64,000 nucleotides of DNA from Microthyrium microscopicum. Lineage: Eukaryota > Ascomycota > Dothideomycetes > Microthyriales > Microthyriaceae. Under the pieces are notes generated by a model. The model did not search any database and was not told where the DNA came from. It saw only the letters and a program-made list of their open reading frames with translations. How positions within the stretch are numbered: the first letter of the stretch is position 1; every line of letters begins with the position of its first letter. A program made the position numbers and the translations under genes. The stretch covers positions 4,017,119 through 4,081,118 of the forward strand of contig MU004230.1 in NCBI GenBank assembly GCA_010405405.1. The letters are read 5' to 3'. Positions 1-64,000 of this stretch are shown one piece after another.

Positions 1-354
1 AGCCGTAACTTCGAATTGAATGGGAACGAGCCTGACTAAGGTCTGGCGTCGCTCAATTCGGTCTAGCGACCATGAAGCAGGAGGACAACAACATAAGCAT
101 TGTGCACCACTACACCAATGAAACCCAAAGTTTTATAAACCAACAGCATAAAATAGTATATATCACTGAATTCTTCGGCCACCAAAAATTCAAGTCTTCT
201 GGTCCCAGCCCTCAGCCACTTGATTCCACATTTCCTATTTTACTCTTTTTGACTATTGCTGTATTGCCAATTGGGTTCGTCAATTGATGACTTACTTGCA
301 CTATATTATGGCTGGTCACAATCATAGTACTCCGCCAGTCATATGCAACTGGGT
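1..354. other. Non-coding stretch downstream of the M28 peptidase
   Basis: I see no supported gene here. A 71-codon open frame exists at 72-287 on the plus strand, but its composition is not protein-like and nothing in it is recognisable. The stretch is probably 3' untranslated and intergenic DNA of the peptidase gene that ends at 355. Confidence 0.5.
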
Positions 355-1896
355 TTATTCAATCCAATCTTGATGTCCACCGCATGCACTTCCTCTAAGT
401 TCTATTAAAGAATCTACAGCTCTGTTCCTTCCAATCGTAGTGTTTGTGATTACCTTGGGAATGCGCTTCTCTCCTTCCATGGCCAGAATAGAAATCACTT
501 GAGCTGTTATCTACGGCAAAGTTCAGCGAACACATTACTTCAAATGAATCTTCTGTGTACTCACCTGAGCGTTCGTGGTCAGAACTTGGGCATTGATATT
601 GTCCACGGTATCACATTTCCTATGATAGCAAGGATCCTGTGCATAACCAGAACCGGTATGAAGTCCTCCACTTGGCTTGTTCAGCCGTCCAATGAAGGAT
701 CCGTAATCACTGTTGCCAGCAAACTTCTCTGGGACTGTGGAGTTGATGCCTTTATTGATGAACGCATCAAGGAAGAGTTTGTGCAGGATCTCTGAGCCTG
801 GAGGTCCTCCCATGCCTGGTCTTGCACCAGAGCCATCAAAAATTCCAAAATATCCTCTGGCTATCATGTCGAAGTTGAGATAGGCAAGAATGTTATCAGA
901 CTCTGTCTTAGCCAAATGACCGGTGTAGAAATTGCTTCCCAAGAGACCGCTCTCTTCCGCTCCCCACCATGCGAAACGAATTTTGTTCTTAAAGTCGTAT
1001 TTCTGTAGAGATTTGAAGATCTCAAGTAGAAGAGTCACGCCGGATCCATCGTCGTTTATTCCGGGGCCAGCTTGAACACTGTCAAGATGTGCGCCTAGCA
1101 TGATCACGTTGGCTGGATCACCAGTCTTTGTTTCGGCAAACACATTCTGTGATATCCTGGGCTCGTTGATCTGGGTTGTCTGGAATAGTGCATTCTGTGC
1201 AGTCCCGTCACTGAGCTGGTCCGCAAGTGCTTTTCCATCAGTCTGGGATATGAGACCTGCAGGAATCAGCTTTTGGTTCGCGGAAGTTCTACCGCGCAGT
1301 GTTCCCATTCCCATAAAAGGCGAGTCGTTGTAGATGATCACTCCAGCGGCACCAGCTTCAGCGGCGGCATGAACAAGACCGGCAAATGTAGTACCGTCTG
1401 GACAGGCGCGTCTCCCAACAAGGACAATGTTCTTCTCCACATCAAGATTTTCGTACCCATCCCTAGAGCATGCCTCAGTTCCCTCTGGTCCAAGAATGAG
1501 AGAAGCTGAGATGCCGGTCTCGGAAGTCGATGGTGAGTGTTGAAGGAAGTTAATCTTGTAGTCCTTACTACCGACCCGGAGACCAATCGACTTGAATTGA
1601 CTGAAAGCCTCCGTGAAGTTTTGAGTCCAGACTTTAGCATTCTCCAGTTTTGCTGTTTGCGAAACAACATAGTCGACGGACGCTGCAAAACCTGGTAGAC
1701 CAAAAGCTCGATTGCCGCCATTGGCTTTACCAATATCGTCGAGAGATCGAAGATTACTCATGAGTCCCTCAGAAGTGATATCAAGTTCAAGTGGGAAGTT
1801 GACGTTGTCGTGCGACCATAGTTGAGGCTTCTTCGCATTGGCGCTCAGGGAAAGACACAAGATCTGACACCATACTTTAGACCTGAAGACATACAT
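355..1896 (-). CDS. Secreted M28 family aminopeptidase with PA domain
   Basis: Zinc-dependent exopeptidase of family M28 that removes N-terminal residues from peptides outside the cell. Exon 1 (1896-565) starts with a hydrophobic signal peptide (residues 1 to about 20). A protease-associated (PA) domain follows at about 130-240 (LVHAAAEAGAAGVIIYND). The catalytic domain has the metal ligands in order: GAHLDSV, GINDDGSG, WWGAEESG, LNFDMI, and the last histidine in CYHRKCDTVDNI. Exon 1 ends at a CAG|GTGAGT donor. Splicing out 564-511 (acceptor GTAG) continues the frame for 51 codons to a TAA at 355-357, giving about 495 residues, a normal size for PA-containing fungal M28 enzymes. The last 25 or so residues of exon 2 are less family-like, so the C-terminus is the weak part of the model. 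Start choice: the first Met before the signal peptide. Confidence 0.9.
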
Positions 1897-3581
1897 TCTT
1901 CGAATTAATACAGCTCTGAAAGATACAAGGTGATTCTTTGTATTGCCAAACAGCCTGCAACAGGTATCGAAAGATCTTCACTGTTGGACTTGAATCAAAC
2001 GACGGCGCAGGACATAGATGTAGTAGTTGCAGGTTTCCTAATCTAGACCATGTGAGATTCGCTACTCCCAATTATTTGCGTTGAATACACGACCTATAGT
2101 GTGCGCCTATATGGGCAACAAGGGCTTGAGGTACTCGGCGTGATAGCTTATGCTAAATCCGATATAGAAGAACTATGCGTAGATTGGATGGAGACTAAAT
2201 AAGGACTGGTTTCGCCTCCACGGAAGATTGAAATATAATCCTATCTGACATGGTGTAAGATAAGCCAATTATCAGTCATATGTTGGTCTGGCATTTATTT
2301 TTCTATCTCTAACAGTACATTACCCGACCCACGAATATCATGGTATCTATCGAATGCAGTGAGAGCCATCTTATTCTACTCACCAAAAATGCATTTTTGT
2401 CATCCATGCAATATCACCGGGTTACAAGTAAATGTGCAACAAAACCACAAATAATTGGTATTCATGAGCCGGGCATATTAGCAAAATACTGTCATTTGAA
2501 GGTGTGAGAGAACCTACTAGTAAGATGTTGATTCAAGTACGAGGGATGCCAGGGAAATAATGGCCAAAAATCATGCAAATTGTGGAAGTGGATCAGTTCC
2601 TATATAATTAATAAAACAGAATTTGTTATTTCAAGGGGTGCAAAAGTGGTCAAATACAAACTGATTGTTGCTGGCTGTTTTGAAGATTGAACTAGTCTGA
2701 AGTGGCTAGCTCCGCTTAGCAATCCTTCCCTTTGTACTCTAGTGCCACCGCTTACGGAACGCTAAGTACCCTAGTGCCACCGCTTTTCGGAACGCTAGTG
2801 TGGGTTGCATTGTGCGAAAGCTTCACTTGAACGCTATGTTCAATTCCCTTTTTGCTCTCTGTGCAAGAAAGATTCTTTTTTCTTATAAGTAATTACTTCA
2901 ATATGTTAGCGGCTGCTAGGATGTTAAGCCCTTTTTTTAACCTCCTTGTAGACCAATTCTTGAAAGCTGGGCGGTCTTGAAGCAGCGATTCACTTGGTAA
3001 ATCTAGTAAATTTCGATGCATTTGATTGGTGCGCACAAACATTAAATGCCTGCTGTGCAAGCAAGGCTGAGATGAACAAGGCTGATGTTCAACTACACCC
3101 CATCGGCTACAAACCGCACGCAAAACCCGTAGTCAACAGAGAGAGCAGATAGCACTGTATATAGGGTAGCAGGTCCATGTCAAGCTACCGAAAGCATAAA
3201 AAGACACATTTGGAAGCTCTAGGCACTTAAGGCTCACATCACGTTATAATGAATTGGTCAACAGTAACGTGTAACTGAGGAACTGTGTCGACGTGCAGAG
3301 CGACGCGCCCAAAATTCAACTTCCCGCCTCAAAATGACCCAAGCACTAAAAACAAACAGGCTTCGGTGCCTCATCTCAAGGTGTCTCGAGGGCGAGGTGT
3401 TAGTTCCTAAGGTGGCTTCTTTACCTTCGAATTTTTGTTTAAGGTTACTTTAAACTCCCCACCTTTTACATAGCTCTGTCCCTCTCGTATCGCCATCACC
3501 ATCATCACAATCACCATCAGCTTCGCGCTTTACGACTTTCAAAGAGCTTTCTCTCACCCCTCCTGCTTTCAAGTTGTCATC
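1897..3581. other. Intergenic, divergent promoters plus a short repeat
   Basis: About 1.7 kb between the divergently transcribed M28 peptidase and the YTH-like gene at 3582. No open frame here looks like a gene; a 76-codon minus frame at 2893-3123 has no recognisable feature. It holds a short direct repeat at 2739-2797 (listed separately). The last 150 bp before 3582 is C/T-rich, as in a leader. Confidence 0.5.
2739..2797. repeat. Two-copy direct repeat, 26-27 bp units
   Basis: Copies at 2739-2764 and 2771-2797 share the sequence CTAGTGCCACCGCTT followed, after one or two bases, by CGGAACGCTA. They lie in non-coding DNA. The function is unknown; it could be a local duplication or a paired binding site. 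Confidence 0.7.
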
Positions 3582-5020
3582 ATGGCCGAGTCAAATGTTG
3601 ATGGCGAACTGTCAACACATGTTATCACCACGGTGACTACTGAGTTTGTCGACCACGTCATTTCAAATCTTGAAAAAGTCATCCAGAGTGGCAATCTAGC
3701 AGCTGAGGAGTCCAACCAAGTTGAGCGTAATGCTGCGACCGAGGCTTATCTACGCGACAGACTCCGGCCTTCGTTGGAAAGCATCATGGAACAGCCAGAC
3801 TTTAAAGAGGAAGCGCGAATGGCGCAAGGAATTAAACAATACAAGTCCTGGATCAAGAGCATGGCTCAGGTTTTCGAAGGTAAGCTTCCTGGCATAAGCA
3901 CAGATCACTCAAGATAGTGACAAAGGTGGAAGTTCTGCAATCGTGACATGTTGCTAATATATTCCAGATGTTGATTCCATGGTCGGTAAACACCTCCTTG
4001 CCCGAAAGCCAATTGAGGATGCGCGTATCAAGCGCATCCAGGAAATTGAGGATGCGCATACCAAGCGCATTCAGGAACTCGAGGATACACATACTAAGCG
4101 CATTGAGGAGCTCGTACAAGAGCCAGCAACATTCCCTGAATTCATGCAAAATCAGGAAAAGCGCAAGGATCTCAAGCGCAAGCGAGTCGAATCTCCAGAC
4201 CTTGAATCTCCAAAGCCAGGTAAATTTTCCCTTAATTGTTCACAACATCCGATGAGACCAAAATACCGTGCCTACCATCGAATGGCTACCATAGACTGCC
4301 CTTCTGATCAAGTGCTATGGTCCCCATCGCACTTGATATCGCTTTTTTGATAAAATTCTTTGGTAATTTCAAGCTAACAAAATATAGGTAATATACAATG
4401 TGTGCTCTACGCTTCGTCTCCAGCAAGCTAACAATATTCGAAGACCAGATTGACTACATCCTTGTCCGTCGTTTAGACCAAGTAACTGCCTCGAATTACT
4501 TCTCAGAGAACATTTTGGTCTGTGAAACCTTCGACTTGGAGAAAAGATTGACGGATTCTCTCAGCCAAGGCCGAACACTTTATCTTATTATCTACACAAA
4601 CGATGAACGGGGTACCGACTTCCAAGGTTACGTAAGTTCCGCGTCCGGTTCGCTCCAAGGTATAGCTGAAATTGACATTTTTGATGCTTCTAGGGCCGCC
4701 TGACCCGTCTTCCGGGACTGATCTCACCAACCAATCCAGCTCCACATTGGCGCACAGTGCTAAAGCCCTGGGATGAGTCATTCATTCGACCATTTCTTGT
4801 GGAATGGGTAGCAAAATTTCCTAGAGGGGTCTATCGTCCTTTTGACACTGCTCTACTGAAATCCATGGCACGTAACTTGAAACAAGATTTCAACAAAATC
4901 AGCTCCTTTCAGCAAATTCGAAGACATGATGGTGCGAATGTGGTGAAACTGTTGGATGAGGCAGCGGGAATAAAGACAGCAGGTAGAGCCACCAAGAAGA
5001 TGGTCAATGCAACCGGCTAG
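3582..5020 (+). CDS. Divergent YTH-like domain protein with coiled coil
   Basis: Not a family I can name with certainty. Exon 1 (3582-3879) joins exon 2 (from 3968) in phase at GAAG|GTAAGC..TTCCAG. Exon 2 encodes three 11-residue repeats (IEDAHTKRIQE type), a likely coiled coil, then a basic stretch (EKRKDLKRKRVE). The last two exons (up to 4631, then 4694-5020; donor GTAAGT) resemble a YTH fold, the RNA-binding domain that reads m6A: YILVRRL, then YLIIYTND, FQGYGRL (compare FQGFARL in YTHDC1), and PFLVEWVAKF (compare FKIDWICRREL). The second cage Trp is present; the first is replaced by an aliphatic residue. The exon 2 to exon 3 junction (donor after 4219) is unresolved: the best acceptor, at 4387, does not keep the frame. 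It is convergent with the related gene at 6063-7486. Confidence 0.6.
4012..4110 (+). repeat. Three 33 bp tandem units inside the coding region
   Basis: Units at 4012-4044, 4045-4077 and 4078-4110 each encode eleven residues of the form [I/L]ED-x-[H/R]-x-KRI-x-E. The 11-residue period fits a hendecad coiled coil rather than a heptad one. Differences between units are scattered, so this is an old or selected repeat, not a fresh slippage. Confidence 0.85.
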
Positions 5021-6062
5021 TAGCTTGATGGGAACTGAATTCTGGCGAGCGGCGGACAAATTGTAATGGAAGGCGTTGGAAGTAACGAAACGGGTGGTTT
5101 TCAATATCTTTATTCCTGGGGAATAAAGACTTTTTCATGAACAAGAATGATGGAGTTGCTGAGGCCTAGGTTCTCAAAGCTAGAGTACTCTATAATTTTG
5201 AAGCATCCAAACTCAAACTCAGTGTACATAATATTCAAAGTCAAGCTCAATAAACCGCCAAAAGTTTGTAGTCAATGTAACCCTTAGAATAATTCTGTAT
5301 AAGTCCCGAAAAGCTAAGTACTTTAGGTAGGTACTTACCAACCTTAGGTAACTTTTTACAAAGGGCCCAAATCCTCGCAGCCATTAAGTCTAAAAACAGC
5401 AGGCGATGAAGACCTGAAGACGATTTGCTTTTAATCTTCAATACCTTTCCAGTTCAAAGCGCAATGAAAAATTACATAACGTGTATGAAATTCGAGCCCA
5501 GCATGGCTGTTACAGATTTCTCGAGAACAACACTGATCATGAGTTCGTGATCACGCTGGCATATGCTGAACTGGATTGAATCAGACGATAAGAACTGCCT
5601 CCACAGTAATTGCATTAACTTGTTCATAGCTACGTTGAGTCCTCTTTTTGATGTCATTATCCTTGAAACGTCTTAGTATGAGACTAAAGGGTAGGTTCCT
5701 TAACAATCTCAGCAAATGTTTCTAGATATGTACCTAGGCTTGAATGCGTAGCTCTGGCGTCCATAAAACTCCATGGCAGCTATTGAGTGCTGTGTGAAAT
5801 ATAGACTGTGATGGGAGCCACAAGATACGATGGCACACCTTGCTAAACTGAGGTATGGCCCTATGGGAGATTCGGTAGAGTATTCAAGTATTCTAGACGT
5901 CTTAAAGCATGCTATGATAGCCATTGAATGCGATGGGAACCAACAGATGCGCTGGGGAGTTTAATTTGTTCTCATGATATGGTGGTATTGTTCAGGTACG
6001 AAGCATTTCTATTTTACCTACAGCTTCAGCATCAACAACCCGGCTTTGATACGGCAAATTCC
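5021..6062. other. Intergenic between convergent YTH-like genes
   Basis: About 1 kb of shared 3' flank. No supported gene: the minus-strand frames of 60-70 codons at 5247-5924 have no protein-like composition. Two loosely similar segments containing an AGC[T/C]ATTGA core occur near 5778 and 5919, too weak to call a repeat. Confidence 0.45.
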
Positions 6063-7486
6063 TTAGCGTTTTGCGATATTACACAACGCATTCACGATAA
6101 ATAGGCCTTCATCCTTTGAAATCACTTGTGATCTTCTCACATCTTCGACCTTTCTTCTTATTGCTCGTTCAAAGTCCACATATGACTTCTCGTTTCTGTT
6201 CCAGGTCAACTGCTTTCGTCCTGTCCAATCGACTCCGAGAACTTTGCAATTTTTGAGACCATTTCGCTCAGCTAAGTCCAGTGGTGTCCAGCTTGCTATT
6301 TCTGGCATACTGTCAAGAAGTGTCTGTCAATATGTTAGCGGACTGATTTGACTTAGATTCTGCTTGATGGCAATTTACTTACACAGGCATGAAACTCGAC
6401 TCCCTTCGAATTCGATGAGTAGAGAATAAGCCAGACTTTTTGATCGTTGTCGAAGATGGATCGAAGAGTTCCCTCGTCGGAGGACGGCAAGGCCAATGCA
6501 TGCTCGCGGAAATAACCTTCTGGCTGTATCGAAAATCGTCGCCGGAGCAAGACGTAGCGAAACTCATCTGTTAGGAAGTTAGTGTATAAGAAGATCAGCT
6601 ATCAGATCTCAGTAATTACCTGTCTTTTGAGAAGATGACCGCTCGCGCTCAAGAAATCTTGCCCGGTCGAAAGGTGAGCGAGACCGATGGCCATTGCTAC
6701 CCGAAGCAGGAGACCGTGATCGGCGACGGCTGTGAGAAGACTCTTCCGCACGACGAAGTTGATGATGGACTATAGCTGAACTATGCTCTGGCTTGCTAGC
6801 ATTTTCGTCCAACCATTGCGTCAGGCGATATCCCACACCCAGAAGAATCTCTTGAAAAGGCAGGAATTCCAAAGGAGAAGCAATGGGCGGAGATGAAGAT
6901 TTGCCTAGCTCAGTGATCAGCTCAGGCTTCGTCCAGAAATCGACACTTCGGGTAGCTTTCCAGGTAATCTTGAAGGGCTGACTATGTTTCCACTTCAGCT
7001 CTGGATGCCAGGAAGGAAGAGGGTTCTGCTGAGACGAGTATTGCGGAGCACTCTCCACGCGTGCCTTAAATATAATTAGATTTGAACATGCGTCTTGCGG
7101 AATGAAAATGAACTTACATAGCCTGGAAAGAACCCTCCGCCGTGACACAACTGGAAGAATATGATGTAAACTTGGCTATGCTCCCTAAAGGCTCGTCTGA
7201 GAATTCTCTCATCCTTGGTCATCAGAACGTAAATTCCGTCGCTCATTGACTTTTTCATGAAAGACGGGTGAATTGGCTTGTGGAGAAAGTAAGCAGTAGA
7301 AGAGCTTGTTGTTGGCTCACCAAGCGGAGGCAGCGTGGGTTTTGATTCGGCGGGATCGTCTAGGCTCAACGCCTCCACTTGAGTAGCTGGGGGATCGATA
7401 TCCATTTCGCTATCATTGGATATTGGCGTTTTGACTCTATCAGCCATCTGTAGAGGAACTATTGGCTTCGGCGAAAGGGCTGACAT
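6063..7486 (-). CDS. Protein with two divergent YTH-like domains and RS-rich linker
   Basis: Four exons: 7486-7118, 7064-6620, 6567-6383 and 6323-6063; all borders are GT..AG and keep the frame, giving 419 residues. Domain I (about 63-235) runs AYFLHKPI, then VYIIFFQ, FFPGYARV, and PFKITWKATRSVDF, which follows the YTHDC1 order FFLIKS / VILIFSV / FQGFARL / FKIDWICRRELPF. A linker at about 240-268 is rich in SR/RS pairs (HSRRRSRSP). Domain II (about 272-419) repeats the pattern: RYVLLRR, VWLILYSSN, VEFHAC, LGVDWTGRKQLTW. In both copies the second aromatic-cage Trp is kept, while the first is Tyr (domain I) or a small residue (domain II). YTH proteins bind N6-methyladenosine in RNA; whether these still do is open. 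It is a paralogue of the gene at 3582, tail to tail. Confidence 0.65.
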
Positions 7487-7811
7487 TGAAACGATGTGAG
7501 CGGTATCTTGGTGGATGGGAGGTGTGGGCGAAGGGGTGTAAAAGAGGTGCTGGGTGTTAGAGAATCAGAAGCGAGCTGGCACTGACAATGTGAAGGTAAA
7601 CCTCTCAGCCTTGTCCTCAGCCTTGTCTGCAGGGATCTAAACGCGCGTCAATTTTACAATTTAGCGTAGGGTCGCTTAGAAAATATGCAAAACATAAAAA
7701 AAATACTGGTACGAAATCGAAAATGTTGCAATGAAACTTCAAAACTAGAACCGACGTGTCGCCATATTGATGCTCTCCGATATGCAACACTAATCCGTCG
7801 TTCTCCTCAAA
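7487..7811. promoter_or_regulatory. Divergent promoter region, YTH-like gene and RCL1
   Basis: 325 bp between two start codons on opposite strands. It must carry both promoters. I see no clear TATA box or named operator; an A-rich patch lies at 7681-7710 on the RCL1 side. Confidence 0.5.
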
Positions 7812-9026
7812 ATGGCCTCCGAAAACTCACCACCAGCCCTCCGCTTTGTCGGCCATCGCCATCTCGCCAACCGTCTCGTCCTCTCCACCCTCACCGGCCG
7901 GCCCATCCACGTCTCCAAAATACGCACCTCCTCCGTCTCCGCACCCGGTCTCGCGCCCCACGAAGTCTCCCTCCTCCGCCTCCTCGACGCCATCACCAAC
8001 GGCTCACGCATCGAGTTCAACGCCTCTGGTACCGCCTTCCTCTACAAACCCGGCCTCATCGCTGGCTCTGCGCCTGGCCTTGGCGCAGACGCATATGGAG
8101 TCATTCGCCATGAGATACCGGCGGCGTGTGAGCGAGGCCTAAGCTATTTTCTGATTCCGCTGTGTCTGCTGGCGCCGTTTGCGAAGAATAAAGTCAGTGT
8201 GCTTTTTGCTGGACCGGGTGTGATTACGAGCGCGACGGAGTTGGGGGACGTCAGTGTTGACACGGTGCGGACGGCAATTTTGCCATATTACACGAATTTT
8301 GGCATTTCGACGGATCGCGTGGAGATTCGGACTGTGCAGAGATCTTGTCCGGGGCCGGGGGGAAAGGGTGGCGCGGGAGAAGTTCAGGTTGTGTTTGCGC
8401 AGCAGGTGCGGTTACCGAAGACGATACATTTGCTGAATCGTGGCCGGGTGAAGAATATCAGGGGCGTGGCATATGCCGTTGGTGTGAGTGGGAGTAACAA
8501 TGCTAGGATGATTGAAGCTGCGAGAGGAGTGCTCAATAAACTGGTTCCTGATACGCGGATCTTCTCGGAAAACTCGTCAGCTGGATTCATCAAAGAGGTT
8601 ACTGGAGGCAGCGTTGGCAAGAGAAAGATGGGAATTGGATTTGGGCTAAGTCTTGTTGCCGAGACAAGTACTGGCAATCGCTACTCAGCGGACATGGTTT
8701 CTCCGACTGACGGAGGTGTTGCTCCTGAAGAGATTGGAAAGCAGGCTGCTCTACAGCTACTTGAAGTGATATCTCAAGGTGGTGTTGTAGGACAGACGGC
8801 AGCCCCGACGGTATTGATGCTCATGGCCATGGGACCAGAAGACGCCAGTCGAGTAGCACTGGGAAAAGATGTACTAGGTACGGAAGATATGGTTCAAATG
8901 GCCAGAGACTTTCGAGAGTTCGGGCTCAACGACTGGGGTCTTAGAGATCTTGAGGGTGAGGAGGTTGAGATTGTTGTTGTCATCAAAGGAAGCGGCGTGG
9001 GCAACGTAGGCAGAAAAATTGCCTGA
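7812..9026 (+). CDS. RCL1: RNA 3'-phosphate cyclase-like protein Rcl1
   Basis: Nucleolar protein of the U3 snoRNP/SSU processome, needed for the early cleavages that release 18S rRNA. It pairs with the GTPase Bms1. It belongs to the RNA 3'-terminal phosphate cyclase fold but lacks cyclase activity in yeast. The single intact 404-residue frame matches the family length. Family signatures are RFVGHRHLANRLVLSTLTGR at the N-terminus, PGLIAGS, RGLSYFLIPL, PGPGGKGGAGEV and FIKEVTGGS. The ATG at 7812 is the first in frame and sits at the family's usual start. There are no introns, and GC is high in the first 350 bp. Its start faces the YTH-like gene across 325 bp. Confidence 0.96.
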   Translation: MASENSPPALRFVGHRHLANRLVLSTLTGRPIHVSKIRTSSVSAPGLAPHEVSLLRLLDAITNGSRIEFNASGTAFLYKPGLIAGSAPGLGADAYGVIRHEIPAACERGLSYFLIPLCLLAPFAKNKVSVLFAGPGVITSATELGDVSVDTVRTAILPYYTNFGISTDRVEIRTVQRSCPGPGGKGGAGEVQVVFAQQVRLPKTIHLLNRGRVKNIRGVAYAVGVSGSNNARMIEAARGVLNKLVPDTRIFSENSSAGFIKEVTGGSVGKRKMGIGFGLSLVAETSTGNRYSADMVSPTDGGVAPEEIGKQAALQLLEVISQGGVVGQTAAPTVLMLMAMGPEDASRVALGKDVLGTEDMVQMARDFREFGLNDWGLRDLEGEEVEIVVVIKGSGVGNVGRKIA

Positions 9027-9245
9027 TCGTTGGAGCAAAACTGGCGTTAGGGAGTTCTGTTCGAATTTATATACCCATGGAATGATACACACACGATGAA
9101 ATTGAGATCCTGGCATTTTAACACTCTGGTGGAGACTACTATTATGGGATCCAAGTGTTGAGTGAGCTGACAAGTACAGTATGTACTGTGTACGTTTGTT
9201 CCTTAAAATCCTAGAATACATCTATAGCTTGCCTTTGTCCTCATG

Positions 9246-10138
9246 TCAGGCTCTCCTCTTATCAACCGCATTCCGAAGTGCCTTGACAACTTGGCCAGGA
9301 TCCGAAGCACCAAACACGGCACTTCCAGCGACAATAACATTAGCTCCAGCATCCGCTGCTTGATCAATTGTCTTTTCAGATAGACCTCCGTCAACCTCAA
9401 TATGCATATCCGGGTATCGTTTCCGCAGTTCCGTGACCTTGGGTAATTCCGAAGCCATGAAAGATTGGCCACCAAATCCTGGTTCCACGGTCATGACAAG
9501 CACCATCTCCGGTCGCTCGTCAGCATTCGGCGATTCTAGTATATCCCACAAAACATTTACCGGTGTTTTGGGCTTGATCGCAATGCCAGCCTTCATGCCC
9601 TTCGAATGGATGTATTTTATGAGCTCCTTTGGACTTGTCTTCTTATCTGAGGTCGCAGATGGGGAGTCCGCCGCCGTTGAGGAAATCGCAGCCTCGTAAT
9701 GAAAGCAATAAAGATCACATCCGGCATTCTTGAACTCTGTGACCCACTTGTGCGGCTGGAAGCCAGTCAGTTTCGGTCGAAGCTGTGTAACGAGGGCTTG
9801 AACGCGGTACCTCTGCGATCATCATATGGCAATCGAACGTCCTCTTTCCAAGCGGTTCTGAAGGCTTTGGTACACGACTTCGAATCTTGGTTACTACCTG
9901 GTGTATGATCAGATCAGTCGCTGAAGCCCATATTCTCATACGTCGAACTTACGGGAGCACCAAACGTGAGATTGGGGACAAAGTGACCATCCATTATGTC
10001 GACATGGACCCAGTCCGAACCCCATTTGTTGAAGACTGAGTCAACAGCATCTCCTAGAGCCGCAAAGTCGGCTGAGAGAATGCTTGGAGCAATGATCGCG
10101 GGGGGTGACATGGTTGAAGAGGGACAAAGGGCGTTCAA
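9246..10138 (-). CDS. RPE1: Ribulose-phosphate 3-epimerase
   Basis: Interconverts ribulose 5-phosphate and xylulose 5-phosphate in the non-oxidative pentose phosphate pathway, in the cytosol. Exons are 10138-9953, 9897-9811 and 9755-9246, all phase 0, giving 260 residues. Signatures of the TIM-barrel family: [30 protein letters not shown] with the metal-binding His/Asp, [39 protein letters not shown] and VDGGLS. The second intron interrupts the frame exactly between HMMIAE and PHKWV, as expected from conservation. An alternative start at the second Met ([10 protein letters not shown]) is possible. It ends tail to tail with RCL1, 219 bp apart. Confidence 0.96.
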
Positions 10139-10682
10139 AGCAGTCTTTTGTAGCTGAAGTGTTTTTCTGCACGGGATAACTTTCAGGCTTGGAAAACTCA
10201 GATGTTCATGTTTTGAGCACGGAAATGTCGGATCTTGGCCAACAACACATCAGATCAGGACGACGTCAAGCGGAGCATTAAAGATCCAATCCAAGCTGTT
10301 TTTGGTGGGGCTACAAATGACAAGGATCCTCAACAACTTCCATGATCCTTGCATACTATTCATGCAATTAAATGTCTGTGCGTTACATGTACGCCACATA
10401 GACGCGGTGGTTTCAATCTTCGGTTTTCACGCGTTTGATACCCCAACTTCTCGGTAATACCTCTGCATGCTCTTAGAATGCAAGTATCCGATCATTGATT
10501 GTGGTGGGCAACTGAGGTGGCAAGGTCAAGGCATCAACTGAAGAGCTGGGGAAGGTCACCTAAGGAACAACTTACATCTTCATCACCAACAACAGGAGGG
10601 ATTTACGACTCTATTTCGCACTTGCTAATCACGCCCTCCAATTCTTTATACAGCTTATTAAGCTGTCATACCGTTCGAAGTT
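10139..10682. promoter_or_regulatory. Divergent promoter region, RPE1 and RTC4-like gene
   Basis: 544 bp between opposite start codons. No gene is visible and no binding site can be named with confidence. A plus frame at 10499-10762 overlaps the RTC4-like start in another frame and is a shadow. Confidence 0.45.
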
Positions 10683-12282
10683 ATGCCACAGCTGACGAGG
10701 GGGAGCCGTACTGCCAGACTTCTTGGGACTGTCGGAGGGAAGCAACATGCCACAGATGCTGATCATGAAGAACCTCTTCCCTCCACTCGCCGGAGTGCGA
10801 GATCAAAGCCGCCAGCCCCGATCAGATTGAACCAAGAAGCAACTGCCCCAAAAGATGCTCCATCAAAAACTCAGCCCAGGAAAATAGATGCAAAAGTTGC
10901 GTCTACTTCTAGCAAAGAGAACTCACCGTCAACCATACCAAAACAACCCGCACCAAAAGGGAATTCCAAGAAGAGGAAGGGCCAGGCAGACACCGAGAAG
11001 GATGCGGAGATCACATCGAAGAGGCAGAAATCTGAAGAGAAAGACGATGAAGCAAGTCGCCCGTTCTCAAGTCAGCACGCGAGTAGTCAACCACGCAAAG
11101 GCGGGCAGCATAAGTACCCAAAGAAACGTCCGACTTTCAACAATATATTCATCGTACCTAAGAAGAAAAACCCAAAGCTTACGTCTTCTCTACAAAGTGC
11201 GAAAGAAGCAGGTATGGAATTGGGACCGTCACCATCTCAACTAGGCTAATGTATTTCACAGGAAACAAAAAGCGAGTGCGACATCTAGCCGATGCAAAGG
11301 TTACGGAAGCTACGAAGCCTAAACCAGCATTTCGAAGACTTGGGGGCGCTCCTGACTCATCACAAGGAGAACCTAGCTCCTCGCTGGGCAGTACAGGCTT
11401 CAACGATTTAGATCTCAGTGGTGTTAAGAGCTCCTCGAGGTCGAGCACGAGCAAGCAAGCCAGTCAAATTCTCCTATCGTCAGGTCCAGGTTCTCACCTG
11501 AGCAATACCGTACCATCCCGTGTCGTAGACCTGTCGGAGACCCCAATCACCGTCGACAGTGATTCGAATATGTCGGATATAGAAGATGACATCGAAGAAA
11601 CCGGTGCCAACAAGCTACCCATCTGCAAACTTTGCGGATCGCTTGTTTCTCAAGACCTCTACGACGAATGGACAGCTCGCTATCCAGTAATGAATTTCCG
11701 GGAACAGCAGAAATTCTGTGACGAACACAAACGTACCCAGGCTGAAAAGGACTGGGTCTCGGAAGGCTACCCAGCAATCGAGTGGGACCAACTACATGCT
11801 CGCCTCAAAAATCACGAGAAAGACATTACCGCAATACTCAGAAATCCCAAAACATCCTTTTTCCGCAGCAAGCTGGAGGAATCTATCAATGCCGGCAAAG
11901 CAAGAAATGTCCTAACTCATGTGACCAAAGATGATGAGGCAGAGACTGCTCACGTCACAGTAGGCTACTATGGAATGAAAGGTTTACAGATGATGTAGGT
12001 GGCTTTCCCTTATTACACACGATACGACAGCTAATCCAGCATAGTACGGCATTCATCATGGAAAATTTCACTGGCAAGCTGAGACGAGTAGCAACAAAGG
12101 ACAGAATCATTGCTGAAAGAGATGTGGCAGGCTATGTGCAGATGGTCCTTGTGCCTGAAATAGCTATGAGACTGATCATGGAAGATATGGATGTAAATGA
12201 AGAGCAGGCACGAGTTATCATGAGAGAGAGTACAAATATTGGTATAGCGCTGAATGACTCTGAGGAGCGCAAAGCGGCCTGA
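10683..12282 (+). CDS. RTC4-like domain protein
   Basis: Related to yeast Rtc4 (restriction of telomere capping 4), a nuclear protein of poorly known role. Exons are 10683-11211, 11262-11994 and 12045-12282. The first half is low-complexity, basic and Ser/Pro-rich, with a likely nuclear signal (NSKKRKGQ). The conserved C-terminal domain carries LPICKLCGSLVSQDLYDEW (a CxxC pair), NFREQQKFCDEHK, EKDWVSEGYPAIEWDQL, YYGMKGL, FIMENFTGKLRRVA, GYVQMVLVPEIAMRLIMED and EEQARVIMRES. The last intron (donor GTAGGT after 11994) removes an in-frame stop and joins GLQM to ITAFIMENF, as in relatives, which supports the model. Length is about 499 residues. Confidence 0.88.
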
Positions 12283-12685
12283 TCTGGAAACGGACTGGAC
12301 GAAATATTTCTCACGCTCGTGGTATAGACTGTTCAGTATGGACAAACTTCTGGGGGAAGATATACTATCATTATATTTGCAAAGACCCTTCTGATGTAAG
12401 TGAATACTGACGATATTGGTCACACAACTCTCTTCTTATATTTCGCACAAGTTACACACTTCCGATGGGTGGATATAAGATGGGATTCGCAAGTGTCATG
12501 TATCACGCATAATTTGAGGTACTTTATGGTAAAATCTGGGCAATATATTGGGTATCATAGTTCTTGTAATCGTACTAAAGCTGGTTCGTAAGGCTGATAA
12601 TGCAGTGCTTGAAACGATGGCTTGAGCACTGAAATGTCCGCCGGAATTCGTAAGGGTGCAAGTAGGCAATTCATCTCTCAGGTTT
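12283..12685. other. Shared 3' region of convergent genes
   Basis: About 400 bp between the RTC4-like gene and the APH-family gene, which end towards each other. AT-rich, with no supported gene. Confidence 0.5.
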
Positions 12686-13561
12686 TCAAGTGTCTCCGAG
12701 ATATTTCTGACGAACTCGTTCCATTTCCAGCTCCGTTGGCATTGGATCCAGAAACAAATCGATCTGCTCTCGCCAGAAGAGATTCCGCATGTTGACCTGA
12801 CATGCCGTTGTATACTCCCAGTACGATGGATACCAGCCTGATGTCTCCCAATCAATGATGCCAACCACTTTATCTCCTTGAACGAGAATGTTGAGACTGC
12901 TAAGGTCTCCATGAGTAAAAACAGGTTGAGGCCAAGGTCCATCTTGAAGTTCCATCATATGATCTACCTCGGGTTCATATCCTGCCTCTCTCGTCAATCC
13001 AGCTCTAAGGAATCTGTGGAATTCCTGTATCGTTTCGAATGGTCCAAACTGTGGAGAGCCTCCTGGTACACGTCCGTCGGAAAGAAGCCCTCCATCCACA
13101 TTTGCAATGCCAATAGTTTTAGGATAATTTAGACTCCGTAGTTCTTTGATGTAGTCTTTGACCTGCACAAGAATCTTGTCTTTGGACTCTTGCGAAAGGT
13201 CTTGCCATACTGAGGCGAGAGTGACGCCAGATATTCGCTCCAGGACGAGGAATGTCCTCTCTTTGTGTACGAAAGAACAGTGAACCTTCGGGACAGGAAT
13301 TGATGTGTTTTTGGCAATGAATTTTAGTGTAGATGCCTCGGTCAGAGATGTAAATGACCCTGACTTTATACAGATAGTTTTCGATGCAAACAAGACGACG
13401 CCATGTTGAGGACGTAAGCGCCGCAGTAGTTTATACGCCAGGAGCGTTAGTACTCTTCGTATAAATGTGTTGTTGATTGGTGGTGATACCGTATTTAGTG
13501 TTGTCGATTTGCTGTCGTCCTCCAGTGACTGTTCTTTCCCTGATGAGTTGTTATGATTCAT
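12686..13561 (-). CDS. APH-family phosphotransferase-like protein
   Basis: Single-exon protein of 291 residues with the aminoglycoside phosphotransferase/choline kinase-like fold. Visible motifs: VPVP-type start of the nucleotide lobe (IPVPKVHCSF), ERISGVTL, the catalytic loop FTHGDLSSLNILV (HGDxxxxN) and the metal-binding VGIIDWETSGWYP. In fungi this family is large, and most members have unknown small-molecule substrates, so drug resistance should not be inferred. The lysine-bearing segment near TICIKSGSF may provide the ATP-contacting Lys. Length and motifs suggest it is intact. No neighbour points to a substrate. Confidence 0.88.
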   Translation of the reverse strand: MNHNNSSGKEQSLEDDSKSTTLNTVSPPINNTFIRRVLTLLAYKLLRRLRPQHGVVLFASKTICIKSGSFTSLTEASTLKFIAKNTSIPVPKVHCSFVHKERTFLVLERISGVTLASVWQDLSQESKDKILVQVKDYIKELRSLNYPKTIGIANVDGGLLSDGRVPGGSPQFGPFETIQEFHRFLRAGLTREAGYEPEVDHMMELQDGPWPQPVFTHGDLSSLNILVQGDKVVGIIDWETSGWYPSYWEYTTACQVNMRNLFWREQIDLFLDPMPTELEMERVRQKYLGDT

Positions 13562-16500
13562 CGAGTGTTGTGGTAGGAAGATGATCGGTCTTGAACGTCC
13601 ACGTCAATATATCGAGAACGTTAGGTCTAGGGCTTTGACGAGTGGTGTAATTCAATTACTACATTTACAGTAGAAGTTCTGGATAGATGTTTCATCCTGA
13701 AAAGAGAATTCTTTAGGGAGTCACCCAATATACGTGAACAACTTATTGTGGATGTAGCAGGTTATAACTTGAGAGTACTAAGAAGTAGCATCTACCTAGT
13801 GGCACTTCAAGAATAAAGAACCTAGCATGATATACATATTTTAATTTCTTCTATTTTAGAATACTGGTTCAATCAAACAAATGAGCTCAAAAATCAAGAC
13901 TAGCTGCAATCAATCCTGGCTGGTCTTGGATGGCCTCAACTGTTATTTTGAGCCATCTGATTTCGGCAAGCTTACAACATTGAACAGCTCTCAAGTATAG
14001 AAGATTCTGCGTCAAATTGTCCAAAAGCGCTAAGCTGGATCAGAAGAAACCTGAAAGGCGTAGAATAATAAAAGTAGGCTTGGACCGTTGGAAAAGGCAA
14101 ATCATCTGCATGTAGTCTTATTTTTAGAATTTAGATCTGAGCAGGCTTGCAGGGTGACTGTTGAGGCTCTGAGCTTATTCTTAGTTCCTTCCATGAACCA
14201 TGACAATCACTCCGTGCTGTTGGGATATACTGGATCATAATAGTGTTACTATGAGCATATGCTCAACGATCAACCATAGCGTGATCTTTCTAAAATGCGT
14301 CATACTATGAAAATGGTGGATGAACTCCTGGATCCTTATGGATCATTGTGGACGTCCAACTCGCGATCTTACCAGGCTGACCTGAAGAAACCACCCGGCT
14401 CCCTGACAAACGTAAAGATTTCCCCAGTATTCCATCAAAACACAGTTCACAGCCTTACCAGAGTCCGACCAAATCAGCAACCATTCTCTCAATGGTGAAG
14501 AAGAGAAAGGTTATTCTAAACCACCCTCTCCATTCGCTAATCCATCTCACTCACACCAACAAAACAGCCAGCCCCCGCATCTCAATCCCCTCGTCCCACT
14601 GGCACAAAAAAAACATGCACGATGCATCCCACAAGCCCACGCGAGCCTGACACCAACGAGGACCAAGGCAGTGGGACCGGGAGGCGGGAACTGTACGAGG
14701 CGCGGTCATTTGTTTTTGACGTGACAGGAAGATTGCTGGGGAAGAACGCGATGTGTTACTATTTTTGGCAACTGCGTGGCTTATAAATGGTACTAGACCA
14801 GGGTGTAGTGGGATGGATGGATGTGCGGAAACGGAAACTTTTATTTTGCTGCAGGAACTTATCCTGCTGGAACGAGGGATTTGCACGTGTAGGTTGTACA
14901 TGTTACCTTGCTGCAAGGCTGGCAGGATAACAGCCTTGAGGATGGTGTTGCGGACGCGAGATCAGCACTATGATACAAGTAGGACTAGAAGGGGCTTTGA
15001 TGCTGAAAAATTCGCGATGAGACTGGATTGGGGATTGGTTGGTGTGAGTGCTAATAGGCGAGTGAATAGAGCAAACCCTTGCGTAGAGTTGATATGACGG
15101 AAGCTTGAAAATTGTACCTATATGGTAGTCTGGCCCATGTTGAGATGTAAAATCCTTTTGAGAATTGATTGATGCCTTGCTGGAAGAATATTCTTTCTGA
15201 ATTGTGTGGAACAATCGTCGATCATATTTCAATGCACCCTTTGTGATATGATCCACAGCCATGCGGCTCCGTCGAATCTCAGGGTTCATATATAAAGTAG
15301 ATACTAAACTTTAGGAGAATATAGAGCGAATCCTTCGTCGTGAGAAGCAGATTGACGAGGCGATCATATGGAGATCCTGAACAAGGGGGAAAGCATTACA
15401 ATCAAGATGTTATGATAAGGGCCCGTGAGCCAAGAAGCGGAGGTTAATTTATGGGCAATATGGAGGATAGTTGAGGGTTCATTTGGCAAGATTTTTGTTC
15501 TTGTATTCCGCGGAGAGACTTCCGTAAGTAGATATTGCCGCAAGGGATAGCGAATGTGTACCTAGGGAACAATGTTCATTGTGGGACAAATGACCCTGAT
15601 TTGTTCTCGGATTCTGCCGTGGGAGCACAAAATACATGATTCGTTTCAACTTTGAAATTGGCCGTTCCGAGCAGCTAAAAGTCTTGACAAAAAGCTTATA
15701 TGTGAGAGAAAGTAGCTCGTACAGCAATCAAAGGTTGACAAGTTACTGGTGGTTTGATAGAGGGCGATGCAAAGTCAATATATAGCAGTGAGGCTATGCA
15801 GAAATGGAGTGCATTAGCAGCACGATCAAGGCATAAAAGGGCATATCTGGGACATGTTTTAGGGCGAAGGAGGGACAGCTGATTGGACGTAAAACGGTGA
15901 GGGAAGTTTAAACGGCTGGCAATCTGGGATAAAGTAGGAAGACGTCTCAGGAGGGCAGGCGGTGGCATCTGCGCATGGATTCGGCGAGATATGGATGGAG
16001 CAATCTTAATGTCAAATTGAGACTTTGGAGTGGTAAGGGTAATACTTGGTGGAGAAAAAGGTTGAGATTGATGTTTAATTCTTGTGGACCAGCATCCCCC
16101 AGAAAGGGATATCTAAGCTTCGGGATGTCGATACTCCAGACTGGTCTCGATGAAATGCAGATAATGGTCTTATTGTTTAGAGTCTTAAAAGAAGAGAGGA
16201 TCATATTGAAATGGAAGGAAAAGCACGGTCAAGGCGAAGAAGGGATGGAAGGAAGGGTTGCAGATTATAGCCTACTCCAGAGTAAAGGGCTAAATATCCA
16301 ATTGACGGCATTTTGGGGCCTGCACCTGCTGAGCTAAGCCCCACTCCTTATAATTACGCCATCCTCATTGGCAGGAATGCCCGTTAATTGCCTCCATTTG
16401 CGAACTGATGCAGACAAATTCGCCCGATCAGGCGTCCCTTGAGCACGACACTACACCAGGCTCGTTCTTCTTAGACGTGGATCAGACCAGTTAAAATCAG

Positions 16501-17195
16501 CACTTTCAAGGCCTCGATAGTGGGAATGGTCTGTTGCCAGGTATGGTGTTTAACCGGCAGATACCAGACAGGGCGAACGGGCCAGTAGGATTGTCGCGAG
16601 CCAGTCAGATCCCGCAAACTACCAGACGGACTGAAAGGCCATAGATTTGATTTCGCTGAATCTCATTGCTCGACTTTCAAGGTGGTCGGTCACTGGTGGT
16701 GCTGGCTCAAGGTCTCGACGGGCTGCTGCGGCTTGGTGCTTGTCGTTCAACTTACTCTATATTTAGCACTCTCCCACCCGCCGCCAACCTTCTTTCCCTC
16801 CCATCTCTCCGCTCAGTGCTGTCACTCTGCTCAATCTCCCTACCAAAGCAAAGTACTGTCTGGAATTTGCCAGAGCCAGACGCCTGTCAAAATAGTCTGT
16901 TGCCTGTTAATTCCACTCTCATATACCCTCATCCCCTCTTGGCTTCTCTCGTGCCTCTCTATCCTGCACCCAAGTCTATTTTTGCCTCTTCGTTATTTCC
17001 TTAATATCTGTTGCTTTTCTCGTCTTGCTTTCCACGTCACTTGTGTCGGTGCTCTCAACATCCTTCCCTCCATTTCCCAATTAGACGCGATCCGCAACCC
17101 CGTCCACTCCGGGTAGATCAGTTCTATACCAACACTCTGGACCCCATTCACTCTCTTCTTCACCTAGGGGATTATTGAACCCTCACGTCGCCACC
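13562..17195. other. Long non-coding region upstream of the MADS-box gene
   Basis: About 3.6 kb without a supported gene. Open frames of 60-128 codons occur on both strands (for example 14551-15289, 15479-16204) but lack recognisable domains and overlap each other. From about 16750 to 17190 the plus strand is rich in CT and CCCTC tracts, like the long leaders of fungal regulatory genes. The whole stretch may be an extended promoter and 5' leader of the MADS-box gene, possibly with a leader intron, but nothing proves that. Confidence 0.45.
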
Positions 17196-18995
17196 ATGGG
17201 CCGGCGCAAAATAGAAATCAAGGCCATTAAGGATGACCGCAATCGAAGTGTCACTTTTCTGAAGCGCAAGGGCGGCCTATTCAAAAAGGCACATGAGCTG
17301 AGCGTTCTTACCAGCGTCGAGGTCGCTGTCGTCATATTCGGTCATAACAACAAGCTGTTTGAGTACTGCTCCACCAAAGACTTGCCGGATTTCATGGCGC
17401 GTTATCAATATGCCAGGGGTCATGTATGAACTTCAAATCTTGGTACCGCCCCACATGGCTAACATGATTTTTAGTATGGCGGCGCACACGAGCACAAGGG
17501 TCCCGAAGATTTTAACGGAAAGAAGGACGACGACGACGATGATGATGAAGACATTGACGATCAGGTCACTGAATCGCATTCTCCACCCCAACAGGCAATG
17601 ATGCCTCATCATCTCCAAACCCAGCCTGTTTTTCAACACATTGGAGGAACACCGTCGGCATCTCCGCCAATGCCTAATGGCGTTTTCCAGCAGCGACAAG
17701 GCACTCCACATTCGAATCCACAACTCTCGAGACCAGCGTCGCGCACACATATCCGGCATCCAAGTAATGGGGTTCAGCTTCCAACAGGTATTTCACAACC
17801 ACCGCAAGGGCCAGGTCAACCAAGCTACGCATACATGCCAAACCCGCCAATTTACAATCCTCAAGCTGCAGCCGGTATGCAAGCGCGCGCGCAGCAACAA
17901 CCACCACCACTCCAATATCACCCACAATATACTTCTATGCCGCAAAACCATGTACAACCTCCTCACCCGTCGCCTCAACCAAATCAACAAATGTTTCAAC
18001 AAGAACAGCGGTTATCAATCCCAACAAGTCAACCACATCAACCTCATCAACCACAACAAACAGCGCAAGATTCCAAACCGCCGATAATACAACATCCCGT
18101 GCAGTCGCCTGAGCAGCAGCAAGGTCAATTTAATAGCCCACCTCTGCCGCAGCCTAAGCCTTTGCCTGCATCAAAATCGCAACACAGTATCTTCACGCCC
18201 ATAGATGACAGTAGATCATTACTGGCGAGACATTGGGACATAAAACCTGAGCCACCCAAGCCAATCAATGAAGGGAGTCGTGCTCAATCATTAGACGTTG
18301 GAGCGATGAAACGTAATGCAAATGGTCTGCCCAACGGTATTAACAAGACTCCGCCAGGCCATGGACCAACGAGTAATCCACCACAGAGGACGAATTCCAC
18401 GCCTGCATCAATGGGTCCAATGCCTCCAATGCGGACGAATTCAATGGCATCGGATGCTGCGAAAAGACCACGGCTCAAAGTGCAGATTCCGTTGGACGAA
18501 GATGAGGATGGAAAGACACCAACCTCAACCAGTTCGCCAGCTACACAAAGACCGCCCAGAGATCCGAACAACACGCTGACACCGATACGAGAAGGACCGT
18601 TACTGCCACCCCCTTCTCCGTCAGCGTCTGCGTTATTATCAGCCGGAGCAACTGGACCACCAAACCCATTTGCTCGACCACCGCCTCCGTCGCAACAAAA
18701 TGGAGGCAATGTAGGCGATATCGCGACTCCTCTCTCCGCTCTTCCCTCCAGATTTGTTAGTGACCAACTACTCCCCAGCCCGTCTAGTTTCATGCCTGAA
18801 TGGGGCTTTGGAAGAGGCGATAATGGTGGTGGAGGAAATCTTCTCCCAAGTCCGTTAAATTTCCAAACACCGGTGAATACGACAGGCCCAAGCTTCAGGA
18901 CAGAAAACAGTGCAGAGAAGAGAAAAGCCGAAGAACTTGAACGGGAAGATTCTGCACTCGCTGCATCTGGCCAAATAAAGAGAATCAAAACTTAG
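17196..18995 (+). CDS. RLM1: MEF2/RLM1-type MADS-box transcription factor
   Basis: Nuclear DNA-binding regulator; in fungi the RLM1/RlmA branch acts below the cell-wall-integrity MAP kinase. Exon 1 (17196-17423) encodes the MADS domain at residues 1-60: [53 protein letters not shown]. Exon 2 (17475-18995) carries an acidic run, a Gln/Pro-rich middle, and [12 protein letters not shown], which resembles a conserved Rlm1 segment with SP/TP sites. The C-terminal basic motif is GQIKRIKT. Total about 582 residues. The start at 17196 has a strong CCACCATGG context; the in-frame ATG at 17175 is less likely. The donor (GTATGA after 17423) is inferred from frame and the family sequence GPEDFNGK. The frame stays open after the stop (see the separate entry). 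Confidence 0.9.
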
Positions 18996-19256
18996 GAACG
19001 CGAAGATTCTGTGATTGGTACACCTGGCAGAATAAAGGGGATTGAAAATTGTAAACCCAAGCTTCATCCTTATCAACTGCCAGCTCTGGATATGAGCTTT
19101 CTTTCACCATCAAAGCGAAAACTTGATCCAATGGAACCAAAATCATACTATTCGGCAACACCAGACTCTGCATACTCGGACAATATTTTCTTCCGAGCCA
19201 TGACAGAGTCTCCGCTCAAGTCTCCCTTCAAATCATCCTCACCCTTACGACTATAA
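18996..19256 (+). other. In-frame open extension after the RLM1 stop codon
   Basis: Directly after the TAG at 18993-18995, the same frame stays open for 86 codons to a TAA at 19254-19256. Its sequence is rich in Ser/Pro/Lys and looks protein-like (SPSKRKLDPMEPK, TPDSAYSDNIFFRA, SPLKSPFKSSSP). The first 57 bp repeat the last 57 bp of the gene: [18 protein letters not shown] against EREDSVIGTPGRIKGIENC. It could be a formerly coding tail cut off by a stop, a read-through extension, or chance in the 3' UTR. Confidence 0.4.
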
Positions 19257-20653
19257 ATCAACCACACCATTTATTCCAAGTGTAACTTTACCGAATTCTT
19301 CCAACTAGCCGCGGACTCACGTGCAGAACCACCAACGACCCATTGCGTCCAGCGTTTTCCATCGACCTATTTTTATTCCACTTTCATTGCATGGTGTATA
19401 AAACGGCGGCCCATGTTTGGAGTAGGCGTTCTTCTTTTTTTTGTACGGAATAACGAGGCGAAAACTCATTTCCATTTTTTTTCCAACAACTATACGGCTA
19501 ACTGTATGGGTTCAAAACTTTTACTGATACCCTGGGATCATCATTTCTACTTTGTTTTTGACAGGCGTTTTTTTGTTTTATCCAGATATCAATCGCTTAT
19601 TGCATCATTGCGAGTACCTGTGTACCTAGCGACCAGAGACTCTTAGAGGATATTGAAGGGCGAATTCATTGGGGGCTGCTTGGATGAGCGTGTTCATTCG
19701 TTGATGGTAGATGGCTGTTAAGATTAGCTTTTTAGCAGGAAATTACATGATAGCGTCTGAGATGTTCAAACCGATTTTCCGCCTCTATTACTGATTTGTG
19801 ACTGTGAAATTATGCCATTGCGAGCGAACCGGTCAACTGTTCGCGCTGGTTGGACTTTGGAGTGTGAGATGGAAATGAAGCAATGAAGTTGGATGGTGCT
19901 GGTGCCATGCGATGGTGACGGATGAGGCTGAAACTGATCCAAAAATAGGTATCGCGCTTGTTAGCTGCCTTTTGGCTTCCCCAAGAGTCCAAGGGAAAGG
20001 CAAGCTTGGTTTTCGCGTCTATCAAAGTCAAATCCTGGTACTTCTCGTGGTGGGCAAAGTCAAAGTGAGGTGAGCAGGACCGATGAGGCTGTGATAATGA
20101 TATCCATGGCTCAGGTGTATCGGAACTTCTCGCCTCCTAGAGTAGTAGGCGCATACGCAGTGGATACATTAGTAGACATTCAAGCCTCTTGAAAGTAGTA
20201 CATCTGCTATCATACATGACAACATATAATCGGACCGTATATATTCTGATTAAGATTACCCGGCGCTCGAAGAAGAATTCGATCTAGCCCAATGCACAAT
20301 GCGCAGCCCAGCCTGATCGTTCAAGGTACTCCCAGCAACGTGCTTGATCCATTCCCAACACAGCCGCAAGCCCAACTTCACGAATCTGCCTAGCTGAATC
20401 AACACTCTCCCTCGACCTCGGATACCTATTGCTATTCTTTTCCTCTTCCTCGTCTTGGCCACTCCCATTGAGTCCTACTACTCAATCTTCAACACTTGAA
20501 ACACTGAGACACACGCAACACTGAGCCTAACGTATCACAACCAGTTGCTGCCCCTCATCCTCGGACAACTACCCCTCCAGCCCCGTCGCAAAGCCTCAGC
20601 TTCGACAAGAACGACATCAATCCTCAACTTCTCAAGAGCTAGGAATTTTGATA
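19257..20653. other. Intergenic, RLM1 3' side to PEF gene promoter
   Basis: About 1.4 kb with no supported gene. T-rich runs at 19430-19490 and 19550-19580 lie in the likely 3' region of the MADS-box gene. The segment 20480-20650 is C/A-rich and CT-rich, like a leader of the downstream gene. Confidence 0.45.
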
Positions 20654-21887
20654 ATGTCGGCTTACAGGAATCACTACAATCCTGACGCGCTCCCTGCTCA
20701 CGTCGAGCCCGAACAGGTACCCCATCCGACCCCTAACCACAACCTCCACTTCAACCACGAGATACTAACCACCATACAGGCCGCTGCCCTCCTATCCGGC
20801 GGTAGAAAGGACCCCAAACCAGCACCACCTCCCAACGACCGCTACACACGACCCGCCCCCGACCCACGCCGCGACTCCGGCCGTCCACCACGCGACGACT
20901 CCTACGGGCGCCCACCACCACCCCGCGACTCCTACGGCCCACCTCCTCCCCAACGTGACTCCTACGGCGCCAACGCACCACCACCGCGCGACTCCTGGGG
21001 CCGCCCACCGCCTCCCCGCGACAACTACGGCGGCGGGCCATCCGGCGCAGCAGGATTCACAAGTCCACCACCATCATCCTATGGCCCGCCTCCACCAGCG
21101 CAAAGTCGGCCACCGGCAAACTATAGACCTCCATCAACACTACCGCCACCGCGCGATGGGAATGATAGAGATGCGCTGTGGCCGATGTTCAAGACGGTGG
21201 ATAAAGATGGGAGCGGACAGTTGAGTGAGGCGGAGTTGAGGAGGGCGCTGGTGAATGGGGATTGGAGTCCGTTTGATGGACATACAGTGAAGATGATGAT
21301 TCGGATGTTTGATGCGGATCGAAATGGGAGTATAAATTTTGACGAGTTTTGGTATCGTTCTTCCCCTTCTCCTATCTCAAACTATACCCTTGGAAGAGCA
21401 GCGCTAATAGTAGTGTTTGTATAGTGGGCTATGGGGCTTTTTAAGTGCCTGGCGAAACCTGTTTGATCGATTCGATATTGATCGCAGCGGCAACATAAGC
21501 TTCAGCGAATTTAAGGACGCGCTCGTCGCTTTTGGATATAAGCTCAGTCCGCAGTTTGTCAGCTTGCTGTTCCGCACGTATGATCGACGGGGCGAGAATG
21601 CCATGAGCTTTGATTTGTTTGTGCAAGCCTGCATTAGTTTGAAGCGTATGACGGATGTTTTCAAAAAGTATGATGAGGATCGTGATGGATATATCACGCT
21701 AAGTTTGTAAGTTTTGATGCCAGGGAGAACTACCATGATTTTCGAGACTTTTGGATTGATTTTGATATACTAACTTCTACTGTAGTGAAGAATTCCTCAC
21801 AGGTGCGCAATCGCTATTTCTTATGAACTCTATTTCGGCGTCGACTGATACGGGCGTGTTTTAGAAATCATCAAGCAGCTTGATTAG
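20654..21887 (+). CDS. Penta-EF-hand calcium-binding protein (peflin/ALG-2-like)
   Basis: Calcium sensor of the PEF family, which in animals and yeast (Pef1) links Ca2+ to vesicle coat, membrane repair or polarity functions. Exons: 20654-20716, 20780-21351, 21425-21706, 21786-21802, 21865-21887. The N-terminal half is Pro/Gly/Tyr-rich with repeats of the RDSYGPPPP type. EF-hands follow: VDKDGSGQLSEAE, FDADRNGSINFDE, FDIDRSGNISFSE, a degenerate YDRRGENAMSFD, and YDEDRDGYITLSFEE. Splicing restores FDEFCGLWGFL and LSFEEFLTEIIKQLD, both strongly PEF-like. The first intron (63 bp, phase 0, with an ACTAAC branch site) is open in frame, so it could be retained. The start is the ATG at 20654. Confidence 0.9.
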
Positions 21888-23362
21888 ATGAAGTGGTTTA
21901 TCAAATGTCGTGTGTGATAATCACATATTCTTACTTTCCTTTGGTCGGCGTTAGCTACGTCTGGCTGTTTTGAAATACCCATGATAGTAACTACCTTTTA
22001 CGTTTAAAGGCTTGTCATATCTCATATATCTGTTGATCTTTCCTAAAAACCCTATTCTTAGACAGCGAGACTGGACTAGACATCATGATCGCGAATTTGG
22101 TCGGCGTTGGCTGCGGGCGCATGGCAATCGAATGCTTGTCTCCTCTGCTCATGATCGGAGCGATGTTAGAGTATGTCAAAAATTAGCAAAAGACATTGGA
22201 CTCAAATCTATGCTGATTGCCAGACTTGTCTTATACTTAGTAGTAGACATAAGCTCCTCGCTGTAGTGAGCATTTAAACATCCACTGAGATATTTCAGTA
22301 TCAACCACCACCTATAATGTTCCTTGCCGTAATAGTCAAGCCCTCGGCAGACGCAAAGCTCCACTGAATGGTATCGCCAATCTGCACAACTAGCAAGAAG
22401 TGGAGCCATACTTGAATATCTTAAAACTTTCTCAGGCAAGGACAGCGCTGGGTCTTATTGTCAACAAATCGAGCCCCTTTCGCTACACAGAACAACGGGC
22501 AGACATCTTTGGCGGCTGCAATACTTGAGCTTTGGTCATGGGCACTGAGTTGACTTTGATGAAGTAGTTAGAGAGGTGATAGTCTGACAAGCAAGGCGGA
22601 AGGCAGCGTCTTCCACTTAGCAATGGTATGGGGAGGAGGCATTGCAACTAGCCACTGTTGATTAGAAATTGAGTTGGGACAGATATACAAAGGCAGTCAA
22701 GGTGACGATACCGACTGGTTCGAGTAGTTTGGCGGTAAGGTCGTCTATTGCTTCATCATCGTCAACAGCACAGGCAGCAGGTCACACTGGGACATCAGAA
22801 ACACGGAGAGCAAGAAGAGCAGTACCACAGGCGCGATAGTAGGTGGAGTTGTCTGTGGCATTGTGAGTGCTCTGCTTGTCGCTGGAGCAGTGGTGTCTCT
22901 GGCGCGAAGTCTCCAAGAGTCGATGAGGAACTAAGAAGACGGTCATACCGTACGCATGCCCGTCTAGCGAATTACCTCGATCATCACTTGCTGCTGCATC
23001 TGAACTTCCAGGAGATGATGCCAACGAGGAATACTCAAGGGTGGTGGGAGTAAACATAATGACCAAGCGAATACCATATCGGGACAGCATAAGATGCCCG
23101 TGGAGTCGTGACTTCGTCGTATGGAATTGGATTTGCATTTAGCGTCAGCGTTTCGCATACCAACATAAGAATAGATACTGATTTTTGATATTCTGTGCTA
23201 ATCTTCTCATTTCCCTACCCTAGTAAGCAGCATAATGTTACATTGCGAGCTTTTCTGTCCCTCCCTAGCTAAGCAACTGATCCGATCCGAAATTATCCTT
23301 ACCATTTCCATTGTCACACGATATCGTCAGATCCAAGTATTCAAACAATTCCCTTTCTTCGT
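21888..23362. other. Intergenic with a possible decayed membrane-protein fragment
   Basis: About 1.5 kb. Most holds nothing recognisable. At about 22740-22935 on the plus strand one frame encodes a Ser/Thr-rich stretch followed by a hydrophobic Gly/Val-rich segment (GAIVGGVVCGIVSALLVAGA), then a stop; it is described as a separate entry. Confidence 0.4.
22740..22935 (+). pseudogene. Possible remnant of a single-pass membrane protein
   Basis: The frame reading NTESKKSSTTGAIVGGVV, then CGIVSALLVAGAVVSLARS, looks like the Ser/Thr-rich juxtamembrane and single transmembrane segment common in fungal cell-wall sensors and related surface proteins. No start codon, signal peptide or ectodomain can be placed upstream in frame, and the frame stops soon after the membrane segment. 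It may be the end of a decayed gene, an exon of an unrecognised gene, or chance. Confidence 0.25.
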
Positions 23363-24085
23363 TCACAAAATCTTCTCCTGCTTATTAGCATACAATCTTC
23401 CCATATCAACACCAACCCCATGGCCATAAACAAGCGTGCCACCAAGATGTGCACCAAACACAAAAAGTGGCAACATCAAGGCACTGATAATCACATTCGT
23501 CCCACTCGGTGCACTCATCGAATTGGCACTTCTCGTCCACCAATTATACGCCATCGCCGCAATGACCAAATCCATCGTCGCAGCATGCGCGAGCGCAATC
23601 TTAACCTTTGGATGTGTCTCCTTGTTCAATTGACCAGCATTGTCGCTGCGCTTAATCTTCTCTGTGTAGCGTTGGCGGTTGAGTAGTTTTAGGAGTTCGT
23701 AGATGCCGGACGTGACGGACGGAATGGCGGACAAAAGGCCGAGTATGGTGGCGAGATTTCCGTAGTGGGAGATGGCGGTTAGGTAGGGTTTGACATCGTA
23801 GATGTTGGCGAGGGTTTGGGAGGTTGAGGGGTGGGTGGCGAGTCCGTAGGTGACGTCGAGAAGTTGGGCGGAGAGGAAGAAGGTGAGTGGGAAATGGACG
23901 AGGGCGGGGTGGACTGGGTGGGCCTCACTGTGAGTATTGTTAGTGAGGTTGTTCAGATGGGATGTTGGAATTGGAACTTACACGACTTTGGCGTGTTCCC
24001 TGGTGGATCGTACTGCGACGTCTTGGGATCGAGTGACGGGTGCGTCGGGGGATCGGTTGGGGGATCGGTTGACTGGTTTGGACAT
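23363..24085 (-). CDS. DUF2231-like four-helix membrane protein
   Basis: Small integral membrane protein, 222 residues, from exons 24085-23982 and 23927-23363 (donor GTAAGT, acceptor CACAG, phase 2). Exon 1 is polar (SKPVNRSPNRSPDAPVTRSQ). Exon 2 opens with EAHPVHPALVHFPLTFFLSA, the HPxHPxLVHFP signature of DUF2231. Four hydrophobic segments follow: around ALVHFPLTFFL, ATILGLLSAIPSVTSGIYEL, IALAHAATMDLVIAAMAYNW, and NVIISALMLPLFVFGAHLGG. A His near each helix start could bind haem or metal, as suggested for related bacterial proteins, but that is inference. The start at 24085 is the first in-frame Met that keeps the splice. Confidence 0.8.
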
Positions 24086-24900
24086 ATTGAGGGGTTTTGA
24101 TCTTGATTGTAGTATGTGGTGTACGTGGTGTATGCGTTTTCGGTTGATGAAGTTGGAGAGTGTGTTAGGAAGAAGAAAAGAAGGACTGACGTTGTAGAAG
24201 TAGTGCTTGGTATGACAATGACAACAAGGCTGGTCAGTGGTTTGGAAGCTTGCTTTGACAGTGCATACACTTGAGAATACCATGACGCTGGACTCCCATC
24301 CCCACAAGGTACCCATCCAATCAAACCCTAGCATTTGCTCATCGCTCCATAAAACCGGGGATGATCATCAAGCCTCGTATGCCATCCTGTACTTCATCGT
24401 GTTGGAGTTGAAGGAACGTCTCTGGATATAGGCAGGGGCCGCTAGGGGTTCCTAGCACCTGCCAGGCGTCCTGCTAGGGGTTATGTCTTATCCCCTCTTT
24501 TGTATTCTTCTCTTCTTCTTCTCACCACTTGTTACATAGCTTCAGATACGAAATACATGCATTCCATCACATTACGTTGCACATTCAACACATCGAATCG
24601 ATTCTACATAACAACTGCAAGTTTCAGTGTAATTGGCTATTCACCTACCAGTAGCTGCTGCCTGGACGATTACCTGGTGTTATGGAAGCTCTTTCTCAAT
24701 GCTTGAAAGGGTCTTGACCAATGATCAAGTATATATCCTTTTATTGAGCAAGGAAGTTAGCAACTACAATTAGAGGTAAGATATTGGTGCATGAAATCAT
24801 TACCCAGAACTTGAATCCCCAGCCCATTGCAAATAAACCTCAGCCATCAACAGATGGTCATCCCTAACGCCCAGTGCTATGCATCGAATCCAGAATATGA
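24086..24900. other. Intergenic, with a small inverted-repeat cluster
   Basis: About 0.8 kb between two minus-strand genes. No supported gene. It includes the hairpin-prone cluster at 24441-24482 (separate entry). Confidence 0.5.
24441..24482. repeat. Inverted and direct repeat cluster
   Basis: GCTAGGGGTT occurs at 24441-24450 and again at 24473-24482. CCTAGCA at 24451-24457 pairs with TGCTAGG at 24472-24478, around a loop that itself holds CCTGCCAGG. A compact hairpin or cruciform is possible. No known element is recognised. Confidence 0.6.
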
Positions 24901-26516
24901 TTACTGTAACCTCGATCGGACTCGTCGAGCATCTCCCAGTAACGACCCTGTCCCGCTGGCAGTTCTCTTCATTCCCACGCCTCCCATAGCCATACCCATG
25001 GCACTCGTTTGCCGGCTCATTGGCTCTGCTCCACCACCCGCATTGAAGCCCGCAGAAGAGCTTTGTGCGCTCATCGGAACACCGCCAAAGTTTGGATTCA
25101 GCGACGATAGCGCGTCGTGCGCATCAGGTCTGCGATGGCGCATGTCATATTGATATTCAACAGGTGGAACATAGTCTAGCGCTGAGCTATAAGCATTGCT
25201 AGGCATTTCACCTCTGAATACGGCCATATCGTGCTCAATCTCTGTTTGCGACAGGTTCTCAATCTTGGCCGCGCCATTGGCTTTCTGACCCTTGGTCGCG
25301 ATGAAGATTGATGGAAGAGCTGTTCCAAGAGGATTTTCGCGAATCGCAGCTGTAGCTAGTTCAGAGAGCGCGTTGCGAGTAACACCGCGAGTCTGATGAT
25401 AGGATTGGCTGACCGTTCGCTCCATGCCTGGTGGAACTGGAGTATTGTCATCGTCGGCATCTTCTGTTGCCAGAGTAGTGGCTCCATTCTCTCCGCCTAG
25501 ATCGCCATTTCGACTTCCGTGGTTCGACGTTTGGCGAAGCATGTGGTTGGTTGCGGCCACGGCAGAATTGTTGATGGCTAGGTTCAGCTCGTTTTCCGTG
25601 AACAGCTGGTTGAAAGAGTAAACTTTGGCATCAAATTGATTGTAGATTGCCTTTGATTTTGCGCTGTTCCAGGTGGATGGCCCATCTGCATCATATCTGC
25701 TTGTTGGTGCTGGTGATTGACCTTCTGCATCTTCGCCAAAGTTCTTTCGTTTCCGTCTCTCATAGCTCATAGAGTCTTCTGGATCAGCACCACGACGGCC
25801 AGTATTTCTCGTTGCCCTCTTGTGCGCTCCACCAGGGCTGGCGGGATTTGTTAGGGTGAAATGGTTTGGATGCAAAAGCGAAGCATTGCTGTCCCCAATA
25901 TCAAGCTGCTCTTTTTCCTTCAACAGCCGTTCTTTCTTCTTTGTGACAGTAGTAATGAGACGCTGACGAAGTGTTTGCGCCAAATATTTGTGTTCTTCTT
26001 TCGCGACTTGCGTATGGAAGGCATGGCGTTGAACGAGCTCTCGGCGAGTATTCTGATATTTGTCCTAGAAAGTGTTAGCTCGAGGTCAGATACAAGGCTG
26101 TGCGATCACTGTACCGCTAAAAGAGTAAGGTTTGTATCCTTTTCCTCCATTGCACTGTTGACTTGATTTACGAAAGCTGAATACTCCCGCCCAACATCAT
26201 GTTGAAAAGCAGCCTCCGTAACAGGATCAGCCATAGGTCTTGCACTCGTAATGTCGCTGATCTTTCGGCGGATCACTTCATTGTCCTCATCAAGTGGTTG
26301 GTTCTGGTATGGGTTTTCGCGCATGATGAGCATCATGTCCACCTGTAGAGCATTCGACTGGCCCTCATAGTGAGGACGCAGATTATACCCAAACTGGTCA
26401 ATCATTTGTTGAAGGCGTTCGGAAAGCATGTTTCTTCGTTTGTCTCGTTTTGAAATTACTGGTGGTGGAGGAGATCCTAAAAGACCATCTGCAACAGAAG
26501 GACTTGCGCGCGCCAT
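24901..26516 (-). CDS. Sds3/Dep1-like subunit of a Sin3-type histone deacetylase complex
   Basis: Probable nuclear co-repressor subunit. Exons are 26516-26115 and 26064-24901 (donor GCG|GTACAG, acceptor CTAG, phase 0), total about 521 residues. Residues 20-180 are helical and charged: KRDKRRNMLSERLQQMIDQF, then FVNQVNSAMEEKDTNLTLLA joined across the intron to DKYQNTRRELVQRHAFHTQV, and LRQRLITTVTKKKERLLKEK. A conserved segment LLHPNHFTLTNPASPGG follows, then a basic patch (RRKRKNFG) and YSFNQLFTENELNLAINN, which fits the C-terminal part of Sds3-like domains. The tail is Ser/Gly/Met-rich. The family call rests on remembered similarity, not on a search. Its start codon lies 336 bp from the 24 kb transposon nest. 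Confidence 0.62.
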
Positions 26517-26852
26517 CTTGGCCGAGATCGGGCGCAGGATAGGTGAATGTTCACGCTAATGTAATATTGAGAGGATCTGGTATTGTATAGGCTGGAAAGG
26601 GAAGCAGCGGTTGCTTGAGCGGGTAGGAGCAGACTGGCAGAAGGAAGGAACAGCTCGAATGTCGGAATACGGAAAGCACCACTTGAAGAGTTGCACTTGC
26701 ACTTGCACTTGCAGGGCTGGGAAGGAGGGACTCACGTGCTAAATGCCGGTGATAGCTTCGAGCTAGTTAATGCCGACGCTAGACATCGTGATCTTATCTA
26801 CCGATAATCATTCCTTACTAACTTCATTAGCAATCGTGTCCATATATTTTGT
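26517..26852. promoter_or_regulatory. Residual promoter region next to the transposon nest
   Basis: 336 bp between the Sds3-like start codon and the first base of the outer LTR. It holds the hexamer array at 26691-26714 and the left copy of the target duplication, TTTGT, at 26848-26852. Base composition is still host-like, though it turns AT-rich from about 26790. Confidence 0.6.
26691..26714. repeat. Hexamer microsatellite (TTGCAC)n
   Basis: Three copies of TTGCAC and one TTGCAG in a row, upstream of the Sds3-like gene. Such promoter microsatellites often vary in length between strains. Confidence 0.85.
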
Positions 26853-27004
26853 TGTTGTAATAAAGAATATGCTAAGGGATTAGATAATCGTAGGACCTAA
26901 TTAGGAATAATATAATCCCTTAATTAGCGTGTCTTAAAAACTATATTAGGCTCTTAAACTTCTATAGTAATTAACTACGCTTTATTTCTTATATTTATAT
27001 AATA
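26853..27004 (+). repeat. Left LTR of element A
   Basis: 152 bp, equal in length to the right copy at 50804-50955. The two align end to end without gaps, with about 20 differences, all of them transitions. The preceding TTTGT matches the bases after the right LTR. Confidence 0.95.
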
Positions 27005-30000
27005 TCTAGTAGTAATAATTTAATTTAATTAAGACTTCTAAATAATAAATCTTTTATAGGAATTCCTAGATTTATTTTATTATTAATAATTACTTAGGAT
27101 TAATATTTAGTAAGATATACTCTAAGAATACTATTTCTTAATTAGCTAGCCTTATTATAGCCTAATACTTAGTAACTATATATTAGGAAATAATTCTTAG
27201 GATTTACGTATAATAATATTTCTTATTATAATATATCTTAAAAATATCTTAAATTATTTTTAATTTAAACTACTACTTTAAGGATTATTAAATATATTAT
27301 AAAAATTATCTCTCTTATAATAATACTCTTTTTATTCTTACTAACCTTTATTATATTAATTACGTAGCTATTAGATAAAATATAAGAACTTTTTCTTAGA
27401 AAATTCCTTAAGATAATATTATAGAAACTTTACTATATAAATTAAAGCTAATAAATAATAATATAAACTCTTAGCTTTAGGTTATTTTAAGAAATTAGAT
27501 TAAGATTATATCTATACTAAGGAAGTATAAAAATTTATTTTAGAATAATTTCTTAACTTTAGATTCTATTTAACTAACTTTAATATAGAAACTTCTAAAC
27601 TTTAAGACTCTTTCTTTACTTTACTAAAATTATACTCTTTATTAAAACTATTACTCCTCTTTACTAAAATAAATAACTAGTATAATAATATTATAGCCTA
27701 AACTATAAAATAAAATACTTAGTAGGTATAATATTAAGCTTAAGTTATTAATCTAGATTCTTAAAATAAGTAATTTACTTTTATATTACTAAATAACCTT
27801 CTTAGTATACTAAATCCTAGTCTTAACCTTATAACTTAAATTACTAATATTTAGTAATTAGGGCCCTAAGCCTTAAACTATTCTACTAATATATAGTAAG
27901 TTAATTTTTAAACTATTAACTATTTTTCTACTAAATTATAAACTTCTTTCTAAGCTTAGAACTATATTCTTAAGGAACTTAACTATATTCCTTAGACTTA
28001 TAATTAAACTTTTTAATATAATAATAATAAAAATTAGTAATTTATAAATAGACCTATTCTTTTTTAAAAAGCGTTATTTTACTTTACTATTAATAAGTAA
28101 ATTAAATAAGATTATAGCTTTAAACTTATAAAAGATGTTTAATATACTTAATAGTAAGAAATAATAAATTATATTACTAAATTAACTTTTTACTTTAATA
28201 TAAGTAAGTTTACTCTATATACTTAAGATTATTAAATAAATAAAATTAAGGCTTATACTTAAATTTAGATATTAACTTAGAAAACTTTATAAATAAGTAT
28301 TATTTATTTAAACCTTATAAAAAAACTAAGTAAGAAGTTAAATAAGATTATTAAATTATTCTTTTAAACTTTTAGTTCTTAAAAACTTATTAAGATAATA
28401 AAGAATATTCTTTAAAAATAGAGATAATATTTAACTAAGTTTAAGATACTTTTTAATAGTTTATTTTCTAGAAAACTAAGTAAGTATAATACTTAGACTA
28501 AGAGTCTTCTTTATATTTTTAAGGCTAGTAAGAATATTCTTTTATTAAATTCTACTCTACTTAAGTAGTAAAAAATTACTAAAATTAAAGAATATTTTCC
28601 TATTAAATAATATCTCTTATAAGCTAACTTAATCTAATAATAGGCTATAAAAGAGTTTAAAATACTTAAAAGTTTATCTTACTTCTTTATTTACTTTTAA
28701 CTTATATTTAGTATTAAAAAAGATATACTTAAAGTTAGTATTTAGTAGAATTATATATTATAAGTTTTATTTACTAAGAAATTTATTTATTATCTTTATA
28801 TCTTATAAACTTAAATAAATTTTATACCTACTAATTATAAAATAGGTATCTAAATCTAAGAAAGCTTTAAAGAATAAATTACTTTTAAAACTAAGTATAA
28901 ATATAATACTATTTCTAATCTTATAGTTAATATTTTAGCCTTTAAATAAAAAATTATTAAATATAATATAGACTTTTATAAGAATATATATAATACTTAT
29001 AGCGCTTATAGGCTAGAGTAACTTAATAAGATTTTCTTTAATTTTAAGAAAAATAAAAAGTTTACTTTAGATACTAATTTTAAGAAATATTTTAAAAGAG
29101 TTAATAATAATAGCTATACTAATAATAAGCTTAAGTTAAATAATAAAAATTTAGAATAGCTTAATACTATAAATAGCTATAGTTATTATCCTAAAGAATA
29201 ATATAATACTTAACGTTCTAAGAAATTTAATTCTAATAAAAAGTTATAACTCTTTTATAAAAAGGACTTTAAAGATAGAAAAGCTCTTATAAATAACTCT
29301 AAACTTAAGTACTAGAATTATAGTAAACTTAGCTACTATATTATAAATTATAAAAAGCTTAACTAGTAATAATAAAGTTTAAAAAACTACTATTACTAAA
29401 AGATAAATAAGAATTTTCTAACTTAGAACTAGAATATTCTACTTATCTATATAATAACTAATAAGCTTTCTTTAACTATATAAGTAGATATAGTAATACT
29501 TTTTTATATTTACCTATTTACTTATATTATAAAAATTATTCTATTAAGACTATAATTCTTTTAGACTTAGAAGCTAATTCTATTTATATTAATTAAAAGA
29601 TTATTAAGAAACTTAAAGCTTTTATAATACTTATTTTAGAAAAAGAAGTTACTCTTATAGATAGCTATATAGTTATAACTTTCTTTAAGATTTACTTACT
29701 TTATTATATTAAGACCTTTTATAGTTATTTTAAGGCTTATATTCTAAATATTCTTAATCTTAATATTATTTTTAAACTCTTATAGTTTTAGTTATATAAT
29801 TTATAGATTAATTAGATAATAGAGCAAATTAAGCTTATAAAGTAATACTTAAGAAGCTTATATATTTATAAACTTACTATAAGACGCTAAGTAGAGCTTT
29901 TTTAGAATAAGGAAAGCTATCTAAAATAAATAGAATAGTTTATAGCTAGCTTTCTCTACATAATTTTTTAAATACTTTAAAATAAAGTAAAAAGAGTAAA

Positions 30001-33000
30001 AAATAAAGTTAAAAGCGTTTTTTAATTAATTAGAAGAATATAGAAATAGCTTAATATCTTCTTAATAACTAATAACCTTAATATTAATAAACTTACTCTA
30101 AAAGATAAAGGTTTATAAAAATTTTTAAATAATTACTATAGGTCCTTTTATTATATTTTTCTTAAATTCTTACTATATTCTAAGTTTAATTATAAAATTT
30201 TTACTAAAAATGCTTCTCTTTATAATTAAGCTTATTATTAAATATCTAGCCTATAATTAAAAGAGTAGAAAAAGTAGATTTAGAAACTACTTATTAAAGA
30301 ACTTATTAAAGTTTTAAAAAGTTCTTAAGGTTTCTTTATCTTATTTATACTAAAGCTAGAAGGAAAATAAAGAATATATATTAACTATTATTTACTTAAT
30401 ATAGTTATATATAAGGATACTTATTCTTTATTATAAATTAATAAGTATTTTAATACTATTAGTAGAGTAAGATTCTTCTCTAAGCTTAATCTCTTATTAA
30501 GCTATTAGTAAGTCTATATAGTAGAAAAAGATATTAAGAAAATAGCTTTTAATACTAAGTCTAGAAAGTATAAGTTTCTTATTATATCTTTTAGATTAAT
30601 AAATATACTATTATTCTTTTAGTATATAATAAATATTCTTTTTTAACTTTTTCTATTAACTTATATAGTTATTTACTTAAATAATATTATTATTTACTTA
30701 GATACTATAAAAGAATATTATAAGTATATTACTTAGATTCTAAAGATTCTTTAAGATAATAAGCTCTATACTTATTTTAATAAATATATCTTTAGAATTA
30801 AGAAAATTAAATTTTATAGCTATAAAGTAAGAGGTTAATAAATTTAATCTTTATATAAAAAGACTATCTTAATTAAGTTCTAGCCTATACTTAAGAATAT
30901 ATATAAAATATATTAATTTCTTAGTTTTACTTTATACTATTAATAATATATTAAGAACTTTATTAAGATTACTATTCTTATTTTTAACCTTTTAAAGAAG
31001 GCTAATCTAGATATTAAGAAGAAAAAGTACTACCTTATTACTTAGACTTATTAATATACTATAGCTTTTAATAGAATTAAGACTTTATTAATCTTATTAC
31101 TTATTTTAGTAGTATATAATTTATAAAAGCCTATAAAGCTTTAGATAAATACTTTAGATTATATAATTAGCTATAAGCTAGTATAAGAAAATAATTAGAG
31201 TAAATAGTACTTAGTTACCTTTAATAGCTATAAGCTAAGTAAAGCTAAACTAAATTATTTAATATATAAGAAAGAGCTTCTTATAGTTAAAAATATAATT
31301 AGAAGATACTAATACTATTTTTTAAAGAAAACTACTAAAGTAATTATAAATTATAATAACTTATAGTATATAAATATAATTAAGAATAATACTTAATATA
31401 TTATTTAATAAATTAAAGAGTTCTAAGAATTTAATTTTATCTTTATATATTATAAAGGTTTCTAAGTAGTAATTCTTAATACTCTTAGTTATTACTTAAA
31501 CTTTTAAGAAAAATAAATTAATACTATTTAGGAAATAGAGCCTAAAGATAATAATAATAACTTATCTTTTAAAGCGTAAGTTACTCTATTAGAATTCTTA
31601 TAAAAGTAAGAAGAATAAAAAGTTCTTTATATATAGAGCTTATAAAAAGTATTAAAAAAGAAAGATTATACTATCTCTATTAGTATATAGAAAAGGCTTT
31701 AAAAATATATTCTTAATTATTTTTAGATTAACTTTAATAATAATATTAAAAGAAAATATAGATATTTATTCTTAAAAAAAGATTCTACTAAAACTAAGAT
31801 ATTTACTAATTTATTTTATATTTACTTTCTCTATTACTAAGACCTTATTAAGAAAGTATATAATTAATATAAGTACTTATTATATATAAGCTTTACTAAT
31901 ATCCTTAAATTAAAAGGTTAATAGCTAGAAATAAAAGCTAACTTCTAAAAATTTATTAAGTTTTATTCTATATATTAAGTTTAATAGATAAATTAAAGTA
32001 AGCCTAAATATAAGTCTTATTATTAAGTATAAAACTTATAGCTATTTAAGGCTTAAAGAATTAACTTAATTAATAAACTTTTATAGAGTCTTTTTAAGAA
32101 TTAGTATATTATCTATATAATTAACTATACTATAGAATAACTTATTATAAAAGTAATACTAAATACTACTATTTCTATAGTTATAGAATTTATTTATAAA
32201 AAATTTATTTTAGAATATAGTCCTCTTTAATTATTAACTTTAAATAATAGACTTTAATTTATTTTAAACATAATTCTATTCTTATTATAATAAATAAAGA
32301 CTAAGTACTACTTAATAGCTCTATATAATTCTTAGTTTAATAAGAAAGTTAAGAAATTTAATAGCCTATTAGGTATATTTCTAATTAAGTTCTTAAAAAG
32401 AAAACTTATAGCTAGTTAGGATTTATATCTAGATTAAGTAGTTTATACTACTAAGATATAAGCTTATACTATATTAGAAATATCTTTCTTCTTTCTTATT
32501 TATAAAAGAGATTCTAAAGACTTTAAAATAAGCTAAGTAAAGAAAGATAAATAGGCTAAATTAACTAGTACTATACTTCTTATCTATATAATTATTAAAA
32601 ATTACTTAAAGAAAGTTAAAACTATTAAGTAAGTCTATTATAACGCTTTATTAAAATAAGCTATAACCTTAAACCTTATTAATAATAATATAATTTTAAA
32701 AGAGGACTTTATTATTAAGTTCTTTATAAGTTCTTATATACTTCTTAAAAACTTAAATAAAACTAAGTTCTAAGTAGTATAGTTTAGCTCTTATAAAGTC
32801 TTAAAGGCTTATCTTTTAGAAATATATATTCTTAAAATACTTAATAGAAGAGTACTTAGAAACTTTATTTATGAAAATTACCTTATATAAGTATATATAT
32901 AAAAAGAAAATAAATATTATTATTAGAATTAGCTATACTCTAAGTATAAGTAACTAAATAAAGATAACCTTAAAGGCGTTTTAAATAAAGAGTATAGAAG

Positions 33001-33299
33001 TAAAATAAATATATCTATTATAACTAAAAAAAACTAGCTTAATAGATTAAGAAATTTTTTAATAGAGTTAATTAATATTAAGAAGTCTAGTATTAGGAGA
33101 TATTACTTAAGTTTACCTACTATTTCTTTTAATTTTATAAAAAAAGTTTAGAAAGCTAAAGTAAGTATTTATAGATAAGAAAAGAAACGTTTCGTAGTAA
33201 TTATTTATAATTTAAGTAGTAACTTAAAGACTTCTATAGTATTAAAATATATTCTTCTTAATCTAATTTTAGTTTTAGTATAAAGTAATTTAAAGTAGA

Positions 33300-33502
33300 T
33301 ATTACGAATCCTCTCCGTTAAGATCTCTTTATAAGATCTCTAGTATCTCTATTACGTAATGCTAAGGGCTTAGCACCTAAGGTTTAGCTAGCATAGAGCT
33401 TATCTCCTACTAGCCCTAATCCCTCTTCTAGATTCTTTATCTTAGTTTTTTTAAATTATATCTATATCTAGATTGTATCCTTGTATCTATAGCTCCCTAA
33501 TA
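33300..33502 (+). repeat. Left LTR of element B
   Basis: 203 bp, aligned over its full length with 47598-47800. It is markedly less AT-rich than the internal regions around it and keeps several CG steps. Confidence 0.94.
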
Positions 33503-34900
33503 TAAAACTAAGACTACTCTAATATTTAAAAACCTATTTTTAAAACGTGCCTACTAATATTACAAGATTTAATAGTTTACGCGTCTAAAATCTACTATTC
33601 TATATAAAAACTAGGTTTTAAGACCTATAAGAATAATAACCCTATTAGCGTAGAGATTTATATATAAGGACTAAATAGATCTATAAGTATAGACTAATTA
33701 GTAATTAAGGAGAAAATCTTAGCGTCTTCTACCTTATATTTACTAGACCTATAGTAATAGCTTTGTCCTATACCTATATCTCCTCCTATATACTTAAATT
33801 AATAGTAATAAACCTAAACTAAGAATTACTTTTAATTAAAACGCCTAAACCCTTTTCTAAACTTACTACTCTAATAAAGTAAATTATTTAGAAGACCTTA
33901 GCTAAACTCTATATACTAGTGCTACTTACTCGTTATTATATAATACTAACCCTATAGACTATATCTAGCAAACTAATTAGTAGTCCCTAGTTAAAGATAT
34001 GCTTATAATCTAAAATTTAATAGCTTTAAGAGACTTAATCTACTATGTAGTAGTTAAATACTAACGACCTTAATAGCGATAATAATATACTTATACTACC
34101 TCGTAGCTATAGCTAGCGCTGTTCTTTTATCTATTTCTACTACCCTTCTCTAGCCTAAGTCTTAATTCTATTAAATGTTATTAAATAAATTAAAAATAGT
34201 GCTTAAGGTATATTTAAAAAGGATAAAGGTAAGAAAGCAGTACGTTATAATATATAACTATATTTACTAGACTAAGATTAGATTAATTAGATTGCCCTTA
34301 AAGGTTAATTCTTATAATACTTTGTAATATATATTAGTATTACTCTATAAAATTAAACCTATATTATCTTTATATACCTTATATAAGACTAAGTAGCATT
34401 CTAAGTATAAGAGTCTTTAAACCTAAAAGGAAAAATTAAACTTATACTTATTAACTTTATTATACTTTATTATATTTAAAACAAAATAGAGCTAAAGGTT
34501 ATTAAAGATAGAATAAGCTTTGTTTATAGCGTAAGCTTTTATGCTAATACTTAGTTTAAGTAATTCTATAACTATATTAAATCTATCTAAGCTATAAGTA
34601 TTACTTTTAAAGCTATATATATTAACTTAGTAAATTTATTAAAAGAATACTAATATATATATAAATCTTATTTATTATCTTTTAGCTACGCTAATAGGCT
34701 ATATAGATGCTACTCTTACTTTTAGAAAAACCCCTATAGAGAAAACCTATAGTATTCCTTTAGTTGCCTTTTAGTAGCCTTATTCTATTATTATTATAAT
34801 ATCCTCTTAATTTACTACTTCTAAATAAAAGGACTTATATTATCTCTCTATAAACTATAAGCCTATTAAAGGAATTCTAGTTAGTAGATTAATATAGTAA
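33503..34900. other. Unassigned segment inside element B
   Basis: About 1.4 kb between the left LTR of B and the 3' side of the antisense LINE. The first 700 bp is less AT-rich than the rest of the nest. I could not assign it to gag, to the LINE or to a third element. It may be the leader of B, a captured segment or another old insertion. Confidence 0.35.
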
Positions 34901-37900
34901 GTAACTAGTAGTTGCTAACTATTAAGAGCTCTATATAGCTTAAATATACTATATATTATATAGATTCTATGCTATATACTAAAATCTTAATCCTTAATAC
35001 TATTCTTATTATTAGTTTCCCTTTTAGAGCTTATTTATTACTTAATTACTTAAAGCTATAGCGTCTCCTAAAATAGGTTAGATCTAGCTTCTTAGCGCCT
35101 ATTTCTATTTAGTATTACCTTATTATTAAGTTTTACTATTATAGTTTAATAAGTTTTTATTAATCTTTCTCTTCTTAAAGGCTTATAGCTATTATCCTTA
35201 TATAGTTAACTTTCTATATAGTTTTATAATAAGTATATATAATACATATTTCTAAGTTTTTATAATTAATTTTTACTCTTAATAGGCTTTAATATTACTA
35301 TAGCCTTTAGCTATATTAAGCCCTCTTTTTTAATATCTATTAAGTAGAGTATCTATAATACTCTTTAACTAAGTTTTCTTTATTAATCTATACTCTTTAA
35401 TACTATATAATAGGCTATTAAATAGCTACTTCTAAGTTTTTAATAATCTATATAATCTACCTTTAAGATATAAAATATTTTAAATCTACGTAGTTTTAGT
35501 TATTTCTTCCTCTCTAAGTTTCTATTATATTTCCTACTCTTCTTAATTCCTCTTCTAAGAATAAGTTCTTTATAGGCTTTCCTCTCTTTTCTTTCTCTTA
35601 CTTTTAGGTACTTAATAAATATTTTATACTTATAAGCATTTTTTTTCTATCGTCTCTAAAGAAAGTAAAAACTACTCTATTTATAAATATTAAAAATACT
35701 ACTTTATTTTTAAATATAAAATTAGCTAGTTCTATCTTAGTTTTTATTATAAGTCTTTTAGTATTCTTTTATATATAGTATTAACTATTATAATATAGAC
35801 TATATATATCTTTAATATAAGAATTTATCTACGCTATCTTTAAGTATTATACTATTATATAGAGTTACTTAATAGTAAGTATTTAGTTAGTCTTAATATA
35901 TTTATTATAGTAATTACTTATATTTATAGTTAGGCTAACTCTAGCTAGCGTTCTTACTTTTATTATAAAGAGTAACGTTCTAAGTATAAGGCTATAAGTA
36001 TATCTTTATTCTTAATCTTCTACCTTTTTTAATATTATAATAAGGTATTAGTAAAGTTAAAGAAGTAAAGTAAGTACTTTTAATACGTCTTTAATAAGAT
36101 AATAGCTAACTTAGTTAACTCTTATTAAGATATTAAGAAGTACGTATTATTAAGTATAAATAAAAAGGCTACTAAGTAAATAAAGATTATAAAGAGTTTA
36201 GTAAGTAAGTTTGCTAGCTATAAGGCTTAGTTTACTTTTACTATAACCTTACTAACGTAATAAAAGAAGAAGAAGCTAAAGATTAATATAGCTATGCTAG
36301 CTACTAATTTAGCTTACTTATAAGCTATTTTACTAAAGCTTTATACTTAAAGTATAAAGATAGATTTATTAATAAAGATATTCTAATTATTAAGTAGGGT
36401 AGTATTATTATTTAATAAAGAGTAGTAGATAAATATAGAATAAAATTAATTATATTCTTAGACTTAGCTATTTCTTTTATAATTATATATTACTAGCCTA
36501 TTAATACTATAGTATTATAGTTAATTATTTATAGGATCCTTAAGTCTTAGTAGTTTTTTATATATCTTAAGGTTTATTTCTATAATTTTTTTAGTTAGCC
36601 TAAATTACTAAAGAGCTTTACTCTTTAGTAGCTATCTAGCTACTACCTAAGTATCCCTTAGATTAGAGAATATATAAGCTTTATTTAGTATTATTACTTA
36701 TTCTAGTAATCTTTCTCTATAATATTATAAATAGTTTAGTAATATATAATAAACTATTTATTACTAGTAACTATATAAATACTATAATAGAGAGATTATT
36801 AGTACCTATATGCTATATAGCTAGTTATTAAGTCTAATAACTTTTAATTATATAAGGAAGAGCGCTATTACTTATACTTTATTAAGACTATTATAAAGCT
36901 TAATTAGTTAGTTACTTTATAACGTTCTTTACGTTATAATAGTATATTACTACGTCCTTATAAGCTATACTTAAGTATTTATTTAGAGCTTATAATAATA
37001 TATCCTAATTAAAGATATCTCTAGCTCTAATTTAGTTTTTACTTTTTTCTTTTTTTATAGCGTACTATCTATTAGTTATATTACTTATTTATAATTAGTA
37101 TTTTACTTCTACTTTATTTTTAATCTCTTCTTTTATTACTTTAGTACGTTAACTTCTTAAGCTATAACCTTAGTTATGTATATCTATACTAGTTTAAGTA
37201 TTACTAGGCTTCTTAGTTATTACTACTAAAAAGGTATTCTTTAATTTCTTAGGAGATTTATCTAGTATACTTTAGTAATAATTTTATTTATCTTTTATAT
37301 TACTATTAAGTCTTTATTCTTATTAGTATATTCCTCTATTAAAATTATAACATTTATCTAAAGTAGTTTAATCCTTATTTCCTTATTTAATAAAGTAATA
37401 AAAGTTCTTTAGTATCTTTCTATTATTTTATAAAGTATATTATTCTAAACTACTACTAATAATTTATAATAATTCTCTAGCACCTTAAAAGATAGTAATC
37501 CTAGACTTTATACTTATACTCTATATATAAAAGTTAGCTTAATAACTACTATATAAAGGAGCTTTATCTTTCTAAAGACTAGTCTCTATCCTAACTATAC
37601 TATTCTTAAAAGTACTATTACTTACTTAAATCCTTTAGTTCTAGTCTTTTTAATATAGTCTTTTTAGTTTATTCTTTTATTTATCTATATACTTAGTACC
37701 TTAATACTCTCTAGTATAAGCTTAATAAATATATTATCTACTATTATTATAAATTATAAGTCTACTTTTAAGTAGTAAATATTCTAAATAAAGTATATTA
37801 CTTAATACTTATTAAAGGCAAACTTTATATTATATTTATTTACTTAGTTAGCATATTTTTAGTAGGCCTCTTTTAGTCTTATATAGTTCTTTTAGATAGT

Positions 37901-40900
37901 ATTACCCTATATAACTAATATAATATTATCTATAAACCTAAATCTAAAAATATTATTACTTATATCTTAGAAGTATTCTAGTAGTTCTAATATAAAAAAG
38001 AGGAAGAGAATAAATAAAAGGAGAGATCTCTAGAGAATTTCTATATTAGTTATTATTACTAAGCTTTAATACTTAGTAAATATAATTTAGGTTATATAAT
38101 TAGTAGTAAAGCTTACTACTATATTAATTAGCTATTAAAAGACTCCCTTTATCTCTAAGATATAAAGGAGTCTCCTTAAATTAACGTTATTATACGCTCC
38201 TTAAAAGTTAAGGCTAAGTACTAATACTATAACTTTTACGTTTCTCTTTTATACTACCTTAATAGTACTTCTTAGAAGCTATACTATTATTAATATTCTA
38301 ACTACCCTACCCTAGCCTCTATCTAATTTTAAAATAATAGGTTATTATCTTTTATAAGTTAGGTAAGTCTATTAGTAATAATCTTTTTAACTAACTTCAC
38401 TATAATATTCTTAAGGACGATTAGTTAATAGGCTAATAGTAGTAAGTAATTTTTCTTACCTAGCTTTTTTAGTACTAATATATAGGATTACTTTAGGTAT
38501 TCTAAGATTATACTACTTATTAGTATTCTGCTAATTATAGGTACTAGTCTTTTACTTAATTTTATTAGTTTTAGATTATTACTCTCCTTTTTAGGCTATG
38601 CCTTAAGCCTAAGAGCCTTTAGAACCTTATTTAGTATATTAATAAGTCCTATCGCTTTATAATTTAAGAGGCTACTAATTATATAATCTATTTCTTTTAT
38701 TATTACCTTATAGTCTATTTCTAATTCTAAGAATAGAATAGCGTCCTTTATATTACTTAGGTTTACTATCCTAGTTTAAGAAAAGAACTTTATAGATAGT
38801 ATATTTATCTTACCTTAATTATTATAGATATAGTTATTACTAGTTATCTATCTAAGTATTAGTAAGTATAGGTCTTTCTTTAGTTTGCTAGCTTTAGCTC
38901 TTATTTACTTACTTATTCTTTATAAGCCTTAGTTCTTATAGTACCTATAATCCTTTATAATCTCTCTTATAAAAGTCTACTAAGATACTACTTTATTTTA
39001 ATATAGAGATTTCCTTAGCTAAGCTATAATTAATTTATATATATACTTATCTTAATTATTCTCTATCTAAAAGTATTTTCTCTTTATATAGCGCTTTTCT
39101 TATATTAGTAAAGTAGTTATAGGTAACTATCTATATAAAGCTTACTTTAAAGGTTTTACTTTTAGGTAGTAAATCTTTAGTACTTCTATTATTACTCTAT
39201 ATAGAGCCTCTATTAATATATCTTTAGTATCCTATAAGCTATTATTTATATATTTAATAAATTATTCTATATCTAGTTTTTATATATTATACTATACTTT
39301 TAGCATATACTTCTCTTATTTTAGAGTAAGCTAGATTAGTACTAAAACATAATCTTCTATTAGTATTTAGATATTAACTAAGCTATAGAACTCTAATCTT
39401 TCTTAAAGAAATTAAGATATAAACGTAAAGTTAATTACTATTTCTACTACTTCTACTCCTCTTCTTTTACGTAACTTATAGGTTAGCTCTTCTTTTAGTA
39501 TATCTAGGTAGAGTCTTTACTAGATTATATTATAAAGTAAAATATTTACTTAAGGTTTAGTAGCTAATACTATATCTCCTTATTAATAGTAATAATAGTT
39601 AAAGTCTCCTATTAATAGGATCTCTCCTTTTATTTTATTAATTACCTTTATTAGTATTAGGCGTTTAGTAATATAGTTATAATTATTTATTATTAAGCCT
39701 TTACTATATATATTAATAATTATTAGTATTATATACTTATACTAAAGGCATAGTATTAAAATGAATTAGTTATAATGTCTTACTTATTAGTTTTTTATAT
39801 TAAGCGCCTTACTTATTATAAAGTATACTCTTAATTAATTATTTTAGTTATATATTAGAGCATAGCTAAGAAAGTAGTACGTTCTTCCTAGCTTTATAAT
39901 TTCTTTAAAGTCTTAGACTACTATAATTAGTTACTTAATATTATTTAATAAATTAAAGAATAGCCTTACTTCTTTCCTATTTAACCTATTATAATTATAT
40001 TATATAATATTAATACTATTTATTTAAGTCTATTATTTAGATTCTACTTATTTTATTATTAGAGGTTAGCTTAAGATTATCTATAGCCTATTCTACTCTC
40101 TTATAATTATTTCTTTATTAATCTTCTAAGGCGCTATCTCTTATAGTTTATAAGCTATTATTACCTCTATTAAAGTTAAATATACTTATAATTAATTTTT
40201 AAGTACCTTAAACTAGGTTATTATATATCTTATTTTTTACTTTTTATAACGTTAATAGTCTTTTAAGGTTCTTAGTCCCTACTTTTCTTTTCTTTATATT
40301 ATTTATTATAATATATTTATTATTATCTATAAGCTAAATTAGTATAATTTAAGTAGGCATTATAACTTTTATCTATTCTATATATCTTTTATTCACTACC
40401 TAGAATCCTTTTATACTCTTAAAGTAGGTTTAATATACTTTATATATATTCTTCTACTATATATAGTATTCTTAGCCTTACTCTTTCTTTCTCCTTTTTT
40501 CTCTTTTATTATTTTTATAGTTAGAATACTAAACTAAGCTTATCTTAGTATAGTCTTTAGTATTATAATTATCTATATATTTACTATAATTTAGTTTATA
40601 TTAGGTATAAGCTATTTATATATAGTTCTAGACTTAGTAGTAAAAGTACTATTTAATAATATATTTTAGATTATATAATTTAGTAAAGAGCTTCTTTGCT
40701 TTAATAATAAACTTTTTTTAAATAATCTTATTTTTTATTACTATTATTAAGTAGTATAGTATAAGTAATTCCTTAGTATATATTTTCTTATACTTTTCTA
40801 GTTCTTCTTTTGCCTATTTATACTCTACGCTTTTATAAAGCTATTAAACTACTTCTATCTTTAGGCGTTTAAACCTTATCTTATTTTTATTAACTAGTTC

Positions 40901-41850
40901 TTTAATTAGTTTACTATTATCTATATTCTTACTATAAGCTACGTTTAGTTTAAGTAGAGTTTCTAAGATCTCTACTAAATAGTCTTATTATAAAACCTAA
41001 ACTTTATTTAAGTTTACTTAACGTAGCCTATTTTAAATATAGTCTTTATCTAATTATATATTAACTATAATGTTAACGTTCCTACTAAGTAATAGCCTAA
41101 TAGCTATTATTTATAAGATAGTTTCCTTAATCTTTTTAAATAGCTTTACCCTATCCTACTTGTCTTCCTCTAATATATTTTTAATCGCTTTTATAATATT
41201 AATTTAGACTATTAAGCTTATAAAGAAGGCCTTTTAGTTAGAGATTAGTAAATTAGGTCCTTTCGTAACCTTTGCTTAAAAGTTAGGAGTTATTTTAATC
41301 TTAGTAATTTATTTTATAATTATATTAAGCTTTTAGTTAAGACACGCCTTAAGGTATATTAATAAAAAAGTCTTATTTATAGTTAGAGCTAGGTAAAACA
41401 CTAATTATTTAATATAGTTTTATACTATAATAAAGAATACGTAGTATTATATAAAATTAGCTATTAGCTAGTTAAGGAATAGTTATATTAGATCCTCCTC
41501 TTTAAATATAAGTCCTTCTAATAGTACTTTAATTTCTCTCTATACTTCTATAAGTAGTAGTTTTAGGTTATCTTTTTATTTCTACATTACCTTATTTTTA
41601 ATATAGATAGCCTCTATAATAATAATAGCTATTTACTATAAATCTTTATTTATCTCTATAGCGCTAACTATTATTTATATCTAGTTAAAAGTTATACTAT
41701 TATAATAGTCTTAATAAGATAAATCTAATAATAATAGTTTTATAGAATAATTCTAAGAAATTAATCTTTTAGTACGATAATGCTCCTTTAATATTTTAGA
41801 ATACTAATATAATAAAGATAATATATTAGACTTCTCTATTATATATAACG
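34900..41850 (-). mobile_element. Tad1-like LINE remnant, antisense within element B
   Basis: Non-LTR retrotransposon read on the minus strand; borders are approximate and no target duplication was found. From its 5' side: an ORF1-like region (about 41.6-40.4 kb); an AP-endonuclease region, where the complement of about 39580-39630 reads a GDFN-type motif; reverse transcriptase from about 38.7 to 37.2 kb, including a recognisable stretch (KKLGKKNY near 38450) with the downstream YxDD-type box near 37890; and an RNase H-like region at about 36.7-36.0 kb. All frames are full of TAA and TAG from RIP-like mutation and no long frame survives. The length of about 7 kb fits Tad1 relatives. It inserted between the LTR and gag of B, so it is the youngest layer. 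Confidence 0.75.
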
Positions 41851-44800
41851 ACGCTATAATATAAAATTCCTTCTTATAATAACGTATCTATACCCTAGAA
41901 AGTAAAGCTACCTAAGCTATAAGTAAGGCTTATTAGTTAATTAAGTAATAACTTTACCTTAAAGAATAAGATATAATTAATTATTATAAAGCAATTAGAG
42001 CTATAGATACTATTAAGTATCTATATAACTCCTATACTAAAAAGCGTAATTAGATTATACTCCTAGAAGGAAAAGTCTAAAATCTTAAAGATTAACTAAG
42101 TAACTTAGCCTATAAGACTAAAGAACTAGCATACTAGATAGACTTTAATAAAAAAGTTAATATAATACTACCCTTTTAAGGCTACCTATGCCTAAATCTC
42201 TACCTTAATACTAAAAGCGTTATATCTACCTTAAAAGTATTTATAAGCTTTAAAGTTAACTCTACGCAAAAATAGTAAGATTCTAGTACTTATAATAGTA
42301 AGAAATAAGACTTATACCTATAGTAGAAACTTAAAGTTAAAGACTACCTTTATTATAAAGTACGTACCTTTTTTAATAAGCTATTTTAAGCTATTTAGGT
42401 TTATAGTAAATATAAAGACTTTACTCTTAACTTTATTATTAATTATACTTAATATAATATATTTAACTTATATATTTTTATAGTAGAGTTCTAGGACGAC
42501 CTTAACTACTACTTTAAAAGTACTAATAAATATAAAGCTACTCTTCTTTAGTTATAGAATCTATTTAATAAGATAAAGAAGACTAATAACTTAAGCTTTT
42601 ACTTAGTTAAGTTTACTAGCAAAACTAATAAGGCTTACTTATCTAATACTAATAAACTAACTTATATACGTAATATAATTACTAAAAAGCTAATAAGCTA
42701 TTTCTATACTAGTAAAGTAACTATAAGCACTAAATTTATAATAGAACTATAATAAGTTAACTACCTCTTAGACTATAAGAAGTTTAATAATAAGAATAAG
42801 AATAAGGATAAAAATAAGGATAAGAATACTTAAAAGATAATTCTATATTATAGTAATACCCTATTTCTATACCTTAAGAAAAAGAAACGCTACTTATAAT
42901 ATAGTAATAAAGGCTATAATCTATAATCTAAAACTATACCCTACTAAGGTAAAGACACTATATCTAATAATAATATCTAAACTAAATTAGCTTTAATTTA
43001 CACTTCTTAGTTATACTATACTCTAAGTATAGAAGATAATAATAATATATTCTTAACCTATAGCTAATACTAAGAAAATATATAGCTCCTTTATACTAAC
43101 GCATAAATAAGCTAAATTCTAATAAGACACAAAATAAATAAAAGAAATACTAAATAAAAGCTATCTAAGCTTACCTAAGTAAATCTAAATCTAAGAAAGA
43201 ACCTTATTATAGTATAGTAGTAGTTTATATATCTATTACCTATCTACTAATTAATTAATTACTAGAAACTAAGGCTATCCTAAAAGTAGAATAATAGTAG
43301 AGTACTATAAGAAGTATCTTTCTCTTAGATAGCTTCTATACTAAAGTAAAAATCCTTATTAATATAAGTAGTAGTATATTTAGCATTATTAACTTCTATT
43401 ACTTTTAACTCTATAGCTTTAAATTTATTAAAATATTAAGACTCTATTAAGCTAAGATAGCTAATAGTTACGCTATTACTATTATAACTTATATAGTATT
43501 TATTACTTTATATATTAGTATTTATTTTAAATAAGCCTTATATTTTATTATAAAAATTACTAACTATAATATTATCCTTAAAGACTTTTAGGTTAATAAG
43601 TATAAAGTTATACTTTAAGGAGGCTAGTAAACGTTAAGCTTTTACTCTAAGTATTATTTTTAAAGCTATATAGCTTTATACTACCCTATTATAGTTAATT
43701 ATAGAAGCTAAGTAGTTATAAAAAAGAAAGATAAGAATACTCCTAATATCTATATTATTTCTCTCTATATATTTATAACTTAAATATAGTAAGAGAAAAA
43801 CTAATTCTTTATATTATATAAAGAAGATTTTAACGTATTAAAAGAAGAAAAAGATCTAGATTCTATTTCTTAGTATAATATTACTAGTATTATAGTAATC
43901 TTAATAGAAGATTATACTAAATAGTAAGAGAAGCTTAAATAAGATTTACTAATATAAGAAGAATTACTTAGCTTAATCTTTAAAGAATTCTACTAATATA
44001 TCTACTTCTTTAACCTAATATAAGTTAATAAATTACTACTTTATTATCTTAAATTTAATTACTCTATCCTAATAGATCTATAAGCTAAAATACCTATATA
44101 GAAGTCTTATAAGATATTGCGCTAATAAGCTTAAGTTATTAAAAAGTATATTAAAAATATGCTTAGAAAAAGCTTTATCTATAAAAGTACTTCTTAATAT
44201 GCCTTACTAGTTCTCTATATTAGTAAACTAAATAAAGGCATTTAAGTTTATATAAATTACTATAGATTAAATAAAATTATCTTAAAGAATTAGAATATTT
44301 TACTACTTCTTACTAAAACTCTTATAAAGATCTATAAAGCTAAATTCTTCTCTAAATTTAACGTTATTACTACTTTTAATAATATTTATATTTATAAAGA
44401 TAATAAATATAAAACTACTTTTCTTACCTACTATAGCCTATTTAAGTCCCTTATTATACTATTTAGTATAACTAGTTCCCTTAGAATATTCTAAGCCTTT
44501 ATTAATAGTACTATCTATAAATACTTAGATAACTTTATTACTATATACCTAGATAACGTCCTTATTTAGAGCAAAACTAAAGAAGAGTATATTACTTATA
44601 TCTACCTAATCTTTAATAAGCTTAAAAAAGCTAGCCTTTATCTTAATATTACTAAGTTAGAATTTATAACTAAGAGTATTAAATACCTTAGTATTATTAT
44701 TATACCTAATAGAATCCTTATAGATAAGAAAAAAGTTAAAGTAATACTAAAATAGTAATGTTCTTTATTACTTAAAGATATCTAGATATTTCTAAGCTTT

Positions 44801-47597
44801 ATAAACTTCTATTATTAATTTATTAAAGGATATTTAAAAATTATAGCTCTAATAATAGTACTTACTAAAAAGGACGTCCTTTAATAATATCCTTAGAACC
44901 TAGACGGCTCTAAAGAAGCTATTTTTAAAGCCCTAAAGAAAGCTTTTACTATAGTATTAATCTTATAATATTTTAATCTTAATAAAGAAACCTAGCTTAA
45001 AACTAATACTTCTAACTAAGTTATTATAGTAGTTCTTTTATAAAAAAATAATAATAAAGAACTTTACCTAGTTATTTTCTTATCTAAAAAGATAATACTA
45101 GTAGAATATAACTATAATATTTATAATAAGGAACTAATACTTATAATTATCTACGCATTTAAAGAATAAGAACTAAAGCTATTCTCTACTAATAATTCTA
45201 TTAAAGTCTATATAGACTATCTTAATTTATAGTTATTTATATCTATAAAGAAGCTCTCCTACTATTAAGTACGCTAGGTAGAGTTCTTATTATAATTCTA
45301 GTTTAAAATTAAATACTATAATAGACCTTTAAATATTAAAGCTAATACCCTTACCTAATAGTCTTAAGACCTACTATAATTTAATAATAACCTATAAGTT
45401 ATATAATAAGTACGTCCTATACTATTTCTTTACTATTTTATTAATACTTATAGTATATACTATATATTTAATATAATTACTTATAATATATACTAAGCTA
45501 TTAAGATAGTAACTATACTAGTTTAGAGTAAACGCCCTTTAATAATTAAGTTAGCTATAATTATTACTAATAAAGTTAATATATTTACTATAGAAAGGAA
45601 GTTAACTAGTAATCTAACTATAAGGAGTTATCTTAAGGATGCTTTAACTTTAGAGAAATTAACTAGTTATTCTAAGGTAAAGAATATACCTACTAACTTA
45701 GAAACGTTATAGAAGAATATTATTAAAGTAAGTAAAAAAGATAAGCTTATTTAAGCTATCTATAACTATAAAGTAGTATAATATTACTACTTACCCTATA
45801 GTATACTAAAACGCAAATCTATTAAGCTTAAAGACTATTAAGTCCTTATAAATAGAACTATTTAGTATTACTAGTACCTACTAGTTCCTTATAGAAAACT
45901 TTACTATTATATAATATAATATATATATAATTATAAGATTATAAGATATAGAAGTACTACTATAACTTATTAACGTCTATCCTAGTTCTATTATTAGTCT
46001 TATATAGTAAAAGATATTAAGTAATATATAAAATAATACTATTATACTTTTTCTAAGTTAGTAATATAAAAGAAATAAGGCTTATTATAGTTATTTCCTT
46101 TACTAGACTATGTATAGGCTAATATCTTAATTAACTTTACTATTACGTTACTACTATGTGTCTACTTAAGAGTTATTTATTACTATACTATAATAGTAGT
46201 TAATAAACTTACCTATACTTACTACTTTATACCCTTAGCTAACCTTAGTATCTAGATAATAGTATTAATATTCCTTAACTAGATCTAGAAGCATACTAGC
46301 TAGCTAAACTCTATCTTATTTAATTATAGATCCTAATTTATTTTAGCTTTCTAGCGCTACTTATATAAGTAAGTAAAAGTAATAATCTACCTTACTACTA
46401 CTTAGTACCTATAATCTAATAGCATTACTAAGATTATAGTATAAGCCTTAAAGGCTTACTTATAATACTTCGTTAATTATTAATAGAATAATTAGATTAG
46501 ACTCCTACTATTTACTAAGTTTAAAGCTAACTATACTATTTACGCTACTACTAAAATAAGCCTATTTAAAGCACTTAATAGCTTACTACTACGATTTAGC
46601 TTAGAATTAGTTATACTAAGTAAGGCATATATAAGCTTTAAGCTAGTATAAAATAAATAACACTCTATAGATATATTCCTTAAAAATAGATAAGACTTAC
46701 GTAATTACCTCTATAAGTAAATTTTATAGTCTTAAGCGCTAATAAATAAGTAAGTTAACTAATACTACTATTTAGTACCTAATCTTAAACTAAGCAACTA
46801 GGTATATCTAGATATATATTATTATAAAACTCTTCGCCTCTCTAAATTACTTAATAATAAATCTACTAGTCTATTTAAGATCTTAAAGAAGATTAATATA
46901 CTTACTTATAAGCTTAATCTTCCTAAGAAGATAAAAATATACCTTATCTTCTATACTTAGCTTTTATACTTTATCTTTAAAGGTATTACTATACTATAAA
47001 AACCTAATAACTCTCTAGCTATTGCTAATCTAAAAGAAAATAATAATAAGTAAGAATAGTTAATTAATTACGTTATTAATAGCTATTAGTATAACTAGTA
47101 AGAAAAAGGTAAAAAGAAGATACTCTAATATAAAGTTAAATTTACTAAATAAGATAATTAGAATTACAACCTAGATTAGTAACTATAAATAGATCTTAAA
47201 TTATACCCTAAGCTCGTTACGAAGTTTTATAATTATAATCCTATAAAACTAAGTCTTTATAAGTCGTTTATTAACCCTTAAAAAAAAAAAGGATAAAGAA
47301 TACAACTCTAATAGTATTCTCCTTAATTAGTAAGGTTATTATTATTACTATAGTGGTATTTTAATATTTCTATAAACTAGAGTATTTTAAGGATATCTTA
47401 TAGTTTATTAATACTACTTAATAGTTGCCTTAGTAGGCTAAAGGGTAGTAAGGAATAGATACTTATAGTATTATATATAGAAGAATATTAAACTCTTTAC
47501 TTTTATTATTATAGTTATAATATGTTTTATACCTATTATAGCGTTATTTTATATAGTTAGATTAGCTTAGAAGCACTAATATTAGAAGAAGAAGTAT

Positions 47598-47800
47598 TAT
47601 TATAAATTCTCTCTATTAAGATCTTTTTATAAGATCTCTAGTATCTTTATTACGTAATGCTAAAGGCTTAGCGCCTAAGGTTTAGCTAATATAGAGCTTA
47701 TCTCCTACTAGCCCTAATCCTTCTTCTAGATTCTTTGTCTTAGTTTTCTTAAATTATATCTACATCTAGATTACACCCTTACATCTATAGCTCCCTAATA
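47598..47800 (+). repeat. Right LTR of element B
   Basis: 203 bp partner of 33300-33502, followed by the GTAGA duplication. Differences between the two copies are mostly transitions. After it the sequence of element A resumes. Confidence 0.94.
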
Positions 47801-47805
47801 GTAGA

Positions 47806-50803
47806 TAAAGTAAATTATATAAAAGATAAAATATTTTATAGTATTATAAGATTTAGTAAAGAAAGAGAATAATAATATTTTTATTTCTTTAAATTAAAGC
47901 TTAGTAAGAAAGGAAATCTTTTTAGCTATAGTAGATTAAGAATTAATTTTTATATTACTAAAATAATAAGAGTAGAGAGATAAATTATTAAAGCTAAAGA
48001 GTTATAATAGGATTACTACTCTAATTACTTATATATCTATATTAGAAGTAATAGATTTATATAAATAAGTATCTAATTCTAGAGAGGACTATTAGAGTAT
48101 TAACCCTTTATTACTAAATACTATAAAAGTAGAGGTTTTTTCTATAAATTATTCTAAACTTAGTTTACTATAAGAGATAAATATAACTAAAAGATTTTTA
48201 TAGAATACTAATATATTTAAGCTAATTATAACGCCTAGTAGTTCTATACGTTCTAATACTAGCCTATAATATTTAAGATTAGAATAAAGATAGTAAAAAG
48301 CTACTCTTAAATAAGAAATTATTTTATAAATAAATATAGGTAAAGTATTTATAGGAAAGAAAAGAAAAATTAACCTTTTATTATCTCTTTTATAACCTTT
48401 CCTAATTATATTTATTTAAGAAATTATTTATAAGAAATTACTTTTATTTATTATTAATTTAAGTAAACTATTATAAGCTATAATAAATAAACTAAACTCT
48501 TAGATCTCCTTAGTAATCTTTAGGACTATTACTAAGGATATTTAAATATAATAAGTTATTTTTAGATCTCTTTAGTAATCTTTAGAACTATTATTAAAGT
48601 TTACTTTTTAATAAACTAATAAGATAAGATTAAGAAATATAGGAATATTAAAGAACTATTATTATATATTTTACTATAATTCTATAAAGTCTTATCTTTT
48701 TAAGGCCTATATCTACTTTTTTTTCTTATTTTTTAAGAACTTTATCTAAGCTACTAATTCTATAGTAATTTTAGCTATTCTAAAGTACTACTTATTAATA
48801 AGTAACTTAAGAATATTAGGAGAAGTAGATAACTAGATAATAGTAGAATTTAGACTTTTCTTCTAATCTTATAGTAAGATATAGTTCTTATAGAATAAAT
48901 AAGTTATAAGCTTATTATTAAATATATAATTAGTATAGACGCTATTTAGAAAAGAAGCTTTATTCTTTTTATATATACTAATAACGTATTTATTATAAGT
49001 ATAGACTTATAATAAGTTTTAGTAATATTTATAAGCTTTCTCTTACTTTTTTCTTATAATTATATATATTATAAAGGTTTTTAAATAGAAAGATAATAAT
49101 AAGATATTCTTAGTTAAGAGTAAAGTACTTAGATATTAATAAATTCCTTACTAAGGTATAAGCGTTAGAATATTAGTAATCTTTACTAAAATACTATTAT
49201 TTTTTTAGTAATATTTTAAGAGCTAGAAAAGTAATTCTTAAGTTATTTACTCCTTTAAAAGTTTAATATTCTTAAAAGTAGAATACTAGTTAAAGTTTAA
49301 GAACTTTATTTACTTTTCTTAATAATTTATACTTTTCTTAGTAATTAGTTCTACTATATTTATATAACTATATATAATAAATAGCTTTTTAGGAATTATT
49401 ATTAAGCTTATCTTATATTTATACTTTTAGAGTCTAGCTTACTTTATTTTCTACTTATATTTATTATATATAGCTTTAGTAGTTTTAATAAGTTTATAAA
49501 TCTTTTTTAGGCTATTATTAGTAAAAGCTAGTTAACTTATATAATTTTTTACCTTTTACTTTATAAACTCTTTATATTTTATTAAGTTTACTAACTTCTT
49601 TTTAGTAGCTTTATACTTATAAGTTAAGATTGTTATAAGAATCTTAGTATAAAATATATATATTTATAATAGATTAAAAAGTATAGAAGTTTTATACTTA
49701 GCTTTATAATTACTTTCTAATAAGTCTAGACTTCTTATTATATATACTAATTCTTAAGTAAAAGTATTATTAATAAAAACTATTTAATAAGATATTCTTA
49801 GTATTATAGGTACTAAAAACTAGTTATAAGGATAAGAGACGTTATTAAAAGTATTATTAAAGAAGTCTTTCTTCTCTTTATTAGCTTTTAAGATTTAGTT
49901 AATTAGTTAGTAATTTATAAAATAGAAATAATACTTAATTAAGTTATAAACTAATTTTATAGGAGTTTTTTTACGACTTAGTAAAGAAAATAAAATTTTA
50001 GTCTTAACCTTCTTATATAAATAAGTTATATAAGGTAAAGGCTTCTTCTACTTATCTTTCTTTAGAATGTTAATAATCTTTTAATAGACGCTTAAATAAA
50101 AAGAGTTTTTTTTATTAGACTTCTAAGAGCTATCCTTTTTTAGAGTGCTTAGAAGAGCTATTTTAAAAACCTTAAGAAGTATAAATAATAAGTTTTAAGT
50201 AGAGAGAATATATAAAGCTACTTATATTTAATAATATTAAAAGTATAAAAGAAAATCTACTTCTATTAGCTTAAAGTATTATAAAAGTATAATAAAGAAG
50301 AAAAAGAGAAGATAACGAATTATAAAGCTTTATAGATATAGAATTAGGCTTTTATTTCTATATTTACTTAGACTAGTAATTACTATCTAGTTCTTTATTA
50401 CTACTTATATATTACTTTTTATAAACTTTATTTTTTAAGGCCTTAAAGTATAGGTTATATATATTTCTTATTAGATTAAGTAGCTTTAGTATACTTATAT
50501 AAACTCTTTATAATTCCTTAATTTATTATTACTAATAGCTCTTATATAGATAAACCTTTCTAAAGAGATTAAGAGCTATAAATGCTTAAGTATTATTTAT
50601 AATAGTTTAACTAAAATCTTAGAGAGAGTTCTTAAAAAATAATATCTTAAAAATTACTATTTAATATAACTAGGGTAATAAACCTAGTTTCTAAGTAAAG
50701 ATTCCTTATTAGTTATTATAATGTTTTTTTTATTTTACTTATTTATTAAAGCTATAGCTATAAGATTTATAATTTTAGAAGAGTTTACATTAGTAAGGAA
50801 GAA
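47806..50803. other. Unassigned 3 kb tail of element A
   Basis: This sequence lies between the end of the inserted element B and the right LTR of A. Ty3/Gypsy elements usually have little after integrase, so 3 kb is long. It is as AT-rich and CA/TG-poor as the rest. Neither strand gave a domain I could name. It could be an extra ORF of A, an antisense gene or another buried insertion. Confidence 0.4.
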
Positions 50804-50955
50804 TATTATAATAAAGAATATACTAAGGAATTAGATAATTATAGGACCTAATTAGAGATAATATAATTCCTTAATTAGCGTATCCTAAAAACTATATTAG
50901 GCCCTTAGACTTCCATAGTAATTAACCATGCTTTATTTCTCATATTTATGCAACA
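50804..50955 (+). repeat. Right LTR of element A
   Basis: 152 bp partner of 26853-27004. It is preceded by a purine-rich tract (AAGGAAGAA) and followed by TTTGT at 50956-50960, the right copy of the target duplication. Its outer end has kept the CA terminus and more host-like composition. Confidence 0.95.
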
Positions 50956-51348
50956 TTTGTCCTTAACTACTTTCTTCCGATTCTCATTGAGTTTGGGAAA
51001 AGGGTTTCCCGTTGTATGCGAACATCATGGCATTCCAACACTGTGCTCTTGTATTTTATGAAAGTGCATCATCATTGACCAACCCCTGTCGATATTTTCA
51101 ATTGATAGTCAACTCTTCCAACTCTCTCATTCGTCGGACTCGGGTTGATATCCCTCCGCAGGCTCAACTCTCCTTTTCCCTTCGTATGTTCGTTCATGAA
51201 GCCAAAAAGTGGACTCATTTAGATCAATTCCAACTATTTTACGCACTTAACAGTATAAGTAGGTAGATAGTTGTTGCTTGCGCTTTGCCTTCGAACACAG
51301 GACGCAGCATCAACATCTCCAGTGACCGAATTTACCCTCAATAACACA
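50956..51348. promoter_or_regulatory. Residual promoter region right of the transposon nest
   Basis: 393 bp from the end of the outer LTR to the SDR start codon. It begins with the right copy of TTTGT. GC content returns to host level within a few bases. A frame at 51012-51266 is open but not protein-like. It probably formed one intergenic region of about 0.7 kb with 26517-26852 before the insertion. Confidence 0.6.
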
Positions 51349-52468
51349 ATGTTTCTCGGCGACCTTTTCTATGAACAGTACTTCCTCTCATTACCTGAAC
51401 CCACTGCTTCTTTCGCACAGAAGACTGTCATCATCACTGGCGCCAATTCAGGTTTAGGAAAAGAAGCGGCACGCCATATCGCCCGTCTCGGCTGTCCACG
51501 TCTCATTCTTGCTGTTCGTAATATCAAGGCTGGTGAAGCTGCTAAGCAAGATATTGTATCAACTACAGATGTACCGGAATCTAGCATTAGGTACATTTCT
51601 CTTCAAGAATCCACATCTTTATGTGTTGAATATCGTCCCGGTGGTGTAGCCATGAAGCTCAGAGCATGTCTGTTGCCAACACATTGATCGTTTGCATACT
51701 AACAATCAGTTATGCAGCATCTGGGAACTCGATTTAAGCAATTTCACCTCGGTTAAATCCTTCATCAAGCGCGCTTCCACTGAACTCGATCGTCTGGACA
51801 ATCTCATCTGCAATGCCGGCATCAACAAGACTTCGTTCAGCGAAGCAGAGGGCTACGAGGCAACAATCACCGTCAACGTCCTCAGCACATGGCTCCTCGC
51901 GACCAGCCTCCTTCCTCTGTTAGAAAAGACTGCCACACTGTCACTATCAGAAACAAAGGATTCGACTCCTCATCTCACCATCGTATCATCCGATACCCAC
52001 GTCTTGGCCGCATTCCCAGAACGCGATGTCCCAGCAGCTGAAATGCTAGACGCCATTACACAGCGCGCCAATCAAGGAAGATTGAAGATGACGGAGCAAT
52101 ACATGTTGAGCAAGTTGTTAGAAATCATCCTGGTTCGAGATCTCGTCTTCCGCCAGCAACAGTATCCCGAAGACTCTGAGCAACCTACGAAGCAAGGCGT
52201 TATCATCAACTGTGTTAATCCAGGTCTCTGTCATTCAGAGTTAGGAAGAGATATCCCGATTGTGCCTACTATCATGGGCTTCATATTTAATGCTCGTCCG
52301 ACGGCGTATGGTGCTCGAACGCTGGTACATGCTGCTAGTGCTGGGTGGGAGAGTCATGGTCGCTATCTGAGCAGTTGTCGTGTTTGGGCTACTAAAGGTA
52401 TGGCGATTGATAAAGAGTTGGGTCAGAAGGTTTCGGAGGCGGTGGACGGAGCGCTCGCGAAGATTTGA
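51349..52468 (+). CDS. Short-chain dehydrogenase/reductase, retinol-dehydrogenase-like
   Basis: NAD(P)-dependent oxidoreductase with a Rossmann fold, about 330 residues, from exons 51349-51590 and 51718-52468 (donor ATTAG|GTACAT, acceptor GCAG, phase 2). Motifs: TVIITGANSGLGKEA for the cofactor, LDNLICNAG, IVSSDTH with the catalytic Ser, and YMLSK as YxxxK. VNPGLCHSELGR follows. The substrate is unknown; many fungal relatives act in secondary metabolism or detoxification. The chosen Met begins FLGDLFYEQYF; earlier in-frame codons at 51271 onwards are less family-like. It is the first gene right of the RIP nest and lies in tandem with another SDR. Confidence 0.92.
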
Positions 52469-53140
52469 AGACGTTGATGGTTCATATGATCTCTGCTCCT
52501 GGATAAAACCCCTCCACTCAAGGTGATGTATTCAGTCAATAGCAATCGCCTCTGAATTAGACGGTGAGAAAAGTGTGTTCTGGAGCAATTATGTATGTCA
52601 GAAGGCGTACGGAGCAGTTGGAGGTCAAGCTAAAATACATCACATACATCAGTATCAACAAGGCTTACGGCAGTAATTTGCAAAATACGTTTGCATGATG
52701 GCTAAACAAGTAGCCTTGTGTTGTAACTTGTGTTATCGCTTCCAAAAGGTAAACTGACAGACTGATCAATGGTGACCGTATCGTCCAAACAGCCCGGAAA
52801 ACGTTAAGCTACTTCGAGCCGTCTCTAAAGTCGATTATAAAAGGTTTGTGCTGGCTACTGAGAGACCTTTTCGGGATATTTCGCCAAAAACTCAGATACT
52901 CGCGATATTTAGAGTCTCGAGTAGTCCGATTGTCCTTAAAGACTCCTGAAGTTGCATGATCACGTTAGTCCTAATCGAGCTAGCGTGAATCTCTCCTTCA
53001 GGAGTCCAAGAAGTTACATGATGACAGAGTACGGCGCTTATTTATCTGAGCACATACAACACTTGATACTGCTTTGTGAGAATGTCTCATGCAACATATC
53101 TTGACATTTAGATCTCATTAAGGTTTGAAGACATTCAGAC
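52469..53140. other. Intergenic between two SDR genes, with an inverted repeat
   Basis: About 670 bp. No supported gene. Contains an 11 bp perfect inverted repeat at 52941-52951 and 52996-53006, listed separately. Confidence 0.5.
52941..53006. repeat. Inverted repeat, 11 bp arms
   Basis: GACTCCTGAAG at 52941-52951 is complementary to CTTCAGGAGTC at 52996-53006. Beside each arm is a similar direct motif, GAAGTTGCATGAT (from 52949) and GAAGTTACATGAT (from 53010). It may be a hairpin or a paired regulator site upstream of the second SDR. Confidence 0.7.
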
Positions 53141-54345
53141 ATGGCTACAGAAGCCAAGAAAGAGCCAGGAATTAGAAGAATAATAGTTCCAGCACGGCTG
53201 AAGCCCGAGACAGCTTCCTCATGGCATTCATATCTAACCATTGATCTGGTCGTCCTCGCTGCCCAGAGGACGATATTGAATCCTTTCTTTGCGTGGGCCC
53301 TCCCGCTAAGCTTGAGAGCTATCACAGTACCATATGAGCACCTCTCTTTGCAGCTGACAATCGCATACGCTGCACTCATTACATGTTACTATATTTTCAC
53401 AGCTATCGACCAAAGGATTGCCTACGGCCAGTCTCGCGAAGTTGAGCTTTCCTCAGAGGTAGTTGTGATCACTGGGGGTGCTGGAGGACTAGGTCTCTTG
53501 CTAGCCGACTTCTACCGCATGAATGGAGCCAGCGTTGCTATATTCGACATAAAAGAACCACCAACAGATGGCATCCAGGGAATCGAATTCTACAAATGCG
53601 ACGTTGGTGATGCCGGCCAAGTACAAGCAGCCGCCGAGCGCATAAAAGCAGATGTTTGCATCTCAAATACAACCGGTATCCTGTCTCAACTACTAACCGC
53701 TCCCAGATCGGCACACCCACAATACTCATCAACAACGCTGCCATCATGAACGGCAAATCCATCCTTGACCTCACTCCCAAGGACTTGGAAAAGTAAGATC
53801 TGCCCATTTTCTCATGCGTCGACTCAACTGACATGGCCAGAACAATGCGCATCAACCTCCTCTCCCACTACTACACAACCCAATCCTTCCTCCCCGCCAT
53901 GCTCGCCTCCCCCAACGGCGGCACCATCGTCACCATCTCCAGCGTCCTCGGTCATCTCGGTTGTGCCCATCTATCCGACTACACGGCCTCCAAAGCCGGT
54001 CTTCTCGCTTTCCATGCCTCCCTGCGTGCCGAACTCTCACTATCCACCCAGCCAGGCGCATCATCCATCAAGACGATCCTAGTAGCACCCGGACAGTTGG
54101 GCACAAGTCTGTTCGGAGGGTTAAAGACGCCATCGACGTTCCTTGCCCCCGTAGTGGAGCCGGTGCAGCTGGCGAGGGAGATCGTACGGATGGTGGACGC
54201 GGGAGATGGTGGAGAGGTTAGGATGCCAGTGTATGCGGGATGGGTGCCATTGTTGTGTGCGTTGCCGGCGAGTGTGCAAGGGGCGGTGAGGAGATGGGCG
54301 GGGATGGATGGAGCGATGGTAGAGTTTGCAAGGAAGATGGGTTGA
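53141..54345 (+). CDS. Membrane-anchored short-chain dehydrogenase (SDR16C-like)
   Basis: Oxidoreductase with an N-terminal hydrophobic anchor. Exons: 53141-53653, 53707-53792, 53841-54345; spliced length about 367 residues. After a membrane segment (LQLTIAYAALITCYYIFTA) comes the cofactor motif VVVITGGAGGLGLLLADFY, the acidic residue in VAIFDIKEP, ILINNAA, VTISSVLGH with the catalytic Ser, and YTASKAGLLAF with YxxxK. C-terminal VPLLCALPASVQGAVRRWAG may contact membrane. The layout matches the RDH10/DHRS3 group that acts on lipids at the ER, but the substrate here is inference. Start: the Met at 53141 is first in frame. It follows the other SDR in the same direction, 672 bp away. Confidence 0.9.
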
Positions 54346-54566
54346 GAATAGAAAAGAAAGCCGGGCGAAACATTCAACGATTGGTGTTGCCTCGTCTCAT
54401 ATTTGATCTTTGGATCTAAGAATGTCATGTAAAGACTCCTGTCATATGTTTCAGCGAATTAGCCAGCGACAAAATTCGAAATTGTAATGTAATACATTAG
54501 TTACGGTTGATTGATTCCCGGAAACATATCCACGTCTAGAGTACAAATACACATCATCAAGCGTCG

Positions 54567-57500
54567 TTAGCCGTCCAACACACCGCTGTCCTTCAGATTT
54601 TTGAATAGCTCCGGTTCCAGGAATTTGCGGATCGTGATGTCTTCGGCTAGACCCTTGCGCCGCCGTGTCTTGAGGACGAAATCACGGGCCGTTGCTTGTG
54701 CTGATGCCATCTCCATCGGCCGTAGTTTGATATCGCGATCAAGTGGGTCGCCTGGTACAATCGACCATCGATCGAATACTAGTGACAAGGTTGCATTTCC
54801 TTTGGCCATCTGTTGCATTGTGTTAGCATATTTTCCTAAATATTGTATGCGAATGGGAATAACTTACTCGAAGATCTGTCTCAAAGCCAAAGGAATCAAT
54901 GACCGGAATAAGACCTTGAACACGGTATAAGGGGGTTCCTGCAACTGGTCCATCACTCAGCACATGCCCTCTTCTTCTCGCCAATACAGTGTACATGCTG
55001 GCTACAGCATCTGCACTTCCAACCATACTAGCCGCGTACACAGGCTCCAGCAACCGCGGTGCTGCCATTAAGAAGCTTGAATAACAAGCTCGACGTGCTG
55101 TTGGAATGATTTGTCCTCCGCCGCGAAGTATTGCTTGTTCCGCAAGGTCGATGTCAGTTAGTCGAAACTTGGTATTACGTATAGGCTCCTCGCACAGTGG
55201 ACCTTCACGGGTGGCCCAGCTAAAGCCTTGGCGTAAAGTCTCTCTCACAGCACGCAGGCTCTTTTGGTCAACTTCGCTAGGTAATGTATCGTTTTGGAGA
55301 ATATTGGGACCTTGATCTTCAGGTCCGAATGCCCAGATGTTTCGGCTGGCCAGCAAATCGTATCCATAGTTCTCCTCAAAGAACTTGCCAACTTTTCGAA
55401 CAGGATCTTTGATATTTACTCGCCCTGCCTCGATATCTTCAGCAATTCCATCATCGAGCGGCTCGGCGACCATGGTCAGCTTATTCTTTTTATTTGGTGT
55501 AAGTGCATAGCACTTGATGGCGGAAGTTTCAACGACGGTTTCGGCAAAACGAGTGACGGGATCGGATACTTTGACGTCCATCTCAGCGTACAGTCGACGC
55601 AAATCGTGAAGAAGGCAGTCCATGTAGAGTTCTCCGGTACCAAGCACAATATGCTCTCCGGATTCTTCTACTTTGGTGGAAACGAGAGGGTATGATTTGT
55701 TGATCTTGCGTAGGCCGTCCAGCATCTTTGGGAGTTCTGATGGGTTGATTGGTTCCACTGCCACCTTGAACACCGGTTCGAAAAAGTGCCTGACAGGCTT
55801 GAAAATATAGGCTGGCTCATCATCTGGAAGTTTCGGAGGAACGATTGTTGCTGTCTTGACGATGGAATTGTCGATCCCTCCTAAAAGCACCATGTTACCT
55901 GCTGGAATCCCAGAGACAGGAATTTGATATCTTGACTCGGCTATCCAGGTGTTTGATATTGTAGCTGGTGCCATGTCTTCTTCGTCATCAATTGTGTAGC
56001 CTTCACCCAGCACACGAATTGGAGCCCCAGCAGTGGCAGTTCCACTCAGAACACGCCCATATGCATAGAAACCTTTGGCATCAACTGTGTTGAAGAGTTT
56101 CGATACATGAACAACCAACGGACCTTCTTGATCGCACTCAAGCATGGAGTCGGTGGTTTTGGTATCCAAAGGTCCAGTGTAGAACTTTTCGAGATATCTT
56201 TTCGCTCCCTCGACTGGAGAAGGAATATGCTCCACTATCATGTCCACGAATCCGTGTGCTGGTCCAAAGAACTGTCCACATACCAGTTTAAGCAAGATCT
56301 TTGCGTCGGTTTTGTATTGGGACGGCTTCAATTCAATTCCAAGTTGAGCGAGGGTATCCTTAAGATCCTCAGGACTTTCACTTAGCGTATGTGAGAATAG
56401 TTTGTAGATTGGCTCCAAGACGAAGTTGACGAATGATCTCTTTGCACCCTCATCTATGCCCTTTCGTGTGAACTTCCGGCTTTTGGAGTTGTAAAAGATG
56501 TCTCCCCATAATCGGATGGCAAAGTCTGATGCGCTTAGTGACGGGTATGTTTGTGCGTACATTTTGGCGAAAGATTGAAGAGTAAAGCACCAGCCTAAGG
56601 TGCTACACGCGAAAGCCACATTTCCTTTTTCAGGACTAACTCTTCGACTTTCTCCTCGACCAGGTATAGTATTTTCGATTATCGTATTGACTTCTTCGAT
56701 GACATGCTTCAGCTTGAAGTAGGCATCTTGCGGTGGAAGTTTGAGTTCGAGCATCAGTCTGTCCATCTTGTTTATGACTAGCACAATGGGTAAGTCCTCG
56801 AGAATGGCGTGTTTTATGGTAAGCTCGGTTTGTATCTGAACACCCTCTACAACATCAACCACCAAGACCAAGCCATCCGCTAGCCGTAAAGATGCAGCGA
56901 CTTCATCCACAAAGTTGACATGCCCTGGAGTGTCGATGATGTTGACCAGATGAGACTTCCCCTTGGTACTCTGCAGCACCAAGGTCATAGGTGACGATTT
57001 TATGGAGATGCCTCGTTCTCGTTCCAAGATGTGGGTATCCGTGTATCTCAGTTGTTCTTCAGCCTTCCGCCCGCGCTTCTTGTCCAATTTTTCCTGAATC
57101 GCATGGGTTTCCAGAACAAGTGTGTCCATGAACGCAGTTTTTCCATGGTGTAGATGGCCTGCCAGAACCACATTGCGAACTTGCTCCGGAAAGTTCATCA
57201 TATCCGTCATGAACTCTCGCGAGAAATATACGGGCGGTAGGTCTTCTTCTTCCACGGTGAACTTCTTCTGCACCACAGGCTCTACTATAGGTTTCGACAG
57301 CGGCTGGGTATCCTCCTCTTGTACCATGGTCTCCACATCGCGACCGTACACCTGTTGCGCCGTGGGATAGTATTGCTTGTCTTCATGGAGAATAACGGCG
57401 TTTGATGGGCCTTCATCATCTAAGTCCATGACCTCTTGGCCTTGACCTGCATCTTCCTCCTCGTCATCATCGTAGGCGTAGGTATCGGCGGCGGGTGCGA

Positions 57501-57624
57501 CATCGTCGGATTCTTGGTCGGAGTCGGCTTCTCCAATGTAGTTTCCGAACCTAGAGCAAGAAATGTTAGCTACAAGTCGTCAACAATGGTCGCGCATTAC
57601 TCACTCGTCGTAAAGGTCATCCAT
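54567..57624 (-). CDS. SNU114: U5 snRNP GTPase Snu114/Cwf10 (EFTUD2)
   Basis: EF-2-like GTPase of the spliceosome that, with Prp8 and Brr2, controls U4/U6 unwinding and spliceosome release. Exons: 57624-57605, 57550-54868, 54809-54567, giving 981 residues, a normal length. Exon 1 has only 20 coding bases (MDDLYDE), then FGNYIGEADSDQ and an acidic stretch typical of the family. GTPase motifs: AGHLHHGKTAFMD near residue 138, the RGISIKS effector region, IIDTPGHVNFVDE and VINKMDR. EF-2-like domains II to V follow; the C-terminus is LKDSGVLDG. The last intron separates TDLR from MAKGNATLSL and is phase 0. The gene shares a 323 bp promoter region with ERG10. Confidence 0.97.
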
Positions 57625-57947
57625 TTTTGTGCTGAAGTGTCGAGGGGAGACGTAGGAGATAATGCTTCAAATTCGAGTTGCGATCTCGAAAAAATGCTGG
57701 AGGTTAGTAGAGGCAGGCTGAAATTCTTCTGTCGCCCCTCGCTAAGCCCAACAGAGCCTTAGCCCAGCTGTGGTCTCCCCTCCAACAGCCCCTCATCGTG
57801 GTTGGCCAGAGCTCTGTTCCGCCATCAGGCGATAATTTTTGGCATCTTCACCGCCTGAATATGTCCTTTCGATACATTCTGTTGTCGCACTTCTGTTCTT
57901 TATAATCATCTTAATTGCACTTCTTTGAATCTTCCACGGATCCCAGT
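57625..57947. promoter_or_regulatory. Divergent promoter region, SNU114 and ERG10
   Basis: 323 bp between opposite start codons of two housekeeping genes. A CT-rich patch lies at 57720-57800. No TATA box is clear. I see no open frame worth calling. Confidence 0.5.
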
Positions 57948-59310
<1,363 letters not shown>

Positions 59311-59533
59311 TTGAGCGACGCATTGTGAACCACTTTCGGGAAAACAAAAGCTGGTAGTTTTATCAATGATAATATGACTTGAGACTTGTTTATAAGACTC
59401 TGCTAATTTTCGACGAAACATACAACATGCAACCATTAAGTCTCTCAAGTTATCAAGGCCCGGTCACCGATATGAACCATTATTACGGATATACCAGGCC
59501 AATACACCCCACAGCCCAGTATACCCATAACCA

Positions 59534-60963
59534 TCATTGCCTGGGAACTGACCATCTCACACTGCTTCCGCGCCGAACAACATCAAGCAGTTGCGGACTC
59601 GCGCCAGCCTCATTGATAGGCTGCGTACTCTGCTTAGCAAACCCAATGCGCGGATTCGTATCGTTGACATGCTCAAACACCACAAACTGGCTCTTCAAGA
59701 AGATGTCTCCCCAGATACTCAAGGCCGGACTCCCCATCTGCACACCACCAAAGCATCGCCCACTACCAGTCGCACTCTTGCCTCGATCCAGGAAATAGCC
59801 AGGTACCGTCAACTCCACCGGCGTCTCATTCGATGTCCTTGTGCTGGCAACAAGTAGCTTCAAGTCAGGCATCTTGGCTGCGCTCTCGCAAGGATAGACA
59901 TAGCCGCCTTCAGTAGTGATGAGTTGGGCACCTGGTACGTTGGCGTAGAAGGCTTTCACGACTTCGGTGGGGAGGAGGAGGAGGGTTGTTCCTGTGTCGG
60001 CGATGCTTTGGAAAGCAGTTTTGACAGGCGGTGAGTTGCCGACTTGGTAACCGACTGCCGCGTATTCCCAGTAGCCGCGAGTGGTGTTTACGTTGATGTA
60101 TTTGATGTCACCCTATGAATCTGTGTTAATGGTATGGCAGTGTGAGTGTCATGTGTGATACGTACGGTATATTTCTTTTGGTCTATGAAGCCAAAGTCGT
60201 AGATGCCAGTGGCACCTTTCTTCAGGCTTACTGTGAAGAGTGGAAGTGGGAGATTGTCTTTAAGGTTTTCAAAGAACGTCTTTTGTCCTTGGGGCTTGAT
60301 GGTGTTGGTTTTGCCGAATCCGAGCCCAAGTAGCCCATCACTCTTCTCTTCGTGGAATTGTCTGGAAACTGACGTGGCTACTTCGACTGCCTGTGTGTTC
60401 ACCGTGGCAGCGCCAACTCGTACTTTGTCCATAAAAACTACTCCTGAAGCTGAGGTGCCATCGCCGTAGACAATCGTCCAGGTAAAGCCTTCCTTTTTCA
60501 CGCCAGTGACCTGTCGTACGTTTGAGCTAGCAGTAGCATTGGTCGTGTTGACTGCCTCGGTGGGATAGAAAGTGTGGTTTTGTAATTGCCAGAGGGGCAA
60601 CTTGTCGGAGAATACCCAAAGATCGCTTGATCCAGTATCGAAGTCCAGCTTCATTATTGTGTTTCCAACTTCAACTGGTGACAAGTATTCAAGGTCATTG
60701 CCCTCACTCAAAGCGATAATGCTGGCGGTTGTTTTTGGACCCGGCGGTCCAGGTATTGAGGGTGCTTGTCGTTTCTGCAGAGACACAGGTAAAGGGATTC
60801 CATGCTTCAGATATGCTTTCCGTAATGCCCAAGCACCGTCTGCGTGTTGAGCTTCATTCTGTACTTGGGTGACACTAAAAGAACGCTTTTGTAGAGTAAC
60901 AGATGATGCAAATGATGAAGCAGAAAGAGCTAACAAGGACAAAATAATGCTAGCTTTGGCCAT
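59534..60963 (-). CDS. Secreted aspartic protease, family A1
   Basis: Pepsin-like endopeptidase, about 458 residues, from exons 60963-60166 and 60112-59534 (donor ACC|GTACGT, acceptor ATAG, phase 0). A signal peptide (MAKASIILSLLALSASSFAS) and a propeptide with KR sites (VSLQKRQAPSIPG) come first. The two catalytic motifs are present: LDFDTGSSDLWVF and IADTGTTLLLLP, with the flap near VYGDGTSASGVV. A disulfide pair is likely around YVYPCESAAK and GSGRCFGG. IWGDIFLKSQFVVFE is the usual C-terminal signature. Several N-glycosylation sites (NHT, NTT, NAT) lie near residues 130-150. An upstream in-frame Met at 60984 is possible, but the second Met gives a better signal peptide. Confidence 0.93.
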
Positions 60964-63731
60964 GTTGTTGACTGTCGAAAACACCGGAGAAACTAATTAC
61001 TAAAGATAAGGTAGGTGTGGAATCGAAGTATGAGGTAGTGCTTCTTTTGGATGCAGGCTCATTTCACGCTGGAAGTCCCAGACTTATACATGTTGCGAAC
61101 TCAATGTAATCTTTACCTTAGTACCGTATATTATCATGATCCATCAAGATGAAAATGTCAAAGGTAAAATTCATGGGGCTCTTAGGTTTTCCAAGGCTGT
61201 TGGCAATAAGAGTCAGTGAAGGGGAGAGGCTCATTGTTTGATTGAATGAGTACAAACGGCTGATTTGCTTCTCACAGACCAAGGGGTAAACGCTGAAAGT
61301 TCTTAAGGTTGCCCGAATATAACAATGGTTCATCGATTATTTGCAGAATGTGCCTAGCGAGTCTTGATCCGAATATATTTGACCCGCAAAGCCCGAATCT
61401 GGGGCTACAAATATCTAGCCATTCTCAAATTTGAACTTAGCGGGCTGTCCATAAGCAGACCTTTGATATTTTGTGTATATGTCTTCGGCGACTTGGTTTA
61501 TTTGGCGGTCGATATGATGAAGTCATTTCCCCTTTGACTCAACACCTGGTTTCTGCAAACGACCTCGTTTCCTGTAGTTCGTGAGAAAAAGTCTCTTTCG
61601 TTTGCTCTTTCGAAACATGACAAAGAAACATTTGATATTTGGAGAAATATAGGTGACGTTAGGGTTCTTATGTCGCTGATCAAGGCATAAATATTCTATG
61701 CTAAACCACGCCACCAGATATTTGAAATGACACAGATGTAGTGCGGAACTGTAAATAGTCTCGACTCCATAACTCCCAGTTCTTTGAGGCATAATCTGAG
61801 AATAATACATGATGCTGCATATGCCGATATAACAAGATTATTTTTGAGGTAAGACGTTGAGAAGCGGCGGCTTTCTTGCTTGTAGGGCATCTGCGAGTAG
61901 AGTTGTCCGCACCAAATAGTGCCGCCTGTATACATTATTGATTTTCGTAATACAGAACGCGGAAAGGTCTATCAGTAGGACTGGGCGTCTAAATGGATTC
62001 AGGATTGCTTTTGAGTCAAAAAATGGTGACAAGCCTGAGATCTCAATACATCATACAGCGCCATCAGGCTCAGCCTTGTGTCGTGAGTCAGCAACCAATT
62101 AGAATGAAGGGACAAGTAAAAAGGTGTGGTCGCGTCTTCAATTTGCTTTTTCTGTGCAACAACGCGTAAATTCTCCAGCTTTCAGTTCCGTTCCAACCTG
62201 AACCCATGAACCTTGAACCTGGGAATGTTCAAGCATATTTCAATGATTTCCAACGTCGTCCAAAGCGTTGAGTCTTTTCATCGATCGAAAACTTCCTTTA
62301 AAACATCAAATCTGGGACCCAACGCTCGCTTAAATTCGGAGAATTGCTGTGAGATCTGGAGCCTGATTCGCTCGAATGAATAATTTCCGTGAAAGCCACA
62401 CGGCGCGATCGACTGGCTCAACCACTCGCGCTTCACCTCTAAAGGCTTAAGTCCTACGCCAGCTATCAAAGCTCCTGCTGAACTGCAAGCCAATCTCAAT
62501 ATTTCATGCAGAATTTTCCTCGTCAGTTGCTTGAGCTTGGAACACAAAACGGCTGTGATGGACTTGTTCCTGGCACCGCGTCTTTCACTCTTTGGAACGT
62601 GCCGAGAAGTCAAGAGCTTGGAAGGTATCAACATTTCATCAAAGCCAATAGCCATCCTCGATTCCTAAGTACAATGGTAGCATTGAAAACGAAAGGAGAT
62701 CTTGCACTTCAGCGATTTCGGTAATCGGTTACCGGGCCATGAATTGTGGGCTTCACAGAGTTCGCAGTGTTTAGTGGTGTGGCTCCTGCGACTCTGGGAG
62801 ACTGCGCGCGTCGCCTGTCCAGTGTCTGCGTTGTTGATCTTGTGGTTGCTGGGGGCACTCCCAATCTTCATTAGACAAAAGAACATGTAAATATGGGCAG
62901 TTTGAAAGCGCGCAACTCAAACTCTAGCTTATAGTGTAAGATCTAGGTATCTCATCTCTATTCGGCTGTTGAGGTTGAATGGTGCGTGTGACACCTTGTT
63001 GGATTGTTCCAAAACACTGCAAGCGATTTCATCTTCAGCCTCATCGTGGAGTTTAAAGTAAACAATTCTCCGAATCTGATGAATCTCAGGCCTTCCCTGT
63101 GACTTCCGATTTAACGTTGAAGTGGGAAATCGATTGGCTCCACTTCCTACCGCTTGGGCAATCTGGCCCGTAGCTTTGGACAATCCAGCTCATCTCGCGC
63201 TTGTGGCGTTCAACATCTTCTCAATCTTACCCAAAGCAGTAACTTGTTTGGTGGGGCCAGTAATATGCTTCTCAAAGGAAGAAAGATGAGCATACATGTA
63301 GTTGAACAATAGTCTGGATATCATTTGTATATGTTCAGACCGCAACACGCACATTCTTCTTGAATATATCTGAACGCCATTGATATCCTTTCAATACAGA
63401 ACATCCACAAACACGAAGAAATCACTCAAGCCGCACCACAACTTCAATACCCTACTACTAACAACAGGCACAACCGATACAACACCACGCAGCGCATTCC
63501 GAATTGTAACAACGAAAGCGCTTTACATAGCCTGTTCGAAGCAGACAGCATGTCAGAGACCTGAGTATTGATCTTTTCATGAACAGTAAGGGGCTACTTC
63601 TTTGGACAGCCAGTGCTAGATAAAGTAGCTGCTAATCATTCAGAAGGCACATACGAGATATTCAACAGAACGATATCAGACGAATATTCCACGAGTTTCT
63701 CTTTATTTTCCCCAATCCCTTTCCCAAATTA
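60964..63731. other. Intergenic, about 2.8 kb without a convincing gene
   Basis: Upstream of the aspartic protease I see only short overlapping frames. The stretch 61100-62050 is AT-rich and has minus frames of 60-95 codons without recognisable domains. At 62278-63340 several minus-strand frames look slightly more protein-like and are given as a separate low-confidence entry. Confidence 0.4.
62278..63340 (-). pseudogene. Possible decayed or unrecognised gene
   Basis: Three minus-strand frames follow one another: about 63340-62929 (with the stretch HLSSFEKHITGPTKQVTALG, interrupted by one stop, then IRRIVYFKLHDEAEDE), 62886-62665 (a CxxC pair in KHCELCEAHN) and 62655-62278 (LKQLTRKILHEILRLACSS). 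Composition is compatible with protein, but I recognise no family and could not join the frames with convincing introns. It may be a dead gene or a hypothetical gene with unseen splice sites. Confidence 0.22.
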
Positions 63732-64000
63732 TGCCGGATCAATCGGCTTGGTTGATATTTTTGCTAATATGCTTTAATTTACAGGTTTCCACAGTTCAAG
63801 GCCTGCCATTGGCATTCAGCTGGCCATCGTTTCGAACATTCGGGCTTCCCAATATAGCTCCTGCCTTCGAAGTTCCGACATTGACGAACTTGTTTAATAC
63901 GATACATGCAACTCAGCAAGTACCTACGCCTGCTGTAGCGACAGTGGTGCCAAATCCTACCACCATTGTAACGAACACTCCAGCAGCAGTATCAAAGACA
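63732..64000 (+). CDS. N-terminal part of a secreted protein, cut by the window edge
   Basis: An open frame starts at ATG 63732 and runs to the last base, 89 codons and two bases, with no stop. It opens with a convincing signal peptide (MPDQSAWLIFLLICFNLQ, likely cleaved after VSTVQG). A short aromatic segment follows (LAFSWPSFRTFGLPN), then a Thr/Val/Pro/Ala-rich stretch (TVVPNPTTIVTNTPAA) that looks like an O-glycosylated linker. A splice acceptor-like TTTACAG occurs at the position of LQ, so a spliced alternative start upstream cannot be excluded. The product is unknown. Confidence 0.5.

Follow-up and report, generated by a model that had tools for sequence, protein, structure and literature searches.

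YTH domains are known chiefly as an m6A-reading pocket. In a 64,000-nucleotide stretch of Microthyrium microscopicum DNA (hereafter the window), two neighboring genes on opposite strands encode segments that follow the YTH order, which raises the questions of whether these segments are YTH domains, how the two genes are related, and whether their products could read m6A.

Gene models and YTH homology of the pair

The two genes are convergent, as the initial annotation had described, with the plus gene at 3582-5020 (+), the minus gene at 7486-6063 (-), and 1042 bp between their stop codons. The splice sites of both genes were predicted from the sequence, and both models have open frames and GT-AG introns. 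The plus gene comprises four exons (3582-3879, 3968-4219, 4444-4631, and 4694-5020) and encodes 354 aa, running from N-terminal charged repeats through a basic stretch to a single C-terminal YTH-like domain. The repeats (4015-4119, +), as read from the sequence, consist of three 11-residue units, EDARIKRIQEI, EDAHTKRIQEL, and EDTHTKRIEEL, and by inspection probably form a coiled coil, in line with the one described earlier. The domain itself (4444-4984, +) reads FQGY^GRL...PHW...FLVEW, with a phase-0 intron (4632-4693) at FQGY^GRL. Intron 2 of this gene (4220-4443, +), assigned from sequence and frame, can also be read as 4220-4387 plus 4388-4443, abutting at AG/GT with zero exon between them. 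The acceptor at 4387 is out of frame and was rejected in favor of the one at 4443, with which the frame is restored. The chosen acceptor sits directly upstream of the YTH-like domain, which is unaffected by the choice.

The minus gene (exons 7486-7118, 7064-6620, 6567-6383, and 6323-6063; 419 aa) has the predicted layout of two YTH-like domains separated by an RS-rich linker. Domain 1 (D1; 6792-7300, -) occupies exons 1 and 2 and reads AYFL...VYIIFF...FFPGY^ARV...SW...FKITW, with its intron (7117-7065) at FPGY^ARV. An RS/SP-rich linker (6620-6740, -), recognized from the sequence, leads to domain 2 (D2; 6066-6567, -) in exons 3 and 4, which reads YVLL...VWLILY...FHAC^TLL...SW...LGVDW and is interrupted by an intron (6382-6324) at FHAC^TLL. 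We rejected a division of the minus gene into two separate genes, given that the D2 exon has no in-frame ATG upstream of the domain and that the two parts are set apart by just a 52-nt intron-like gap.

Direct comparison with the Pfam YTH profile (PF04146) succeeded in part. D1 matched at E 5.2e-14 and 52.5 bits (curated cut-off 22.1) and also matched YTHDC2 in the PDB (E 6e-5), while D2 alone remained below the cut-off (E 0.012, 15.7 bits) and the plus protein gave no direct match. The whole minus protein matched over two stretches (E 4.8e-17). Leave-one-out profiles of the wider family, described below, scored the plus domain at 73.4 bits (top of 1000 shuffles, 5.8), D2 at 33.6 bits (top shuffle, 4.0), and D1 at 139.7 bits (top shuffle, 12.0). 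These scores far exceed those of the shuffles and thus tie the plus domain and D2 to YTH via the family profile; a profile built from just the genome's two canonical domains scored the plus domain, D2, and the family member F8 no higher than their own shuffles. All three domains share a homologous phase-0 intron. The YTH identity of the plus domain, D1, and D2 is therefore well supported at the level of sequence, and the proposal that both genes carry YTH-like segments stands. A Pfam search of the two window proteins found no RRM match.

A clustered family of divergent YTH genes

The pair belongs to a family that extends beyond the window seen by the initial annotation. At least ten divergent YTH genes, with 11 domains, lie on a single contig within 0.67 Mb; this number is a lower bound, from genome queries other than D1, F4, F5, and F8. 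The family appears to have multiplied locally on this contig, and two ordinary (canonical) YTH genes of the same genome lie on other contigs. By eye, the canonical genes combine an RRM with a YTH domain, and they are probably of the YTH1 kind.

Nine of the 11 divergent domains match Pfam YTH individually at E<=0.01. Against the PDB, the family profile matched CPSF30-YTH (3e-13), YTHDC2 (2e-11), and YTHDC1 (from 2e-10) best, over almost the full domain length, and also matched Mmi1 (from 6e-8). A profile of ten of the 11 domains matched the canonical pair of the genome with a probability of 98% (E 5e-14). Every divergent domain carries a phase-0 intron of 50-66 nt at an identical alignment position, with GT and AG intact. 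This position is uninterrupted in the two canonical genes, whose own break lies further upstream. In the tree, the divergent domains separate from five canonical YTHs with support of 100/99. The shared intron position, together with this split, argues for a common origin of the 11 domains. A viral origin was set aside after a single search of viral contigs, made with F6 as the sole query, gave no relative. We found no paper on a divergent multi-copy fungal YTH family among the literature matches listed.

With respect to the relationship between the two window genes, D2 and the plus gene match each other and, themselves aside, nothing else in the genome (E 0.057 and E 0.234). The tree also pairs them as sisters (support 93/93, short of the threshold for marked support), whereas D1 groups with F4, F5, and F6 (86/93). 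A D1+D2 clade, corresponding to a simple duplication within the minus gene, was disfavored (AU p 0.014), in a test made post hoc and with D2 on a long branch of 3.13 changes per column. A grouping of the plus gene with D1 was likewise disfavored (p 0.023). When D2 was removed, the plus gene formed a long branch (2.84) without a resolved position. Since D2 is nearest to the plus gene and D1 falls in another subfamily, the minus gene looks fused, and we infer that it joined D1 from one subfamily to an RS-linker-plus-domain unit from the subfamily of the plus gene. The missing ATG in the D2 exon was also counted in favor of fusion. The local duplication of the pair suggested earlier thus fits D2 and the plus gene but not D1.

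Altered residues in the m6A pocket

The pocket was read against YTHDC1, with the roles of W377, W428, L439, N363, N367, S378, and R475 taken from PMC6112328. The positions tabulated were those of W377, W428, N367, and R475, with Asn or Asp (N367 of YTHDC1, D401 of YTHDF1) as the criterion for the contact to N1 of m6A. The hydrogen-bonding N367-equivalent is lost in 11/11 domains, none of which has either residue; the window domains have F, T, and Q at this position, and both canonical genes of the genome have Asp. The first cage Trp (W377) is kept in three of the 11 (F1, F2, and F3) and in none of the window domains, the family showing Trp in three, Tyr in four (including D1), and Leu in four (including the plus domain and D2). 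The second cage Trp (W428) is kept throughout, as is the Trp of FxVxW. The R475-equivalent is lost in 10/11, and the C-terminal RDG motif is found in none. In the third cage region (L439), the loop varies in length among the divergent domains, and the pocket alignment is uncertain at such variable loops.

The second cage Trp and FxVxW are features that the family shares with YTHDC1, YTHDC2, and CPSF30-YTH, and its RS-rich parts recall the RS-rich surroundings of YTHDC1. The family differs from these DC-type readers in lacking the N367-equivalent, mostly the first cage Trp and the R475-equivalent, and RDG, and in the two YTH-type domains of the minus gene. Mmi1 of fission yeast belongs to the same fold family; according to PMC6112328, its N367 position is occupied by Ala and m6A-specific binding is absent. 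The family resembles Mmi1 in this loss and in the profile match, and most divergent domains here have in addition lost the first cage Trp.

With the N367-equivalent gone and the first cage Trp mostly replaced, the divergent YTHs do not appear to be classical m6A readers, and these pocket changes weaken the m6A-reader interpretation of the initial annotation. We consider it about an even chance that they form a local family of YTH-fold RNA binders, m6A-independent or of altered specificity, with the minus gene as a fusion. In this model, the genes would have multiplied locally beside the two ordinary YTH genes, and the minus gene would have arisen by fusion of units from two subfamilies. The proteins would bind RNA through a YTH fold with a remodeled methyl pocket and, as with Mmi1, would act within nuclear complexes that process RNA, to which their coiled-coil and RS/basic arms would direct them. 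The minus gene, F1, and F3 have evident RS/basic arms, and those of F2 and the plus gene are less pronounced; in F4-F7, no RS-rich stretch was seen ahead of the domain in the portion of sequence inspected. A nuclear location of the divergent proteins is probable.

F1, F2, and F3, which keep the first cage Trp, could still read m6A. For the family as a whole, we regard it as unlikely that the proteins are working m6A (or m6Am) readers, specialized as a set like the plant ECT proteins, with an aromatic cage that persists when Tyr substitutes for the first Trp. The invariant second cage Trp, the aromatic first position in seven of the 11 domains, and the single MT-A70 writer match in the genome are consistent with such readers, as is the tolerance of the third cage position for Trp, Tyr, or Leu (PMC6112328). 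The universal loss of the N367-equivalent, the near-universal loss of the R475-equivalent, and the Leu that replaces the first cage Trp in four domains, among them the plus domain and D2, argue against them. Plant ECT1, ECT9, and ECT11 are likewise fast-diverged YTH paralogues with changed function, but PMC10617740 describes their m6A-binding requirements as conserved and the change as lying mainly in the disordered arms, whereas here the pocket itself is changed.

It is similarly doubtful that the YTH fold serves here as a scaffold only, binding no RNA and acting through protein-protein contacts or coiled-coil dimerization, for example as decoys for the partners of canonical readers. The lost RNA-contact positions fit such a role, as do the charged arms that look helical to the eye in F2, F3, the plus gene, and the open frame ahead of F8. 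In PMC10617740, divergent plant paralogues are discussed as possible competitors for m6A transcripts. However, the second cage and FxVxW Trp residues are invariant in all 11 domains, an invariance that points to some retained role of the pocket side.

That the genes are decaying, functionless duplicates is very improbable: divergence is very high and the D2 branch is long, but the domain exons are open, the splice dinucleotides of all 11 homologous introns are intact, and the F5/F6 pair has a dN/dS of about 0.25 (dN 0.34, dS 1.36). Among the seven pairs for which dN/dS was computed, purifying selection is clear for F5/F6 only, with dS near saturation; D1/F6 (dN 0.71, dS 1.21) and plus/D2 (dN 1.12, dS 1.57) say little on selection. 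Decay driven by RIP was also rejected, as ten approximate gene spans showed no RIP signature, their ratios being near those of three ordinary genes, even though the window holds a strongly RIP-like block.

Fungal context and implications

MTA1 is a METTL4-like writer. In Pezizomycotina, which presumably include this fungus, it is the sole MT-A70 writer, and IME4 and KAR4 may be lost, according to PMC10826363. The YTH1 and PHO92 clades defined there are also fungal YTH genes; the family described here is divergent and clustered, and its two window proteins lack an RRM match. That survey curated 2,029 sequences to 868 YTH proteins from 695 species and excluded proteins of <300 aa or >1,000 aa. 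Given this size filter and curation, divergent YTH genes may be absent from it, or some such genes may fall in its Pezizomycotina-only clade.

A more specific proposal, which we put forward tentatively and hold to be rather less likely than the general one, is that a filamentous-fungal lineage with MTA1 only has locally multiplied m6A-blind nuclear RNA binders with their own remodeled pockets, one of them two-headed. With its own pocket, each protein would perhaps have its own base or modification preference. The two-headed minus protein, if this is true, could engage two RNA sites simultaneously. The family also raises the question of why YTH genes multiply in a lineage that, on the evidence of PMC10826363, possibly lacks the writers IME4 and KAR4. 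With at least ten divergent YTH relatives in which the first pocket residue steps from Trp to Tyr to Leu, it provides a natural series in which one can ask what the YTH fold binds once m6A reading is gone.

Homology of a convergent gene pair to the YTH domain

The pair occupies one end of the window (C1:4017119-4081118; genome 36.9 Mb, 20 contigs). The introns and a RIP-like block suggest that the DNA comes from a filamentous fungus. The plus gene comprises exons 3582-3879, 3968-4219, 4444-4631 and 4694-5020 on the plus strand (354 aa; C1:4020.7-4022.1 kb), and the minus gene exons 7486-7118, 7064-6620, 6567-6383 and 6323-6063 on the minus strand (419 aa; C1:4023.2-4024.6 kb). Flanking them are a gene at 535-1896, which we take to be aminopeptidase-like, and one at 7812-9026, presumably RCL1-like. 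The plus-gene acceptor at 4443 was chosen for restoring the frame; the acceptor at 4387 leads out of frame. This second intron (4220-4443) can be read as two complete introns, one of 168 nt and the other of 56 nt; both have GCTAAC ahead of the AG, and they abut as AG-GT with zero exon between, a layout that, judged from sequence, may resemble recursive splicing or a twin intron. Farther along, an AT-rich block of ~23 kb (27500-50500; GC 14-25% per kb) contains no open segment longer than 88 codons and carries an extreme RIP-like signature (TpA/ApT 1.66; (CpA+TpG)/(ApC+GpT) 0.06); it may represent a centromere, or else an island of repeats mutated by RIP.

Against Pfam YTH, the minus protein matched at E 4.8e-17 and its first domain, D1, alone at E 5.2e-14. 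Its second domain, D2, alone gave E 0.012 (15.7 bits, short of the cut-off of 22.1). For the plus protein there was no YTH match. D1 also matched YTHDC2 in the PDB (E 6e-5). Together with eight relatives outside the window (F1-F8), these form a set of eleven divergent domains, nine of which singly matched Pfam YTH at E <= 0.01. In leave-one-out tests, where the profile was built from relatives excluding the tested domain and 1000 shuffles served as control, all eleven scored far over their own shuffles, including the plus domain (73.4 bits vs a best shuffle of 5.8), D2 (33.6 vs 4.0) and D1 (139.7 vs 12.0).

When the profile was built from this genome's two canonical YTH domains alone, it detected the set less well than the relatives' profile. 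Six of eleven were clearly over shuffles (D1, F1, F2, F4, F5 and F7; 13.2-36.3 bits), F3 (16.5 vs 10.6) and F6 (9.6 vs 5.2) moderately so, and the plus domain (3.2 vs 4.3), D2 (5.4 vs 10.2) and F8 (2.6 vs 4.7) fell under them. In the PDB, the family profile matched CPSF30 (3e-13), a CCCH zinc-finger protein (1e-12), YTHDC2 (2e-11) and YTHDC1 (from 2e-10) along almost all of its length and Mmi1 (from 6e-8) over positions 2-118 of 150, and a profile of ten domains, without F8, matched the canonical pair with probability 98.2 and E 4.9e-14. The YTH homology proposed for the pair in the initial annotation holds for all three of its domains.

A family with a common intron

The family comprises at least 10 genes with at least 11 domains, all on C1 inside a 0.67-Mb stretch, where they form groups of 2, 1, 3 and 4: F1 (3357 kb, -) and F2 (3368 kb, -); F3 (3842 kb, +); F4 (3962 kb, -), F8 (3965.6 kb, +) and F5 (3967 kb, +); F7 (4013.7 kb, -) and F6 (4015 kb, -) with the pair. 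These counts are lower bounds, as the genome search scored its top candidates only and D1, F4, F5 and F8 were not among the seven family-protein queries. With E values of 10 or less allowed, Pfam YTH found at least 12 matches among scored candidates in the genome, and the seven queries found further members; their sole match off C1, among those listed, was the canonical gene on C4. That gene and its counterpart on C10 encode an RRM (identified by eye) and a YTH domain. A profile lacking F8 detected both halves of F8 (7e-14 and 3e-7) and, over ~159 kb scanned (overlaps counted), gave E <0.8 only for family members and canonical genes.

All eleven divergent domains share a phase 0 GT-AG intron of 50-66 nt immediately 3' of the FxG[YLC] codon (plus gene FQGY^GRL; D1 FPGY^ARV), the D2 counterpart being FHAC (FHAC^TLL). 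Peptides were spliced by hand, with every intron forced by a stop or frame change. The canonical genes are uninterrupted at this site and break farther upstream, ahead of VYLIF. In the tree, a split with support 100/99 separates the eleven domains from the five canonical YTHs included, two encoded by this genome and three taken from the PDB. The common intron and this split support a single origin, of which an unrooted tree is no proof.

The pair had been read as a local duplication that then diverged. The tree places D2 beside the plus gene as its sister (93/93, not starred), and a genome search with either one listed the other as the sole non-self match (E 0.057 and 0.234). D1 clusters with F4, F5 and F6 (86/93, not starred). 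A tree constrained to unite D1 with D2 is 11.6 log units worse (AU p 0.014), and one uniting the plus gene with D1 is 13.0 worse (p 0.023); both tests were picked once the tree had been seen. The D2 branch is very long (3.13), and without D2 the plus gene itself turns into a long branch whose placement is no longer fixed. The simplest story is that the minus gene is a fusion of a D1-type gene with an RS-linker-plus-domain unit akin to the plus gene. The D2 exon has no in-frame ATG upstream of the domain, which favours a single minus gene.

Closest kin in the tree also include F7+F8 (96/94) and F5+F6 (100/99), and F8/F5 (L016/L017, C1:3961-3968 kb) and F7/F6 (L018, C1:4013-4015 kb) are neighbours. 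Because the members are mutual closest kin across these pairs, a two-gene unit appears to have been copied whole, with the order of its members changed. Beside F5 lies a 1279-codon open frame (L017 4235-8071, -) with many tandem 'LEGLKVNKKGQILNEDGDVIGELVDGD'-like repeats.

Pocket changes and probable maintenance of the genes

According to PMC6112328, the cage consists of W377, W428 and L439, the base is bonded by N363, N367 and S378, and R475 makes a cation-π contact to the following base. In our alignment, the first cage position is Trp in 3/11, Tyr in 4/11 (including D1) and Leu in 4/11 (including the plus domain and D2), and the second is Trp in all eleven; around the third, loop length varies. 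None has N or D at the N367 position, and only D2 has Arg at R475. In both canonical genes, the first cage position is Trp, the N367 position Asp and the R475 position Arg. The nearest case described is Mmi1, which has Ala at N367 and lacks m6A-specific binding (PMC6112328). The domains could alternatively be specialised m6A readers with a Tyr cage, a residue that four of them carry at the first position, or they could serve as a protein-binding scaffold or decoy.

Decay of the genes is a further alternative. The domain exons are open across the family. Among seven pairs, dN and dS were 0.34 and 1.36 (F5/F6), 0.61 and 1.84 (F7/F8), 0.54 and saturated (D1/F4), 0.71 and 1.21 (D1/F6), 0.76 and 2.56 (F1/F3), 1.12 and 1.57 (plus/D2), and 0.83 and 1.89 (F2/D1); purifying selection is clear only for the closest, F5/F6. 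Ten family genes, over approximate spans, have TpA/ApT of 0.51-0.66 and (CpA+TpG)/(ApC+GpT) of 1.21-1.59, similar to three ordinary genes (0.53-0.67 and 1.21-1.33) and unlike the AT-rich block of ~23 kb.

Proposed role and relation to described YTH proteins

An RS-/SP-rich stretch ahead of the domain also occurs in F1 and F3 and, more weakly, in F2 and the plus gene; none was seen in the portions of F4-F7 read. The plus gene, F2 and F3 carry charged, helical-looking arms, as does the open frame upstream of F8. The YTH homology, the family, its common intron and the altered pockets are shown; we infer that the YTH fold would be retained, along with RNA binding, while m6A contact would be lost; the RS/basic arms may direct nuclear placement and the coiled coils assembly.

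The domain itself is already known. Among the matches listed in the literature searched, none described a YTH set this large and divergent that includes a two-domain, RS-linked member. One survey reduced 2,029 fungal YTH sequences to 868, excluding those <300 or >1,000 aa (PMC10826363); because of this exclusion, family members may be present in UniProt yet undescribed, and some may fall within its Pezizomycotina-only clade. The same survey gives MTA1 as the sole MT-A70 writer of Pezizomycotina, IME4 and KAR4 perhaps having been lost. Our genome has one MT-A70 match. This fungus presumably belongs to Pezizomycotina, in which such a writer set might relax selection on YTH copies for reading m6A.
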